The notes beneath the pieces were generated by a model that searched no databases, was not told the origin of the DNA, and saw only the letters and a list, made by a program, of their open reading frames with translations. Positions 1 through 64,000 of a stretch of 64,000 bases of DNA are shown piece by piece. This stretch comes from Thermomicrobiales bacterium. Its GTDB lineage: Bacteria; Chloroflexota; Chloroflexia; Thermomicrobiales; UBA6265. How positions within the stretch are numbered: the stretch's first letter is position 1; every line of letters starts with the position of its first letter. The stretch lies in NCBI GenBank assembly GCA_030447415.1, contig JAUJOZ010000005.1, positions 62,001 to 126,000 on the forward strand, written 5' to 3'. Made by a program: the position numbers and the translations under genes.

Positions 1-360
1 AAACAGTTCTTCGAGTCGATCCCGGTCGAGCTGGAGGAAGCCGCGCGCATTGACGGTGCCAGCCGCTACCGCATGTTCGCGCAGATCATCCTGCCGAACG
101 CTATGCCGGCTCTGACGGCGCTCGCGATTTTCAGCTTCCAGGCCAGCTGGAATGCGTTCCTCGAGCCGTTAATCTTCATCAACGACCCGAACCTCCGCAC
201 GCTGCCCCTCGGACTCGCCTACTTCCGCCAGACGTTCTACACCGACTACCCGACCCTGATGGCGATCGCTGTCATCACTACCGTCCCCATCGCCATCTTC
301 TTCATCATCTTCCAGCGGTGGTTCGTTGAAGGCCAAACGAGCAGCGGCATCAAGGGCTAG
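1..360 (+). CDS. Carbohydrate ABC transporter permease, MalG-type (5' end missing)
   Basis: This is the C-terminal 119 residues of an inner-membrane permease for ABC sugar import; the gene begins before the window. The first bases already encode the cytoplasmic EAA loop (ELEEAARIDGA, residues about 10-20 of the visible part), which docks onto the ATPase. Two hydrophobic membrane segments follow, and the end (FQRWFVEGQTSSGIKG) is typical of MalG-like permeases. It is read in frame from base 1 to the TAG at 358-360. The binding protein and partner permease are presumably upstream. The substrate cannot be told, but the nearby YesL-like protein and debranching enzyme fit sugar or oligosaccharide use. 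Family assignment is firm. Confidence 0.92.
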   Translation, partial: KQFFESIPVELEEAARIDGASRYRMFAQIILPNAMPALTALAIFSFQASWNAFLEPLIFINDPNLRTLPLGLAYFRQTFYTDYPTLMAIAVITTVPIAIFFIIFQRWFVEGQTSSGIKG

Positions 361-1025
361 CTGCCAACATCGAGAACTGACGCCGTTCGGGCACGTGCGG
401 CGGTCGTCCCCGAGCCGTCCCCCGGTCGTCGCCTTGGTGGCCTGTCGGTAAGGATGGCGCCGGGTTCCGGTTGGTCAGATATCCGTCGGCTGGTCCGCGC
501 CGGTTGCCAAGCGCGGAGAGCGGCGAGTGCGTTCCCACTCTGTCACACCGCGAAACACCGTTTGATGCGCGTGTTCTGGCCCATACGGCATCCGGGCGAC
601 CACCGGGTGTTCCCGTCACGGGCATCGGTCCCCACATCGGTCCCCACCCCCCGCCCCTTTCTCGGTGCGCGGGAGAGGGGAGCTCGCCCGGGGTCGGCAG
701 GAGTCAACACCAAGCAATCATCCGGATACCGTATTAGGACGCCAGTCCGCGGGCGGCCAGCTCTCGATCGGAGAGCGGCACTTGGGTAGTGTCCCGTGCC
801 CTCTCAGGACCTACCCACCATCATCCTCGGTCCTGGCGCTCATAGGGATCCCCCCGAGCCCCGTCCCGTCGCGTCGGGGCAGACCGTCATCCCTGCCGCG
901 CCGCGCGCGGCTCCCCGATCTCGTCAACACGCGAGGCGTCAGCGGTATGCGCCCGCGGGTCCGCCGTGCTCGTGATGATCGACCTGACGGGAGATCTTCC
1001 GCCCCTGACCTACTTGCTCAAACGG
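361..1025. other. Gene-poor intergenic stretch
   Basis: No convincing gene is visible in these 665 bases. The open frames on both strands overlap each other, have arginine/proline-rich compositions typical of chance GC-rich reading, and lack ribosome binding sites or recognisable domains. A C-rich block with a GGGAGAGGGGAGCTCGCCC-like segment lies near 640-700 but has no clear repeat partner in the window. Confidence 0.5.
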
Positions 1026-1718
1026 CTACGGCCCGAACTTGGACACCCGGCGCGTCCGCTCTTCCCGCGCTCGCTCCTCGGTCGGCGCGAGCGGGTCTGG
1101 CACCGGCACGCCGAGCCCGTCAAGCACGACTCGGTTGACCAACGCCGCTAACAGCGCTGGCACGAACATCACCAGCGGCACCAACAGCGCCCCACCAATC
1201 GCGACCAGCAACCAGCTCACGAGCACGGTCGCCAACGCCCGTCCGGGTCGGAAGCCGACGAGGACCGCCGCCCCCTTCAGCGCGTCCCACGCCGGTTGGT
1301 CCATCAAGGCGGTCACCGCGCACGCGTAAAGCCCGACCGCCACCAGCAGGCCGAGCATCAGGAGCCAAAGCGGCACGAGCCAGCCGAAGCGGTCCGAACC
1401 GTACGCGTAGGCGCTCAGATTCCACAGCAGTACCCCTGGCAACGGCGCGGCGAGCAGCGCGAGGGCCCATCCCCGACGCAGGTTCCGGCGCGTCGCGCGC
1501 ACGGCGTCGCGCCACTCCGGCCGGTCGACGGCCCGCCGTGGGTCAGCCATGCCGAAGAGCGCGAGCGTCGCGCCCGGGCCCGGCACGACGAGGAGCACCG
1601 CCACCCACCAACCCAGCGTCAGCAGTGAGAACGCTAGGAGGTGCTCCAGCGTGTCGGACAGCCCCCGCCCGATCAGCCGCACGGTCCCCACCCCGGTCCT
1701 CCTCCGCCCATCATCCAA
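1026..1718 (-). CDS. YesL/DUF624-like membrane protein
   Basis: A 230-residue integral membrane protein with about five hydrophobic segments (residues roughly 25-55, 88-105, 115-140, 160-180, 185-205) and a charged C-terminal tail. The first segment with a PGPGATLALFGM turn, then a soluble stretch with conserved tryptophan and arginines, resembles the YesL (DUF624) family, whose members often sit beside sugar ABC transporters. That matches the neighbouring permease at the window start. The function of YesL is not established. The start at 1718 is the most upstream plausible one. It is divergent from the debranching enzyme. The family match is from pattern memory and is moderately sure. Confidence 0.65.
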   Translation of the reverse strand: MDDGRRRTGVGTVRLIGRGLSDTLEHLLAFSLLTLGWWVAVLLVVPGPGATLALFGMADPRRAVDRPEWRDAVRATRRNLRRGWALALLAAPLPGVLLWNLSAYAYGSDRFGWLVPLWLLMLGLLVAVGLYACAVTALMDQPAWDALKGAAVLVGFRPGRALATVLVSWLLVAIGGALLVPLVMFVPALLAALVNRVVLDGLGVPVPDPLAPTEERAREERTRRVSKFGP

Positions 1719-1882
1719 CCGCTGAAGCGGGGGCGCCGCCCCGGGATGTCATCGCGACGGCCACCGGAACACCGGGCACAAGACGTGCGACCGCTGGCGG
1801 ACGGTTGCCTAGGCGGTGGCAGCCTACCACCCGCGCTCGTGCCAGCGTGATATCCACCTTTCACCGACACGGAGTCTTTTTC

Positions 1883-4087
1883 TTGTTTGGACACGATCTT
1901 GTCCTCAAGAGCGACGAACTCTACCTCGTCGGTGACACCAACACGGACCCCAGTGGTGAACTGGCCGCCGGTCTCTACGTCCGCGACACCCGTCATCTGA
2001 GCCGCTTCTCGATCATCCTTAACGGCACACCGCTCAGCCTGATGAGCGCCCAGCTCCTCCACTCCGCTGGCGCGGCCGTCACCGCGGCGAACCGGACCAT
2101 CACCCTCCCCGATGGATCGGTCGTGCCTCTCCTCTCACTAGCGCTCGAGCAGCACATTCAGCTCGGGGCCGAGATCGAGGTCCGGATCGCGCTCCGCAAC
2201 TTCAGCGACCGCTCGCTCACCCTGGTGCTGGAGCTTGAGCTCGCCGCCGATTTCCGCGACCTGTTCGAGATCCGCGGATTCCCGAGGACAGGCCGACGTG
2301 GCCGCGTGCTCCGACCGGGGGCCAATCCTGACCGGGTCACCCTCGGCTATCTCGGCCCTGATGGCCTCCCCGCTGAGACGATCGTCGCCTTCGACCGGCC
2401 CGCGTCCATCGCCGTCGCCGGAGATCACGACACAGGAACGCACGAGGAATCGGCGGTGTTCCTCCCGGGCTCCGACCTCGTCACCCAACGCCCGGCGCCG
2501 GTCGCCCCTCCCCGAGCGGTCGCTTCTTTCAGCGCCGTTGTCCCCGCCGGCGAGGTCTGGGAGCTACGCACGACCGTCACGCCCCGACCCGCGGGCGGGT
2601 CACCGGTGTCCCCCGTTGCCACCCTGGCCGATGGCCGACCGCCGCGGCCGGCGACCATCACGACCGACAACGGGTTCTTCAACCGCTTCCTGCACCGCTG
2701 CGCGAGCGACCTCGGCATGCTCCAGACCTCCTTCCCGGGGGGCTCCTTACCGGCCGCCGGCATCCCCTGGTACGTCGCCCCCTTCGGCCGGGACAGTCTG
2801 ATCGTCGGCCTCCAGACGCTCCACGTCGCCCCCGAACGCGCGGCCGACACCCTGCGGGTGTTGGCCGCCAGGCAGGGCACCCGCGACGACCCGTGGCGTG
2901 ATGAGGAGCCGGGGAAGATCCTGCATGAAGTCCGTTACGGTGAGATGGCGCGCCTCGGCGAGATCCCCCACACTCCCTACTTCGGCACGGCGGACGCCAC
3001 GCCCCTCTTCGTCCTGCTCTTCGCCGAGACGATCGCCTGGACGGGCGACGAGCGGCTCTACCGGGATCTCCTCCCCAACGTTCGACGCGCGCTGGAGTGG
3101 ATCGAGCGCCACGGTGACCGCGACGGCGATGGGCTCGTCGAGTACGAGAGCCGATCTCCGAGTGGTGTCGGCATCACGCACCAGGGCTGGAAGGACAGCC
3201 ACGACTCGCTCCACCACCGCGATGGCCGGCCGGCGAGCACCGGCGCTATCGCCCTCGTCGAGGTCCAAGCGTACGTCTACGCCGCGTACCGGCGGCTCGC
3301 AGAGGTCGTCGCGGGGCGCGGGGACGCCGCTTGGGCCGCGGAGTTGCGGAGCAGGGCGGAAGTCGTCCGCCGCGCGGTGGAGGAGCGATTCTGGTTGGAG
3401 GACGACGGCTTCTACGCCCAGGCGCTCGACGGGGATAAGGTCCCCGTCGCCGCCATCAGCTCGAATCCGGGTCATCTCCTCTACTGCGGCCTGCCGTCGC
3501 CCGAGCGGGCGGCCCGCGTCGCCCACCGCCTCCAGGGGCCCGACGTTGACGCCGGCTGGGGTATCCGCACGCTGAGCAGTGCGATGCCGACCTACAACCC
3601 CATGAGCTACCACAACGGCTCAATCTGGCCGCACGACAACAGCCTCATCGCAGCCGGCCTCCGTGCGTACGGCTACGCGGACGCGGCGAACGCAATTGGG
3701 ACCGCGCTCTTCAATGCCGGACAGGCCGACCCGCTGGCACGGCTGCCAGAGCTCTACTGCGGCTTCGACCGGGCGGAAGGATCGGAATCGGACGCGCCGG
3801 TCGCCTACCCGGTGAGCTGTAGCCCGCAAGCATGGGCCGCCGGCGCGGGCCAACTTCTGGTGCGGGTTATGCTCGGTCTTCACGTCGATATCGAGCGGGC
3901 TCGTCTTCTGGTCGATCCTGCCCTGCCGCCGTGGCTAAACGAGGTAACGCTGAAGGACATGTCGGTCCTTGGGGCCGCGGCGTCGCTGTCGGTCCGTCGC
4001 GACGGAGGCGACTACGTCGTCGAAACCGAGGGGCCCATCGAGCGTCCTGCGGGGCGCCAATCCACCACAGCGGCCGTATTGGGCTGA
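1883..4087 (+). CDS. Glycogen debranching enzyme-like (amylo-alpha-1,6-glucosidase family)
   Basis: A two-domain protein of about 734 residues. The N-terminal third has the GDE_N pattern (GLYVRDTRHLSRF, then a beta-rich domain). The C-terminal part has the (alpha/alpha)6 glucosidase domain with WYVAPFGRDSLI, HQGWKDSHDS, GWGIRTLSS and SYHNGSIWPHDN, which carry the catalytic acids in this fold. It likely trims alpha-1,6 branches or related oligosaccharides in the cytoplasm. The frame is open upstream to 1538, but that part overlaps the opposite-strand gene and looks non-coding. TTG at 1883, eight bases after GGAG (1871-1874), is chosen; GTG at 1847 is the alternative. The family is firm, the exact substrate is not. 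Confidence 0.88.
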   Translation: MFGHDLVLKSDELYLVGDTNTDPSGELAAGLYVRDTRHLSRFSIILNGTPLSLMSAQLLHSAGAAVTAANRTITLPDGSVVPLLSLALEQHIQLGAEIEVRIALRNFSDRSLTLVLELELAADFRDLFEIRGFPRTGRRGRVLRPGANPDRVTLGYLGPDGLPAETIVAFDRPASIAVAGDHDTGTHEESAVFLPGSDLVTQRPAPVAPPRAVASFSAVVPAGEVWELRTTVTPRPAGGSPVSPVATLADGRPPRPATITTDNGFFNRFLHRCASDLGMLQTSFPGGSLPAAGIPWYVAPFGRDSLIVGLQTLHVAPERAADTLRVLAARQGTRDDPWRDEEPGKILHEVRYGEMARLGEIPHTPYFGTADATPLFVLLFAETIAWTGDERLYRDLLPNVRRALEWIERHGDRDGDGLVEYESRSPSGVGITHQGWKDSHDSLHHRDGRPASTGAIALVEVQAYVYAAYRRLAEVVAGRGDAAWAAELRSRAEVVRRAVEERFWLEDDGFYAQALDGDKVPVAAISSNPGHLLYCGLPSPERAARVAHRLQGPDVDAGWGIRTLSSAMPTYNPMSYHNGSIWPHDNSLIAAGLRAYGYADAANAIGTALFNAGQADPLARLPELYCGFDRAEGSESDAPVAYPVSCSPQAWAAGAGQLLVRVMLGLHVDIERARLLVDPALPPWLNEVTLKDMSVLGAAASLSVRRDGGDYVVETEGPIERPAGRQSTTAAVLG

Positions 4088-4563
4088 CGGTCGGTACTGC
4101 TTAGGAGCCACCAACCGTGAAGATGGCGACCCGACGCGGACGCCTTACCCAGCGCCGCTGGACCCCGATCTGTCCGCCGTGGCTAGACGGGTCGGACGGC
4201 GTCGCCCTCGTATCGCTGGATCAACAGCGGCCACACCACGCTGGCGTGGACGGAGAGCCTGATCACTGATCCGCTCATCCGTCCTCACCACCCGCTAGGA
4301 TCTGCGTTCCGGGCGGAAACGCGAGACGGTCGTTGGCGAGCCCGACGTCAGTGACGAACGATGGCGTGACGGCACTCGCCCCCTCGCGTTCAGATGCCAG
4401 CGTCGCGGCCGTCGCAGCTCAGCCCAACTCCTGAGGGCAGTGTCGACCCATTCGCACCATCCCTTGACCCCCGTGAACGCGTCCACGCCGGCAATAGGCT
4501 CCTGACGGTCCCGTTCCTGGCAATGTGGGTCTCTCGCCGGCGGCCCGGGCAGGCCCGTGGCGC
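4088..4563. other. Intergenic stretch, no gene seen
   Basis: These 476 bases separate the convergent debranching enzyme and the small CxC protein. Open frames here are short, mutually overlapping and arginine-rich. A 48-codon plus-strand frame near 4120 has no ribosome binding site or recognisable motif. Nothing functional is claimed. Confidence 0.45.
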
Positions 4564-4878
4564 TCAAGCGTCGAGCAGCGCCGACCTCACGACCCAGAGA
4601 CGTCGGTCGCCGGCACCGCCCCCCCTGGGGTGATCGCCGGGAGGGCGCGGTTCTGCGTTCAGGGTGTGTTGCATACGGGAAAGCAGGCGGGACCCGTCAC
4701 GCGCTGGTGGGGTCAGGAAGCGGCTGAGGTCATCGTGGATCGCATTGAGCGCCGCGCAGGTCGGGCAGAGCGCGCGCCCCGCCTCCTCCCGGCATGAGCA
4801 AGCGACCAATGCCCCCTCCACCGCTTGCCGCAGCGCGGCCGCATCCCCGACATCCAGATTGAGCGTGACGAACCGCAT
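4564..4878 (-). CDS. Small hypothetical protein with CxC...CxxC metal-site pattern
   Basis: A 104-residue protein of unknown function. The N-terminus (MRFVTLNLDVGD) is followed by a helix-like stretch and four cysteines spaced as ACSC...LCPTC around residues 25-41, suggesting a zinc-binding turn. The C-terminal third is rich in arginine and glycine. The start at 4878 is chosen over 4941 because GAGGCAGGA lies directly upstream and because the residues before it look non-coding. A good promoter lies about 70 bases upstream (TTGACA-17-TACGCT, 4956-4984). It is probably a real monocistronic gene; the function is not known. Confidence 0.55.
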   Translation of the reverse strand: MRFVTLNLDVGDAAALRQAVEGALVACSCREEAGRALCPTCAALNAIHDDLSRFLTPPARDGSRLLSRMQHTLNAEPRPPGDHPRGGGAGDRRLWVVRSALLDA

Positions 4879-4955
4879 TCCTGCCTCGCTTTTCCGGCGC
4901 CCGTGGCGCCCCACCGATCGACCCACGCTCACGTCGAACATCCGTTCTGTCGTGC

Positions 4956-4984
4956 AGCGTAGTTATCCGCAACGCATCTGTCAA
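4956..4984 (-). promoter_or_regulatory. Sigma-70-type promoter for the small CxC protein
   Basis: On the minus strand there is a perfect -35 TTGACA (4979-4984), a 17-base spacer and a -10 TACGCT (4956-4961). The predicted start is near 4949, about 70 bases before the ATG at 4878. It is the only good promoter pattern in the 4879-5233 gap, which otherwise holds nothing recognisable. Confidence 0.55.
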
Positions 4985-5233
4985 GAGTTGCCTAAATGTC
5001 GACGTTTTTCGCCGACGGCAATCGTTCGATGCGCTCGAGAACGAGGCCAAGGGTACACCTAGACACGCCCGCGCGCTATCGCTCGGCGGCCGGAAGCCAC
5101 TGGCCCGGGCCAAACGATCAGGGGGCCGAGCGGCCTCTCACAGGCGGCCAGCCGAACTGAGTACGAGCTTTCGGTATGGCACGTCCGTCGATCGCAGGAG
5201 GAAGCCTCTCGTCCCCCCGGCTCCGCATGCGAT

Positions 5234-6472
5234 CTAGCCGCCCGCGGCTTTAGTCTCCTCCGGGACGGTCGGCATTTCGCGCTCTCCGGTACCGCGCGCG
5301 GTCGACAGGGCCGCGGGATCCGGCGTCGCGGTTGGCGTTGGCGTCGGTGGAACCTGGGTTGGGGTTGCTGTTGGCGGCACGGGCGTCGCGGTAGCGGTCG
5401 CCGTCGGCGGGGGAGGACCGCCGCCCGGCGGATAGGTGAGCGGGCGCGGCGGCGTTTCAACGTACGGTGCCACCGGCGGCGGCGTCCACGAGGCCGGGAG
5501 CACCGCCAGTCCACCGTACTCGGGTCCCGATAGCAGCGCCGCGTAGTAATCCCACCACTGGAGCACCGCCGCGACATACTCCGCGGTGCAGTCGCCGTAG
5601 GGATCGCAGTTGTTCCCGAGGTAGTCGGCCAGCGCCTCTGTCCAGTCCCCGCTCTGCTGCCGCTCCGCAGCAAGCGCCTGGGCGGCGACGGTCGCGTTCG
5701 TCGCGGGGTCGAACCACTGGTCCTCCGGCACCCCCCGCGCCAGAAACTCTTCCGACGGCACACCGAACAACCCGAGACCGCCATCTAAGCCGATGACATT
5801 CGGGTCACCGCCAGACGCGACCTGGGCGAGAGCGGCAAGGAGGGCCAACGGCACGCCACTGGCCTTCGAGGCGTCCTTCAACTCAGGCAGCCAGCGGAGC
5901 ACCGGCTCGTCGAGGCGAGGCACGGTCGGCACTGCGGTCGGCGTGGCTGTCGAGGTTCGCCCCGGCGCCGGGCTGGGTGACGCGGAAGCGGACGGAGGAT
6001 TGTTGGTCGAGGGAATCGGCGTGGTCGGAACGCTTGACGGCGCGGCAGTTGGGTTCGGCCCGGACGGCGTTTCGCCCGCCGTGGGTCCCTCTGAAACGCC
6101 ACCGCCGACCACCCCTCCCGGGGCGCCGTCCTCCGGCGGCAGGACAACCGCACCACCGCCCGGCAGTTCGCCAATCGGCCCGTCGACGATGTCGCTCAGC
6201 ACGTCGTCGACGATCCCGCCGATCGGCCCGTCGACGATCTCGCCAACAGGCTCGTCGACAATCTCGCCGAGGGGGCCGCCAACCACCGCGCCCGAGGCTC
6301 CGGCCAGCACGGCGACGATGTCGACGATTGGCGCGGTTCGATCCTCGTCGCCCGCCCGTGGCACGACGAGCCAGTCAAGGGGTAACCACCCAAGCAGGAC
6401 AAACGAGAGGGCGAGGAGAACCCGGAGCAGGCGGAAGAGCCGCGAAAGCCAGGCTAGGAGATTACCGCTCAT
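5234..6472 (-). CDS. Membrane-anchored, proline/threonine-rich protein with degenerate lysozyme-like domain
   Basis: A 412-residue protein. An N-terminal hydrophobic segment (about residues 5-37) acts as signal or anchor. It is followed by an unusual run of short repeats of the type IVDGPIGE (about 66-101), a Pro/Ser/Thr-rich linker, and a domain at about 185-300 resembling soluble lytic transglycosylase (ALLAALAQVASGGDPN...GLGLFGV). A second Pro/Thr linker of TATPTPT type forms the C-terminus. In active family members a glutamate stands where this protein has AQV, so it may bind rather than cut peptidoglycan. It is likely extracellular. The fold call is moderate. Confidence 0.65.
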   Translation of the reverse strand: MSGNLLAWLSRLFRLLRVLLALSFVLLGWLPLDWLVVPRAGDEDRTAPIVDIVAVLAGASGAVVGGPLGEIVDEPVGEIVDGPIGGIVDDVLSDIVDGPIGELPGGGAVVLPPEDGAPGGVVGGGVSEGPTAGETPSGPNPTAAPSSVPTTPIPSTNNPPSASASPSPAPGRTSTATPTAVPTVPRLDEPVLRWLPELKDASKASGVPLALLAALAQVASGGDPNVIGLDGGLGLFGVPSEEFLARGVPEDQWFDPATNATVAAQALAAERQQSGDWTEALADYLGNNCDPYGDCTAEYVAAVLQWWDYYAALLSGPEYGGLAVLPASWTPPPVAPYVETPPRPLTYPPGGGPPPPTATATATPVPPTATPTQVPPTPTPTATPDPAALSTARGTGEREMPTVPEETKAAGG

Positions 6473-6703
6473 GGGTCCCGCTCCCGGGACGCCCCGCCGT
6501 CCCGCCTTTCTCGCACCAACGCCCCGTCCCGCGAACCGCGACGGTGATCAATCACCGCGCCGGTCGCCCTTAAGGCTACGCGGCGCGGCAAGCCGTGACC
6601 AGGAACAGCCTCCTGAGTCGACTCGATGAACCGAGCTCGGACGCTCGAGTTTCAGCGACGACACCTGCCCGATCAGGGCGCCACGGCCGAATCAACCGCA
6701 GCT

Positions 6704-7252
6704 CTACGCATCAGAAACGGCATCGCCGACGAGGCGGAGGCGATACCGGGGATTGTAGCGTGGAGAACAGCGGCCGCACGACCACGTGCCCCGGACGCGC
6801 CGAGGGCCCCGCAGCCCACACGCCGGACAGGCGTAGACATAGCGCAGCGGGCGGCGACGAACCGGGAGGAGGCACCCCCGGACATCCTCGAGGGTTGTCC
6901 CGGTCAAGCGGGCGACACGCCGCGCGAGGCGGTCGTACCCGTGCTTGGCATGGCGTCGGCGGTCACCATCGAGATGATCGCGGAGGTGAAGCAACTCCTC
7001 CGCCACCACGATCTCAAGCGCCTTCGGCTGGGCGCGGTCGATGCGGGGTAGGTTGATCAGAATTGCATGCTCCTGCACGTGTGGCAGGAAGACGTACGCG
7101 CCGCCGAGGGATGCGCCGACCCGACGGCCCAACCACGCCTCGAAGGTCGTCCGGTCGGTCGTCACCCGCAGGTTCGCGGTCGGCAGCTCGAGACGTCCCA
7201 CGTAGTCGTGCACCAGCCGCACCGTTTCCGGATCGTCGATGTCGAGCAGCAT
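6704..7252 (-). CDS. SprT/YgjP-like metallopeptidase-type protein with C-terminal zinc ribbon
   Basis: A 182-residue protein. A helix with VVAEELLHLRDH at about residues 85-100, followed by HAKHG, resembles the HExxH...H region of SprT/YgjP-like proteins. The first histidine of the motif appears replaced by glutamate (EELLH). The C-terminus has a zinc ribbon, CPAC (about 143-146) and CGRC (about 159-162). The start ATG at 7252 lies four bases after the stop of the upstream CMD-like gene on the same strand, so the two are probably co-transcribed. The frame extends further upstream but overlaps that gene. Activity is doubtful because of the altered motif; the family call is tentative. Confidence 0.55.
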   Translation of the reverse strand: MLLDIDDPETVRLVHDYVGRLELPTANLRVTTDRTTFEAWLGRRVGASLGGAYVFLPHVQEHAILINLPRIDRAQPKALEIVVAEELLHLRDHLDGDRRRHAKHGYDRLARRVARLTGTTLEDVRGCLLPVRRRPLRYVYACPACGLRGPRRVRGTWSCGRCSPRYNPRYRLRLVGDAVSDA

Positions 7253-7256
7253 CGGG

Positions 7257-7691
7257 TCAGCCGCCGTGCCCCGGTTCGACGGCGACCTGCCAGGTGACCA
7301 GATTGGCGCGGTCGCTGCGGCCGGACGTTCGCTGGGTTCGGAGGTCGATCGGTTCGACCGCATGGCGAAGACGCGGAATGACGACGCCGACCTCGACGAC
7401 CAGGCCCACATTCAAGGCGTCGTGGAGCTCATCGCTCCAGCCCGCCTGGACGCACCGGTCGAGGTGATAGTCAACGCCGTCGTTGCAGCGGATGACGAGA
7501 GACGTCGACAGGCCGAGCAGTTCTTTGACGGGCCTGGGGAGCGCCTCGTCGAGGTAGCCTGCCGTGTCGAGGGCGAAGAAGCGTCTGGTATCGAGATGAT
7601 CGGCGGCGATGACGCCGCCGTGCATCCGCTCGCGGTACGCGCGGAATACCGCGAGGCGATCGCTTGCCGGGCGTTGGCCGTCGTCTCGCAT
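7257..7691 (-). CDS. Carboxymuconolactone decarboxylase (CMD/AhpD)-like protein
   Basis: A 144-residue protein. The middle part (VKELLGLSTSLVIRCNDGVDYHLDRCVQAGWSDEL, about residues 55-88, quoted in pieces here: VKELLGLS, CNDGVDYHL, CVQAGW) follows the CMD helical core. The redox CxxC motif of AhpD is reduced to CNDG, so the usual thiol pair is absent. The start at 7691 is an ATG. The wider open frame up to 8750 is the antisense of the dehydrogenase gene and is rejected. It is transcribed with the zinc-ribbon gene downstream and is divergent from the dehydrogenase at 7812. The role is unknown. Confidence 0.6.
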   Translation of the reverse strand: MRDDGQRPASDRLAVFRAYRERMHGGVIAADHLDTRRFFALDTAGYLDEALPRPVKELLGLSTSLVIRCNDGVDYHLDRCVQAGWSDELHDALNVGLVVEVGVVIPRLRHAVEPIDLRTQRTSGRSDRANLVTWQVAVEPGHGG

Positions 7692-7727
7692 CACGCTGGG
7701 TGTCCTTCTCGGTATACCCGACCCGTG

Positions 7728-7748
7728 CGCGGCGGCCCCTCCGCCGCG
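7728..7748. repeat. Inverted repeat between divergent genes
   Basis: CGCGGCGG and CCGCCGCG form an 8-base perfect inverted repeat with a 5-base centre. It lies in the 120-base gap between the divergent CMD-like gene (minus) and the dehydrogenase (plus). It could be an operator or just GC-rich structure; no regulator gene is adjacent. Confidence 0.3.
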
Positions 7749-7811
7749 GGCCGGTGTAGGATACACGTCCCGGTGGAGCGCACCGTGGGGCGTGCGGGGC
7801 ACGGAGGGTGG

Positions 7812-8894
7812 ATGGACACGGCAAACCGGGAAACGATGCCGGTGTACCGGATTGCCACCATCGCCGGCGATGGCGTCGGACAGGAAGTCCTGCCCGCTGG
7901 CATCGACGTGCTGGACGCCGCCACTAACGGAGCGTTTCGCCTCGACTGGCACCACCTCGACTGGGGCACTGACTACTACCACCGAACCGGCGCCATGATG
8001 CCGGCCGACGGCGTCGAGCAACTCCGCGACTTCGACGCCATCTACCTCGGCGCGGTCGGTGACCCCTCGCTGCCTGACCACGTGACGCTCTGGGGTTTGC
8101 TCCTCCCGATCCGTAAGGCATTCGATCAATACGTGAACATTCGACCGATCCGCCTCCTCCCCGGGTTGACCGGGCCGCTGCGCCACAAGGGACCGGCCGA
8201 GATCAACATGCTCTGCGTGCGGGAGAACACCGAAGGGGAATACGCGGGCGTTGGCGGACGAATCCACCGCGGCACCGCCCACGAGGTCGCCATCGAATCG
8301 GCCGTCTTCAGCCGATTCAATGTGGAACGGGTGGTGCGATACGCCTTCGAGCTTGCCCGCACACGCCGCAATCACCTCACCAGTGTCACCAAATCGAACG
8401 CCCAGCAATTCTCGATGACGATGTGGGACGATGTCTTTGCCCTTGTGGCGCGGGAATATCCCGACGTGGAGACGGCCTCCTTGCTGGTCGACGCGGCGGC
8501 GGCATTGATGGTTCGGGCACCGGAGCGCTTCGACGTCGTCGTGGCGAGCAACTTGTTCGCGGATATCCTGACCGACCTCGGCGGGGCGCTGATGGGGAGT
8601 CTCGGTCTGGCGCCGAGCGCCAACATCGACCCCGAGCGGCGCTTCCCGTCGATGTTCGAGCCGGTCCACGGCTCGGCGCCGGACATCGCCGGGCGAGGCT
8701 TGGCCAACCCGATCGGCGCGATCTGGGCGGGCGCCATGATGCTCGACCACCTAGGCCAGCCGACGGCGGCGCGGCGGGTCTTAGCCGCGGTCGAGGCGAC
8801 CACGATCGACGGTCGGGCGCTGACGCCGGACCTCGGTGGGACGGCGAGTACCCGCGTCATCACCGACGATGTCCTACACCGACTCACGGTGTAG
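7812..8894 (+). CDS. Tartrate/D-malate/isopropylmalate-type dehydrogenase (beta-decarboxylating)
   Basis: A 360-residue cytoplasmic enzyme of the isocitrate/isopropylmalate dehydrogenase family, which oxidises and decarboxylates 2-hydroxyacids with NAD(P). Visible motifs are IAGDGVGQEV near the N-terminus, RENTEGEYAG (about 137-146), VTKSNAQ around the catalytic lysine, DAAAALMVR, NLFADILTDLGG (about 250-261) and the adenosine loop EPVHGSAPDIAG. The wording GDPSLPDHVTLWGLLLPIR and the LVDAAAALMV segment look closer to tartrate/D-malate dehydrogenases (TtuC/DmlA) than to LeuB, and no leucine genes are nearby. ATG 7812 follows GGAGGGTGG. The substrate is inferred only. Confidence 0.85.
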   Translation: MDTANRETMPVYRIATIAGDGVGQEVLPAGIDVLDAATNGAFRLDWHHLDWGTDYYHRTGAMMPADGVEQLRDFDAIYLGAVGDPSLPDHVTLWGLLLPIRKAFDQYVNIRPIRLLPGLTGPLRHKGPAEINMLCVRENTEGEYAGVGGRIHRGTAHEVAIESAVFSRFNVERVVRYAFELARTRRNHLTSVTKSNAQQFSMTMWDDVFALVAREYPDVETASLLVDAAAALMVRAPERFDVVVASNLFADILTDLGGALMGSLGLAPSANIDPERRFPSMFEPVHGSAPDIAGRGLANPIGAIWAGAMMLDHLGQPTAARRVLAAVEATTIDGRALTPDLGGTASTRVITDDVLHRLTV

Positions 8895-8960
8895 AGCTTT
8901 GGGCAAGCCCGACCAGCGCGCGCCGGTCGGACGATGCGGCGACGTAGCAGGAGCCGGATG

Positions 8961-9533
8961 ATGGCATCGACGAAGATCAGCGCGGAGATCGCGGCGACGC
9001 CCCACGTCGTCTACGACCTTGTCACCGACCCGACGCGCCTACCGGACTGGGACGTGACATACAGCCGCGCGAGCGGTCTTGACGAAGTTGAGGGCGAGCC
9101 GGCGTTCGAGGCGGAGCGGAGCCTGGTCAACCGGGGGATGCACCTGACGTGCCGGGTCACCCGCGCCGTGCGGGGCACGCTCTTCGCCTTCACCTGCACC
9201 GGGAACGCGGGAGAGACTATCCACGAGACGTTCGAGCTGTCGGCCGGCGACGGCGGTGCCGGAGCCCGCTTCAGCCGGGAACTGGAGTTCGACCTCCCCG
9301 GTCAGGATCTCGGCGTGGTGGCGCAGACAACGTTTGCCGAAGCACAGGTTGAGCGCTCAGTGGAGCAGGCGTTCGCCCGCCTCAACGTGCTCCTCGGCGC
9401 GTCCGGGGACGCCGGCAGCCGCCCCGCGGAGGACGAGGCGGAGACCCGGTCTGAAGACAGCGGCACGATCTCCGCCCAGGAGACCTACTCCGCGCACCCG
9501 GGCTCACCCGACGTGCCCGACCGGCCGACCTAG
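8961..9533 (+). CDS. SRPBCC (START/Bet v1-like) family protein
   Basis: A 190-residue protein. The start [31 protein letters not shown] is typical of the SRPBCC fold, where a beta strand is followed by the alpha helices and a conserved tryptophan-aspartate pair; these domains bind hydrophobic ligands. The domain ends near residue 150 and a low-complexity acidic tail follows. ATG 8961 is chosen with AGGAG at 8949-8953; ATG 8958 is too close to it. It ends four bases before the next gene and may be in an operon with the dehydrogenase and peptidase. The ligand is unknown. Confidence 0.75.
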
Positions 9534-9537
9534 CGCC

Positions 9538-12096
9538 GTGGCGACGGACGCAGGCATCGCCGACGGGACGACGACGTCCGGCCCGGCCGCTGGGACGACG
9601 GCCGCCGGTTTGAAGAGTCCCGAGGAGCGGTTCGGCTTCCGGATGGGGAGCGACCGCCGGTTGGTGCGCTGGCCGGCGATGCTGAGCTACTTCCGCGACC
9701 TGGCGGCCACGTCTGATCGGCTTCGCTACGAGGAGCCGGGTCGCGTGACCTTGGGCCAGCCGATCGTGCTCTTGACGATCTCGGCACCAGAGAACCTAGC
9801 TCGGCTCCCACAGCTTCAGGAGATCCAGCAGCGTCTCGCCGACCCTCGTGGTCGTGACGACGGCGCCGAGCGCGACCGACTGGTCGCCGCCGGCCGCTGC
9901 GTCTGCCTTCTCACCTGCTCCATTCACGCCACAGAGGTCGGGGCGGTGCAGATGACACCGGAGCTGGTCTACCGCTTGGTGACCGCTGTGGACGCGGAGA
10001 CGGCGCGCATTCTGTCCGAAGTGGTCGTCCTCCTCGTGCCGTCGCTCAACCCCGATGGTATGGAGTTGGTGGCGGACTGGTACGAGCAGACCATCGATAC
10101 CCCTTACGAGGGGTCGGCCCCACCGGCGCTGTATCATCCGTACGCCGGCCACGACAACAATCGCGACTGGTTCATGCTGACCCAGGCGGAGACGCGGCTG
10201 ACGGTCGAACGTGTCCACAACATCTGGCGCCCGCACATCGTCTTCGACCTTCACCAGATGCAAGCCAACGGCCCACGTTATGTCGTACCACCCTTCATTG
10301 ACCCATACGACCCGAACGTCGATCCGCTCCTCCAAGCGGGGATCAATGCCCTCGGTACCGCCATCGCGGCCGAGCTCACGGCACAGGGGAAAGTGGGGGT
10401 CGCCCACTCGATCATCTTTGACGCTTACTCCCCTTCCCGTGCCTATCAGCACTACCACGGTGGCGTCCGCATCCTTTCCGAGGCGGCCAGCGTGCGGATC
10501 GCCTCCCCCGTCACCCGAGCCCCGGAGCAGCTAGCCGAGACGCGTGGCGTCGACCCGCGGCTGAGCACCCAGAACCATCCCGGGCCCTGGCCGGGTGGGA
10601 CGTGGACGCTGCGTGACATCGTCGACCACAACCTGCTCAGCGTCTGGACCGCGCTTGACCACGCCGCCCGCTACCGTGACCGTTGGGTGCGCAACTTCGC
10701 GCTCGTCCAAGAGCGAAGTGTCGGCCGCGATGCTCCATCCGCCTTCGTTGTCCTCCCTCTCGCGCTGCAGCGGGACCCGGTGAGCACCGTCGAGCTGCTA
10801 CAGGTGCTGCGCCGCGGGGATGTCGAGGTTGACCAAGCCACCGCGCCGTTCGTGGCCGACGGGGTGGACTTCCCGACGGGGACCTATGTCGTGCGCCTGG
10901 CCCAGCCGTTCGGTGGGTACGCCAAGACATTGCTCGAAGTTCAGCGCTACCCGAACCTGCAGCTCTACCCCGGCGGACCGCCGCGGCCGCCCTACGACAT
11001 CACGGCCCACACCCTTCCGCTGCAGATGGGCGTCGACGCCGTCCCGATTACCGCCCCGTTGGACGCACGCTTAGAACAGCTCCGCGAGATTCCGTTCCCG
11101 TCGGGGAGGGTCCTGGGCAACCAGGAAACGCAGTCGTACTTGGTCGGACCGGAGACGAACGCCTCGGCGAAGCTGGTGAATCTCCTCCATGCTGCCGGCG
11201 CGCGGGTAGCGCGCGTCGACGAGCCGATCGCCGCCGGCGGACGGCTGCTGGACGCCGGAACGTACGTGGTCACGAACATCGCGCGGGAGACGGTCGCGGG
11301 GTTGGTCCGCGAGGTCGGGATCGACGTCGTGGCCACGGGTCCCCTGGCCGTGCGGCGACGAGTGCTCCGGCCGCCGCGAATCGGCCTCTACCGGTCGTGG
11401 CGTCCCAACGCGATCGACGAAGGATGGACCCGCTTCGTCCTCGAGGAGTACCGCTTCCCGTACCGCACGCTGCGGGACCGAGAGATCCGGCAAGGTGATC
11501 TGCGAGCCGACTTTGATGCCATCGTGCTGCCGCACCAGAGCGCCCGTGACATCGTGGAAGGCAACAGCCCGACCGACTACCCGGCCGAGTACGCCGGCGG
11601 CATCGGCGAGCTGGGAGCCGCGCACCTTCGGCGGTTCGTTGAGGACGGCGGGACGCTGATCACGCTGGACGGTGCCTGCGAAGTGGCGATCAAGCACCTC
11701 TATCTGCCCGTGACGAACGCGCTCGACGGGCTGCGTCCCGAGGAGTTCTATTCCCCTGGCTCACTCCTGCGAATCCTGGTTGACCCCACTCACCCGGTCG
11801 GGTGGGGATTCGAGCGGCAGGCGGTGGCGATGTTCGTATCCTCGCCGGCGTTCGACGTGAAGCCAGGAGCAGGGGCGGACGCACGGGTGGTGGCTCAGTA
11901 CCCGGTCGCCAATCAACTCTTATCCGGCTGGATCACGGGCGCCGAGCACCTCGCCGGCCGCGCGGCAGTGGTCGACGTCCCCGTCGGACGCGGCCAGGTC
12001 ATCCTCCTCGGCCTCCGGCCGCAGTTCCGAGCCCAAGCCCGCGGCACCTATCGCCTGCTCTTCAACGCCCTCTACGCGTCGGCGCTGGAGAGGTAG
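9538..12096 (+). CDS. M14-type zinc carboxypeptidase-like protein with C-terminal GATase-like domain
   Basis: An 852-residue protein. The first half is a peptidase M14 domain: zinc ligands in SIHATEVG (His130, Glu133) and DLHQMQ (His239), substrate-binding NPDG and DNNRDW, and a likely catalytic glutamate in ILSEAAS (Glu315). The second half has a class I glutamine-amidotransferase-like fold ([25 protein letters not shown], about 615-850). No signal peptide is seen with the GTG 9538 start, four bases after the previous stop; ATG codons near 9643 are alternatives. Such M14/GATase-like proteins occur widely in Chloroflexota and other phyla, with unknown substrates. The peptidase call is firm. 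Confidence 0.85.
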
Positions 12097-12106
12097 GGGA
12101 GCTGCC

Positions 12107-12595
12107 TTGGCCGCTACCACGCCGGCGGCGCTGAGCGCCACCGAACGGCCCCATGTCCTCGTCGTCTCGGATGACGAGGGGTTGAGGTCATTCCTGACGG
12201 AGGGGCTTGTCTTCGGCGGGTTCTGGACGAGTGCGGTGGCGAGCGGCATCCAGGTGCTCGAGGTCTTTCGCCTGCGGAGCTTCGACCTGGTCCTGATGGA
12301 CGCCAGCCTTACTGGACTCGGCGCCCTGGAAGTGGTCCGCCGCCTGCGCGGTCGCTCGAACCGTGCCGCCTCGGACGCCGCGCGCACCGATGTCCCCATC
12401 CTGCTCGTCGCGGCGGATGCGGCCGAGGCGGACCCGACCATTGCGGCGGATGCCGGCGTGGACGGCGTGTTGAGCGCGCCCCTCGATCTGGAGCAGCTGG
12501 TGCCCGAGCTGCACGCCGTCGTGCAGCAGTGGCGGGCAAATCACCCGGGGCGGCCGATGGCCGACGCGGCTGCGGCGCGGCCATCGCAGTCGTGA
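12107..12595 (+). CDS. Response-regulator receiver-domain protein, degenerate
   Basis: A single-domain receiver-like protein of 162 residues. Acidic pocket residues VSDDEG (Asp22, Asp23) and the phosphoacceptor LVLMD (Asp65) are present, but the usual lysine of the KPF motif is replaced (VLSAPLDLEQL). Signalling may therefore differ or be lost. There is no output domain and no histidine kinase nearby. TTG 12107 is chosen as start with GTAGGGGAG just upstream, ten bases after the peptidase stop, so the two genes are probably co-transcribed. Confidence 0.75.
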   Translation: MAATTPAALSATERPHVLVVSDDEGLRSFLTEGLVFGGFWTSAVASGIQVLEVFRLRSFDLVLMDASLTGLGALEVVRRLRGRSNRAASDAARTDVPILLVAADAAEADPTIAADAGVDGVLSAPLDLEQLVPELHAVVQQWRANHPGRPMADAAAARPSQS

Positions 12596-12994
12596 GGCGG
12601 CCAGCTCTGCCGCCGTCCCCACTCGGCTAGGCGCTGGCTGTTCGTGAATCGCCGGCCCGCGTCGGGTCCTGCGGCCATCGCTGCCCCGGGTATGCGGCCA
12701 AGCTCCGCCGCCTGTGAGGCGGGTCCAATCGCGGCGCGATGCTGGAAGACGGTCGGGTCCATGGAACGCCGGTATGGCTGGCATGCTCGCCAGGTTGTCA
12801 ACAGGAGATGATCCCGGCACCGGAGTGAAGCGTCTCCACTGGATTGAACCGCTCCCGCAGGGACCCGAGCGCAATCCACGGCCGACGGGTTGCGGGAGGT
12901 CGTGTCTAGGAGCCGCCGAGCGGGTACTGGACAGGTTGATCGGGTCGTCCTCCGCTGGCCCAGCAACGATGATCCAGACGCGCTGACCGCCGAC
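12596..12994. other. Gene-free stretch before the MITE-like element
   Basis: About 400 bases with no credible gene. The overlapping frames on the minus strand run through this area into the receiver gene antisense and lack domains or ribosome binding sites. Confidence 0.45.
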
Positions 12995-12997
12995 TAA

Positions 12998-13131
12998 GAG
13001 CGTGTTGCAAAACCCCTTCTGGTCTCGCCGGGCGACGACAGCCGCCCCCTCAATTCCGGCGCCGTGACGAGCCATCCGTGGCCCTCTCCCCCGGACCCAA
13101 CCGGGCGGCGAGAGGGTTTTGCAACAGGCTC
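12998..13131. mobile_element. MITE-like non-autonomous element, 134 bp, flanked by TAA repeats
   Basis: The element begins GAGCGTGTTGCAAAACCC and ends with GGGTTTTGCAACAGGCTC, so its terminal inverted repeats match at 17 of 18 positions. Directly outside lie identical 3-base repeats TAA (12995-12997 and 13132-13134), as expected for target-site duplication. There is no transposase frame inside. A 3-base TNA target duplication with GAG termini resembles the IS427 group of the IS5 family; that attribution is from memory and tentative. The structure itself is directly visible. Confidence 0.7.
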
Positions 13132-13350
13132 TAAGCACCCTCGCAGGAACGCCACGCAGACACGCCCCCCAGGCTCTGGCCGGGGGCCATCATGTGTTGC
13201 GATCACACTTCGAGAAGCGACGCAGCGGCGCCAGGAGGGGCACGCCATGAGGACTGAGATTGCGGAGCAGATTGCGCCGGAGCTCACGCTGCCGAGGCCG
13301 GCCGTCAATGACCAGATCCTTGGCCCAGATATCAACCATGAGCGGTGAAG

Positions 13351-13379
13351 TTGACAGAACCCGGCAACGGGCGTATCGT
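13351..13379 (+). promoter_or_regulatory. Sigma-70-type promoter for the cysteine-rich gene
   Basis: TTGACA at 13351-13356, a 17-base spacer, and TATCGT at 13374-13379. The predicted start near 13386 gives a leader of about 160 bases before TTG 13550. The leader holds the hairpin at 13501-13522. Confidence 0.6.
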
Positions 13380-13500
13380 GCGGGCACGGAACCGTGCATG
13401 AAATGGGAATGTGCCTGGGGCGGGATGTGCTCCTCGCCCCGTCTTGTGCTGTCCGGGCGCTGCGTCTGGCCCGCCGTGCGCCATCCCTTGGGGGCCAAAT

Positions 13501-13522
13501 GGTCCCGCCGTGTGGCGGGACC
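13501..13522 (+). repeat. Perfect 9-bp hairpin in the leader of the cysteine-rich gene
   Basis: GGTCCCGCC, a GTGT loop and GGCGGGACC form a perfect stem about 28 bases before the TTG at 13550. A T-run is absent, so it is not a normal terminator. It may stabilise the mRNA or affect translation; this is inference. Confidence 0.4.
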
Positions 13523-13549
13523 CGGTGCACCAAGCGGAAAGGCAACAGC

Positions 13550-15169
13550 TTGGATGGCTAGCGGTTTGACGAGATCACCAAGGCGCTAGCAACCGGGGTA
13601 ACCCGCCGTCGGGTGCTGCGGGGCTTGGCGAGTGGGGCGGTCGGCGTCCTTGCCGGGGCGCTCGGCGTGCGCCGGGCGGGGGCTCGCCATGGACGCCCGC
13701 TGGGTGCCACCTGCCTAAGTCATGAGAACTGTCACAGCGGCTTCTGCGAGCCGCAGACCCGACGCTGCCGATGTGTGCCCGCGACCAGCTGTCCGGCCGG
13801 ACAAACCTGCGGGACGGCCCCGGACGGCTGTGGCGGCACCCTGCCGTGCGGGACCTGCACGGGCGCGGGCGTGACCTGCACGGGCGCGGGCGTGACCTGC
13901 GGCGGCGGCGGCGTGGCCGGTCAGTGTGGCTGCACGCCGAACTGCGCTGGCAAGTGTGGCGGCGTGCCGGACGACTGCGGCGGGACGTGCACCGCCGCCT
14001 GCTGTCCGAACACCGTCTGCAATGGCGTCTGCTGTGCGCCGGGCCAGACGTGTCTCGGCGGGCAATGCCACAGCGCCTGTCTGCCGCCAAACGCGGTCTG
14101 CGATCCCGTCAACGACGCGTGCTGCCCCGACGAGAACGCCTTCTGTGACGGCTCCGCGAACTGCACGCAAACGCAGGGCGAAGCCCGCTGCTGCCGTCCG
14201 CTCGGCAACCTCTGCTCCGACCGATGTGACTGCTGCGATAACGCCGGTTGCCCGAGCGGCGTCTGCTGCCTGGACGTCGGCAGTCAATGCATCGATGCCT
14301 CCGAGTGCTGTGAGAGCCTGGCCTGCGTTGGCAACGTCTGCACACGAAACTGTCTCCCTCCGGACAACATCTGCGACCCCCTGGCGCCGACCTGCTGCCA
14401 GGATCAGCCGACCATTTGCACCGACACCGCAAACTGCACGCAGACGCAGGGCCAATCCCGCTGCTGCCGTCCGCTCGGCGGCGCCTGCGGTCACCGGTGC
14501 GATTGCTGCGACGGCGCCGACTGCGCAGGCAACCTCTGCTGCACCGCCCCCGGCGCGCAGTGTCTGGCCAGCGCCGAGTGCTGCGGCAACGGCCAGTGCC
14601 AGAATAGTTTGTGCTGTCGCCGTGAGCGGCAGGCGTGCAGCAGCAGCGATGAATGCTGTGCCGGCATGAGCTGTCGCGGGGGATCGTGCCAGTTCCCGTG
14701 TCCCATCGGGTCCGTCACCTGCGAGGCCACCTGTTGCGGCCGCCATGAACATTGCATCAACGGGACCTGCCAGTGTGTGCAGCTGCGGGGGGAGTGCGAC
14801 ACCGACAACAACCTCTGCTGTCAGGACGAGCCGACCTACTGCTACCCCAACGGCGTGGTCTCGACGGTCGGGGAGAGGTGCTGCCGCCCCGTCGGCGGCA
14901 CTTGCGACCCGACGCACGACCAGGACGCGGCCATGACGGGGGGTAAGGGCGACTGCTGCTCCAACTTCTACTACTTCAACGGCACCTACTTCTTCGGCAA
15001 TTGTGGCCGCGACGGCGTCTGCGGCGGTCCAGGCGCCATCTGTAGCGACGGGGACGACTGCGTCAGCGGCCAGTGCGTCGGCCATTGCGACAACATCAGC
15101 CCGGTGCAGCGCTGCACCCAGCAAGCTGAGTGCGGCAACGGCGCCTGCATTGAGAGGACGTGCCGGTGA
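13550..15169 (+). CDS. Large cysteine-rich Tat-exported protein, in-frame TAG at codon 4
   Basis: The long reading frame from GTG 13613 encodes 518 residues, including a Tat-like signal (RRRVLRGLASGAVGVLAG) and more than 80 cysteines. Two copies of a module of about 90 residues (CLPPNAVCD..., CLPPDNICD...) contain the shared phrase NCTQTQG, and smaller knottin-like units follow. The N-terminus really begins upstream: TTG 13550 gives MDG, a TAG at 13559, then RFDEITKALATGVTRRRV, matching the MDGxRFD...RRxxLRGL start typical of this family. So codon 4 is a stop, or translation starts at GTG 13613 inside the signal. It is likely an extracellular disulfide-rich protein of unknown role. Adjacent tandem copies of GTGACCTGCACGGGCGCGGGC lie near 13860-13900. 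Confidence 0.8.
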
Positions 15170-15980
15170 GGATCGGCATGGTCCCCGGTGCCGTCGGGTC
15201 GTCCCGGTTCGCGGCACCACGGCGGGGACAGAGGATCGCGGGGGAGCGGGGGAGCCGGTGGGGATTGTCGCCTCCGTCGCGATGACCCGCGGGGTGCGCC
15301 GCCGAGCACATTGGCGGCGGCCACCCGCGACGGGCGCCCGGCTGGAGGGACGTCCGGCTTCCCCCTGGTTCGGCACTGGCAGCATCAGCGACGCCGTCTG
15401 CGCCGATCGCACCACCTTCGTCTCGACCGGCTGCTGCGCCTACGAGACCCTGGTCTCCGACCCAGCGGGTCCACGGACATCGCCTCCGTTTCGCACCGAC
15501 CGGCGCCACGAATGGGCCGGTCGGTGCGGTTTAACCATGCCCGGCCCGATCCCGCTTCGGCTTACGGCTCTGCGAGCGCGGCGCGGTGGACGCCGAGGTC
15601 CCGGCGGCGCGTGCCGAGAGGCGGCGCCGAACCCGTGAGACACAGCGGTGGGGGTTCCTAGGGCCTGGATTTGCTTAGAGATGACCCATGCCCGATGCCG
15701 CTGGTGCCGAGGTGTGCCGCCTCCTCGCCGGCGACCGACTCCAGGCCGCGCGCGACGTGCGGACGGCCCGGATCGCCGGCTTCCGCGCCGGGGCCGGCCC
15801 GGACCCTCGCGCCCCCTACGGCCTCCGGTGGCACTCTCGCGAGTCCGCCATCTGCCTTGGTCCCGGCCGAACCCCTGATTCGCGAAGCTGGCCAGGGGGA
15901 GGGGTTGGACCCCATTGAGGTTCTTGACCTCATCCACGCCGACCCAGCCGCACGGCCGCCGGTCCCGAGCCACGGGGGCA
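15170..15980. other. Long intergenic stretch downstream of the cysteine-rich gene
   Basis: These 811 bases have no convincing gene. Frames on both strands are chance-like and arginine-rich. A strong hairpin at 15492-15528 is the only clear structure. The region could hold a long 3' untranslated part or decayed DNA. Confidence 0.45.
15492..15528 (+). terminator. Terminator-like hairpin, 12-bp perfect stem
   Basis: CGCACCGACCGG and CCGGTCGGTGCG form a perfect 12-base stem with a 13-base loop, followed by GTTTAACC. The T-tract is short. It lies about 320 bases after the cysteine-rich gene stop and would end a transcript from that gene. Confidence 0.45.
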
Positions 15981-17372
15981 TCAACGTGTCGAGGACGCGA
16001 GGACTTCCTGCACGGCACGGTCGCGCTGGGGATCGGCTCCGCCGGGGAGGCCAGACGGCACTTCGACGGTGATGTCCGGCGCGAGTCCTTCTTCTGGGAT
16101 CGGCTGCCGGTCCGGGGTGAGCCATTGCGCGAAGGTCACCCGCAACGACGAGCCATCCTCGAAGTCATGGACGCGCTGAACGGAACCCTTACCGAAGGTC
16201 GGGGTGCCGATCAGCAGCCCTCGGTCGTAGTCGCGGAGCGCCCCGGCGACGATCTCGGCGGCACTGGCCGTTCCCTCATTCACTAGGACGACGAGGGGAA
16301 GGTCGAACACCTCCTCGCCGCCCAGGATCGGCTCGGCGCGGGGCTCGTTGTCAGGGGAGGCGTCGTCGTCCTCGTACAGGGCGGCACCCTGGTCGGCTGC
16401 GACGAAGCGGCCGATCATCTCCTGCGCGCTGTGCACCCAGCCGCCGCCGTTGTTGCGCAGGTCGAGCACGACCCCCCTGACCCCATCCTCCGTCGCCTGC
16501 TTCAGCGCCGCGTCGAGTTGGCCGGTGGTCTTGTCGTTGAAGATGGTTACCCGGATCCAGCCGACCGCGCCCTCGGCAAGGGGATCGTAGAGGACAGCCT
16601 CGGTCGTGATCTTCTGGCGCACCACGTCGATTGTCAGCGGCTCGGCCCGGCCCGGACGCCTGATGGTGAGGCGAACGGTGGTGCCGGCCGGGCCGCGAAT
16701 GAGGTCGCCCGCGTCCTCAGGCGACAGTCCCTCGAGCGAGCGACCGTCGGCCTGCTCAATGACGTCGCCCGAGACGATACCTGCCCGCTCCGCTGGCGTC
16801 CCAGGGATCGGCGCGACCACCGTCAGTCGACCCTCGGGATGGTCGATGTGAACTCCGATCCCTTCGTACTCGCCCGACATCTGCTCGGCGACGGGCGCCT
16901 GCTCCTGGGGAATGAGAAAGGCGGTGTAGTCGTCCTCCAGGCTGGCCGTCACTCCCTGAATCGCGTCGTACTCTAGGTCCCGAAGGAACACATCGAACTC
17001 GGCTGGGTCAGACGGCGGGTCCTCCTGAATGCCGGCGGTGACACCCTCGATCGCACTCACGTCGAGTTGGCGGCGGAACGCCGCCAGCTGCTCCGGGTCG
17101 GCGGGTCGGTAGAAATACTCGCCTTCGATCAGGCTCTGCACATGCTCCAGCAGCGGAAAGTCCGGGCCCGCCAACGCATCGCCGGCGAGCCCGGCCCGTC
17201 CGCGACCGCCGTCCAGCCCCGGCAAACCGGTGACGGTGAAGAGATCGCGCTCAGCGAGGATGCCGGCGGCGAAGCTGCTAAGGGCGACAAGCAACCCAAT
17301 GGCGACGACGAGCACGGCGTGCCAGGGACCGGCGCGCCGGGGAGTGGAGGGGAAGCGAGGCTCGACGATCAT
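15981..17372 (-). CDS. ctpA: S41 family C-terminal processing peptidase
   Basis: A 463-residue membrane-anchored serine protease. It has one N-terminal transmembrane segment (about residues 20-42), a PDZ domain (GIGVHIDHPEGRLTVVAPIPG through VIEQADGRSLEGL, quoted around 165-225) and the S41 catalytic core. The nucleophile is in NEGTASAAE and the general-base lysine in FGKGSVQ. It acts outside the cytoplasmic membrane, degrading or trimming proteins. ATG 17372 is the natural start. It is divergent from coaX. The family call is firm; the target proteins are unknown. Confidence 0.93.
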   Translation of the reverse strand: MIVEPRFPSTPRRAGPWHAVLVVAIGLLVALSSFAAGILAERDLFTVTGLPGLDGGRGRAGLAGDALAGPDFPLLEHVQSLIEGEYFYRPADPEQLAAFRRQLDVSAIEGVTAGIQEDPPSDPAEFDVFLRDLEYDAIQGVTASLEDDYTAFLIPQEQAPVAEQMSGEYEGIGVHIDHPEGRLTVVAPIPGTPAERAGIVSGDVIEQADGRSLEGLSPEDAGDLIRGPAGTTVRLTIRRPGRAEPLTIDVVRQKITTEAVLYDPLAEGAVGWIRVTIFNDKTTGQLDAALKQATEDGVRGVVLDLRNNGGGWVHSAQEMIGRFVAADQGAALYEDDDASPDNEPRAEPILGGEEVFDLPLVVLVNEGTASAAEIVAGALRDYDRGLLIGTPTFGKGSVQRVHDFEDGSSLRVTFAQWLTPDRQPIPEEGLAPDITVEVPSGLPGGADPQRDRAVQEVLASSTR

Positions 17373-17533
17373 GCGGGCGGCTCCAAGGAACGCCGGCGAT
17401 TCGGCGGCGTGGCCGTCCGCCTCCAGCCGAAACTACCCAGCTGGCCCACGCCGGGAGGGTCGCGTTGTGGATGATAGTGGGGGCCGCGCCAGGCGACCAA
17501 CCTAAACGCGGGGGCCAGCGTGATCCTCATCAC

Positions 17534-17539
17534 TATAAT
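17534..17539 (+). promoter_or_regulatory. Possible -10 element (TATAAT) for coaX
   Basis: A perfect TATAAT lies about 65 bases before the coaX start in an otherwise GC-rich gap. No good -35 is seen at 16-18 bases upstream, so the promoter call rests on the -10 alone. Confidence 0.35.
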
Positions 17540-17603
17540 GGCGCACGCCCGCAACACGGCGCTGCCATCCCACAGAACGTGCCTCGTCCTACCAATCGCC
17601 GAG

Positions 17604-18449
17604 ATGCCCATGCTCCTCGCGGTCGACGTCGGCAACACGAACACGGTGCTGGGACTCTCCGACCCGCCCGCCGACGGGCTGCTCGCCTCCTGGCGCGTAG
17701 CGACCCGGGGCGACCGCATGCCCGACGAGTGGTACGCGCTGCTCGCGCCGCTCTTCGCCGCGATGAAGCTCGAACCGGCTGCGATCGACGCGATGGTCTT
17801 GTCGAGCGTCGTGCCGAGTGTCACGCGCTGGCTGGGCACGATGGCCCGGGAGCGGCTGGGCGTCGAGCCGATCTTGGTGACGATGGACTTGGAGCTCGGG
17901 CTGCGCGCGCTGGTCGACAACCCCCGGGAGGTCGGCGCCGACCGCCTCGCGAACACCGTCGCCGCCTTCGCCCGGTACGGCGGCCCAGCGATCGTCATCG
18001 ACTTCGGCACGGCGACCAACTTCGACGTGGTCTCGACGCAGGGCGACTTCTTGGGTGGTGCGATTGCACCCGGCTTGAGCGTCTCACTCGAAGCACTAAC
18101 TGGACGGGCGGCCCGCCTCTTCACGGTCGAGCTGGCGATGCCGGACCGCGCGATCGGCACGAATACGGCGACCAACATCCAATCGGGGGTGGTGCTCGGA
18201 TACCTCGCCATGCTGGAAGGGATGATCGAGCGGATTCGAGGAGAGCTGGGGACGGACGCACCGGTGATCGTGACCGGGGGTTATGCCGAGCTCTTCGCCG
18301 ACTCCTCGCCGCTGATCACGCACCATGACCGCGACCTGACGCTGGATGGCTTGAACCTGATCTACCGGCGCGTGCGAGGGACCACCTTGCCAGTCAGGCC
18401 GAGCGGTGATACGCGCGTCGACGCCGGCGGCCGAATATCCGCGGGCTGA
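17604..18449 (+). CDS. coaX: Type III pantothenate kinase
   Basis: Phosphorylates pantothenate as the first step of coenzyme A synthesis. The 281-residue protein shows the ASKHA-fold signatures of type III enzymes: LAVDVGNTNTVLGL at the N-terminus, GADRLANTVAAF (about 112-123), VIDFGTATNFDVV (about 131-143) and GGAIAPGL. ATG 17604 or ATG 17610 can both serve as start; no strong ribosome binding site separates them. The length fits the family (about 250-270) with a short C-terminal tail. It is a single gene divergent from the ctp protease and convergent with the M42 peptidase. Confidence 0.93.
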   Translation: MPMLLAVDVGNTNTVLGLSDPPADGLLASWRVATRGDRMPDEWYALLAPLFAAMKLEPAAIDAMVLSSVVPSVTRWLGTMARERLGVEPILVTMDLELGLRALVDNPREVGADRLANTVAAFARYGGPAIVIDFGTATNFDVVSTQGDFLGGAIAPGLSVSLEALTGRAARLFTVELAMPDRAIGTNTATNIQSGVVLGYLAMLEGMIERIRGELGTDAPVIVTGGYAELFADSSPLITHHDRDLTLDGLNLIYRRVRGTTLPVRPSGDTRVDAGGRISAG

Positions 18450-18539
18450 TGGAACGAACCGCCCTCGCCTCTGGCCGCGACCGGCCCTAAGGCACCGCCG
18501 GTCCCGGCACTCTGGGACCTCACCCGAGAGAACGCGCCG

Positions 18540-19646
18540 CTAGCCTGGGTCTGAGCTCAGGAAGGAGAGGTCCGTGTCGGCGGAGAACGACCGGACGACG
18601 GCCTCGATCAGACGGAGGGCGTGGAAGGCATCGTTGATGTCCAGCGTTTCGACCGGCGAGTGGGAGTAGCGACGCGCGAGATTGACGACCCCGGTCGGCA
18701 CGCCGGCCCGCACGAGGTGGACGGACGCCGCGTCGGAGTTGCCGCCGTAGAAGAGTGCCCGCTGGTGCGGGATGTCGTGCTCTGTTGCGGTGTACAACAA
18801 CAGATCCAGCATGGCGGGCTGCGCGATGACGCCAGCGTTGCTCCCTTGGCTCACGACGGTGACGACCGGACCGGCCCCGATCCTCATCGATAGGTCCCGT
18901 GTCGCCGAGACGTCGGGGGTGCCGCCAGCGGGCATCGTGTCGAGGATGATGGCCGCGGTGGGATCGAGCCGATAGGTCACCATTCGCGCCCCGCGGAGGC
19001 CGATCTCCTCCTGGGTCGTCACGACCAGGTGGAGGGTACACCCGAGGACGGAACCGACCAGGCGCTCGGCGAGCTCGACGATGATGGCGCAGCCAACGCG
19101 GTTGTCGAGCGCCTTGCCCGACAGGCGGTCGGGATTGGCCAGTGCGCGCATCGGTGCTTCGTAGGCGATGGCGTCACCGATCTGGATGCCAAGGGCGTCG
19201 ACGTCGGCCGCGGTGTCGAAGCCGAGGTCGACGTAGAGGTCACGCAGCGGCGGAACGGCGAGCCGCTCGGCAGGGGGGGTGATGTGGCCCGCCTTGGCAC
19301 CGACGACGCCCCGGTGGCCACGAATGCGGACCGCGCGTCCGACGAGGAGTGTCTCGATGACACCGCCGAGGCGCTCGAATCGAATCATGCCATCCGGTTC
19401 AATCGCCTTGACGACGCCGCCGATCTCATCCGAGTGAGCGGCGACCATAAGCGACGGCGCACCCTCCGGCCCGTTGCGGGTCGCGATGACGTTGCCGAAG
19501 GGGTCGACGACGATGTCATCCGCATGCGGCGCCAGGTCGTCCGCCAGACGCCGCACCATGGCGTGCTCATGCCCCGCCACCGCGTCGATCGCGGCGTACT
19601 CGCCCAGGCGTTGGACGAGACTCTCTTTGAGCGAACTATCGGTCAC
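18540..19646 (-). CDS. M42 family metallo-aminopeptidase (glutamyl aminopeptidase/endoglucanase-like)
   Basis: A 368-residue dinuclear zinc peptidase. Metal ligands are visible as AHSDEIG (about 70-76), KALDNRVG, QEEIGLRGA (catalytic and ligand Glu, about 213-221), LDTMP and the C-terminal SHSPVE. Members remove N-terminal residues from peptides and often form large tetrahedral oligomers. The start at 19646 and the length match the family. It lies alone, convergent with coaX and divergent from the EF-G paralogue. No signal peptide is seen, so it is cytoplasmic. Confidence 0.93.
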   Translation of the reverse strand: MTDSSLKESLVQRLGEYAAIDAVAGHEHAMVRRLADDLAPHADDIVVDPFGNVIATRNGPEGAPSLMVAAHSDEIGGVVKAIEPDGMIRFERLGGVIETLLVGRAVRIRGHRGVVGAKAGHITPPAERLAVPPLRDLYVDLGFDTAADVDALGIQIGDAIAYEAPMRALANPDRLSGKALDNRVGCAIIVELAERLVGSVLGCTLHLVVTTQEEIGLRGARMVTYRLDPTAAIILDTMPAGGTPDVSATRDLSMRIGAGPVVTVVSQGSNAGVIAQPAMLDLLLYTATEHDIPHQRALFYGGNSDAASVHLVRAGVPTGVVNLARRYSHSPVETLDINDAFHALRLIEAVVRSFSADTDLSFLSSDPG

Positions 19647-19785
19647 TTGCGTCGTCCTTTACGAGCGATGCGGGTGGCGATCCGTGGCCCGGACACCGCA
19701 CGCCGCACCGTTGCAACGGGCGAGGAGACGCGGTCGGAGGAACGCCCTCGACGGCTCGCAGTCGTCACCTCGTCATCGTCCGGTC

Positions 19786-19813
19786 TTGCCCCCATTCGTG
19801 ACGGTCCTATAAT
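19786..19813 (+). promoter_or_regulatory. Promoter for the EF-G paralogue
   Basis: TTGCCC (19786-19791), a 16-base spacer and a perfect TATAAT (19808-19813). The start would be near 19820, giving a leader of about 270 bases before GTG 20088. No gene is seen in 19814-20087; no riboswitch pattern was recognised there. Confidence 0.6.
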
Positions 19814-20087
19814 ACGGGCCGTCGCGCGCGCCGTCCGCTGGGATAGCCACGATGGTCTCGACTGAGGCCGTGGTCGACCCCGCGACCCCAATCCGAGGGC
19901 GCAGCGCTCCTCGCGGATACCGCCGGCCCCACGACCGGCATCGACTGTCCGAGACCGAACCGGAGGTGCAGATGGCGCGCTCCCCGATTGGCTCCCCCAA
20001 TGCCTTACGGCGGGACGGGTATGGGTCAACGGTGTGCCATCGTGCTCGCGCCGGGACGGGCCACGGCTCGCTCGATGGAGGGACACG

Positions 20088-22172
20088 GTGAACCAATACC
20101 CCGCCGATCGGATTCGGAACGTCGGCCTCTTCTCGCACGGCGGCGCCGGCAAGACCTCCCTGACCGAAGCGCTGCTCTTCGACACCAAGGCGGTCACACG
20201 CCTCGGTCGGGTCGAGGAGGGGAACACCGTCAGCGACTTCGACGCGGATGAGGTCAAGCGCCGCATCTCGGTCAGCACCGCGGTGGCGCCGGTGGAATGG
20301 CGCGACACAAAGATCAACGTGCTGGACGCGCCCGGCTACGCGGACTTCATGGGCGAGGTCAAGTCGGCGCTACGGGTGGTCGACGCCGCGGTGATTCTGG
20401 TCGATGCCTCGGCCGGGGTCGAGGTGGGAACCGAGCAGGCGTGGCGGTTGGCGGAAGAGCGGGGACTGCCGCGGCTCATCTTCATCAACAAGATGGACCG
20501 GGAGAACGCCGACTTCGCACGCGCGCTGGAGTCGGCTCGGACCACGTTTGGCAAGGCGGTGGCGCCGATCCAGTTCCCGATCGGAGCCGAGAAAGCGTTC
20601 AAGGGGGTGGTCGACCTCCTGAGTGAACAGGCACGGACGTTCCACGACAACCAGGACGGCGGGTTCGAGGTCGGGCCGGTTCCCGACGCGCTGCAGTCCG
20701 AGTGCGAGACGTACCGGCGACAACTGGTGGAGGCGATCGCGGAGCAGGACGAGGAGCTGATGCTCCGCTATCTGGAGGACGATCCGATCTCGACTGAGGA
20801 GTTGGTCGCCGGGCTGAAGGCGTGCGTCGAAAGCGGCACGGTGGTGCCGGTCCTGTGCGGCGCGGCGACCGCCAATCGGGGAGTCCAGCCGCTGCTCGAC
20901 GCATTCGTCGATTACCTTCCGGCCGCCGCGCGAACGGTGGAGCAGGCGAGCATCAACGGCGATACCATCGAGCTCCGATCGGACCCGAACGGTCCGCTGG
21001 CGGCGTTCGCGTTCAAGACGCTGGCCGACCCGCACGTCGGCCGCGTCAGCTATTTCCGCGTCTTCTCCGGAACGTTCAAGTCGAACTCGCACGTCATGAA
21101 CGCGACGAGAGGTGAACCCGAGCGCGTGGGTCAGCTCTTCCATGTCCGCGGCAAAGAGCACCTCAACACCGACGCCGTCCGCGCGGGCGACATCGGGGCG
21201 GTCAGCAAGCTCGCGACCGTGATGACGGGGGATACGATCAGCGAGGAGGGGAAGCCGCTACGGCTGGCCCCGATCGACTTCCCGACCGCCTCGTACGCCG
21301 CGTCGGTCAACCCCAAGACCAAAGCGGACCTGGACAAGATGGGCCAGGCGCTGCACCGGCTCGCCGAGGAGGATCCGACCCTCCAGGTCTCGCGCGACCC
21401 GGCTTCGGGCGAGACGATCGTGTCGGGGCTCGGGGAGCCGCACGTCCAGATCGCGCTCGACCGGATGACCCGCCGTTTTGGGGTCAACGTGGAGCTGGGG
21501 CTGCCGCGGGTCGCCTACCGCGAGTCGATCTCGACCAAGACGATCGCGGAGTACAAGCACAAAAAGCAAACGGGTGGCGCGGGACAGTACGGACACGTCT
21601 TCCTGGAGCTGGAGCCACTGCCGGACGGAGAGTTCGAGTTCGGCGACCGGGTGGTCGGCGGCTCGGTGCCGAAGAACTTCTTCCCAGCGGTGGAGAAGGG
21701 TGTGCGCGAGGGGCTCGAGTCCGGTCCCTTGGCGGGGTACCCGGTGGTGAACCTGCGGGTCACGTTGACCGACGGCAGCTACCACGCGGTCGACTCCAAC
21801 GAGATGGCGTTCAAGATCGCCTCAAAAGAAGCGTTCAAGAAGGGCGTGTTGCAAGCGAAGCCGGTGCTGTTGGAGCCGATGCTGACGTTGCGGGTGACGG
21901 TGCCGGAGAGCTACACCGGCGATGTCATGAGTGACCTCAACAGCAAACGGGCGCACGTCAGCGGCATGACCCCCGGGGCGAACAACTCGACGACGATCGA
22001 AGCGCTGGTTCCCGCCGCGGAGGTGCAGCGGTACGCGACCGACCTGCGCTCGATCACCCAGGGACGGGGCAGCTTTACCACCGAGTTCGCGCACTACCAG
22101 CCGGTGCCGGCACACATCGCGGAGCAGGTCAGGGCAGCGGCAGCCAAGCAGCAGGAAGCGGCCCACGTCTAA
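20088..22172 (+). CDS. Elongation factor G-like translational GTPase (paralogue)
   Basis: A 694-residue GTPase with all EF-G domains. The G1 loop is GLFSHGGAGKTS where classical EF-G has an AHIDAGKTT-type loop, G3 is DAPGYADF, and G4 is NKMD. Domain IV has the KQTGGAGQYGHVFLE stretch, and domain V the YTGDVMSDLNSKRAHVSGM loop. The SHGGAGKT loop marks the second EF-G group (FusA2-like) found in Chloroflexota and Actinobacteria, whose role may be translocation or ribosome recycling. GTG 20088 follows TGGAGGG. It is not beside tufA or ribosomal protein genes, supporting a paralogue. Confidence 0.9.
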   Translation: MNQYPADRIRNVGLFSHGGAGKTSLTEALLFDTKAVTRLGRVEEGNTVSDFDADEVKRRISVSTAVAPVEWRDTKINVLDAPGYADFMGEVKSALRVVDAAVILVDASAGVEVGTEQAWRLAEERGLPRLIFINKMDRENADFARALESARTTFGKAVAPIQFPIGAEKAFKGVVDLLSEQARTFHDNQDGGFEVGPVPDALQSECETYRRQLVEAIAEQDEELMLRYLEDDPISTEELVAGLKACVESGTVVPVLCGAATANRGVQPLLDAFVDYLPAAARTVEQASINGDTIELRSDPNGPLAAFAFKTLADPHVGRVSYFRVFSGTFKSNSHVMNATRGEPERVGQLFHVRGKEHLNTDAVRAGDIGAVSKLATVMTGDTISEEGKPLRLAPIDFPTASYAASVNPKTKADLDKMGQALHRLAEEDPTLQVSRDPASGETIVSGLGEPHVQIALDRMTRRFGVNVELGLPRVAYRESISTKTIAEYKHKKQTGGAGQYGHVFLELEPLPDGEFEFGDRVVGGSVPKNFFPAVEKGVREGLESGPLAGYPVVNLRVTLTDGSYHAVDSNEMAFKIASKEAFKKGVLQAKPVLLEPMLTLRVTVPESYTGDVMSDLNSKRAHVSGMTPGANNSTTIEALVPAAEVQRYATDLRSITQGRGSFTTEFAHYQPVPAHIAEQVRAAAAKQQEAAHV

Positions 22173-22283
22173 GCCGAGGGCTCTCCGCATCGACAAGCCT
22201 GAGAACCCAGCGGGCAGCAGGTGCGTTGCCTACTGGCTCGGGGGCATCGTCGGCGTTCCAAGAGACAAGGGTGGGGGCGGCGA

Positions 22284-22931
22284 ATGAGCCTCGGCGACGC
22301 CCCGGGTGGCGACGATAGCGCTCGTGCTGAGGAATTGCTGGCGACGGTGCGCGAGCTTCGCGAGACGGTCGCTCGGCAACAGGAGACGATTGCCCGGCAG
22401 GCCACGGCGATCGCCGCGCTCGAGGCAAGGCAGGCACAGATCGCGTCGGAGGCGATGGGAGGGGAGCGTTCCGGAGGCATGGCGGCCCGCCGCGCCGCAA
22501 CGCCGGTGTCAGCTCCGCCCGAGGTGCACTTACCCAGCGGAGCCGGCTACCTCATCACCTTCGACGGTGGAGCGATTGGCAATCCCGGCAAGGGGTACGG
22601 CAGCTACCACATCGTCGGCCCGGAGGGCGTCATCGCTCACCGGCGACTCGAGTTTGAGGACCGGGTAACCAACAATCAGGCCGAGTACCGAACGCTCATC
22701 GGGGCCTTGGAGCAGCTCAGCCGGCACGTGGGCCCCATGGCGAGCACGACCGCAATCGCTGTCCGAGGAGATAGCCAACTCGTCGTCAACCAAGTCAACG
22801 GGCGGTGGAAAGTCAGGAATGCAGAGCTGCAACCCCTGCACCGGCGGGCGGCCGAACTCCTGGGGGAGTTTGGTCGAGTGGATTTGGCCTGGCACGAACG
22901 GAGCAAAAGCGTGCGGCTGTTGGGGCACTAA
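22284..22931 (+). CDS. RNase H-like protein with N-terminal coiled coil
   Basis: A 215-residue protein. Residues about 15-55 form a coiled coil (RELRETVARQQETIARQ), followed by an alanine-rich linker and an RNase HI-like domain from about 88. FDGGAIGNPGKGYGSY contains the first acid, NNQAEYRTLIGALEQ the glutamate, and VRGDSQLVVNQVNG the next aspartate. The last part (WHERSKSVRLLGH) lacks the usual NxxAD with the fourth carboxylate. Reading one frame over after the AAAA run gives KKRAAVGALS, so the end may be frameshifted. ATG 22284 is the start. It likely acts on RNA/DNA hybrids if active. Confidence 0.75.
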   Translation: MSLGDAPGGDDSARAEELLATVRELRETVARQQETIARQATAIAALEARQAQIASEAMGGERSGGMAARRAATPVSAPPEVHLPSGAGYLITFDGGAIGNPGKGYGSYHIVGPEGVIAHRRLEFEDRVTNNQAEYRTLIGALEQLSRHVGPMASTTAIAVRGDSQLVVNQVNGRWKVRNAELQPLHRRAAELLGEFGRVDLAWHERSKSVRLLGH

Positions 22932-22955
22932 GCGGTCGCTGAGCGGGGTGTGAGC

Positions 22956-23231
22956 TCAGCCATCCTCGTCGATGACATGGTCGGGGCGCCAGCGAACGAG
23001 GAGCATCAAGACGCCAAACCAGACGGCGCCAGTGACACAGCCGAGCGCGGTCCAGGAGAGACCGACGTAGCGCTTGAGGAGGAGGGTTAGCAGCAACACG
23101 ATGACCATGCTCAGGAGGCAGCTCGGTCCGAACGAGCGCTCGAGCTGGGTGGTGGCCCGGCCGACGACGGGGACGCTGTCAATGAGGTCGGGGGCTTCCT
23201 CGGGAGGTCTGCCGGGGTCGTCTCGCGCCAT
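22956..23231 (-). CDS. Small membrane protein
   Basis: A 91-residue protein with two hydrophobic segments (about residues 37-53 and 57-77) and a short charged C-terminal tail. It does not match a family I recognise; the arrangement resembles small AtpI-like or accessory membrane proteins, but that is only a hint. ATG 23231 is chosen; the frame upstream to 23360 looks non-coding. It is convergent with the RNase H-like gene and divergent from the DinB-like gene. Confidence 0.6.
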   Translation of the reverse strand: MARDDPGRPPEEAPDLIDSVPVVGRATTQLERSFGPSCLLSMVIVLLLTLLLKRYVGLSWTALGCVTGAVWFGVLMLLVRWRPDHVIDEDG

Positions 23232-23313
23232 GGTGGGAGTATAGGAGCCCCGCCGCGGCCGGGCTACCGAGGGGTTTGGCGCTGGCGGGTGGCTCTGGGA
23301 GGGTAACGAGGCC

Positions 23314-23883
23314 TTGAGCGACAACGGAGCGCGGCCGACCGCCGAGCAGCCGATGATCACCCGGTGCGATCCGGTGCCGGGATTCAGTCCGGGGATCGGG
23401 CGGTACGTGGCGCAGCTGACCGAGACGCGACGGGGGCTGCTGAGCCAGATCGCGGACCTGACACCGGACCGGCTGAGCTGGCACCCGAACGACCAGACGG
23501 AGTCGATCGGGACGCAACTGCTGCACGTCGCGGCCGTCGAGTGGTCGTGGGTGTTCGAGGAGATCGGCCGTCGCTCCGGAGCCGAGTACGACGGCTGGGA
23601 GGAGGCGATGCCGCTCCGCCAGGGACTTCCCCAAGTCAGTGGCCAGCCACTCTCCTACTACACGGAGCGACTCGATCGCGTCCGTCGGGACGTGCTCGAC
23701 GCCCTCCGCGAACTCACCGACGAGGACCTGCCACGCCTCGTCCCCGATGCGTCGCCGCCGCCCGGTGCGGAACCCGGAAGTCACCTCTTTTCCATCGACT
23801 GGATCCTGTTCCATCTCGTCCATCACGAGGCGCACCACGCCGGACAGGTCGAGCTCCTGGCTCGGTTGCAGCCGAGTCGCTAG
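23314..23883 (+). CDS. DinB-like/YfiT-type four-helix-bundle protein
   Basis: A 189-residue protein of the DinB superfamily, a four-helix bundle with a metal site formed by three histidines. These are visible as LLHVAAVEW (about residue 71) and LVHHEAHHAGQVELL (about 168-182), with RLDRVRRDVLDAL in between. Several members are thiol transferases or metal-dependent hydrolases; the substrate here is unknown. TTG 23314 with GAGGGTAACGAGG upstream is the likely start. It stands before tRNA-Val but that gene has its own promoter. Confidence 0.82.
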   Translation: MSDNGARPTAEQPMITRCDPVPGFSPGIGRYVAQLTETRRGLLSQIADLTPDRLSWHPNDQTESIGTQLLHVAAVEWSWVFEEIGRRSGAEYDGWEEAMPLRQGLPQVSGQPLSYYTERLDRVRRDVLDALRELTDEDLPRLVPDASPPPGAEPGSHLFSIDWILFHLVHHEAHHAGQVELLARLQPSR

Positions 23884-23943
23884 GAACGGAGGGCGGTCCG
23901 GGGGGTCACCGACACGTCGTCGCGCCGCGCGCCGTCGCGGCGC

Positions 23944-23972
23944 TTGCAGCTTGGCTTGGGTCTCGATATACT
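23944..23972 (+). promoter_or_regulatory. Promoter for tRNA-Val
   Basis: TTGCAG (23944-23949), a 17-base spacer and TATACT (23967-23972). The predicted start is near 23979, about 27 bases before the mature tRNA 5' end. Confidence 0.6.
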
Positions 23973-24005
23973 CGCGGATGCTCCAGGATCACGCCGGGAG
24001 CCAGG

Positions 24006-24079
24006 GGGCGGCTAGCTCAGCTGGTTAGAGCGCCACGTTGACATCGTGGAGGTCACTGGTTCGAGTCCAGTGTCGCCCA
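24006..24079 (+). tRNA. tRNA-Val(GAC)
   Basis: A full cloverleaf. The acceptor GGGCGGC (24006-24012) pairs with GTCGCCC (24072-24078) with one G-T pair. The D-arm is GCTCAGCTGGTTAGAGC. The anticodon stem is CCACG/CGTGG with loop TTGACAT and anticodon GAC at 24040-24042. The T-arm is ACTGG TTCGAGT CCAGT. The discriminator is A; the 3' CCA is not encoded. A promoter lies just upstream. Confidence 0.95.
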
Positions 24080-24235
24080 CCCCCGAGTAGCTCCGCCACG
24101 CGATCCGCGTCTCGATCACCCTCCGGGCCACGGCGACCCCGCGATGAGCGGGCTCGTCGTTTCGTTGTCTTATGCCCTCGCGGTGACCTCGAGCCTCCGC
24201 CGCGAGCGCCCCCTTCGGGGAGTTGGGCGTCCACC

Positions 24236-25279
24236 ATGAGCATCTCGTCGCCCGCTATCCGCGTCCGGGAGCTGCGAAAAACCTACGAGGTCCACGAGCG
24301 CGAGGCCGGGTTGCTGGCGTCGGTCCGCAGCCTGGTGCGACGCCGGGTGAAAGAGGTGTCCGCGGTCGACGGTATCAGCTTCGAGGTGACGCCGGGCGAG
24401 GTGGTCGGCTTTCTCGGTCCGAACGGCGCGGGGAAGACGACGACGCTCAAGGTGCTCTCCGGGCTCCTCTACCCCACGGCGGGCGAGGTAGCGGTGCTCG
24501 GCCACGTCCCGTGGCGGCGCGAGAAAACGTTCCTGCGTCGGATGACGCTCGTGATGGGCCAACGCAATCAACTCGTCTGGGACATCCCGGTTGTCGACTC
24601 GTTCGAGCTAAACCGGGCCATTTACGGCGTCGGACGCGACGAGTTCCGCCTCACGCTGAATGAGCTAGCGGATCTGCTCGACCTGGGGCCGCTCCTCACC
24701 AAGCCGGTCCGCAACCTTTCGCTCGGCGAGCGGATGAAGTGCGAGATCGCGGCGGCGCTGCTGCACCGGCCGAGGATGCTGTTCCTCGACGAGCCGACGC
24801 TCGGCCTCGACGTGACGATGCAGCGACGGATCCGCTCGTTCGTCGCCGAGTACAACCAGCGGCACGAAGCGACGGTCCTCCTAACGAGCCACTACATGGC
24901 CGATGTGGAGGCGCTGTGCCGGCGCGTGGTGGTGATTCACCACGGACAGTTGCTCTTCGACGGCGACCTCGCCGTACTGGTCCAACGCTTCTCGCCCTAC
25001 AAGACGATTGCTGTCGACTTGGAGGGAGGGGGCGGACAGCGTGACGATCTCAGCCGGTATGGTGAGGTTATGTCCGTCGAGGACGGCCGGGTCACCTTCC
25101 GCATCCCAAAGGCGAAGACGGCGAGCGCGACGAGCCGGCTTCTGGCGGAGCTCCCAGTCACCGATCTTACGGTCGCGGACCCACCGATTGAGGAAGTGAT
25201 CGACCGGGTCTTCGCGGGAGGCGCGGGGGTGGACAGCGAGCCACGAATCGAGCCCATGGGGAAGGCTGGGCCGCGGTGA
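24236..25279 (+). CDS. ABC-2 exporter ATP-binding protein
   Basis: A 347-residue ATPase that powers an ABC-2-type exporter with the two permeases that follow. The Walker A is GPNGAGKTTT (about 62-71), the signature is LSLGERMKCE, and the Walker B is MLFLDEP (about 181-187). A switch histidine is in LLTSHYMADVEAL. A C-terminal accessory domain of about 80 residues follows (beginning near KTIAVDLE). ATG 24236 is chosen. Its end overlaps the next gene by four bases (GTGA region 25276-25279), showing coupling. The cargo is unknown; some similar trios are annotated as viologen- or drug-type exporters, which is not decided here. Confidence 0.9.
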   Translation: MSISSPAIRVRELRKTYEVHEREAGLLASVRSLVRRRVKEVSAVDGISFEVTPGEVVGFLGPNGAGKTTTLKVLSGLLYPTAGEVAVLGHVPWRREKTFLRRMTLVMGQRNQLVWDIPVVDSFELNRAIYGVGRDEFRLTLNELADLLDLGPLLTKPVRNLSLGERMKCEIAAALLHRPRMLFLDEPTLGLDVTMQRRIRSFVAEYNQRHEATVLLTSHYMADVEALCRRVVVIHHGQLLFDGDLAVLVQRFSPYKTIAVDLEGGGGQRDDLSRYGEVMSVEDGRVTFRIPKAKTASATSRLLAELPVTDLTVADPPIEEVIDRVFAGGAGVDSEPRIEPMGKAGPR

Positions 25280-26079
25280 CGATGCTCCTCGGGGTCTACC
25301 GGGCACAGTTCAAGACCACGATCGCGGGGATGCTGCAGTACCGCGGTGCGCTCGTGATCTGGCTGCTGGAGCTGGTGCTCGAGCCACTTATCTACCTCGC
25401 CGTCTGGCGCGCTGTCGCCCACGCGCAGGGGGGGAACGTCGACGGGTTCACCGCGGGCGACTTCGCCGCCTACTTCGTCGCGACCATGATGATCAACCAC
25501 GCCACCTTCACCTGGATCATGTGGCAGTTCGACTTCCGCGTCCGCCAGGGGTCGTTTTGTCCGCAGCTCCTGCGCCCGGTCCACCCCATCCACAAGGACA
25601 TCGCCGACAACATCGGGTACAAACTGCTGACGCTGTCGGTCATGGCGCCGGTGGCCCTCGCACTTGGCACCGCATTCCAGGCCCGGTTTGATCCTCCCGC
25701 GTAGGCGGTCGTGGCGTTCATCCCGGCGCTGGTCCTGGCCTTTGCCCTTCGCTTCGCGGTCGAATGGACGTTGGCCATGGCGGCGTTCTGGACGACCCGG
25801 AACGGCGCCATGAATGAGCTCTATTTCCCGGCCCTGTTGTTCCTGTCCGGGCAGGCGGCACCGCTGGCCCTCTACCCCGAGCCGGTTCGCATTCTCGCGA
25901 CGGTGCTTCCCTTCCGGTGGTTCCTCGCTTTCCCGGCCGAACTGCTCTTGGGGCGACGCTCGCCCACTGAGGCGCTCGTTGGACTCGCCGTGCAGGTGGG
26001 GTGGCTGCTGCTGGCGGTCGCGGTCCTGCGCGTGGTGTGGCGGAGAGGCGTGCGCCGCTATTCGGCGGTCGGCGCGTGA
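25276..26079 (+). pseudogene. ABC-2 permease interrupted by in-frame TAG
   Basis: One continuous frame encodes an ABC-2-type (DUF990-like) membrane permease of about 267 residues, with six hydrophobic segments. It is broken only by a TAG at 25702-25704 (codon 143). Reading through gives FDPPA-[stop]-AVVAFIPALVLAFALRF, where a tryptophan (TGG) would fit. The two halves are in the same frame and the second half continues the family sequence to its normal end, with no second defect. Upstream, GTG 25276 overlaps the ATPase; downstream it overlaps the next permease. Either a true nonsense mutation or a base error. Without repair the exporter would lack a working first permease. Confidence 0.8.
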
Positions 26080-26861
26080 GCTACCTGCGCCTGCTCTGGA
26101 TCTTTCTCCGGCTCGGGGTGCTCAACGAGCTGCAGTACCGCGCCAATCTCGCGGTGCGGCTGCTGGAGTCGTTGCTCAACCTGGGCACGGCGCTCGCCGG
26201 CCTCGGCGTCGTCTTCTCGAAGACCGACACGCTCGCCGGTTGGCGGCCGGCGGAGCTTCTCGCGGTGATCGGCGTTTACCTTGTGGTCGGCGGCCTGACC
26301 CAGACCGTCATCCGACCGAGCCTTGCTAAGTTCATGGAAGACGTGCGGCTGGGCACGCTGGATTTCACCCTGACGAAGCCCGCCGACGCGCAACTCCTCG
26401 CGAGCATTCGCCAGGTCGAGATGTGGAAGTTGATCGACGTCATGCTCGGCGTCGGGGTGCTGAGCGTGGCCCTGGTCCAACTCGGGACCTCGGTCGGCAC
26501 ATGGCAGGCGGCCAGCTTCGCCATCGCGCTCCTAGCCGGTGGGGCCATCGTCTACAGCTTCCTGCTGATCCTCGCGACCTGCTCGTTCTGGCTGGTGCGG
26601 ATCGAGAACATCCTGGTCATCTTCCAGAGCATGTACCAGGCGGGGCGGTGGCCGATCGCCATCTACCCGCCCTGGCTGCGCTCGGTCCTCACGTTCCTGG
26701 TGCCGGTCGGGTTCGCGATCACCGTGCCGGCGCAGGGACTGGTCGGACGCCTGAGTTGGCCGACGCTGCTCGGAGCAGTCGTTCTGGCCGTGGTGTTGCC
26801 GCTCGCCTCGCGGCGGTTCTGGACGGCCGGTGTGCGGCACTACTCGGGGGCGTCAGCCTGA
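26076..26861 (+). CDS. ABC-2 family permease
   Basis: A 261-residue integral membrane protein with six likely transmembrane segments, forming the exporter channel with the previous permease. It shows the family landmarks LLWIFLRLGVLNELQYRANL at the N-terminus (about 5-24), FTLTKPADAQLLAS near the middle (about 98-111), and YPPWLRSVLTFLVPVGFAI near 200. The GTG start at 26076 overlaps the preceding stop (GTGA). The end at 26861 is free, and a gap of about 215 bases separates it from the next gene, which is on the opposite strand. No substrate is inferred. Confidence 0.87.
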   Translation: MSYLRLLWIFLRLGVLNELQYRANLAVRLLESLLNLGTALAGLGVVFSKTDTLAGWRPAELLAVIGVYLVVGGLTQTVIRPSLAKFMEDVRLGTLDFTLTKPADAQLLASIRQVEMWKLIDVMLGVGVLSVALVQLGTSVGTWQAASFAIALLAGGAIVYSFLLILATCSFWLVRIENILVIFQSMYQAGRWPIAIYPPWLRSVLTFLVPVGFAITVPAQGLVGRLSWPTLLGAVVLAVVLPLASRRFWTAGVRHYSGASA

Positions 26862-27077
26862 CGGCGCAGGCAGGCGGCAGGAGCAGCCGGAGGTTCGCCT
26901 GGACCAATCGCGGACGGCTCCACGCTAACCGGCACCGGCGCCGCCAGCAGTCCATTCCCATCTCGGGGCTGGACGGTCGTCGCCTATCATGGGTCGGACA
27001 CTGTCCGGATCAAGGCGCCCGCCTCGCCATTTTGCTCAACCCGGTGCGTCCCGGCGCCTCACGGTCTGCCACGGCGG

Positions 27078-29054
27078 TCAGGCGGGCGCGATGCGGCCGT
27101 CGAGCCGGGCGACGGCGAATGGGCGAAGCTCCAGCGCCACGGTCGCTAGCCCATCCTCAAAGTCACGGTCGACGCGACGCCGGAACCCTTCGCCGTCGGT
27201 CATCGCCTGCTCGGCTGTCGTCTCGTCGAGGTGTCGCAGGCGGCCCTCGGCCAGCCGTGGAAGCGAGACGGTCACCGTGCGCGGCTCGTCGACGAAGCTG
27301 GCGATGAGCACACGCACGCGGTCCCTCTCCCGCAGGGCCAACGCCTCCACAGCGAGTGGATCACTGAGGGTCACGGGCAGCAGCTCGCCGCCCGCAAAGT
27401 CGGCGACGTCGGCGAGGACGTGGTAGAGGGGGAAGAGCATCTGAGGTCGCGATGGGAACCGCTCCCGCCGCGTGAGGTTCGCGCTGCGCTCCATCACCCC
27501 GCGCCAGCCGGTCGTCTCGTAGTAGGTCAAGGAAGCGGCACCGGCCGTCGCCAAGTTACGGATGCTGCCAAGCGTCCAGCCCGCCCCAAAGAGCGAAAGT
27601 TGGCGGGAATCGACCGACATCGGCAGTTCCTCCGGTGCGGGCTCCGGCTCGTCGCCTGACGCATTCGGATTGAAACGCGGGCGCAGCGTGACCGGGCCGA
27701 CGGCGATGGGGCGGTCACCGGCAATGGCCCGGGCGCTCTCGACCGTGGCGGCCTGTCCAGTCAGGTTCTCGGCCAGCGAGGCGTTGTCGGAGGCGTGGAC
27801 CTGCGGGTTGATGGTGTAACTGACGACGTCCATCAGGTCGAGCGGCAGGGAAGCGCGGTTGAGCTCGGTGAAGTAGGCACGCGAGCCGCCACCGATCGCC
27901 GCCGAGAGCCCCGCCTGCGTCATCAACTCACGCGCCCGGAGGAGAACCGGCGCTGTCGTCACCAACCCCGACCGCGGGAAGACGAGCAGTCGGTCGACGG
28001 GTGCGTCTCCACTCTCGAGCGCCGCCACCAGCCCTGACAAGTCCTCGCCTGCGTCGTCCGCGAGCACCTCCAGTTCCATCGCCGCGCGGAGGGCTTCTGC
28101 TTCGCCACGCACTCGCCGGAGTCGCTCCTGCCACCCGGCGTCGCCAAGGTCAAGGTGGGCACGCACGTGTGCTAGGCGGAGCGTGCGCAGGTGCTCGACC
28201 TCCAGCGCAGTCAGCGGCAGGTGGTGGGAGGCGAGCGCGAGTCCGATCGGCGGCAGGGTGCCGACCGCCTCCCGGCCGACGCCGACGTGAAGTCGGTCGT
28301 CGGCTTCGGGAGCCGCGAAATCGAGCGCGACGCCGCTCCGGATCTCGAGCGTCACCCGCTGCGTCACGCGCTGGCCGGGCTCCATTTGCACCGGGTAAGG
28401 GAGGCGGAGAGGGGTGCTGTACGTCTTGTAGGAGGCGTCGGTCCAGTTGCGCTGGTCCTCCATCTCGAACAGGTCGCCCTCGAACCGGATGGCGACCTCG
28501 CCGCCGTCGTCGGTGGGGTGGCGGATGGCGACTATGTCGACAAACGGCTGGTGGGCCGATATCCGGGTCGGGAAGGCGCCGCCGACGGAGCCGTTCGGGG
28601 TCTCGATCTGGACCGGCGTGCCGGCGAGGTCCATCGGGTGGCGAACGCAGATGCCGATCCGATTCGTTAGCAAACCGGGGCGCGCTTCGCCGTCCATGGC
28701 ATACGTGATGACCCCGGCGCTGGTTCCCTCGATCGCGCCGCGCCAGACGAAGTCCACGTCACCCTGACAGTGCTCAGCCGTGAAACGGACGACGAAGGCG
28801 AGGTCATCCTGGTGGACGTCGAAGGCGGTGATGCGTGGCTCGATCGTATCCCAGCGGTGGTCGCGAACGGCGACGTAGACGCGTCGGACGACCTCCTGGC
28901 CCCCGACAGACACGTAGCGAAGATCCCCGTTTTCGAGGACCGCCGTCAGCGGACCGGCCCGCAGTAGGCGGCGTTCACGGAGCGGCTCGTCCTTGCCGTA
29001 GCGAACGACCCGGATGGGAAGCTCGGAAGCGTTCTGGGTCATCTCCTTCACCAC
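27078..29054 (-). CDS. D-apionate lactonase-like (ApnL family) protein
   Basis: A 658-residue protein. The N-terminal part has the pattern LRAGPLTAVLENGDLRYVSVGG, then FEMEDQRNWTDASYKTY at about residues 205-221, which I recognise as a hallmark of the D-apionate lactonase (ApnL) family; these open a lactone of a branched-chain sugar acid. A beta/alpha-barrel-like part and a C-terminal beta domain follow. It is the last gene of a four-gene minus-strand operon. GTG 29054 is the likely start. The family match is from memory; true substrate is not proven, since ApnL relatives may act on other lactones or glycosides. Confidence 0.68.
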   Translation of the reverse strand: MVKEMTQNASELPIRVVRYGKDEPLRERRLLRAGPLTAVLENGDLRYVSVGGQEVVRRVYVAVRDHRWDTIEPRITAFDVHQDDLAFVVRFTAEHCQGDVDFVWRGAIEGTSAGVITYAMDGEARPGLLTNRIGICVRHPMDLAGTPVQIETPNGSVGGAFPTRISAHQPFVDIVAIRHPTDDGGEVAIRFEGDLFEMEDQRNWTDASYKTYSTPLRLPYPVQMEPGQRVTQRVTLEIRSGVALDFAAPEADDRLHVGVGREAVGTLPPIGLALASHHLPLTALEVEHLRTLRLAHVRAHLDLGDAGWQERLRRVRGEAEALRAAMELEVLADDAGEDLSGLVAALESGDAPVDRLLVFPRSGLVTTAPVLLRARELMTQAGLSAAIGGGSRAYFTELNRASLPLDLMDVVSYTINPQVHASDNASLAENLTGQAATVESARAIAGDRPIAVGPVTLRPRFNPNASGDEPEPAPEELPMSVDSRQLSLFGAGWTLGSIRNLATAGAASLTYYETTGWRGVMERSANLTRRERFPSRPQMLFPLYHVLADVADFAGGELLPVTLSDPLAVEALALRERDRVRVLIASFVDEPRTVTVSLPRLAEGRLRHLDETTAEQAMTDGEGFRRRVDRDFEDGLATVALELRPFAVARLDGRIAPA

Positions 29055-29123
29055 TCCGCTCCAATTGCCTTCGAACGCTAACCGGCTGACGCGCGCTCAT
29101 GTCGGCGGCCGCGCCGATCGAAC

Positions 29124-30038
29124 CTATCGTCCATCATCGCCATCATCAGTTGGCCCGTGGACCGCCGCGTTGCCGCGCTCGCGCGCTAGCTCCTCAATCA
29201 GACCGGCGTCGCGCCGACGGCGGGTGGCATCGAGGATCTCCGGTGACTGGTCGAGCCAGCGTCGCAGATCCACAACGTCGCGGGCATCAGAGAGAAGGGG
29301 GAAGAGGTGGGCGGCGATCCGAGAGAAGGTATCGGGACCACCTAGGGCGACCGTCTCGAACGGCCCCGTGAGCCGCCAGCGGCGGGCCAGGCCGTCGCGC
29401 ACGACCTCGTCGACGGTTGCGGGCGTCGCCACCCCGTGCTCTACCAGCCAGATAGCCTCGCGCAGCAGCGCCAGTTGCAAGCGGTTCCAGATGAAGCCAG
29501 GGACATCATTCTCCACGAGGACCGGACGCTTGCCCAGCGCACTCAGGGTCGCGCGCATCGCCTCGACCGTACGGTCCGCGGTTCGCTCCCCCTTGACGAC
29601 CTCGACCAGCGGCATCAGCAGCGGCGGGTTCCAATAGTGCGTCCCGATCGTCCGTTCCGGAGCGCCGGACCCGTCGCCCATCGCGGTGATGCTCAAGGCG
29701 GAGGTATTCGAGGCGAGGGTTGCCGCCGGCCACCGGGACGCGGCCGCTCGCAGCACGGCAATCTTCGGCACCAGGTCCTCGACCACCGACTCAACAACGA
29801 GGTCCACCGGTCCTTCGACGGCGTCGAGGTCCGCGACCACAATCGCTCGTCCTCGCGCCGCCCGGATGACGTCGACCGGAACAATCCCGGCCCGGGCAGC
29901 GACCGCGAACGCCGCGTCAATCCGGTCGGTGCTGGCGTCCGGCCGGCGAGCGACGAAGACGACCTCATGGCCACCCAGGGCGTACTCGCATCCGATCTGA
30001 GAGCCCATCAACCCAGCACCGACGACGACGACCCGCAT
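29124..30038 (-). CDS. 3-hydroxyacyl-CoA dehydrogenase family oxidoreductase
   Basis: A 304-residue NAD-dependent dehydrogenase. The N-terminal Rossmann fold is clear: VVGAGLMGSQIG (residues 4-15) and, later, ASNTSALS. The catalytic histidine-glutamate region appears as IGTHYWNPP and the C-terminal domain begins around VENDVPGFIWNRLQLALLREA. The family oxidises 3-hydroxyacyl-CoA, but members with similar structure oxidise hydroxy sugar acids (L-gulonate type). The operon neighbours, an aldolase and a hydroxyacid dehydrogenase, favour a sugar-acid substrate here. ATG 30038 gives the family length. The role is inferred. Confidence 0.85.
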   Translation of the reverse strand: MRVVVVGAGLMGSQIGCEYALGGHEVVFVARRPDASTDRIDAAFAVAARAGIVPVDVIRAARGRAIVVADLDAVEGPVDLVVESVVEDLVPKIAVLRAAASRWPAATLASNTSALSITAMGDGSGAPERTIGTHYWNPPLLMPLVEVVKGERTADRTVEAMRATLSALGKRPVLVENDVPGFIWNRLQLALLREAIWLVEHGVATPATVDEVVRDGLARRWRLTGPFETVALGGPDTFSRIAAHLFPLLSDARDVVDLRRWLDQSPEILDATRRRRDAGLIEELARERGNAAVHGPTDDGDDGR

Positions 30039-30136
30039 CTCGGCCCCCTAGGCGCGCATCGCTCGAGCCAGCAAGCGGTCCGCGGCATGTCTCGGGACTA
30101 TGATGGCGACGGCTCTCGGCCAACTGACACCGGAAC

Positions 30137-30937
30137 TCATTCAGTCCCGGCGGCTGCCGGCACGCCGGCGCGAATGGCAGTGAGTCCCTGCTGGAGACCC
30201 TGGCTGTAGATCCAGAGGTCGCCCCAATAGGCGATGGCCCGGAATCCCTGCCGCAGGAGCGTGTGCGCCCCGGCGACATCCGTCGCCATGAACCCCGGCG
30301 CCTTGCCGTGGTGACGGCAGGCGGCGAGGACCCGATTGACGGCGGCGAGGTAATCGGGGTGGTTGAACCGGGCCGGGGCACCGAGCGAGGTCGATAGGTC
30401 GAACTGGCCGATCCAGAGGACGTCGATTCCGTCGGTGGCCGCGATCTCGTCCACGGCTTCGACGCCGCCGCGGGTTTCGATCTGGGCCATCAGCAGCGTT
30501 TCGTCGTTGGCGCTCCGCAGCCGGTCCAGGACGTTGCTCTGACCCTCGTAATCGTCATGGGCGAGACCGGGACCGGCTCCGCGGCGCCCCTCCGGCGCGT
30601 ACTTCGCCGACTGAACGATCAGTCGGGCCTGTTCGCCGCTCTCGACCATCGGCACCATCAGGCCCATCGCGCCCGCGTCGAGCGGCCGCGACAGAAGGTG
30701 GTAGTCCGTGGCGGGGACGCGGACGATCGGCACCGTGTCGGCAACACGGGTCGTCGCCATCAGCGTCCGGATCGTCTCGATGCTCCAACCGGTGTGCTCC
30801 ATATCGTAGACGACGAACTCGGCCCCGGCGTTGGCGGCGATGCGACCGATGCCGGTGGTGTTGAACTCGAACATCATCGTGCCAAGGGCGATCCCACCGG
30901 CGGCGAGGGTGCGCTTGACGTGGTTCGTCCTCATCAT
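30137..30937 (-). CDS. HpcH/HpaI family aldolase
   Basis: A 266-residue class II (metal-dependent) aldolase of the 2,4-dihydroxyhept-2-ene-1,7-dioate type, which splits hydroxy-oxo acids into pyruvate or a similar keto acid plus an aldehyde. Visible signatures are DMEHTGWS (about 45-52), IVRVPATD, MVPMVES, and the metal-binding glutamate in QIETRGGVEAVDEI (about 152-165). The TIM-barrel ends with a typical YWGDLWIYSQGL region. The start overlaps the end of the upstream dehydrogenase by four bases (ATGA, 30934-30937). In the operon it probably performs the cleaving step of a catabolic route. Confidence 0.9.
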   Translation of the reverse strand: MMRTNHVKRTLAAGGIALGTMMFEFNTTGIGRIAANAGAEFVVYDMEHTGWSIETIRTLMATTRVADTVPIVRVPATDYHLLSRPLDAGAMGLMVPMVESGEQARLIVQSAKYAPEGRRGAGPGLAHDDYEGQSNVLDRLRSANDETLLMAQIETRGGVEAVDEIAATDGIDVLWIGQFDLSTSLGAPARFNHPDYLAAVNRVLAACRHHGKAPGFMATDVAGAHTLLRQGFRAIAYWGDLWIYSQGLQQGLTAIRAGVPAAAGTE

Positions 30938-31881
30938 CCCTCCGCTGGATCGGCGTAGCGGCGCAGCCGTTCCCGCAGGAGCGGCGTCTCGAGCACGTCA
31001 CGGTTAACGACGTGGCCGGGAACGCGACCCGCCGCCACCTCGAGGACGGCGCCGAGCGCGCTGCGGCCCGTCAGGTTAGCCCATTCGTCGGTCCAGAAGA
31101 GTGCGTGGGGCGACACGATCACGTTGTCGAGTATCAGGAGTGGGTCGTTCGGGTCAGCCCGCTCGTCCTCAAAGACATCGAGCGCCGCCCCCGCGATCCG
31201 ACGCATCCGGAGCGCGTCGGTGAGCGCCTGCTGGTCAACGATCGAAGCGCGGGCGGTGCTGATCAGGTAGGCGGTCGGCTTCATCAAGGCCAGCCGTTCC
31301 GCGGCGACGCTCTCGGGGGTTTGATAGAGGGGACCGTATGGGTCGTGGGCGACGTGGCACATCTCCAGCGGTGCCGCCAGCCTGCCCAGCTCGCGCCCGA
31401 TGTTGCCGAGCCGAATCGACCCCAGCACGCGTCCGGTGAGCCTCGTCCCCATGTAGTCCAGCTCGCGCGTCCAACCGCCGGCGCGCGTCAGGCGATCCTT
31501 GTCCAGCAACCGATGACTCAGGGCGAGAAGACTGGTGAGAATGGCCGTCGCCATTGCGCGGCGGACGCCGTCCGGGGTGACCGTCACCAGGACGCCGTGA
31601 GGGGTGCAGGCGTCGATGTCGACGCTGTCGTACCCGACACCGAAGCAAGCGATGATCGCAAGGCGGTCGGCTCCGTCCAAGCTGGCGGCGGTGACACGCG
31701 GCAGAAGGACCACCAGGGCGTCGTACGCCGCCATCTGGTCGACACGTAACTCTCGGACGTCCTCGGCAATGACGTCCCACACGACACCCGGGGCTTCGTC
31801 CGGGAGGTCAAGGCCGATATCGCCGAAGCCCAGCGAGCCGTCCGGCTTCAGGAAGTCGCGGGTGACGCCGACGCGGAACAG
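30934..31881 (-). CDS. D-isomer-specific 2-hydroxyacid dehydrogenase
   Basis: A 2-hydroxyacid dehydrogenase of about 315 residues. FGVGYDSVDIDACTPHGV and the cofactor loop of type RVLGSIRLGNIGRELGRLA appear, then TARASIVDQQAL, ALDVFEDE and the catalytic histidine in SPHALFW. The reading frame extends upstream past the first normal start (GTG 31782) with good family sequence (FRVGVTRDFLKPDGSLGFGD). The nearest candidate is CTG 31881 with GGGAAGGA about ten bases before it; no ATG, GTG or TTG fits. It is the first gene of the operon that ends at 27078. NAD(P)-linked reduction or oxidation of an alpha-keto/hydroxy acid is expected. Confidence 0.8.
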   Translation of the reverse strand: MFRVGVTRDFLKPDGSLGFGDIGLDLPDEAPGVVWDVIAEDVRELRVDQMAAYDALVVLLPRVTAASLDGADRLAIIACFGVGYDSVDIDACTPHGVLVTVTPDGVRRAMATAILTSLLALSHRLLDKDRLTRAGGWTRELDYMGTRLTGRVLGSIRLGNIGRELGRLAAPLEMCHVAHDPYGPLYQTPESVAAERLALMKPTAYLISTARASIVDQQALTDALRMRRIAGAALDVFEDERADPNDPLLILDNVIVSPHALFWTDEWANLTGRSALGAVLEVAAGRVPGHVVNRDVLETPLLRERLRRYADPAEG

Positions 31882-32040
31882 ATCGGCCGTGTCCTTCCCA
31901 AGCCGCGGGGACGATGATGCGGCGGTCCACGCTAAGACGGCGGGCGGTCGCCGGCGCGAGCTCCTCTAGAGGGCGAAAGATGCCGGCGTCCCCGCTCACG
32001 GGTGCGATTGGACGCCGGGCAGGCCGCTACGAACCAACGT

Positions 32041-32075
32041 GTGAGCAACGGCGAACCGGGTCACCGATTGCTCAC
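32041..32075. promoter_or_regulatory. Operator-like inverted repeat of the catabolic operon
   Basis: GTGAGCAA-CGG and CCG-A-TTGCTCAC form an inverted repeat (8 bases perfect, with one-base offset) centred between the arms. On the minus strand it begins directly after the -10 element at 32083-32088, around the expected +1, the classic place for a repressor. No regulator gene lies next to it in this window. Confidence 0.5.
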
Positions 32076-32082
32076 GCGGCCG

Positions 32083-32111
32083 ACGCTAAACGGGCCAAAC
32101 CGGCTTGTCAA
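32083..32111 (-). promoter_or_regulatory. Promoter of the lactonase/aldolase operon
   Basis: On the minus strand: TTGACA at 32106-32111, a 17-base spacer, TAGCGT at 32083-32088. The predicted start lies in the operator at 32041-32075, leaving about 195 bases of leader before the first gene. A GTG frame (31808-31999) within the leader is short and not supported. Confidence 0.5.
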
Positions 32112-32375
32112 TGGCTAGCGAGATCACGGTCGGCACCCAGTGAACGCCATCCCCGGAGCGCTTCTAGCGGGGAGAACGGCGGCGCGACTCGTGGCCTACG
32201 CGATCGGACTTGTGTACGTACATTCACCCTTGCGCCGCTTGACGTGGCAGCGGACGCGACGCTACTATCGGTCGTTACCGGTGGGAGGAGCTTGCGCGAC
32301 TGGCATCCGGCGGTGGCCTGAACGGCCGGGCGCCAAGCGAGTGAGCAAGAGACACGAGTGGGCGGACCGCCGCGT

Positions 32376-33662
32376 ATGGGAAGGAAGTTAGCACCGCGCC
32401 GGAATCGGCTCCCCGCCGCCCTCTGGGCCTTGCTCGCGGCGGTCGCGGCGATGGTTCTCGCGCTTGCTCCAGTCGCCTCCGCGCAGGAGGTGCCAGAGCT
32501 GAAGATCAACTCCAAGCGCTATATCGTCATCGACGCCGACACTGGGGAGGTCTTCGCCCAGTGGGGCGCCCATGATCGGGCCGCCATGGCAAGCCTGACG
32601 AAGGTCTTCACCGCCATCGAGGCGATCGAGAGCGCGCCGCTCGACCTTGAGATCACGACGACCGAGGACGACGTCTTCAATCCCAGCACCAGCTCCGTGA
32701 TGGGTCTCGGTCCGAACGAGAGGCTATCCCTCGAGGATCTGCTCTACGGACTGATGCTCCCGTCGGGGAACGATGCGGCGTATGCCATCGCGCGCGTCCT
32801 CGGCGGCTCCCCCGACGACGACGAGGCGTCCGTTGCCGCCTTCGTCGAGCGGATGAATACTCGGGTCCGAGACTTGGGGCTGGTCGATACGCACCTGGTC
32901 AATCCCCATGGCTGGGGCGTGCCTAACCACTACTCGACGGTCCACGACCTGGCCGTCTTCACCATGTACGCGCTCCAGTACCCGACGTTCCGGGAGTTGA
33001 TCTCGACCTACGAGCACGCCACCGCCGACGGGGTCTACACCCTCTACAACAACAACCGCCTGCTGCAGCAGTACGACGACCTGCTCGGTGGCAAGACCGG
33101 GTACGACAACGATGCGGGTTGGTGCCTGATCGAGGTCGCACAGCGCGACGGAAGTATGATGATCTCCGTGACGATGGACGGTCTCGCCCCCGATGACTGG
33201 TACGACGACAACCGAGTCCTGCTGGAGTACGCCTTCGAGCAAAAGGCAAAACGCCTGAAATCGGGCGCCCCGATCGCCGGTGAGGTCGTCGCCTATCGCG
33301 ACCCGAACGCGGCAGTCATCGCCCGCTCGGCCACCGCGGGCGTTTCTCTCGGCGTCGCCCCCACCGCGCCCCCGGCACGCCATGCGCCCGAGCAGGCAGC
33401 GGGCGACGCGGAGGGCGGTGCGACGGCTCGGGCCGTGGCGGTGCCCCGGATCGCGGACGGGACCGGCGGGCCTAGCCCGCAGTTACTGGCGGCGCTCGGT
33501 GTGGCCGCGGCGATCATCCTGGCCCGGACGGTCGGCACGTTTCGCCACTTCGGCACGGAGCGAACGGGAGCGGCGCCGCTGACGTCCCAGTACTGGGGCG
33601 ACGCGGTCCGACTCTCTGGGCGCCGCAGCGGCCCGACGTCCTCTCCGGAGACGAGCGACTGA
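32376..33662 (+). CDS. D-alanyl-D-alanine carboxypeptidase (penicillin-binding, S11 type)
   Basis: A 428-residue cell-wall enzyme that removes the terminal D-alanine of peptidoglycan peptides. A signal segment (about residues 12-36) is followed by the serine-hydrolase motifs SLTK (SxxK), SGN and KTG (GGKTGYDND). A C-terminal membrane segment near residues 370-390 may anchor it (ALGVAAAIILA). The C-terminal region of about 60 residues beyond it is unusual in its length. ATG 32376 is chosen; GTG 32358 is an alternative in the same frame. It is convergent with the redoxin gene. A 10-base palindrome TGTACGTACA (32213-32222) lies upstream. Confidence 0.92.
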   Translation: MGRKLAPRRNRLPAALWALLAAVAAMVLALAPVASAQEVPELKINSKRYIVIDADTGEVFAQWGAHDRAAMASLTKVFTAIEAIESAPLDLEITTTEDDVFNPSTSSVMGLGPNERLSLEDLLYGLMLPSGNDAAYAIARVLGGSPDDDEASVAAFVERMNTRVRDLGLVDTHLVNPHGWGVPNHYSTVHDLAVFTMYALQYPTFRELISTYEHATADGVYTLYNNNRLLQQYDDLLGGKTGYDNDAGWCLIEVAQRDGSMMISVTMDGLAPDDWYDDNRVLLEYAFEQKAKRLKSGAPIAGEVVAYRDPNAAVIARSATAGVSLGVAPTAPPARHAPEQAAGDAEGGATARAVAVPRIADGTGGPSPQLLAALGVAAAIILARTVGTFRHFGTERTGAAPLTSQYWGDAVRLSGRRSGPTSSPETSD

Positions 33663-33734
33663 CGTCAAGTCGGCTGGGCACGCCTTGATGGCACACCCGC
33701 CGTCCGCTGTGAGAACCGACATACCGAACACTCG

Positions 33735-34781
33735 CTACATCTCGAGCGGGGGGTAGTAGTTCTCGGCGCCGATCTTTCTCACATCGGTTAGCCAGTCGCC
33801 ACCGTAGACGTCGAGCGGGTGCTGGTCCGGTGGAAGCAGGTTCCAGGCCTGGCGCTTGTACGTCCAGTTGTCGGGTTGAAGTCGGTAAGCCTCTCGGAAG
33901 TGGTGGACAGCCTGCTCCCTAAGGTCGAGACGGTGCAGGTGCTGGCCGAGCTCGAAATGAGCCGCGGCCCTGGCTTCCTCCGCGGGGCGCGGCCGGCTTC
34001 GGCGCAGCACCTCTTCCGGAGCGAGCACGAAGCGGCTGCGGGCGCCGTGCTCGACCCAGTCCCGCAGGGCGAAGAGATACGTCTCTGCTTCGGTCCGCAA
34101 CTTCTTCACTTCAGTGATCTGCGCGACCTCTCGCGGTGAGGCGTGCGGTGGTATCTCCCTGTCTTGGTAATCAGGACGGGCCGGGTAAGCTGTCTCAGGG
34201 GGGCGTACGATGGTGCCCTTCTCGTCGATCCAGACGCCGCTCGGAACGTTGACGATACCGAACAGCTCGTCCACGACATGCGCCTGGTCGATCAGTGAGG
34301 GGTGTTCTGGCTTCGCCGCCTCAATCCACGGTCGGACGATCTCCGCTCCCCCGGTATCGAGGGCCACGGTGACGATCTCAAGGCCGCGGGGACGGAGTTC
34401 GTCGTAAAGCGCCTGCCACACGGGCAGGTCCCGATGGCAGCCTCACCACGAGGCCCATGCGACGAGCAGCACTTTGCTGCCGCGCAGGGAGCGCAGACTG
34501 AACTGCCGGCCGTGAACGTCCGGCAAGACCAGATCGGGAGCTTGCACATGCGAGAGCGTCCGACCACCCGCTTCCGGTCCAAGGCACCAGAGCCCGCTCG
34601 GTTCGTCGTACAGGAGTGGCATGCCGAGGCGCTCGGCGAGCATCCGGGCGTCGATCCCCGCCTCTGCCGCGGAGGGTATCGGGACGCAACGGTCACCCTT
34701 GCACGCCCCTTGAGGCTTGATCTGCCATCCCGTGCGCCGCTCCAGCTCAACCGGGTCGATCTCCAGCGTGTCGAGAATCAT
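33735..34781 (-). CDS. Predicted selenoprotein: thioredoxin/ResA-like redoxin with in-frame UGA (WASW-U-GC)
   Basis: A 348-residue reading frame with one TGA at codon 113 (34443-34445). The codons around it give VAWASW-[TGA]-GCHRDLPVWQ, exactly where thioredoxin-like redoxins have the first cysteine of CxxC. After TGA the same frame continues 231 residues without another stop, through a redoxin fold and a TPR-like helical part (about 245-300). A near-perfect hairpin (34414-34439) begins three bases after the UGA, matching bacterial SECIS placement. Codon 113 would be selenocysteine, with Cys115. The start ATG 34781 follows GGAGGAGGC. The role is likely a redox enzyme, cytoplasmic or membrane-linked. 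Confidence 0.85.
34414..34439 (-). promoter_or_regulatory. SECIS-like hairpin after the UGA codon
   Basis: On the minus strand, TGCCA-T-CGGG-ACCTG-CCCG-TG-TGGCA folds into a stem with two perfect arms (5 bp and 4 bp), a small internal bulge and a five-base loop. It starts three bases after the TGA at 34443-34445, the placement of bacterial SECIS elements that bind SelB. The identity is inferred from position and shape. Confidence 0.65.
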
Positions 34782-35131
34782 TGAACGGGCCTCCTCCCCG
34801 ATGCACCTGCCGCGGATTCTAGCCGGAACCACCGACGACGGCCGAGCAAGCGGGGCGGCCGGGACGGCAGAGGTGTTGGCCCGAATACTGGAACGACAGA
34901 TGGTCTTGGCGCGGTCGGCGACCCGGCGTACCCCGGCACTGGTGGTGACTGGCGTGTTGCAACGCGTGTCGCGCTATGTCCGGGTGAACGGGTCGGATGG
35001 TCCCCGGCAGTCGGATCACGTCACCTGACGTCGGCGGACCGAACGCCGCGCGGCCGACTCGGTTTCCCGAGCGGGCCGCGCTCAGTCCGCGGCGCTGTCC
35101 GCGCCGTGCCGCGGCGGTTTGACAAGACCGT

Positions 35132-35160
35132 TTGACACTGTCCCCGGCCGAGCCTATGCT
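35132..35160 (+). promoter_or_regulatory. Promoter of thrS
   Basis: TTGACA at 35132-35137, a 17-base spacer and TATGCT at 35155-35160. The start is predicted near 35167, giving a leader of about 325 bases before thrS that contains the T-box. Confidence 0.7.
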
Positions 35161-35166
35161 TGGCAA

Positions 35167-35403
35167 ACGAATCGAAGAGCGATTGGGCGACGATCAGGAC
35201 GAGTACCCGTCGCCGACCCGCGAGAGAAGCCGGCTCACAGGCTGGGAGGCTGGCTCGGACGGGCGACGGGGAAGACCCCCTGGGAGCCGACCGCCGAACG
35301 CGCGACTCGCGCTGGTAGACCGGTCCGGATGGCCCCGTTAGCGGCCGACTTGAGCGACCCCGCGCGCCACCGCGCGCCGGGTCGAAATGAGGGTGGAACC
35401 ACG
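35167..35403 (+). promoter_or_regulatory. T-box leader controlling thrS
   Basis: The leader ends with GAGGGTGGAACCACG (35389-35403), matching the conserved T-box motif (AGGGTGGNACCGCG-type) whose UGGN bulge reads the acceptor end of uncharged tRNA. It is followed at once by the terminator. Upstream, paired G/C-rich segments that could be stem I lie around 35200-35330; I did not assign the specifier codon. The position before thrS points to control by uncharged tRNA-Thr. Confidence 0.75.
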
Positions 35404-35443
35404 TCGGTCCGACGTCCCTTGGCGGGACGCGGGCCGATTTTTT
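35404..35443 (+). terminator. T-box transcription terminator of thrS leader
   Basis: A stem of 8 bp (TCGGTCCG with CGGGCCGA, one G-T pair), one bulged A, and 6 bp (CGTCCC with GGGACG), with a five-base loop TTGGC, is followed by six T at 35438-35443. It directly follows the T-box motif, so premature termination is expected when tRNA-Thr is charged. Confidence 0.75.
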
Positions 35444-35493
35444 GTTGCCTGTCGCGGCGCTCAGCGGTCGCGCAACAGCGAGGAGGCATCGTC

Positions 35494-37314
<1,821 letters not shown>

Positions 37315-37384
37315 GAGAACCGACATCCGGGCGCCGGAAGGAACGCGAGGAGCCGCAGGCGCCATGGCAAGGCTGCCGCGTGGT

Positions 37385-37957
37385 TCAGTCGCCGTGGCCG
37401 GCTGGAAACAACCCCTCGAACGCGGCCAGCACGTCCGCCGGCGCCACGGTTCCGTACTGATTCGTGGCACGCTCCAACCGCTCGGCGTCGGCGATCAAGC
37501 CAAGCGACCGCGCCAGCCGGAGACGACCGGGATCGAGGTCGTAGATGCGGCAGCGGTCGAGGGCGTCCGCGTCCTTCAGGATGACAAGCTCCAGCGACAG
37601 GTGTCCGATGTCACGGTCGTTCGTCTCATGCCAGCGGCAAAGCTCGGCGACGAAGTCGAGGTCTAACGCGGCGGTTTCCGGTCGCACCCCACGGAGGTGT
37701 TCCAGGACCCTGGCCGCCGAGCGCCTTCCGTGTCCGGCATCGATGCCGTCGTCAACGCGGCCGACGTCGTGGACAGCCGCCGCCCAGAGCAGCTCCTCCC
37801 GCCGCAGCGCACCGGGCGCCGCCAGGGCGTCGACCAACGTGGCGGCCCAGACCAAGACGCGGGTCGTGTGCGGGCCGCCGTGGATACCACGCGGGTTAAA
37901 GCGGAACCAGCCCTCCTCCGGTAGGTAGCGGGAGAGGTCTCGCGACAAAGAGGGCAC
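37385..37957 (-). CDS. HD-domain phosphohydrolase-like protein
   Basis: A 190-residue protein with an HD superfamily metal-binding pattern. HGGPHTTRVLVWA near residue 26 carries the first histidine, AAAVHDVGRVDDG near 60 has the His-Asp pair, and the segment EHLRGVRP and CRWHETNDRD has the later ligand histidine. These domains cleave phosphate esters of nucleotides or similar. It lies one base from the M20 peptidase upstream, so the two may share a transcript. The substrate is unknown. Confidence 0.8.
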   Translation of the reverse strand: MPSLSRDLSRYLPEEGWFRFNPRGIHGGPHTTRVLVWAATLVDALAAPGALRREELLWAAAVHDVGRVDDGIDAGHGRRSAARVLEHLRGVRPETAALDLDFVAELCRWHETNDRDIGHLSLELVILKDADALDRCRIYDLDPGRLRLARSLGLIADAERLERATNQYGTVAPADVLAAFEGLFPAGHGD

Positions 37958-37958
37958 C

Positions 37959-39308
37959 TCAGCTCCGCGCGAAGCGGTCCATGATCAAGCAGATGTGCTT
38001 GATGCCGCGGACGAAATCGTCGACGTAGATGTTCTCGTTTGGCGCGTGCGCCTGCGAACGCGCGTGGCCGACACCCGCGGTGCACGCGTCGATGCCGAAC
38101 CGGGCGCAGAGCTCGTACCAGGGCCCAGAGCCGGCCGATGTCGGCGAGACCACCGGCTCGGCGTCGTAAAGCTCCCGGTACGCTTCCACCACGACCTGCG
38201 CGATCGTGGCGGAGAGGGGGGTCCTCGCCGGCTTCTCCGGCCCGAGGAGGATCGCCTCGATGTCGCTGAACCCCTCGTCGTCGAGGTGCTGGCGGAGGAG
38301 CGCAAAGATCTCATGCGGGTCCTGGTCGGCCACCAGGCGCATGTCCACCTTCGCCATCGCGCGACTGGGGAGGACCGTCTTGGACCCCTGGCCGGTGTAG
38401 CCGCTCTCGATGCCGGAGATCGTGCAGGTCGGCTGGAAGTAATCGCGCTTCTTGAGCTCGATCCCCGTTAGGTCGAGGAGGAACCGGTCGATGCCAAGGT
38501 GATCGAGGCGCTTCGCCTCGTTGTCGGGCATCCGCTCCAGCGCCGCGACCTCCTCGGGCGTCGGCGGCACGACCTTGTCGTAGAAGCCGGGAATCAGGAC
38601 ACGCTCGTCGGGACCTTTGAGGCTGGCCAGAGCCCAGACCAGGCGCCAGGCGGGATTGGGGGTCGAGGTGGCAATCGAGGAGTGCTGATCCTGGTTAGCG
38701 CCCCGAGCGCGCAGCTCGACGTAGCAGATGCCCTTGAGGCCCAGGTAGACGACGGGGCGCCCCTCCAGGTCCTTGCCACCGAACTCCCAGATGCAGGCGT
38801 CGGCCCGGCAGAGGTCCGCGTGATCGGCGGTGAAGTGCTCCAGGTGGGGCGAGCCGATCTCTTCCTCCCCCTCGATGATGAACTTAACGTTCAGCGGCAG
38901 CCCACCGCGGACTTGCCGGTAGGCATCCACGGCGGCGACGCGGGCGGCGATGTTCCCCTTGTTGTCGGACGTGCCGCGACCCCAAATGCGGCCGTCCCGG
39001 ATCTCGGCCGCCCAGGGATCGCTCTGCCACAAGTCGAGCGGCTCGACCGGTTGAACGTCGTAGTGATTGTAGAAACTCAAGGTCTTGGGCGCGGCGCCCG
39101 CGACCTCGCCGTAGACGACCGGGTAGCCGCCGCGGGTGTCGTAGAGCCTCGCCTCCGCACCGATCCCGACGAGCATCTCCTGGACCAATGCGGCAGTCTC
39201 GGCCATGCCGACGTTCTGGGCCGCCACGCTGGGCTGCTGGACGAGACGCTGAAGGGCGGCGATATAGTGGTTCGCGTGCTCGTCAATGTGATTGTAAAGA
39301 TCGTCCAC
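37959..39308 (-). CDS. M20 family dipeptidase
   Basis: A 449-residue dinuclear zinc exopeptidase of the M20 (CNDP/DapE-like) group. Metal ligands appear as YNHYDVQP (His/Asp, about 81-88), GTSDNKGN (bridging Asp, about 113-120), EGEEEIGSPH (catalytic and ligand Glu, about 147-156) and the C-terminal histidine in PNENIYVDD context. A dimerisation domain lies between 200 and 300. It likely cleaves dipeptides in the cytoplasm. It is followed by the HD protein and preceded by a second M20 enzyme on the same strand. Confidence 0.9.
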   Translation of the reverse strand: MDDLYNHIDEHANHYIAALQRLVQQPSVAAQNVGMAETAALVQEMLVGIGAEARLYDTRGGYPVVYGEVAGAAPKTLSFYNHYDVQPVEPLDLWQSDPWAAEIRDGRIWGRGTSDNKGNIAARVAAVDAYRQVRGGLPLNVKFIIEGEEEIGSPHLEHFTADHADLCRADACIWEFGGKDLEGRPVVYLGLKGICYVELRARGANQDQHSSIATSTPNPAWRLVWALASLKGPDERVLIPGFYDKVVPPTPEEVAALERMPDNEAKRLDHLGIDRFLLDLTGIELKKRDYFQPTCTISGIESGYTGQGSKTVLPSRAMAKVDMRLVADQDPHEIFALLRQHLDDEGFSDIEAILLGPEKPARTPLSATIAQVVVEAYRELYDAEPVVSPTSAGSGPWYELCARFGIDACTAGVGHARSQAHAPNENIYVDDFVRGIKHICLIMDRFARS

Positions 39309-39500
39309 GAACCTCAGCTCCTCTCAGTTGGTAGCGGCGGATTGATCGGTCGAGAGACGGGGGCAGGATCCCGGTCTGGCACAAGCGATGACAACCGAGT
39401 TCACCGCTCGGCCGAGGGCAACGTTCTCCGTATGCGACCGATGGAAAGGCATTGGGGCCATCCACTGCACTCTGGGCAACGTCGCCTGGTTTTTTCGGTT

Positions 39501-40724
39501 CTACCAACCGGGTCCAATCAGCGCCAGGGCCGCGAGCGCATAGGCTCGGGTTGCCTCCAGAACCTCGTCGACGCCGACCCATTCGTCCGGGACGTGCGCT
39601 AGGCGCGGGTCGCCGGGCCCGTAGATGATTGTCGGATACCCGGCGGCCGCGAAGAAGCGGCCGTCACTCGCCATGCTGAACCCAGACAGCTCCGTGCTGA
39701 GACCTAGGTGACGGTTGGCGGCGAGCATGCCTTGGACGAGCGGCGAGTTGGGATCGCTCATGGTGGCTGGTCGGCCCTCAGTGGCGAGGCGGGATTCGAC
39801 GCCAACCCCCGGCATGCCGGCGATCGCCCGTCGCGCGATCTCGTCGATCTCCGCCACGACCTGCCGTGGGTCCTCGCCCGGCACCAGGCGGCGGTCGATG
39901 TAGACGGTGCACCGATCCGGAACGACGTTGCTCTTCACCCCACCGGCGACCATATTGACCGAGGCCGTCGAGTGATGGAAGTAGCGGTGGGTCCGGTCGG
40001 CGAGCCGCGGGTACAGCTCATCCTGGAGCGCCGCGACGACCCGGGCCATCCCCTCGATGGCGTTGGCGCCCTCCCACGGCAACGCGCCGTGAGCCGCGCG
40101 CCCGAGGACGGTGACCTCCGTGCCGGCCATCCCCTTCTCGCCGACGAGAACGCGGTTGAGCGTCTGCTCCCCGACAATGACGAAGTCAGGTCGGAGATGT
40201 CCCTCCTCAACCAGGAACTTGGTTCCGGCAACGCCGCTCACCTCCTCGTCAGCGACCTCGTTGACGACGAGGCGACCCCGGAGCGGCACGCCGCAGCGGG
40301 CCAGCGTCACCCCCGCCATGACCTGCGCCGTGACGCTCGCCTTGTCATCTCCCGCGCCCCGGCCATAGACGCGCCCGTCGACCAGATCGGCGGCAAACGG
40401 CGGGTGTGACCAGGCCGCCTCTTCGCCCGTGGGTACGACGTCGACATGGGCGTTGAAGCAGAGGGTCCGGCCGCTCGTGTCCCCGTACTCGGCGATCAGG
40501 TTCGGCTTCGTCGCGTCCCTGGCCTCTGTTCGCAGCGAGAAGCCTGCCTCGCGCAGTGACCGCTCGCAGACCGCGATCGCGTCGCGCACGTCCCCCGGCG
40601 GGTTCACCGACGGCACGCGCACCAAGTCCCGCAGCAACGCGATCGTCTCGTCCGCGTCGATCGCGTCCAGCACCCGCCGCGCGTCCCGCTCGTCGAACCC
40701 GATCGCCGCCTCGTCCGTCGCCAT
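39501..40724 (-). CDS. M20 family ArgE/DapE-type deacylase/peptidase
   Basis: A 407-residue M20 metallohydrolase. Ligands are FNAHVDVVPTGEE (about 80-92), GRGAGDDKASV (bridging aspartate, about 115-124) and ADEEVSGVAGT (Glu pair, about 148-157). The C-terminal GPGDPRLAHVPDEWV carries the final histidine. Such enzymes remove acyl or succinyl groups from amino acids, or act as peptidases; the exact substrate cannot be told. ATG 40724 was chosen because it gives the family N-terminus; the frame upstream to 41591 is antisense of the PfpI-like gene. It shares a divergent control region with that gene. Confidence 0.87.
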   Translation of the reverse strand: MATDEAAIGFDERDARRVLDAIDADETIALLRDLVRVPSVNPPGDVRDAIAVCERSLREAGFSLRTEARDATKPNLIAEYGDTSGRTLCFNAHVDVVPTGEEAAWSHPPFAADLVDGRVYGRGAGDDKASVTAQVMAGVTLARCGVPLRGRLVVNEVADEEVSGVAGTKFLVEEGHLRPDFVIVGEQTLNRVLVGEKGMAGTEVTVLGRAAHGALPWEGANAIEGMARVVAALQDELYPRLADRTHRYFHHSTASVNMVAGGVKSNVVPDRCTVYIDRRLVPGEDPRQVVAEIDEIARRAIAGMPGVGVESRLATEGRPATMSDPNSPLVQGMLAANRHLGLSTELSGFSMASDGRFFAAAGYPTIIYGPGDPRLAHVPDEWVGVDEVLEATRAYALAALALIGPGW

Positions 40725-40754
40725 CAGAGCCCTCCTTCGTCCGTCCGGCGGGCG

Positions 40755-40782
40755 AGTATACCCGGGCGGCCGACCGTATACT
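40755..40782. promoter_or_regulatory. Divergent -10-like elements as an inverted repeat
   Basis: AGTATAC (40755-40761) and GTATACT (40776-40782) form a perfect 7-base inverted repeat. Each reads TATACT, one toward the M20 gene on the minus strand and one toward the PfpI-like gene on the plus strand. They may be back-to-back -10 boxes or an operator. No clear -35 is seen on either strand. Confidence 0.35.
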
Positions 40783-40847
40783 GACGCGGCGGTCGCGGGC
40801 GTTCCGAAGCGAGGCGATGCCGCAAAGCCGGCCAACAGGAGGAGACG

Positions 40848-41387
40848 ATGGAGACCGCGAAGAAGCGCGTGGCGATGGTCTTGGCCAAGAACTACGAGGA
40901 TGTCGAGGCCACCGATCCCAAAGCGTTCCTGGAGCAATCCGGCGCCGAGGTGACCGTCATCGGCGTCGAGCGCGGCGAGATCGAGGGGAAGAAGGGCGAG
41001 AAGATCACCGCGGACGCGACGTTCGAGGAGGTGTCGCCTGATGACTTCGCGATGCTCGTCATCCCGGGCGGCGGTTCCCCGGAGAACCTCCGAATCCACG
41101 ACCCGGCGGTCGAGTTCACCCGCCGCTTCATGGAGTCGGGCAAGCCGGTCGCCGCGATTTGCCACGGACCGCAACTGCTGATCTCGGCAAAGGTGCTCCA
41201 AGGCCGCACCCTGACGTCGGTCAACAAGATCCGGGACGATGTCATGAACGCGGGCGGCGAGTACGTCGACGAGCCGCTGGTCGAGGATGGCAACCTCATC
41301 ACGTCGCGTGTCCCGGCCGATTTGCCCGTCTTTGACGAGGCCCTGGCTCGCGCCCTCGGCGTCGTCCCCGCCATGAGCGCTCCCTAG
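40848..41387 (+). CDS. DJ-1/PfpI family protein
   Basis: A 179-residue protein with the class I glutamine-amidotransferase-like fold of the PfpI group. The nucleophile elbow AAICHGPQLL (Cys at about 105) is preceded by LVIPGGGSPENLR (about 71-83). The usual glutamate near the start (NYEDVEATDP) fits the E-C-H arrangement. Relatives are described as proteases, glyoxalases or deglycases; activity is debated. ATG 40848 follows ACAGGAGGAG. It is divergent from the M20 gene. A short gap leads to the next gene on the same strand. Confidence 0.9.
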   Translation: METAKKRVAMVLAKNYEDVEATDPKAFLEQSGAEVTVIGVERGEIEGKKGEKITADATFEEVSPDDFAMLVIPGGGSPENLRIHDPAVEFTRRFMESGKPVAAICHGPQLLISAKVLQGRTLTSVNKIRDDVMNAGGEYVDEPLVEDGNLITSRVPADLPVFDEALARALGVVPAMSAP

Positions 41388-41401
41388 CGCTCGCCGGTAC
41401 G

Positions 41402-42418
41402 GTGCGAGCCAATCAACCCGGCCGCCTCCCGACCTGGACGGACGTCCTCCGACCGGTTCTGGGCGAAGCGGCCGCCCTCGTCCAGGCAAGTACGACCGCG
41501 CCCAGCTTCGACCCGGAGTTCGAGCGGCTCGCCGTCGACCCAGGGTGGGTCGTCTGGCTGGGGCACCCGCCAATACCCGACCTTGGCGCATTCCGCCTCC
41601 TCCCCGCGCCGCCGGAGCTGCTGTGGGATGAGCCCGCCCACGCGGTCATCACCGCGGCAGGCGTGTCTGCCGAGTACGCGCGCCGGCGGGGGGCGACCGA
41701 CGCTGAGGCGGTTTCGACGATGCTCCGGCGGGAGGGGCCGTTGGCGGTCGTCGTCCCGGGCGAGGTCCACGAATCGCTGCGGGCGCTGCTCGCCGAGCTC
41801 GAAAGCCTCCTCGGCGTCCCGCTCGTGTCCGGCACCCACGACCTTGGCGAACGCCTCCGTGACGTCCTCCCGTTCGCGGCGCGGGTCCGCGGCCACGCCG
41901 CGCCGGTCGGCCGGCCGCACGATCCGGCGCTGGCGACCCAATCGTTCGAGGTGGTCGAGCGGATCGGCGGCAATCCTCTCTCGTCGTTTGTTCTCCACCA
42001 CGAGGGGGAGCGGGACGGCGTCAGCGTGGTCGGGGAGTTCGGCGATCGGCTCGGCATCGAGATCGGCGTCCGCGGGGCGGGGATTGACCTGCCCGAGACG
42101 GCGGCGCTGGAGCGATTCGCCGCGGCCTACCCGGCCTTCCTCGACGGCGTCATCAGCCGGGAGGAGGGCCATTCGCTTGAGATCGGGTGGCGCGACGGCG
42201 CCCGGCCCACCGCCGAGCTGATCGGCGAGGCGATGCGCGCCTGGCTCAAGGCACTTGACGGCGTCGAGCTGGTCGACGTGCGCATCGGTTTCGCCCCACC
42301 GCACGGCCGCTCCGCTTACCTGACGGACATGCGCGCCCGCGCCGCCGCCTTCAAGGAGTTGCGAGCCGCGGCGCTCGCTCCGACTCCACCGACGGCGCTA
42401 CCCGGGACGGCTTCGTAA
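41402..42418 (+). CDS. Hypothetical protein, 338 residues
   Basis: The reading frame has strong codon-position bias and spans 338 residues from GTG 41402, 15 bases after the PfpI-like gene. I do not recognise the family. The sequence is alanine- and arginine-rich and soluble. It contains repeated acidic and hydrophobic helices, with blocks such as VSGTHDLGERLRD and EEGHSLEIGWRDGARP that could be structural, plus a C-terminal helix (DMRARAAAFKELRAAALA). No signal peptide, membrane segment or zinc motif is seen. It is probably a conserved lineage protein co-transcribed with the PfpI-like gene. Function is not known. Confidence 0.65.
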   Translation: MRANQPGRLPTWTDVLRPVLGEAAALVQASTTAPSFDPEFERLAVDPGWVVWLGHPPIPDLGAFRLLPAPPELLWDEPAHAVITAAGVSAEYARRRGATDAEAVSTMLRREGPLAVVVPGEVHESLRALLAELESLLGVPLVSGTHDLGERLRDVLPFAARVRGHAAPVGRPHDPALATQSFEVVERIGGNPLSSFVLHHEGERDGVSVVGEFGDRLGIEIGVRGAGIDLPETAALERFAAAYPAFLDGVISREEGHSLEIGWRDGARPTAELIGEAMRAWLKALDGVELVDVRIGFAPPHGRSAYLTDMRARAAAFKELRAAALAPTPPTALPGTAS

Positions 42419-42680
42419 GCCGTGGCTCCTTTCCAGACGCCGGCGGCGCCTGTTCCCCTGTCAGAGGAACGAGGAACCGAGGCCCTCCTCTGGCGGACGT
42501 CGGCAAGACCCTGGCGCCCGCCCCGGCCCGATCAGTCCGCCGTCGCGACTCATGGCGCCTAGTGAAGGCCGCGGCCCCATCACCCCGGCCCTGGACCCCG
42601 TGTCGAGGTTCGGCTAGAGTGCCCCACCGGCCGGCGGTCGGTTGTCTATCATCCGGTCCCCCACCAGCGACAGGAACGCT

Positions 42681-43547
42681 ATGTCCTCCTCCTCCGACAG
42701 CGCGGCGCCGGCGATGGCCGGGACCTCCGAGCCCGACGCTTGGAGCCGCCTCAAGGCGGCGCGCGCCTTTATCTTCGACATGGACGGCGTGCTCTATCGC
42801 GGCGACACCGCCCTCCCTGGCGTCGGCGACCTCCTCAACGCGCTGACCCTTCGCGAGCGCGGCTACATGCTTGCTACCAACAACTCCATGTCGACCCCCG
42901 CCAGCTACGTGACGAAGCTGGCCCGGATGCGGATCGAGGTACCGGAGGAAGCGATCCTCACCGCGGGTCTCGCCACGCGCGACTACCTGACCGAGCATTT
43001 GCCGCCGGCATCAGGCATCTTCGTCATCGGCATGCCGGCCCTCCGCGAGCAGCTGTTCACGGGGACCTCCTTCCATCCCGTCCAGTACGGTGAGGAACAG
43101 CCGGCTGCAGTCGTCGTCGGCCTTGACCTCACCTTCGACTACGAGAAGCTCAAGGCAGCCACGGCCGCCATCCGCGGCGGCGCCTTCTTCATCGCCACCA
43201 ACACCGACGCCACGTTGCCGACCGAACAGGGACTGGTCCCGGGTGCAGGCAGTATCGTCACGGCGGTCGCCGTCGCGGCGGGACGGGAGCCGATCGTCAT
43301 TGGCAAGCCCGAGCCGCTCCTGTTGGAGCAAGCCTTGCACCGCCTCGGGGTGCCGCCTGCAGAGGCAATCATGATCGGCGACCGCCTCGACACCGACATT
43401 GTGGCCGGTCACCGAGCTGGGATGGCGACCGTGCTCGTCCTGACCGGCGTCTCGACACGGGACGAGGTGCCGCAGGCGCCGGTCCTCCCGGATTTGGTGG
43501 TGACCGACCTGACGGCCCTTCTGGACGCCTACGTGATGGGGCGATGA
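42681..43547 (+). CDS. HAD-IIA family phosphatase
   Basis: A 288-residue cytoplasmic phosphatase of the NagD/pNPPase type. Motif I is FIFDMDGVLYRGD (aspartates at about 33 and 35), motif II is LATNNS (about 69-74), motif III is the lysine in IGKPEPLL and motif IV is MIGDRLDTDIVAG (about 236-248). The C2 cap domain of this subgroup lies between motifs II and III. Substrates range from glycerol and p-nitrophenyl phosphates to sugar and nucleotide phosphates; none is indicated here. ATG 42681 is chosen, starting a serine-rich tail before the core. Confidence 0.9.
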   Translation: MSSSSDSAAPAMAGTSEPDAWSRLKAARAFIFDMDGVLYRGDTALPGVGDLLNALTLRERGYMLATNNSMSTPASYVTKLARMRIEVPEEAILTAGLATRDYLTEHLPPASGIFVIGMPALREQLFTGTSFHPVQYGEEQPAAVVVGLDLTFDYEKLKAATAAIRGGAFFIATNTDATLPTEQGLVPGAGSIVTAVAVAAGREPIVIGKPEPLLLEQALHRLGVPPAEAIMIGDRLDTDIVAGHRAGMATVLVLTGVSTRDEVPQAPVLPDLVVTDLTALLDAYVMGR

Positions 43548-43590
43548 TGTCGCCTCGGGCTTCGGCGAGTCATCACTCGGGGTGCCAGCC

Positions 43591-44169
43591 ATGACCCCGG
43601 CGGCAGAAGCTGTCCTGACGCGTCTCTGGGCGGAGGACGCGGCCCAGCGCGCGGCCGGGTTGCCATCCGCGCAGCGAACCCGGAACATCGACCGCGAGAC
43701 CGGCCGTTTTCTGAATCTGGTTGCCCGGAGCACAGGCGCCAGCGCGATCCTCGAGATCGGCTCGTCGAACGGCCTGTCGACGATCTGGCTCGCCCTAGCG
43801 GCGCAGGAAGCAGGGGGTACGGTGGTTGGCACGGAACTCCTGCCGGAGCGAGCGGCGGAGGCGAACGCCAACCTGGCAGAAGCAAGGCTGAGTGATGTCG
43901 CGCGTGTGGTGCCGGGTGACGCCCGCACGACGGTCGGCTCGCTGGAGGGCCCGTTCGATCTGGTCTTCATCGATGCCGAGAAAGACGACTACATCGCCCA
44001 CTTCGGAGCCGTCATCGGCCTCGTACGCCCCGGCGGCCTGATCCTTGCCGACAACGTCGTGTCCCACGACCTGAGCGCCTACCAGGCGATGCTGCGCGCC
44101 CGTGATGACGTGGAGACGGTGACGCTGCCGCTGGACCGCGGATTGGAGTACACGATCAAAGTGGGATGA
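43591..44169 (+). CDS. Class I SAM-dependent O-methyltransferase
   Basis: A 192-residue protein of the catechol/caffeoyl-CoA O-methyltransferase type. The SAM site is ILEIGSSNGLSTIWLA (about 53-68), the acidic loop is VVGTELL, and the metal-binding motif is LVFIDAEKDDYIAHF (about 124-138) followed by LADNVV. The end RGLEYTIKVG is typical. ATG 43591 is preferred over GTG 43582. It follows the HAD gene by about 40 bases and is convergent with the solute-binding protein. The acceptor is unknown. Confidence 0.88.
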   Translation: MTPAAEAVLTRLWAEDAAQRAAGLPSAQRTRNIDRETGRFLNLVARSTGASAILEIGSSNGLSTIWLALAAQEAGGTVVGTELLPERAAEANANLAEARLSDVARVVPGDARTTVGSLEGPFDLVFIDAEKDDYIAHFGAVIGLVRPGGLILADNVVSHDLSAYQAMLRARDDVETVTLPLDRGLEYTIKVG

Positions 44170-44254
44170 CGCCGGGCCGAGCACGGTCGGGGATGGCTTG
44201 GAAGGGAGGTGCCGGCCCGGACGGCAGTTGTCCCAAGGCGCTCGCCCCGGGTCG

Positions 44255-44280
44255 TCACCGCACGGGGAAAAGTGCGGTGA
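44255..44280. terminator. Hairpin between convergent genes
   Basis: TCACCGCAC and GTGCGGTGA form a perfect 9-bp stem with the loop GGGGAAAA. It lies between the methyltransferase (plus, ends 44169) and the solute-binding protein (minus, ends 44300), so it could stop transcription from both sides. No T-tract follows on either strand. Confidence 0.5.
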
Positions 44281-44299
44281 ACACCAGGGGCCGCCGTTA

Positions 44300-45688
44300 C
44301 TAACCGGTCAACTCCCCCTCACGCATCATGAGGTCACGGATCTCGCTGTTGGCGTCGCTCAGCGCGTCCTCGCCACTGGTCTCCCCGATGATCGCCTGGG
44401 CCACGTAGCGACCGAGGATCTCTTCCACCCCGATGTAGAACTGGGTCCGCGGCCGCGGTACCGAGGTCCGCGCGGCGTTGAGCAGGCCGGGCAGGAACGG
44501 CAGCCGCGCGATCGCCTCGGGGTCCTCGAGCACGCTGGTCCGAGTGGCGGGGATGTTCTGCTCGAGGAGCAACCGTCGCTGCTGCTCCGGCGCGGTCATC
44601 CAGGCAATGAAGTCCAGCCCTCGCTCCGCATTCTTGCTTCCTTGCGGGATGCCCCAGAGCCAATTGCCCGTCATGCTGGCGGGAGCTACGCCTGCCTGGG
44701 CCGGCTCGGGCCCGACATCCACCAAGCCAACGACATCCGACAACTTGTCGTCGTAGATCTGCAGGAGTTGGTTTGGCCAGACGTCGCCTGACTGCGCAGC
44801 GCGGCCGGTGTACATGTTCGCGCTGAGCTCCTCGTGGCCCACATTTTCGACGCCGGGAGGCGCGAGCTTGGCCAACTCGAGATGGACCCGCATCGCTGCC
44901 ATCGCCTGGTCGGTTTCAAGTTGCGGTTCGAAGACCTCGTTCGATTGGAAGACGTCGACTCCGTGGCCCCGCAACACCGGGAGAAAACTGGTCGCGGCGG
45001 GATTCGTAGGCTGGCCGCGAAGCGCGAAGCCGAAGAGGCCGGCGCTCGCCCGGGCGTCCGCGATCACACGGGCGTTGGCGAGCACTTCGTCCCAGGTTGC
45101 GGGCACACTGAGGTTGAGCTCTCGAAGAACATCGCTCCGGTGAGCAAAAACCTGAACGTTTCCGATCCAGGGGATGCCCCGAAGTCCGGTGCCCGTTGGG
45201 AAGTCGCCCAACGCCAACAGTTCCGGGACGAAGTCGGCATCCCGCTGCAAACCCTGCCGCACCATCAACTCGTCGAGGTTCCTCAGGAAGCCACCCCCGG
45301 CGAAGAGCGGCATCCACGGGTCATCCATGCTGACGGCGTCATAGTCGCCGCTGCCCTGCGTCAGGCTGATCGTGAGCTGCTCGAGGAGCGTCTGGTAGGG
45401 CAGTCCCTGAGCGTTGACGGTGATGTTATGCGCGGCCTGGTACTCGTCAATCAGCGGCTGCGCCTTCGGCAGGTCGTCATCCAAGATCGCGATCGTCATC
45501 GAGCCACCGCCTTGGCGCACCGGCGCGGCGACCGCGGCTGGCGCCTTAGGCTCGGCCGAGACCCGGCGGATCCGCCCGCAACCGAGGACAGCCGCGCCGA
45601 CCGCGGCTGATCCTTGGACTAGACGCCGTCGAGTCACCTTCGTGCTGGAGCCTGAACCAAAGACAGCGTTGTCTTCGACGTCCATCAC
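44300..45688 (-). CDS. Extracellular solute-binding protein, family 1, Tat-exported
   Basis: A 462-residue sugar-type ABC binding protein. A twin-arginine signal (TRRRLVQGSAAVGAAVLGC, about 18-36) ends with a cysteine that could be a lipidation site. The body has typical MalE-like landmarks: QGLPYQTLLEQL, YDAVSMDDPWMPLFAG, NWLWGIPQGSK and IAWMTAPEQQRRLL. No permease or ATPase lies next to it, so it is an orphan or works with a distant transporter. The start at 45688 is an ATG. The sugar is unknown. Its nearest neighbours on the plus side belong to a different, ribose-type transporter. Confidence 0.88.
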   Translation of the reverse strand: MMDVEDNAVFGSGSSTKVTRRRLVQGSAAVGAAVLGCGRIRRVSAEPKAPAAVAAPVRQGGGSMTIAILDDDLPKAQPLIDEYQAAHNITVNAQGLPYQTLLEQLTISLTQGSGDYDAVSMDDPWMPLFAGGGFLRNLDELMVRQGLQRDADFVPELLALGDFPTGTGLRGIPWIGNVQVFAHRSDVLRELNLSVPATWDEVLANARVIADARASAGLFGFALRGQPTNPAATSFLPVLRGHGVDVFQSNEVFEPQLETDQAMAAMRVHLELAKLAPPGVENVGHEELSANMYTGRAAQSGDVWPNQLLQIYDDKLSDVVGLVDVGPEPAQAGVAPASMTGNWLWGIPQGSKNAERGLDFIAWMTAPEQQRRLLLEQNIPATRTSVLEDPEAIARLPFLPGLLNAARTSVPRPRTQFYIGVEEILGRYVAQAIIGETSGEDALSDANSEIRDLMMREGELTG

Positions 45689-46262
45689 TCATTCTCCTCG
45701 AACACCGGCGGCGATCCGCGTCGTCGCGGGGGGAGCATGGGGCATTCGGTCAGCGGCGCGCGGCAAGGACCGCGATTCGGTTCGCAACCCGTCCACCATT
45801 CCGCTGCAGATCGTGACGCTACCAGAATGCGGGCGTTCCGTCATCTCCGGTGTTGGGGCATGGGCGTGGACGCTCGCTCGCAGCGCTAGCGCGGCCGGTA
45901 CCAAGCGGGTAACATCCCGGCCGAAGTCCCTCTGCCACGACTTCGGGATGGCCGGTGGGCCGCCAAGCGGAATCTCCGCGTCCGTGCGAGCCTTCCCGTC
46001 CAGGTCGGTCGCAATGCTCGGCCGCAAACGACCAGCGCGGCCGCCAACGCGGTGCGGGACCCGCGGACGTTGGGGCGGCACTCCGACAGCGGGACGCCGG
46101 CCGGGATAGTGAAAGTGGCAGCCTGGCCGCTGACGCCACGAGGAGGAAGGAGGAGACCGACCGAGACCGACACCGGGACCTACCGCGCTGGGACCCCGAC
46201 TCGCCGCTCACCACGGGGGATCGCCGATGATCCGCCCGGAGTCATCAAAGGAGACGGAGACG
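45689..46262. other. Intergenic stretch before the ribose-type transporter
   Basis: 574 bases with no convincing gene. Frames on both strands are arginine-rich and overlap. It must contain the divergent promoters of the binding protein at 45688 and of the transporter at 46263, but no sound -35/-10 pair was found in it. Confidence 0.45.
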
Positions 46263-47243
46263 ATGAGGACCCGCACCTTGAAGCTGGTAGCGCTGCTGAG
46301 CGTGGCGCTGGTTGCCCTTGTGGCGGTCGGCGTCCGGGCGGCTCAAGACGGCACCAACCGGGGCGACTTGCGCTTCGTAGTGGTCTCGCACGGTCAGGCG
46401 TCCGACCCCTTCTGGTCGGTCGTCGAGAATGGTGTCAGCCAGGCGGCCGACGACATGGGCGTCGAGGTCGAGTACCAGTCCCCGGGGGGCGAGTTCGACG
46501 TTGTCGCCATGGCGCAACTCATTGATGCCGCCGTTGCCTCCGAACCGGACGGCTTGGTCGTCTCCATCCCCGACCCGGACGCGTTGGGCGATTCGATCCG
46601 GGCGGCGGTCGAGGCCGACATCCCGGTGATTTCGATGAACTCGGGCAGCGACGTCGCGGCCGACTTCGGCCTTCTCACGCACGTCGGCCAGACCGAGTAT
46701 GAGGCGGGCGTCGGTGCGGGGCAACGCATGGGCGAGGCCGGCGTCACGAACGCGCTCTGCGTCAACCAGGAAGTCGGCAACGTCGCGCTCGACGAGCGCT
46801 GCCGTGGCTTCACCGATGGCCTGGGGGAGTCGGGCGGCACCGTTGAGGTCCTCGAGGCCAGCCTTGCCGACCCGGGCGAGTCGCAGTCGCGGATTGAAGC
46901 GGCCCTCAGCGGGAACGAGGAAATCGACGGCATGCTCACGTTGGGCCCGACCGGCGCCGCGCCCGCCATGGACGCGATTGAGGCCGCGGGCGTGGGCGAT
47001 CGCGTTCAGCTAGCCACCTTCGACCTATCGGTGGACGTGCTCGAAGCGATCCGGGACGGCAACATGCTGTTCGCCATCGACCAGCAGCAGTACCTTCAGG
47101 GCTACCTGCCGATCGTGCTGCTGACGTTGAACACAACCAACCTCAACACCGTCGCGAACGACGTCATCCAGACCGGCCCTGGCTTCGTGACCCAGGAGAA
47201 CGCCGAGCGGGTTATCGAGCTGTCCGAGGCGGGCACGCGCTAG
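46263..47243 (+). CDS. Ribose-type sugar/cyclitol ABC transporter substrate-binding protein
   Basis: A 326-residue periplasmic-binding protein of the RbsB type (Peripla_BP_4). A signal segment covers about residues 7-26. The body carries the family pattern: [19 protein letters not shown] (about 40-58), [30 protein letters not shown] and [12 protein letters not shown] near the end, where the hinge lies. The tail is short. ATG 46263 follows AAAGGAGACGG. It is followed by its permease and ATPase and then the inositol genes on the same strand, so the ligand is probably a cyclitol such as myo-inositol or an inosose; this is inference. Confidence 0.9.
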
Positions 47244-47312
47244 TTCTTACGATGACGCTGGGGGGCCGCGTCCGGGCGGAGGCGGCTCCCCTGTCCGACC
47301 GAGGAGGACACC

Positions 47313-48377
47313 ATGCCCGCGACGCAGGGAGCGGCGGTTCGACCGGCGACCAGCGACGAGCGGGTGACCGCGGTCAATCCGTTGCGCCGCCTGCTCGTCC
47401 GACCAGAGATGGGCGCCCTCGCCGGCGCGATTGGGGTTTGGGTCTTTTTCGCCATCGTCGCCGGCGGACGTGGTTTCCTCAGCCTGCGCGGCACCGCCAA
47501 CTACCTCGAGGTGGCGGCGCAACTCGGCATCCTGGCCGTCGCCGTCGCACTGCTGATGATCGGTGGCGAGTTCGACCTTTCAATTGGCTCCACCATCGGT
47601 GCGAGCGGCATCATCCTGGCACTCTTCCCCGTTGAATATGGCTGGAACATCTGGCCGGCCATGCTGGTTTCCCTCGCCTTCGCGCTACTGATCGGCTTCC
47701 TCAATGGCCTCCTGGTCCTGCGCACCGGACTGCCATCGTTCATCGTCACCCTCGGCACGCTGCTCATCATCCGTGGCGCGACGACTGGGGCGACCCGCCA
47801 GGTGACAGGAAGAACAGTCGTTGGCGGGCTAGACGATGTCCCCGGGTACGAGGCATTGCACGGCGTTTTTGCCAGGGGCGTCACGGTCGGCGGTGCGTCA
47901 TTCTCGGTTTCGATCCTATGGTGGCTGGGGATCGCCGCGGTGGCGACCTGGGTGCTCCTGCGCACGTCGTTCGGGAACTGGATCTTCGGCGTGGGGGGCA
48001 ATCTCCAGGCGGCACGCAACGTCGGCGTCCCGGTCAGCATGGTCAAGATCGTCCTCTTCATGACCACCGCGGTTGCCGCCTGGTTGGTGGCGATCATTCA
48101 GGTGCTGGACGCGAGAAGCGCCGACGTAGTGCGGGGAGAGGGCCGCGAGTTTACCGCCATCATCGCGGTAGTCATCGGCGGCACGCTGCTGACGGGCGGC
48201 TACGGCTCCGCGATCGGCGCCGTGCTCGGTGCCTTGATCTACGGCATGGTGAGCCAGGGTCTGGTCTTTGCAGGCGTCGACCCGGGCTGGGAGGATGCCG
48301 CCCTTGGCGCGATGCTGGTGGTAGCTGTGCTCGTCAACCGGTGGATCCGGACGCGAGCGATGGAGGGCCGCCGATGA
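47313..48377 (+). CDS. Ribose-type ABC transporter permease
   Basis: A 354-residue permease of the RbsC/BPD_transp_2 family with about eight to ten transmembrane segments. Typical phrases are [17 protein letters not shown] (about 75-91), [16 protein letters not shown] (about 140-155), [12 protein letters not shown] and [18 protein letters not shown] (about 286-303). It pairs with the binding protein upstream and the ATPase downstream; the stop overlaps the ATPase start (48374-48377, ATGA). ATG 47313 is preceded by GACCGAGGAGGAC. Sequence is intact, unlike its partner ATPase. Confidence 0.92.
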
Positions 48378-49267
48378 GCGCGACGGCAAACGGCACCCCG
48401 CTGCTCGAGGTGCAGGGCGTCTCCAAGTACTTCGGCAGCGTGATCGCGCTCAAGGACATCTCGATGAGCGTGAATGCCACGCCGGGGAGGTGATGTGCCT
48501 GCTCGGCGACAACGGCGCCGGCAAGTCGACGTTGATCAAGGTGTTCTCCGGCGTGCATCCACCGAGCGAAGGGCGCTTCCTCATCGAGGGACAGGAGGCA
48601 CGCTTCACCTCGCCGCGGGACGCCCTCAGTGCCGGTATCGCCACGGTCTACCAGGACCTGGCGATGATTCCGCTGCTGGGCATCTCCCGCAACTTCTTCC
48701 TCGGCTCGGAGCCGACGGTCGGCTGGGGACCGTTCCGCCGGTTCGACGTCGAGCGCGCGGACCGGGTGACTCGCGAAGAGCTCGCGAAGATGGGCATCCA
48801 TTTGCGTGACACGACCCAAGCCGTCGGTACCCTCTCCGGCGGTGAGCGCCAGCCGGTCGCCATCGCCCGCGCCGTCTACTTCGGCGCCAAGGTGCTGATC
48901 CTAGACGAGCCGACCGCCGCGCTGGGGGTCAAAGAGGCTGGCGTCGTCCTCCGCTACATTGCGCAGGCGCGCGCCGCGGCCTCGGCGTCGTCTTCATCAC
49001 CCACAACATTCACCACGCGTACCCGATCGGCGACCGCTTTACCCTCCTCAATCGTGGCCGCTCCTACGGCACCTTCACCAAGGAGAGGTCAGCCGCGAAG
49101 AGGTCGTCTCGATGATGGCCGGCGGCGAGGAACTCGAAGAGCTGAGCCACGAATTGGCCGAGTTCGCGCGCACCGACGAGGTCGCCGGTCGCACGCTTGC
49201 GCAGGCGAGCCGGCAACTCGAGGCGGAGGCGCAAGCGGTGCAAGCGGGCGACGCATCCCCACGGTAG
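48374..49267 (+). pseudogene. Ribose-type ABC ATPase with three frameshifts
   Basis: Reassembled across three frames, this encodes an ATPase of about 295 residues with Walker [10 protein letters not shown], signature LSGGERQ and Walker [12 protein letters not shown]. The frames break at about 48480 (before AGEVMCLLG), about 48965 (before [15 protein letters not shown]) and about 49081 (before [14 protein letters not shown]). Each can be restored by adding one base. The final frame ends at 49267 in [13 protein letters not shown]. The gene starts at ATG 48374 overlapping the permease stop. If the deletions are real the importer would lack a motor; sequence error is the simpler reading, as the family pattern is intact in each segment. 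Confidence 0.85.
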
Positions 49268-49391
49268 GTTCCGATGGACGCCTCGGTCCCGGCTGCACGG
49301 TCCACGTGGCCCGGGCCACCGCGTTTGCGCCCACGAGAAACCGATACGGTCGAGCGCACGGTTTCCGACCGAGTCGGTACAACGGGTACGA

Positions 49392-49421
49392 TTGACACCC
49401 ATTCGGCCCGACCGCTAGGAT
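49392..49421 (+). promoter_or_regulatory. Promoter before iolE
   Basis: TTGACA at 49392-49397, an 18-base spacer, TAGGAT at 49416-49421. The predicted start near 49428 lies about 27 bases before GTG 49455. It would give the inositol genes a promoter of their own, separate from the transporter. Confidence 0.5.
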
Positions 49422-49454
49422 GCAAGATCCGTCGGACCTAGGGCTCGGAGGCGC

Positions 49455-50398
49455 GTGAACCGCTCCTCGACCTCGACGTCGGCCCTGCGAGGGCAATCTC
49501 GCGGCGCCGCTGTGCCCATCCCCAGAGTCGCCACCGCGCCCGTCAACTGGAACAATGACGACCTCACCGATTGGCGCCCAAAGGTTCCCTTCCCAGCGAT
49601 CCTCGACGAGATGGTGGCCGCCGGCTACGACGCCACGGAGTACGGTGACACCTTCCCCGCGGAGGCCGGGCAGTTGCGCGGGGCCTTGATCGAACGAGGG
49701 CTGACCCTGTGCGGCTGCTTCCACCCACTCGACCTGACCGACGATGAGCGACTGGCGGCACAGCTACCCCGGCTCAAACAGATCCTCGAGCTGTTCGCCG
49801 CCGTCGGCTGCGCGGACATCGTGCTCGCCCTGCCGTCGACTCCGCAGCGGGTCGCGCTCGCGGGTCACGTTCCAGCCGACGGCAGCGCCGGCCTGTCCAA
49901 CGCCGCCTGGGATCGCCTCGGCCGTAACCTGACGGTGGTCGGCCGGATGGTGGCCGAGCATGGTCTTCGGGCACATTTCCACAACCACGTCGGCACCCAT
50001 GTGGAGACGCCGGACGAGGTCGAACGCCTGACCCTCCTCCTTGACCTTGCGGTGATTGATCTCTGCTTCGACGGCGGGCACTACGCCTACGGCGGCGGTG
50101 ATCCGGCCGCGTTCGTCGCCCGTCACGCCGAGCGCATCGGCTACGTCCATCTCAAGGACGTCAACCCGGCCGTGCTCGCCGCCGCGCGCACGACCGCCTT
50201 AGCTTTGTCGAAGCGCTGAAGCGTTACATCTTCTGCGAGCTGGGACATGGTGGCGCGGATATCGCCGGCACGGTTCGGTCGCTGCGCGCTGCGGGCTACG
50301 CGGGATGGCTGGTGCTTGAGCAGGACACCACCCCCCATGACGCGACGGCCACCGCCCGCGCCAACCGGGATTACCTGCGCGCGTCCTGCGGGTTATGA
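49455..50398 (+). pseudogene. iolE: Inosose dehydratase-like (IolE), frameshifted near 50187
   Basis: A TIM-barrel protein of the xylose-isomerase/IolE family that dehydrates scyllo-inosose. Family landmarks are VATAPVNWNNDDLTDWRP (early strand), GYDATEYGDTFP, FHNHVGTHVETPDE, FDGGHYAYGGGD (metal site) and GYVHLKDVNP. The frame ends in chance sequence after NPAVLAAAR at about 50187. The next frame continues with RLSFVEALKRYIFCELGHGGADIA and runs to TGA 50398. Restoring one base joins them. The start is GTG 49455 or GTG 49512. It is the first gene of the inositol cluster. Function in inositol use is well supported by the neighbours. Confidence 0.8.
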
Positions 50399-50485
50399 CG
50401 CGCACCGGGCGACCGCGGGCGAGGGCTCGCCCGTGCCTGGACACCGTGGGGGGCTAGCACCCCGCTGCCTGATTGGAGGAACTGG

Positions 50486-51517
50486 ATGCCCGACCGCGTC
50501 CGCGTCGCTCTGATTGGTGCCGGCCGCCTTGGTCGCCGCCACGCCGAGACTCTGGCAACCCAAATCCCTCAGGCCGAGCTCATCGCCATCGCGGACGCGA
50601 ACGAGGAGACCGCCCGCGCCGCCGCCGCGGCGACGCGCGTCGGCCGGTGGACGACCGACTCCGAGGCGCTGATCGCCGACCCTGACATCGATGCGATTGC
50701 CATCGCCTCATCCACGGACACGCACGGCCCTTTGATTATCGCCGCCGCCCGGGCCGGTAAGCCGATCTACTGCGAGAAGCCGATCGCCATCGACCTCGAA
50801 TTGACGGACGCCGCGCTGGACGCCGTGCGCACCGCTGGGGTCTACCTTCAGATGGGGTTTCAGCGGCGCTATGATCGGGGTTACCAGGCGGCCAAGGAGC
50901 TCATCGACTCGGGCGGCCTCGGCCGGATCGAGTCGGTCCGCGACGTCATGCGCGACCCCATGCCGCCGCACCGGACCTACCTCCCCGCGAGCGGCGGCCT
51001 CTTCCGGGACATGACGGTCCACAACTTCGACGCCCTCCGTTGGTTGACGGGCGACGAGGTCACGGAGGTCTACGCGCTGGGGACAGCCGTCACCGACCCA
51101 ATGTTCGCCGAGGAGGGCGACATTGACACCGCCATTGTCACCCTTCGCTTCGCCGGCGGCGCACTCGCCGTGATTGACAACGGCCGCCGCACCAACTTCG
51201 GCTACGACGTCCGCACCGAGATCTTCGGCAGCGAGGGTGCGGTCTTCGTCGGCGAGACGCGGCAGACTCCAATCGTCCGTCTCGGGCCCGACGGCGTCCG
51301 ACACGATCACGTCCACTGGTTCCTTGACCGTTTCGCGCAGGCCTACGCCGACGAGTTGCGGGCCTTCGTCACCGCCGTCGTCGACGGCACCCGGCCCGGG
51401 CCGAGCGGCGACGACGCCCGCGCCGCACTGGTCCTGGCCTACGCCGCCGAGGCCTCTCGCCGGGAGAACCGCCCGATCGCCCTCGCCGAGGTTGCCCAGT
51501 CGCTCGGAACCGCTTGA
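50486..51517 (+). CDS. iolG: Inositol 2-dehydrogenase
   Basis: Oxidises myo-inositol to scyllo-inosose with NAD, the first step of inositol catabolism. The 343-residue GFO/IDH/MocA-family protein has the Rossmann motif GAGRLGRRHAE (about 10-20), the conserved EKP in IYCEKPIAID (about 94-103), and the catalytic region GGLFRDMTVHNFDALRWL with aspartate and histidine at about 176-180. ATG 50486 follows TTGGAGGAAC. It is located between iolE and the split transketolase, in the same direction, with a gap of about 85 bases upstream. Good match to IolG; scyllo-inositol or related cyclitol activity cannot be excluded. Confidence 0.9.
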   Translation: MPDRVRVALIGAGRLGRRHAETLATQIPQAELIAIADANEETARAAAAATRVGRWTTDSEALIADPDIDAIAIASSTDTHGPLIIAAARAGKPIYCEKPIAIDLELTDAALDAVRTAGVYLQMGFQRRYDRGYQAAKELIDSGGLGRIESVRDVMRDPMPPHRTYLPASGGLFRDMTVHNFDALRWLTGDEVTEVYALGTAVTDPMFAEEGDIDTAIVTLRFAGGALAVIDNGRRTNFGYDVRTEIFGSEGAVFVGETRQTPIVRLGPDGVRHDHVHWFLDRFAQAYADELRAFVTAVVDGTRPGPSGDDARAALVLAYAAEASRRENRPIALAEVAQSLGTA

Positions 51518-51598
51518 GGACGAGACGCCGGCGCGATGCGCGTGATAGCCTCGTTCGCGCTCGTCCAGACCGACGGCAACGCGCAAGGACCAAACGCT

Positions 51599-52507
51599 AT
51601 GAGCCTCGCCGAACCCACCGCCAGGCCGCTGAAGCAAGAACGACCTCGACCGTCGCTCGCCGAGCTGCGCCGGCTCAGCGCGGAGGCGCGGCGTCTCATT
51701 GTCCGCGCCGTTCACACCGCTGGCGCCGGCCACATCGGCGGCCCCCTTTCCGCGACCGACCTCCTCATCACGCTCTACTTCGACACCCTCAACATCGATC
51801 CCCGTCGCCCCGACTGGCCCGAGCGCGACCGCTTTATCCTCAGCAAAGGGCACTCCTCGATCGGCCTCTACGCCGTCCTCGCGCTGCGCGGCTACTTCCC
51901 CGTCAAGGAGTTGGACACCTTCGATCAGATTGACTCTCGGCTCCAGGGCCATCCCGACATGACCAGACTGCCGGGACTCGACATGTCGACCGGCTCGCTT
52001 GGCCAGGGCCTGTCGCCCGGCGTCGGGATGGCGCTCGGCGCGCGGCTCCGGGGACTGCCGTTCCACACCTGGGTGATGCTCGGCGACGGCGAGATCCAGG
52101 AAGGACAGGTGTGGGAGGCGGCGTTCACCGCCGCCCGCTACAACCTCGACGCCTTGACCGCGATCGTCGACTACAACCGGCTGCCGCAGTTCGGCTGGCC
52201 CGACGCCCGAGGCTTCACCCGCGAGCGGCCGATCGACGACCCGGCCGCCAAGTTCGCCGCGTTTGGCTGGCACGTCCTCGAGTGCGACGGCCACGATCAC
52301 GCCGCGATCCAGGACGCCTTCTCAGCCGCGGTCGCCCACCGTGGGCGGCCAACCTGCATCGTCGCCCACACGATCAAAGGCCACGGCATCTCGTTCATGG
52401 AAGGCGACTTCGGCTGGCACGCCAAGGTGCCGACCGGGGATCAGCTTACCGAGGCCCTGGCCGAGATCGACCGGCGGCTGACCGACCAGAACGGCGAGGA
52501 GGGTTAG
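51599..52507 (+). CDS. Split transketolase, N-terminal (TPP-binding) subunit
   Basis: A 302-residue protein corresponding to the N-terminal half of transketolase, which binds thiamine diphosphate. Landmarks are AGAGHIGGPLSATDLL (about 43-58), FILSKGHSS, TGSLGQGLSPGVGMALG and the TPP fold GDGEIQEGQVWEA...YNLDALTAIVDYN (about 162-192). The C-terminal half is the next gene, four bases later, so they probably form a heterodimer. ATG 51599 follows GCAAGGACC. In an inositol operon the substrate is unclear: AptAB-type apulose-4-phosphate transketolases are split this way, but no apiose genes are adjacent. Role is inferred. Confidence 0.88.
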   Translation: MSLAEPTARPLKQERPRPSLAELRRLSAEARRLIVRAVHTAGAGHIGGPLSATDLLITLYFDTLNIDPRRPDWPERDRFILSKGHSSIGLYAVLALRGYFPVKELDTFDQIDSRLQGHPDMTRLPGLDMSTGSLGQGLSPGVGMALGARLRGLPFHTWVMLGDGEIQEGQVWEAAFTAARYNLDALTAIVDYNRLPQFGWPDARGFTRERPIDDPAAKFAAFGWHVLECDGHDHAAIQDAFSAAVAHRGRPTCIVAHTIKGHGISFMEGDFGWHAKVPTGDQLTEALAEIDRRLTDQNGEEG

Positions 52508-52511
52508 GAAC

Positions 52512-53483
52512 GTGGCGACGAGCGTGACCGCCTTGCCGCTCCACGCCGCCGAACAGGTGGCCATGCGCGAGGCCTGGGGTGAGGCGCTCGTCGACCTCGC
52601 CGCCCGCGACCCCGACCTCGTCGTCCTCGACGGCGACCTTGCCAACTCGACCCGCGCCGACATCTTCGCCGCTGCTGTGCCCGACCGCTTCTTCGAGATG
52701 GGCATCGCCGAGCAGAACCTCCTCGGCGTGGCGGCCGGTCTCGCCACCGTCGGCTACGTGCCCTGGATCAGCACCTTCGCCGCGTTCCTCGCCAAGCGCG
52801 CCCTGGATCAGATCCGCGTCGTCATCGCCCAGCCCCATCTCAACGTGAAGATGTGCGGGAGTTACAGCGGCATCCTGACCGGCAAGACCGGCAAGACCCA
52901 CCAGGCGGTCGAGGACATCGCCGTCTTCCGGGCGATGCCCGGTGTCGTGACCATCGCCCCCGCCGACGCGGTTGAGCTCCGCTCGGCGATGGAGGCGATG
53001 ATGGAGACGCCCGGTCCGATGTACCTGCGCCTCACGCGCGACCCGAGTCCGACCATCTTCCCGCCAGACCACCGCTTCCGCATCGGTGAGGGCGTCCTCC
53101 TCCGCGACGGCAACGATGTCGGCTTGATCGGCACCGGCGTCCAGACCGTCCGGGTCCTGGAGGCGGCCGATCTCCTCGCGGCCGAGGGCGTCGCCGCCTC
53201 GGTGCTCCATCTGCCGACCTTGAAACCGCTCGACACGGTCGCGGTCGTCGACCTCGCCGAACGCACCGGCGCCATCGTCACTGCCGAAGACCACTCGATC
53301 ATCGGCGGCCTCGGCGGCGCCGTTGCCGAGACGCTCGGGGAGGATCGGCCCACACGGATGCGCCGCGTCGGGTGGCACGACGTCTACGGCGAATCGGGTC
53401 CGAACGACGCACTGCTGGAGAAGTACGGCCTGACCGCTCGCCACGTCGCCGAGGCGGCGCGCGATCTCCTCCGGTCCGGTTGA
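52512..53483 (+). CDS. Split transketolase, C-terminal subunit
   Basis: A 323-residue protein with the pyrimidine-binding and C-terminal domains of transketolase. Seen are LVVLDGDLANSTRADIF (about 36-52), FEMGIAEQNLLGVAAGLA (the activating glutamate in the EQN turn, about 60-77), and a transketolase C-terminal domain with TGVQTVRVLEAADLLAAEG. The end GLTARHVAEAARDLL is typical. The GTG start at 52512 is four bases after the N-subunit stop. The pair must act as heterodimers. It is in the same cluster as iolG and iolB. Substrate is unknown. Confidence 0.88.
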   Translation: MATSVTALPLHAAEQVAMREAWGEALVDLAARDPDLVVLDGDLANSTRADIFAAAVPDRFFEMGIAEQNLLGVAAGLATVGYVPWISTFAAFLAKRALDQIRVVIAQPHLNVKMCGSYSGILTGKTGKTHQAVEDIAVFRAMPGVVTIAPADAVELRSAMEAMMETPGPMYLRLTRDPSPTIFPPDHRFRIGEGVLLRDGNDVGLIGTGVQTVRVLEAADLLAAEGVAASVLHLPTLKPLDTVAVVDLAERTGAIVTAEDHSIIGGLGGAVAETLGEDRPTRMRRVGWHDVYGESGPNDALLEKYGLTARHVAEAARDLLRSG

Positions 53484-53628
53484 CCAGAGGGCCGCGCAGA
53501 CGCGCCGATGACGGGCACCCGGCCTGACCGGCCGTCCAGCTCCCTCCCACCGGTCACGTGTGCATAGGCCGTCCACGCGGTGGCAGAGGCCGGGGATGGA
53601 GCCATTAGGGAGAAAGGAATACCCCGCG

Positions 53629-54534
53629 ATGGGCACCAGCGTCCGCCCTGCCGACCTGCTCTTGAAGTCAAATGCGGTTGCCGGCGAATCCGGCGAGCTG
53701 ATCGCGGTCCCACCCGAGCGCGCCGGGTGGGACTACACCAGCCTGATCATCCGCCGCCTCGCAGCCGGCGAAACCTGGGCGCACGCCACCGGACCGGAGG
53801 AGGTCGCGCTTGTCCCGCTTGGTGGCCGCTGCCGGGTCGACGCCGCCGGTCACAGCTGGCAGCTCGGCGAGCGCGCCAATGTCTTCGCGGGTCAGCCCTG
53901 GGCGCTCTACCTGCCGCGCGACTCGGATCTGCGGGTGACGGCCAACGAGCCGCTGGAGTTGGCCGTCTGCGGCGCGCGGGCCGAGGAGGCGCACGAGCCG
54001 GTCCTGATTCGACCCGAGGACGTCGAGGTCGAGATACGCGGCGCCGGCAACGCCGCCCGCCAGATCAACCACATCGTCAAGCCCGCGTTTCCGGCCCACC
54101 GGCTCCTCGTCGTCGAGGTCTTTACCCCGAGCGGCAACTGGTCCTCCTATCCGCCGCACAAACACGACGTCAGTGACCTGCCGCGCGAAGCCGATCTCGA
54201 AGAGATCTACTACTACCGGATCGACCCACCGGCCGGCTTCGCCTTCCAGCGCCTCTACACCGCCGACGGCCGCATCCACGAGGCGTACGTCGTTCGCGAC
54301 GGCGATCTCCTCCTCGTTCCAGAGGGTTATCACGTCTTCGCCGTCGCCCACGGCCACACCGGCTACTACCTGAACGTCCTTGCCGGCAACGAAGTTATCC
54401 GTACCATGCAACCCTCCGACGATCCAAGCCTCGGCTGGGTCCGGGATACCTGGCACGACGCCATGACCGAGGGTATCCGTTCGTGGCGCGACATCGACAC
54501 CCGCATCAATGGCGGCGCCGGGCATCGCCGCTGA
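53629..54534 (+). CDS. iolB: 5-deoxy-glucuronate isomerase
   Basis: Converts 5-deoxy-glucuronate to 5-dehydro-2-deoxygluconate, late in inositol catabolism. The 301-residue double-cupin has the metal motif in PPHKHDVSDLPREADLEEIYYYR (residues about 174-196; His176, His178 and Glu190 are candidate ligands) and the family ending FAFQRLYTADG...DGDLLLVPEGYHVFAVAHGHTGYYLNVLAG, quoted in parts. Start ATG 53629 is chosen with GGGAGAAAGG upstream. It lies between the transketolase pair and iolD, which supplies its substrate. iolC, iolJ and iolA homologues are not seen in the window. Confidence 0.92.
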   Translation: MGTSVRPADLLLKSNAVAGESGELIAVPPERAGWDYTSLIIRRLAAGETWAHATGPEEVALVPLGGRCRVDAAGHSWQLGERANVFAGQPWALYLPRDSDLRVTANEPLELAVCGARAEEAHEPVLIRPEDVEVEIRGAGNAARQINHIVKPAFPAHRLLVVEVFTPSGNWSSYPPHKHDVSDLPREADLEEIYYYRIDPPAGFAFQRLYTADGRIHEAYVVRDGDLLLVPEGYHVFAVAHGHTGYYLNVLAGNEVIRTMQPSDDPSLGWVRDTWHDAMTEGIRSWRDIDTRINGGAGHRR

Positions 54535-54582
54535 GCGGCCGCATTCCCCGACTCCCGGCCCGTGTTCCCAGAGGAGCTTTCA

Positions 54583-56460
54583 ATGCAGACGATTCGCATG
54601 ACCATGGCGCAGGCTCTCGTCCGCTTTCTCGGACAGCAGTACGTGGAGCGAGACGGACGTGAGCAGCGGTTCATCGCCGGCGTCTGGGGCATCTTCGGGC
54701 ACGGGAACGTGACCGGCATCGGCCAGGCCCTGGAGGAGGTCGGCGCTGAGGCGGGGCTGCGCTTCCACGGCGCGCGAAACGAGCAGGGCATGGTGCATGC
54801 GGCCGCCGCCTATGCCAAGATGACGAACCGCCTCCAGACGTTCGCCTGCACCTCCTCTGTCGGCCCCGGCGCCACCAACATGATCACCGCCGCCGCCGGC
54901 GCGACGATCAATCGCCTACCCGTGTTGCTTCTCCCGGGTGATACGTTCGCCAACCGGCTACCCCACCCCGTCCTGCAACAACTCGAGCACCCCAGCCAGC
55001 GCGACGTCAGCGTCAACGACGCCTTTCGTCCGGTGTGCCGCTCGTTCGACCGCATCAGCCGCCCGGAGCAGTTGCTCGACAGCCTCCCGGAAGCGATGCG
55101 GATCCTGACCGACCAGGCCGAGACCGGCGCTGTGACGGTGGCACTGCCCGAGGATGCCCAGACAGAGGCATACGACTATCCGGTGCGATTCTTCGCCAAG
55201 ACGGTCAGGCGGATCACCCGGCCGGCTCCAGCCGACGAGGACCTTGACGATGCCGTGCGGATGATCCGCGAGGCGAAGCGGCCCCTGATCATCGCCGGCG
55301 GCGGCGTGATCTACGCCGAGGCGACCGCGGCGCTGGCGGAACTGGCCGAGACGCTCGGCATCCCGGTCGTTGAGACTCAGGCGGGGAAGGGCTCGCTGCC
55401 CTGGAACCATCCGTGGAACGCGGGGCCGGTCGGCGCCAACGGTGGCATCGCCGCGAACCGGTTGGCCGCCGAAGCGGACCTCGTCCTTGCCGTCGGCACC
55501 CGGCTGGGAGACTTCCCAACCGCGTCCCACTCGGCGTTTCAACACCCCGATGTGCGGTTCGTCGGCCTCAACATCGCGCCGATGGACGCGCACAAGTTTG
55601 GGGCCCTGCCTCTCGTCGCGGACGCCCGCGTTGGTCTCTGCGCCCTGCTGGTCGCGCTGCGCCGAGCCGGCTATCACACGGACCAGGCCTACGCCGACAA
55701 GGTCCGCGCGCTCAAGGCCGAGTGGGACGCCACCGTCGACGACCAGCGGCGGATGACGAACCCGGGACGGCTTACCCAGGCGAACGTCATCGGCCTCGTC
55801 AACGAGGCCAGCCGGCCGCAGGATGTCGTCGTCTGCGCCGCCGGCGGATTGCCGGGGGATCTCCTCAAGCTCTGGCGCCCCCTCGATCCAAAGGGCTACC
55901 ACCTGGAGTACGGATACTCCTGCATGGGCTACGAGATCGCCGGCGGGCTCGGAGTCAAGATGGCAACGCCGGAGCGCGAGGTCTACGTGATGGTCGGCGA
56001 CGGCAGCTACCTGATGCTGCACACCGAGATCGTCACGTCCTTGCAGGAAGATCGGAAGCTGACGATCGTCCTACTCGACAACAGCGGCTTTCAGTGCATC
56101 CGCGGCCTGCAGGAGAGCGCCGGCTCGCCCGCCTTCGGCAACGAGCTTCGCTACCGCGACGCGGCGACCGACCGCCTCAGCGGCCCGCCGATCCCGATCG
56201 ACTTCGCCGCGAACGCTCGTAGCCTCGGTGCCGCCGCATACTACGCCGACGAGGCGGGCGCCCTGCGCCAAGCCCTCGCGGCCGCAGTCACGGAGCCCCG
56301 GACGACGCTCATCCACGTCCCGATCGACCCCGACGTCCGCGTCCCCACCTACGAGAGCTGGTGGGACGTCCCCGTCGCGGAGGTCTCCGGCGAGCCGTCC
56401 GTTCAGACCGCCCTGGCCGCGTATCGGCAGGCAAAGCAAAAGCAGCGCTATTACTCCTAA
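54583..56460 (+). CDS. iolD: 3D-(3,5/4)-trihydroxycyclohexane-1,2-dione hydrolase
   Basis: Opens the ring of the inosose-derived diketone, giving 5-deoxy-glucuronate. The 625-residue thiamine-diphosphate enzyme has the N-terminal Pyr domain with GVWGIFGHGNVTGIGQAL (about 32-49), ARNEQGMVHAAAAYAK (activating glutamate, about 64-79), CTSSVGPGATNM, and a C-terminal TPP domain GDGSYLMLHTEIVTS (about 473-487) with LLDNSGFQCI. ATG 54583 follows AGAGGAGC. The gene and its neighbours iolB and iolG make a clear inositol pathway. The assignment is firm. Confidence 0.94.
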   Translation: MQTIRMTMAQALVRFLGQQYVERDGREQRFIAGVWGIFGHGNVTGIGQALEEVGAEAGLRFHGARNEQGMVHAAAAYAKMTNRLQTFACTSSVGPGATNMITAAAGATINRLPVLLLPGDTFANRLPHPVLQQLEHPSQRDVSVNDAFRPVCRSFDRISRPEQLLDSLPEAMRILTDQAETGAVTVALPEDAQTEAYDYPVRFFAKTVRRITRPAPADEDLDDAVRMIREAKRPLIIAGGGVIYAEATAALAELAETLGIPVVETQAGKGSLPWNHPWNAGPVGANGGIAANRLAAEADLVLAVGTRLGDFPTASHSAFQHPDVRFVGLNIAPMDAHKFGALPLVADARVGLCALLVALRRAGYHTDQAYADKVRALKAEWDATVDDQRRMTNPGRLTQANVIGLVNEASRPQDVVVCAAGGLPGDLLKLWRPLDPKGYHLEYGYSCMGYEIAGGLGVKMATPEREVYVMVGDGSYLMLHTEIVTSLQEDRKLTIVLLDNSGFQCIRGLQESAGSPAFGNELRYRDAATDRLSGPPIPIDFAANARSLGAAAYYADEAGALRQALAAAVTEPRTTLIHVPIDPDVRVPTYESWWDVPVAEVSGEPSVQTALAAYRQAKQKQRYYS

Positions 56461-56599
56461 GAGAAGCACGGCCCCTCGCGAGGCGGGCTTCCGCTCGTTC
56501 GGACCCCGGTTGCTAGTCGCGCTGGCGACAGCGGCCACGGACGCCAGTGACAGCGTGCTGGGGGGCTACGAAGAAGCGGCGGTCCTGCTCGTCGGTGCC

Positions 56600-57835
56600 C
56601 TAGTACGCCAGCCGGTGCAGTCCTGCCGCTAGGACCTCAATGCCTGCCACGGCGTGCTCCACCGAGGTGAACTCCTCCGGGGTGTGGCTGCGACCGTCCT
56701 TGCTCTGCACGAAGAGCATCGCCACCTTGGCGATGGTCGCCATCTGCTGGGTGTCGTGGACCGCGCCGCTCGCCATGGTAAGCGTCGGGATGCCGAGCTC
56801 GCGGGCGGTTTCTTCGAGGGCGTGGACGGTGGCCGGGTCGCAGACGCACGGTGCCTGTTCGTGAGTCACGTGCCAACTGACGTCGAGGTCGCGCCGGGCG
56901 GCGACCTCGGCGATCAGCGCCTCGTGCTTGGCGTACAGGCGCTGACGCGCCGCTGGATCCGGGTGGCGGGCGTCGATCATGAAGGTGACCCGCTCCGGGA
57001 TGATCGCCGGGTAGTTGGGTTCGACCGTCATCCGTCCGACCGTCGTCACCGCGGGCCGGCCCATCCGGTGCGCCGTGTTGATCACCCCGGATACGATCTC
57101 GGCCGCGCCCGCCATTGGATCGCGCCGTAGGTCCATCGGGAAGGCGCCGGCGTGGTTCGACGTTCCCCGCAGGTCGACGACGGAGTGTCGCAGCCCCGTG
57201 ATGGCGTTGACGATGGCGACCGGCAGCCCGACCTGTTCCAGCATCGGTCCCTGCTCAATGTGGAGCTCGATCCACGTGTCGATGTCATTCCGGACCGCCT
57301 CCGGGATGCGCGCCGGGTCGAGACCGACCTCGCGCATCGCCTCGGCGATCGTCTCGCCGTCGTAGCCACGGACCGCCTCCGGGTCGTCCGGCTCGATGCG
57401 GCCGACGATCGCCCGCGACCCCCAGAAGTTGGCCGACGGGAAGCGACTTGACTCTTCCTCGCAGAGGGAGACGGCCTCCAGCGGCCGCTTCGGCGGTCCG
57501 AATTGCTCCTTCAGGGCGCGGAGCGCGATCAGCCCCCCGATCACGCCGAGCGCCCCATCGAAGCGGCCGCCCGGCCGCTGCGAATCAACGTGCGACCCGG
57601 TGGCGACGCAGGATCCGCCTTCACTCCCTTCGAGACGCGCCCAGACGTTGCCGACCGCATCCCGACGCACCGCGAGGCCCGCCTCGTCCGCGCGCGCCGC
57701 GTACCAGTCCTGGGCCGCGACCCACTCGGGCGAGTAGACGGTCCGCCATACGCCCGTCTCGCCGTGGGCGCCGAAGCGAGCAAGCTCCAGGATCGAACGC
57801 TCCACGTACTCGGGGTCAATTTGAACGCGTGTCAC
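56600..57835 (-). CDS. M20 family amidohydrolase (N-carbamoyl/ureide hydrolase type)
   Basis: A 411-residue Zn/Mn hydrolase of the allantoate amidohydrolase / N-carbamoyl-L-amino acid hydrolase group. Ligands are TGSHVDSQRPGG (about 80-91), FDGALGVIGG, CEEESSRF (about 128-135), HIEQGPMLEQ (about 198-207) and a late histidine in GAVHDTQQMA. The GTG 57835 start follows GAGGAGAC; an upstream frame extends to 58330 but overlaps the OHCU gene and is rejected. It faces away from the ureide genes. Since an allantoate hydrolase is also present, this copy may act on ureidoglycolate or a carbamoyl amino acid. That is inference. Confidence 0.87.
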   Translation of the reverse strand: MTRVQIDPEYVERSILELARFGAHGETGVWRTVYSPEWVAAQDWYAARADEAGLAVRRDAVGNVWARLEGSEGGSCVATGSHVDSQRPGGRFDGALGVIGGLIALRALKEQFGPPKRPLEAVSLCEEESSRFPSANFWGSRAIVGRIEPDDPEAVRGYDGETIAEAMREVGLDPARIPEAVRNDIDTWIELHIEQGPMLEQVGLPVAIVNAITGLRHSVVDLRGTSNHAGAFPMDLRRDPMAGAAEIVSGVINTAHRMGRPAVTTVGRMTVEPNYPAIIPERVTFMIDARHPDPAARQRLYAKHEALIAEVAARRDLDVSWHVTHEQAPCVCDPATVHALEETARELGIPTLTMASGAVHDTQQMATIAKVAMLFVQSKDGRSHTPEEFTSVEHAVAGIEVLAAGLHRLAY

Positions 57836-58051
57836 CGGGTCGTCTCCTCGTGCTTCCGGCCTCCGCGGGCCGGATGCCGCGGGTGATAAGCCGGTCCTCC
57901 CCGTCCCGAACCGCCGCTCGCGACCGGCGTACTGTGCCATTTGCGGTCGGCATCCTACCTGCAAGCGGCGTGAACCGACCAGCAGCATCGAATCCGGCCA
58001 TGCGCCGTGTATCATCCACGCCGTCGCATTGCCGCCGGACCGGAGAGGGTC

Positions 58052-58633
58052 ATGCCGGACGACCGGTTGACGGTCCAGGAGATCAACGCGCTCGACCAGG
58101 AGCGGTTCGTCGCGGTCCTCGGGTCCCTGTTTGAAGGGTCGCCCTGGATCGCGGCTGAGGCGTGGCATCGCCGGCCCTTTACGGACATCCCGGCGTTGCA
58201 CCACGCCTTCCGCGCCGTCGTCGAGAGTGCCGGCACCGAGCGCCAGCTTGCGCTGATCCGCGCCCACCCTGACCTCGTCGGGAGGGCAGCGCGGACGGGC
58301 ACGTTGACGCCCGAGTCGACGCGCGAGCAAGCGGCGGCCGGCCTAGACGCCAACCGGCTGTCGCCAGTGGAGGTCGCCGAGTTCGGTGAGCTCAACGCCG
58401 CCTACCGGGAGCGGTTCGGCTTTCCGTTCGTCGTCTGCGCCCGCGAGAACAAGAAGGACGCAATCCTCGCCGGCTTCGCCGCCCGCCTGGACAACCCCCG
58501 GGAGATGGAGATTGCGGTGGCGCTCGATGAGGTCGCCAAGATCGGCTGGTACCGGCTCCTCGATGCCGTCCGAGACGATGCCGACGGCGCGGCCGGCTCG
58601 CCGGACGGAAGCGAGCGTCGGGAGGTGCGGTGA
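58052..58633 (+). CDS. uraD: 2-oxo-4-hydroxy-4-carboxy-5-ureidoimidazoline (OHCU) decarboxylase
   Basis: Decarboxylates OHCU to S-allantoin, the last step of urate breakdown to allantoin. The 193-residue all-helical protein has the conserved region LIRAHPDLVGRAA (catalytic His at about 72, residues 68-80), the segment FGELNAAYRERFGFPFVVCAREN (about 110-132), and the final RLDNPREMEIAVALDEVAKIGWYRL. ATG 58052 is chosen because it gives the family N-terminus. Its stop overlaps the urate oxidase start (TGATG, 58631-58635), showing translational coupling. Assignment is firm. Confidence 0.93.
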   Translation: MPDDRLTVQEINALDQERFVAVLGSLFEGSPWIAAEAWHRRPFTDIPALHHAFRAVVESAGTERQLALIRAHPDLVGRAARTGTLTPESTREQAAAGLDANRLSPVEVAEFGELNAAYRERFGFPFVVCARENKKDAILAGFAARLDNPREMEIAVALDEVAKIGWYRLLDAVRDDADGAAGSPDGSERREVR

Positions 58634-59559
58634 TGCGGTACGAGATTGGTTACGGCAAGGCCCGCGTTCCGGTCTACCGCGTCCACGCGACGCCGCTGCG
58701 AGGCGTTGCCCCGATTCCCGAATCGGCGTTCACCGGCCGCGAGAACGTCCTGTTTGCCTTCGACGTCGATGTCGAGGTGCTGGGAAGTGACTTCCTGCCG
58801 GCCTACACCGAGGGCGACAACCGAAGCGTGGTCGCCACCGACAGCATGAAGAACTTCGTCCTCCGGGAATCGCTCGCCTACGACGGCGCAACCCTCGAGG
58901 GGTTGCTCGCGTTCTTAGGCCGTCGCTTCGTCGCCACCTACCCGAAACTGCGAACACTTCGTCTCACCGGCCGCGAGCGACGGTTCGCCCCGGCGCTCGT
59001 GCCGGGGTCCGACGGTACCTTCGCGGACAGCCCGGTCCTCTTTGCCGGCGCGGACGGCGACCACGCGGTTGCCACGGTGGAGATCACGGGGGATGATGTT
59101 GACGCGACCGTGACCGGTCACCAGTGCGGCCGGGTTGGGATGCGGCTGCTCAAGGTCACCGGCAGCGCGTTCACCTCGTTCGTCCGCGACGGCTACACCA
59201 CCTTGCCGGAGCGGGGGGACCGTCCGCTCTGCGTCCATCTCGACGTCCACTGGCGATACGGGAACGCCGACGACATGCTTGGCCGGGACGCGGCGCGCTA
59301 CGTGCCCGCCGAGCAGGTAGGCGACCTGGTCCGAGTAGTCTTCCACGAGTTCGTCAGCGAGTCGATCCAGCACCTCGTCCACGAGATGGGCGTCCGGCTC
59401 CTGGAACGATTCCCGCAGCTCACCGAGGTCGCCTTTGAAGCCCAGAACCGAACGCCGGACCCGGTCGCCGCGTCGGAAGCCGACCCAAAGGCGAGGGTCT
59501 ATACCGAGCCGTTTCCGGCGCACGGGGTCATCACCCTCGCCCTCGCCCGGGATGCCTAG
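58633..59559 (+). CDS. Urate oxidase (cofactor-free uricase)
   Basis: Oxidises urate with oxygen to 5-hydroxyisourate and peroxide. The 308-residue T-fold protein shows the uricase landmarks VATDSMKNFVL (catalytic Thr/Lys region, about 68-78), GRENVLFAFDVDVEVLG, GSAFTSFVRDGYTTLPE (about 177-193), and HEFVSESIQHLVHEMG near 236-251. The C-terminus carries NRTPDPVAASEADPKARVYTEPFPAHGVI, ending before the usual peroxisome-like tail is absent as expected in bacteria. ATG 58633 overlaps the previous stop. It needs no cofactor. The product is processed by the following HIU hydrolase. Confidence 0.95.
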   Translation: MRYEIGYGKARVPVYRVHATPLRGVAPIPESAFTGRENVLFAFDVDVEVLGSDFLPAYTEGDNRSVVATDSMKNFVLRESLAYDGATLEGLLAFLGRRFVATYPKLRTLRLTGRERRFAPALVPGSDGTFADSPVLFAGADGDHAVATVEITGDDVDATVTGHQCGRVGMRLLKVTGSAFTSFVRDGYTTLPERGDRPLCVHLDVHWRYGNADDMLGRDAARYVPAEQVGDLVRVVFHEFVSESIQHLVHEMGVRLLERFPQLTEVAFEAQNRTPDPVAASEADPKARVYTEPFPAHGVITLALARDA

Positions 59560-59598
59560 CGGAGTGCGACGCCGTTTGCCAAGGCGAAGGGGACCGGC

Positions 59599-59958
59599 AT
59601 GACAGGGCGCCTGACGACCCACGTGCTGGACACCGCCCGCGGCCGCCCCGCCGCCGGCATGACGGTCGAGGTTTGGCGGCTCGGCCCGGACGGCGAGGGC
59701 CGGACGCTGCTCGGGACGGCACGCACCAACGTCGACGGTCGCGTGGACGAGCCGCTCCTCACCGGCGGCGAACTGACCGTCGGCGTCTACGAGATCGTGT
59801 TCGCCGTCGGAGACTACTTCGCGGCCGGAGAGCCGCTGCCCGATCCGCCCTTCCTCGACCGAGTACCGGTCCGGTTCGGCGTCGCCGATCCCGCTGCCCA
59901 CTACCATGTCCCGCTCCTCGCGTCACCGTGGGCCTACAGCACCTACCGTGGCAGCTGA
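59599..59958 (+). CDS. 5-hydroxyisourate hydrolase (transthyretin-like)
   Basis: Hydrolyses 5-hydroxyisourate to OHCU between urate oxidase and the decarboxylase. The 119-residue transthyretin-like protein has the N-terminal motif LTTHVLDTARGRPAAG (active-site His at about 8), the mid LLGTARTNVDGRV with arginine, FAVGDYFA, and the invariant C-terminal YRGS. Its length matches the family. ATG 59599 is 40 bases after the uricase stop. The downstream amidohydrolase start (GTG 59948) overlaps its end, indicating coupling. Firm call. Confidence 0.95.
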   Translation: MTGRLTTHVLDTARGRPAAGMTVEVWRLGPDGEGRTLLGTARTNVDGRVDEPLLTGGELTVGVYEIVFAVGDYFAAGEPLPDPPFLDRVPVRFGVADPAAHYHVPLLASPWAYSTYRGS

Positions 59959-61234
59959 GCACTCTCCGTCACCGGCCGCGGTTGGCGCACTCGACCGCGC
60001 CCGGGTCGTCATGGAGCGGTGCGATGTCCTCGCCGGCCACAGTGAGGAGCCGGGCCGCCTGACCCGGCGCTACGGCACGCCGGCCCTCCGCGCCGCGCAG
60101 GAAGTGACCGCGGGCTGGATGCGTGGCGCGGGAATGGCCGTCCACCGCGACCCGATCGGCAACCTGATCGGCCGCTACCCCGCAAGTACAGAAGGTCGGG
60201 AGACGCCAGCTCTGCTCCTCGGAAGTCACCTCGACACCGTCCGCGATGCCGGACAGTACGACGGCGCGCTGGGCGTGCTCGTGGCGCTCGCCGCGGTGCA
60301 AGGGCTGCGCGACGGCGACGAGCACCTCCCGTTTGCGGTGGATGTCGTTGCGTTCGCCGACGAGGAGGGGCTCCGGTTCCACGGTGCCTACCTCGGTAGC
60401 CGGGCCTTCACTGGAACGCTCGATCCGGCGGCACTCTCACTGCGTGACGTCGACGGCATCACCTTCGCCGAGGCGATTCGCTCCGTCGACGGCGACCCGG
60501 ATGCCCTCCCCGCCGCCCGGGTAGACTTCAGCGATCTACTGGGATATGTCGAGACCCACATCGAGCAGGGGCCGGTCCTCGAAGCGCTTGCCGTCCCCAT
60601 CGGCGTCGTCTCCGCCATCGCCGGTCAATCTCGCCTTGATGTCCGTTTCGGCGGCGAGGCTGGCCATGCCGGCACAGTGCCGATGACGCGCCGTCGTGAT
60701 GCTCTCTGCGCCGCCGCGGAGTTCGTCCTTACCGTGGAGGCCGCCGCCCGAGAGCGCGCCGGAGTGGTCGCCACCGTGGGCCAGATCACCGTTGAGCCGG
60801 GCGCGCGCAACGTCGTCCCGGGCACGGCCGCGCTAACGCTCGACGTCCGGCACGAGGACGACGCCGTCCGCGACGCTGTGGTACGTCACCTGGAGCTCCG
60901 TGCACGCGAGATCGCCGATCGGCGAGATGTGGAGGTCGCCTGCCGACCCGTAGGAGCGTCCAATGGGGTCCGCTGCGACCCCGACCTGTCGGCCGTGCTC
61001 GCTCGTGCGGTGGAAGCGGTCGGGTGTCCCGTCCGTCGTCTGCTCAGCGGTGCCGGGCACGACGCCGTCGCGCTGGCGGCGCTGGCACCCGTGGCGATGC
61101 TCTTCGTCCGCTGCGCCGGCGGCATCAGCCACCACCCGGCCGAATCAGTGTCGGTGGAGGACGTTTCGGTGGCGATTGAGGTGATGGATCACTTCTTGGT
61201 AGCGATGGCGCACCGATCGCTCCCGGTGGCCTAA
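59948..61234 (+). CDS. allC: Allantoate amidohydrolase (M20 family)
   Basis: Splits allantoate to ureidoglycine/ureidoglycolate with release of ammonia and CO2. The 428-residue M20 protein carries LLGSHLDTVRDAGQYDG (about 95-111), FADEEGLRF (Glu pair, about 139-147), THIEQGPVLEAL (about 213-224), AGHAGTVPMTRRRD and the end GAGHDAVALAALAPVAMLF and GGISHHPAESV (His ligand). Start GTG 59948 overlaps the previous stop; ATG codons are further downstream. It is directly linked to the HIU hydrolase, supporting the ureide role. It shares a family with the copy at 56600-57835, which is on the other strand. Confidence 0.9.
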   Translation: MAAEHSPSPAAVGALDRARVVMERCDVLAGHSEEPGRLTRRYGTPALRAAQEVTAGWMRGAGMAVHRDPIGNLIGRYPASTEGRETPALLLGSHLDTVRDAGQYDGALGVLVALAAVQGLRDGDEHLPFAVDVVAFADEEGLRFHGAYLGSRAFTGTLDPAALSLRDVDGITFAEAIRSVDGDPDALPAARVDFSDLLGYVETHIEQGPVLEALAVPIGVVSAIAGQSRLDVRFGGEAGHAGTVPMTRRRDALCAAAEFVLTVEAAARERAGVVATVGQITVEPGARNVVPGTAALTLDVRHEDDAVRDAVVRHLELRAREIADRRDVEVACRPVGASNGVRCDPDLSAVLARAVEAVGCPVRRLLSGAGHDAVALAALAPVAMLFVRCAGGISHHPAESVSVEDVSVAIEVMDHFLVAMAHRSLPVA

Positions 61235-61381
61235 GTGGTGCACCCAGCGAGGTCGAGATTGTCTGGGGATGAGGGGCGCCGGCCGCACGACACCGCGTGT
61301 GCGCGACATGAGGTTCCGCAGACGATGAACGGCAACCCTTCGAACTGAACGAGCCGTAGACGCGAGCGAGGGAGATCAGAC

Positions 61382-62625
61382 GTGGCCGAACGCGAGGGCA
61401 TCTTTCCCACGTTCTTCCTGTCGGGTTTCGAGTGCTCGACGTTCGTCTGGCAGGACAAAGGTCGGCGTAACCTCGTCGCGGAGACCCGTCACGCGGAGCA
61501 CGTCGATGAGGACTACGCCTTCCTGCGCGGCCTGGGCATCGCGGTCGCGCGGGAGGGCATTCCTGGCCGCTCGTCGACCAAGGCGGCCGCTGCGACTTCT
61601 CCTCGCTCGATCCGTTTATCGAGGCGATGAACCGCAACCAGATCCTGCCGATCTGGGACCTGTGCCACTATGGCTACCCCGACGACACCGATCCATTCGA
61701 GCCGGCGTTCGCCGAGCGCTTCGCGGCATACGCCCGCGCCGCGGCCGAGTACGTCGTCCCCCGCGTCCGCGGTCCGCACTTCTTCACACCGGTCAACGAG
61801 ATCACGTTCTACGGTTTCATGGGCGGGGAATGGGGCTGGGCCGCGCCGTTCCGCAAGTCCGAGCGGGAGCGGCACGAGCTGCGCCTATCGCTGTGCAAGG
61901 CCGACATCGCGGCCGTCAATGCCATCCGGGAGGTCGATCCCGAGGCCCGGATGGTGCACATCGATCCGCTCATCCTCGTCGTGCCGCCGAAGGATCGCCC
62001 GGATTTGATCGACGACGCCGAGCGCGAAACGCACGAGGACACGTTCTACGCGTGGGATGTGATCGCGGGCAAGCGGCACCCCGAGCTGGGCGGCGCGCCG
62101 GAGGTGCTCGATATCGTGGGCGTCAACTGCTACTCATTCGGACAGATGGAATTTCGTGAGCACGGACCGCACGCGTCTCTGGAACCAATGGACGAGCGCA
62201 TCCGACCGCTGGGCGATCTCCTCGCCTTTGCCTGGGAACGGTACCGTCGGCCCATGATCGTCGGCGAGACGAGCGGTCTGGGAAACGGTCGCCCGGCATG
62301 GCTCGAGGACATCATGGAGGAGTCGCTCGCCGCAGTACGGCGCGGGATGGACCTGCACGGCATCTGCCTCTTCCCGGCGGTGGATATGCCCAATTGGCAC
62401 ACCGGGGAGTGGCTGCACAATGGGCTCTGCGATCTGGTCGAGGAAGACGGCGACCTCAAGCGCGTCCCGTTCGAACCGTACGTCGCCGAGCTGCGCCGCT
62501 GGCAGAAGCGTCTCAACCGCGTCACCGAGCTCGACGAGGACCCCTTCAGTGACCCGGTGGACCTGCGGGACATCATTGCCGCGGCCGAGCGGCTGCAGAT
62601 GCACTCCGACAAGGATTGGACGTAG
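61382..62625 (+). pseudogene. Clan GH-A glycoside hydrolase-like protein, one frameshift near 61565
   Basis: Two frames join into one protein of about 413 residues with a TIM-barrel glycosidase (GH1-like) look: FLSGFECSTFVW at the start, PIWDLCHYGYPDDTDP, FTPVNEITFYGFMGG (candidate acid/base glutamate), VGVNCYS and VGETSGLG (candidate nucleophile glutamate). The break lies at about 61563: after REGIP the first frame goes wrong, and the next reads WPLVDQGGRCDFSSLDPFIEAMNRN in pieces, on to ATG 61627. One added base repairs it. GTG 61382 is the start. It sits between ureide genes, so the substrate is unclear. Function is inferred from fold only. Confidence 0.72.
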
Positions 62626-62884
62626 CCGCGAGACGAACCGGCGTAGCGGGCGACAGGACGCGCCGCCAATTGACCAAGCGTTCTGATCGATGCCACACTC
62701 GTCCTACCCCTGCGGCACTCCGGCCCATCCAAGCAAGGTCGCCGTCGCGCGACCAACGCGCCCTGGTCACCCGGAAGGGCCACACAAGAGTCGCAGCCGA
62801 GCGTGTCGGGAAGATCGTCAGCTTCGACCAGGGCTCGGGGCGCTCCCACGGATGGCGGGGCGTCGAGCCGTAGCGGGTCACGCC

Positions 62885-64000
62885 ATGCCGCTCTACGACC
62901 TCGTCGTCCGCAACGGCACGATCGTCACCGACGCCGGGATTGGTATCGCCGACCTCGCGGTGGCGGACGGGCGCATCGCGGCCATCGGGCCGGATCTGGA
63001 AGGTTCAACCGGGGAGGAGATCGACGCGTCGGGGCTGCACGTCTTCCCGGGAGTGATTGACCCGCACGTCCATTGCAACGAGCCCGGGCGAACCGACTGG
63101 GAGGGTTTCGCGACCGGCACTCGGGGACTGGCGGCCGGCGGCGCGACAACCTGCTTCGACATGCCGCTCAACGCCCATCCCCCGACCGTCGACGCCGCCG
63201 CCTTCGATCTCAAGCTGACCGCTGCCCAGGCGTCGGCCGTGACCGATTTCGCCCTCTGGGGCGGGCTGGTGCCGGGCGACCTGGACCGGCTGGACGAGCT
63301 GGCCGGTCGGGGGGTAGTCGGTTTCAAGGCGTTCATGTCCGTCAGCGGTACTGACGACTTTCCGGTCGCCGACGACCTGACCTTGTACGAGGGGATGGGC
63401 CGCGCGGCGCGGCTGGGCCGCCTGGTGGCGGTCCACGCAGAGAACGACTCGATCACCGCCCGCCTCGCCGCCCGGGCCCTGACCGAGGGGCGGACTGGCC
63501 CGCGCGACTACCTCACCTCCCGCCCAGTCGTTGCGGAGCTGGAAGCGATCAGCCGGGCCCTTCGGTTCGCCGGGGAGACGGGCTGTGCGCTGCACGTCGT
63601 CCACGTCAGCACCGGCCGCGGTGTAGCGCTCGTGGTGGAGGCACGGGCAAGGGGCGTGGACGTCAGTTGCGAGACGTGCCCTCACTACCTCACGTTCACC
63701 GGCGAGGACCTGGAACGGCTCGGCGCGGTCGCCAAGTGTGCCCCGCCGCTGCGGGACGCCCCCGAGCAACAAGCGCTCTGGGAATACGTCAGCGATAGAA
63801 CGCTGTCGATCGTCGCGTCCGACCATTCGCCAGCGCCGGTCGGAATGAAAGCTGGACGTGACTTCTTTCGCATCTGGGGCGGCATCTCGGGCGCTCAGTC
63901 GACGCTTTCGGTGCTGTTGACGGAGGGTCACCACGCGCGTAACGTGCCCCTCGCGACCATCGCCGCCGCGGTCGCCGGCACAAGCGCCCGGCGATTTGGG
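62885..64000 (+). CDS. Allantoinase (cyclic amidohydrolase), 3' end cut by the window
   Basis: Hydrolyses allantoin to allantoate. The visible 372 residues of an amidohydrolase-superfamily enzyme show DPHVHCNEPGRTDWEGF (first metal His pair, about 59-75), GGATTCFDMPLNAHPPT (about 86-102), the carbamylated lysine in GFKAFMSV (about 144-151), VHAEND, VHVSTGRG and DHSPAPVGMKAG (about 314-325). ATG 62885 is in an open frame that runs to the window end without a stop. It completes the urate-to-allantoate branch beginning at 58052. A dihydropyrimidinase is a less likely alternative given the neighbours. Confidence 0.92.
   Translation, partial: MPLYDLVVRNGTIVTDAGIGIADLAVADGRIAAIGPDLEGSTGEEIDASGLHVFPGVIDPHVHCNEPGRTDWEGFATGTRGLAAGGATTCFDMPLNAHPPTVDAAAFDLKLTAAQASAVTDFALWGGLVPGDLDRLDELAGRGVVGFKAFMSVSGTDDFPVADDLTLYEGMGRAARLGRLVAVHAENDSITARLAARALTEGRTGPRDYLTSRPVVAELEAISRALRFAGETGCALHVVHVSTGRGVALVVEARARGVDVSCETCPHYLTFTGEDLERLGAVAKCAPPLRDAPEQQALWEYVSDRTLSIVASDHSPAPVGMKAGRDFFRIWGGISGAQSTLSVLLTEGHHARNVPLATIAAAVAGTSARRFG

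Follow-up and report, generated by a model that had tools for sequence, protein, structure and literature searches.

A predicted selenoprotein of the WAxxUGC_long redoxin family in a Thermomicrobiales genome

The gene that occupies positions 33735 to 34781 (minus strand; 348 codons followed by a TAG stop) of the 64,000-nucleotide stretch of Thermomicrobiales DNA analysed here, hereafter the window, is predicted to encode a selenoprotein in which the TGA at codon 113 (34443 to 34445, minus strand) is read as selenocysteine (Sec), and to belong to the WAxxUGC_long family (NCBIfam NF041054). We put the probability of Sec coding at this codon, together with membership of the family, at about 93%. 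Sec is argued for by the full Sec machinery of the host genome and by the presence of cysteine at this codon in relatives without it, as well as by a relative in which a TAG codon is matched by a tRNA-Sec with a CUA anticodon, and by a covarying hairpin of the bacterial SECIS (bSECIS) type. An initial annotation of this DNA had already predicted a selenoprotein with an in-frame UGA, and these lines of evidence support that prediction.

The frame starts at an ATG at 34781, with a GGAGG-type ribosome site ahead of it, and ends with the TAG at 33735. Its sole in-frame stop is the TGA at codon 113, beyond which it continues for a further 235 codons, and the residues around this codon read VAWASW-U-GCHRDLP, all as had been described from first inspection of the sequence. 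The conserved sequence that had been noted on both sides of the TGA proves to be homology over 348 of 348 residues, and because of this the openness of the frame is far beyond chance. An open reading frame of 228 residues can be called downstream of the TGA, from a GTG at 34421; it was ruled out as a separate gene because the homology continues through the TGA. The neighbouring genes in the window are those for a D-Ala-D-Ala carboxypeptidase on one side and thrS on the other. No gene neighbour conserved across the family was found among the 81 loci surveyed, and since no cluster is common to more than 12 of them, no argument from operon structure is made.

The read-through product matches NF041054 at 551 bits, against a cut-off of 300 (E 1.3e-165), its residues 1-348 being aligned to profile positions 1-354. 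NCBIfam describes this family as a ResA-like WAxxUGC motif-containing protein, the U being part of the family name, and in the window protein the motif is WASWUGC, with the UGA at codon 113. Motif, domain order and UGA are the same in the window gene as in the family, with no difference of substance. Because NCBI already catalogues the family under its UGC motif, the window gene is, as judged from its sequence, a member of an already curated family and an unremarkable case, if one with very good support. UGC-containing Prx-like/TlpA selenoproteins also appear in the 2008 GOS survey (PMC2398784) and in reviews (PMC9312934, PMC13188914), and the earlier remark that Sec redoxins with WAxxUGC-like motifs are known agrees both with the curated family and with the UGC class in the relevant passages of PMC2398784. 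As described in those passages, the GOS class resembles the window protein in its AhpC-TSA/TlpA domain, its Sec-Gly-Cys site and its predicted Sec; it is a broad class, placed under pfam00578/cd02966, and the same passages contain no description of the CxxxxC region or the TPR-like tail of the window protein.

A scan of GTDB contigs yielded 80 related loci which, with the window, give 81 sequences. In the homologue alignment that the initial annotation had suggested as a check, codon 113 is TGA in 73, cysteine (TGC or TGT) in 7 and TAG in 1, and related sequence continues past the stop. The nearest kin of the window gene come from two uncultured Thermomicrobiales MAGs (80-81% identity), and TGA is found in Chloroflexota, Thermomicrobiales, Actinomycetota and one Proteobacteria-labelled MAG. 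Of the 158 genomes of the class, 12 encode a family member that scores above cut-off, and every one of these genes has a single TGA. All seven Cys genes fall into one clade (support 98/93), which comprises five Frankia, one Frankiales MAG and one Burkholderiales-labelled MAG.

The identity of the codon tracks selB and tRNA-Sec. selB scores above cut-off in 30 of 32 TGA/TAG genomes versus 0 of 7 Cys genomes (Fisher p 2e-6; 39 genomes). For tRNA-Sec, a score of 58 bits or higher is reached in 29 of 32 versus 0 of 7 (Fisher p 8e-6; 39 genomes); the 58-bit line was set post hoc, and at the Rfam cut-off of 47 bits three Frankia genomes also pass (48-49 bits). Both p values overstate independence in that the genomes are related. 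Exceptions among the TGA genomes (three have no clear tRNA-Sec and two no selB, G196 having neither) are likely due to MAG incompleteness. It is almost certainly wrong to take the TGA for a nonsense mutation or a sequencing error within a Cys gene, or for a stop that divides two genes: the 228-residue frame from GTG 34421 and the draft state of the host genome (G000; 125 contigs, 86% completeness) might be taken to suggest this, but the TGA is kept in 73 of the 81 sequences with homology on either side, and the Cys genes are confined to genomes without selB and tRNA-Sec. The conserved TGA already refutes such readings, which had been judged inadequate from the outset.

Two of the contigs that bear the family, L086 and L085, belong to Burkholderiales- and Proteobacteria-labelled MAGs, reflecting either lateral transfer or a binning error. 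A search of plasmids for the family brought up no more than distant redoxins and, in Rhodococcus plasmids, a decayed fragment of the tail. On the Rhodococcus qingshengii plasmid pLP4 (L166, 5865-6321), two broken, opposed tail fragments, annotated as hypothetical protein, look like a decayed copy of a family gene.

The host genome has a tRNA-Sec (64.7 bits; SeC(tca) in ARAGORN, anticodon UCA), together with selB (341 bits against a curated cut-off of 242), selA (491 against 268) and selD (365 against 125). The search for selA, selB, selC and selD that had been proposed earlier finds all of them, tRNA-Sec(UCA) included, and not the lack of machinery that would speak against Sec. The selD gene (L060, 1501-2430, contig C56) has an in-frame TGA of its own at the active site (UASK), and the host SelD is itself a predicted selenoprotein. 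The same genome also holds a second UGA redoxin on contig C79 (L026, 4924-5718), a protein of 264 residues with the motif WGSWUGC, a hairpin of equivalent type (GCUGCC-CGGGU-GGCAGC), a TPR-like tail and a C-terminal CGPDGC; because its NF041054 score of 147 bits is under the cut-off, it perhaps represents a separate short family. In addition, a dihydrolipoamide dehydrogenase/mercuric-reductase-like frame in L026 (3164-4700, minus strand) contains a tandem duplication of VDPMMRTNVEHVYAIGDA, which is either genuine or an assembly fault.

The one TAG at the Sec codon belongs to a WAxxUGC_long gene of Geodermatophilus sp. TF02-6 (L131, 6001-7110), an organism whose tRNA-Sec (L165, 2257-2352) has the anticodon CTA (CUA) and is labelled tRNA-Pyl by ARAGORN. 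The occurrence of tRNA-Sec(CUA) and UAG-Sec genes in Geodermatophilaceae is reported in PMC5330540; the L131 gene is like those selenoproteins in its TAG codon and CUA tRNA-Sec, whereas the window gene differs in using UGA. The UAG-Sec families named in the pertinent part of that paper are formate dehydrogenase, UGSC-motif proteins and AhpC, WAxxUGC_long not being among them there, so that the latter is possibly a UAG-Sec family beyond those of PMC5330540. Because the codon shifts with the tRNA, it is left unexplained both by a nonsense mutation and by decoding as Trp or Cys. Reassignment of TGA exists elsewhere, and decoding of this TGA as another residue such as Trp or Cys, through reassignment or leaky read-through, is conceivable on that ground; it is nevertheless very improbable here, given that the host encodes a tRNA-Sec(UCA) together with a complete set of Sec genes, that the Geodermatophilus TAG coincides with a CUA tRNA-Sec, and that genes with TGA have retained the bSECIS-type hairpin whereas it has decayed in those with Cys.

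The hairpin in question, CCUGCC-CGUGU-GGCAGG (34412 to 34428, minus strand), has its stem 14 nt and its loop 20 nt past the UGA and is the predicted SECIS of the gene. In an alignment that is gap-free past codon 113, 71 of the 73 TGA genes form all six of its pairs, as does the TAG gene, against 1 of the 7 Cys genes, and the full pairing expected from each gene's synonymous codons is 25.9 of 73; in the other 2 of 73 TGA relatives one pair is lost. Compensatory changes are seen as well, with TTG accompanied by CAA in six genes, T-A at pair 1 in L111 and C-G for G-C at pair 4 in L144, and sliding the partners lowers pairing from 99.5% to at most 72%. Codon choice is similarly skewed: Pro120 is CCC in 69 of 72 (background 40%) and Val121 is GTG in 44 of 47 (background 42%). 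Pair counting was used in place of raw folding energy, which gives a weak signal against gene-specific synonymous shuffles (mean z -0.35 for TGA and +0.17 for Cys genes); as the hairpin was picked after the sequences had been viewed, comparisons with the synonymous null, with the Cys genes and with slid partners serve as guards. The bSECIS model, in the form quoted in PMC13188914, calls for a loop of 3-9 nt with a G in its first two positions, a spacing of 16-37 nt, a stem of 4-16 bp and an energy of -7.5 kcal/mol or lower. The hairpin at 34412 to 34428 agrees with it (5-nt loop CGUGU, spacing 20 nt, 6 bp, -9.3 kcal/mol), and 12 of the 71 full hairpins, taken as the six-pair stem by itself, come out weaker than the energy limit.

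The initial annotation had assigned bSECIS geometry to a different, overlapping hairpin (34414 to 34439, minus strand). That hairpin does fold, at -20.4 kcal/mol for the 48 nt from the UGA, with 17, 8 and 2 of 200 shuffles of three fragments folding at least as well as the native sequence, but it fails the bSECIS model because its loop lies 13 nt past the UGA and has a G at neither of the first two positions. Only 4 of the 73 TGA genes have it in full, close kin L067, L068 and L075 among them, and it is mostly local to the window gene and its nearest kin. The two folds have bases in common and are therefore mutually exclusive; in isolated window mRNA the hairpin at 34414 to 34439 is the more stable (-16.7 versus -9.3 kcal/mol), whereas the conserved one forms once the first 11 nt past the UGA are omitted, as under the ribosome. 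A selenoprotein gene that used 34414 to 34439 as its SECIS would fit the stabler fold and the three kin, yet its rarity among TGA genes and its conflict with the conserved hairpin make such an arrangement unlikely, and the hairpin at 34412 to 34428 is the one that we consider as the SECIS.

The redoxin and TPR-like sequence and the N-terminal CKGDRC that had been picked out from the sequence are all present. Residues 80-192 (34206 to 34544, minus strand) make up an AhpC/TSA-redoxin domain (PF00578, E 1.3e-14), AhpC-TSA and Redoxin being the best Pfam matches of the protein, and residues 272-305 (33867 to 33968, minus strand) a TPR-like helical tail (PF07719, E 2.9e-4) that runs into an NWTYKRQAW motif; TPR_2 is matched in 32 of 49 members. 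The CKGDRC motif (34686 to 34703, minus strand) contains Cys27 and Cys32. In 49 aligned members both of these cysteines are invariant, as are codon 113 (Sec or Cys), Cys115, P180, which occupies the place of the thioredoxin cis-Pro, and several tail residues. The tail and CKGDRC are part of the normal make-up of NF041054, and not distinctive as had been supposed. An AlphaFold2 model (mean pLDDT 94.9), with helices at 255-314 in the tail, finds ResA 1st9 as its top structural match (E 1.5e-11, TMt 0.77 over 123 columns); ResA, StoA and TlpA are the nearest solved structures, aligned over residues 80-193, and the thioredoxin-like fold common to these oxidoreductases is present in the predicted model.

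The active site is W-U-G-C, and aligning it to ResA / 4nmu takes one gap, with Cys115 (34437 to 34439, minus strand) on the second Cys of CxxC and Sec one residue closer. For this reason the motif is UxC, one residue shorter than UxxC or CxxC; the earlier description was right that Sec is followed by Gly-Cys and mistaken in calling the motif CxxC-type, and neither a CxxC nor a UxxC active site of the ResA/TlpA type is present in the window protein. Known ResA/StoA/TlpA oxidoreductases carry CxxC and are extracytoplasmic. By comparison, the window protein has UxC, extra N- and C-terminal parts and no evident signal peptide, its N-terminus (MILDTLEIDPVELERRTGWQ) having no hydrophobic stretch as judged by eye, and the product is probably cytosolic.

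A probable account of how the protein is made, and a more tentative one of how it works, can be given: sequence evidence carries the Sec coding, the SECIS, the order of the domains and the predicted fold, and catalysis, localisation, electron path and partner are inferred. SelB and Sec-tRNA-Sec very probably decode the UGA as Sec under the direction of the hairpin at 34412 to 34428, which would remain folded ahead of the ribosome. In the ResA/peroxiredoxin-like domain, the attack on an oxidised substrate, whether peroxide or disulfide, would come from Sec113 of the Sec-Gly-Cys site, with Cys115 forming a selenenylsulfide to resolve it, a scheme to which we give roughly even odds. Most likely the protein acts in the cytosol as a Sec-dependent reductase or peroxidase whose resolving cysteine is Cys115. 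A mainly peroxidase function (peroxiredoxin or glutathione-peroxidase-like) rather than thiol-disulfide reduction, which is compatible with the Sec reading, is a real possibility at somewhat less than even odds: AhpC-TSA and Redoxin as best Pfam matches, a weak GSHPx match in 42 of 49 members and the name 'Prx-like' given to the UGC type in the relevant part of PMC2398784 point towards it, while the disulfide reductases ResA, TlpA and StoA as closest structures, the conserved Pro180 and the thioredoxin-like Trp before Sec point away. In the electron path, the conserved Cys27/Cys32 pair may hand electrons to the Sec-Gly-Cys site, and the helical, TPR-like tail may serve to bind a partner protein. 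More tentatively still, perhaps the family is a selenoenzyme that has been little described, in which the Sec-Gly-Cys site, the invariant N-terminal CxxxxC pair and the tail act as one cytosolic relay on a specific partner protein, the Geodermatophilus gene having changed from UGA to UAG along with its tRNA.

These findings add a firmly supported Sec gene for a Thermomicrobiales-type genome, and the corrected SECIS hairpin, the UxC motif and the UAG relative are useful additions to the picture of the family. The window gene brings little surprise but is well suited to biochemical study. The family as a whole offers a natural test of the code, in which codon 113 varies between TGA, TAG and Cys in accordance with the tRNA-Sec that each genome has.
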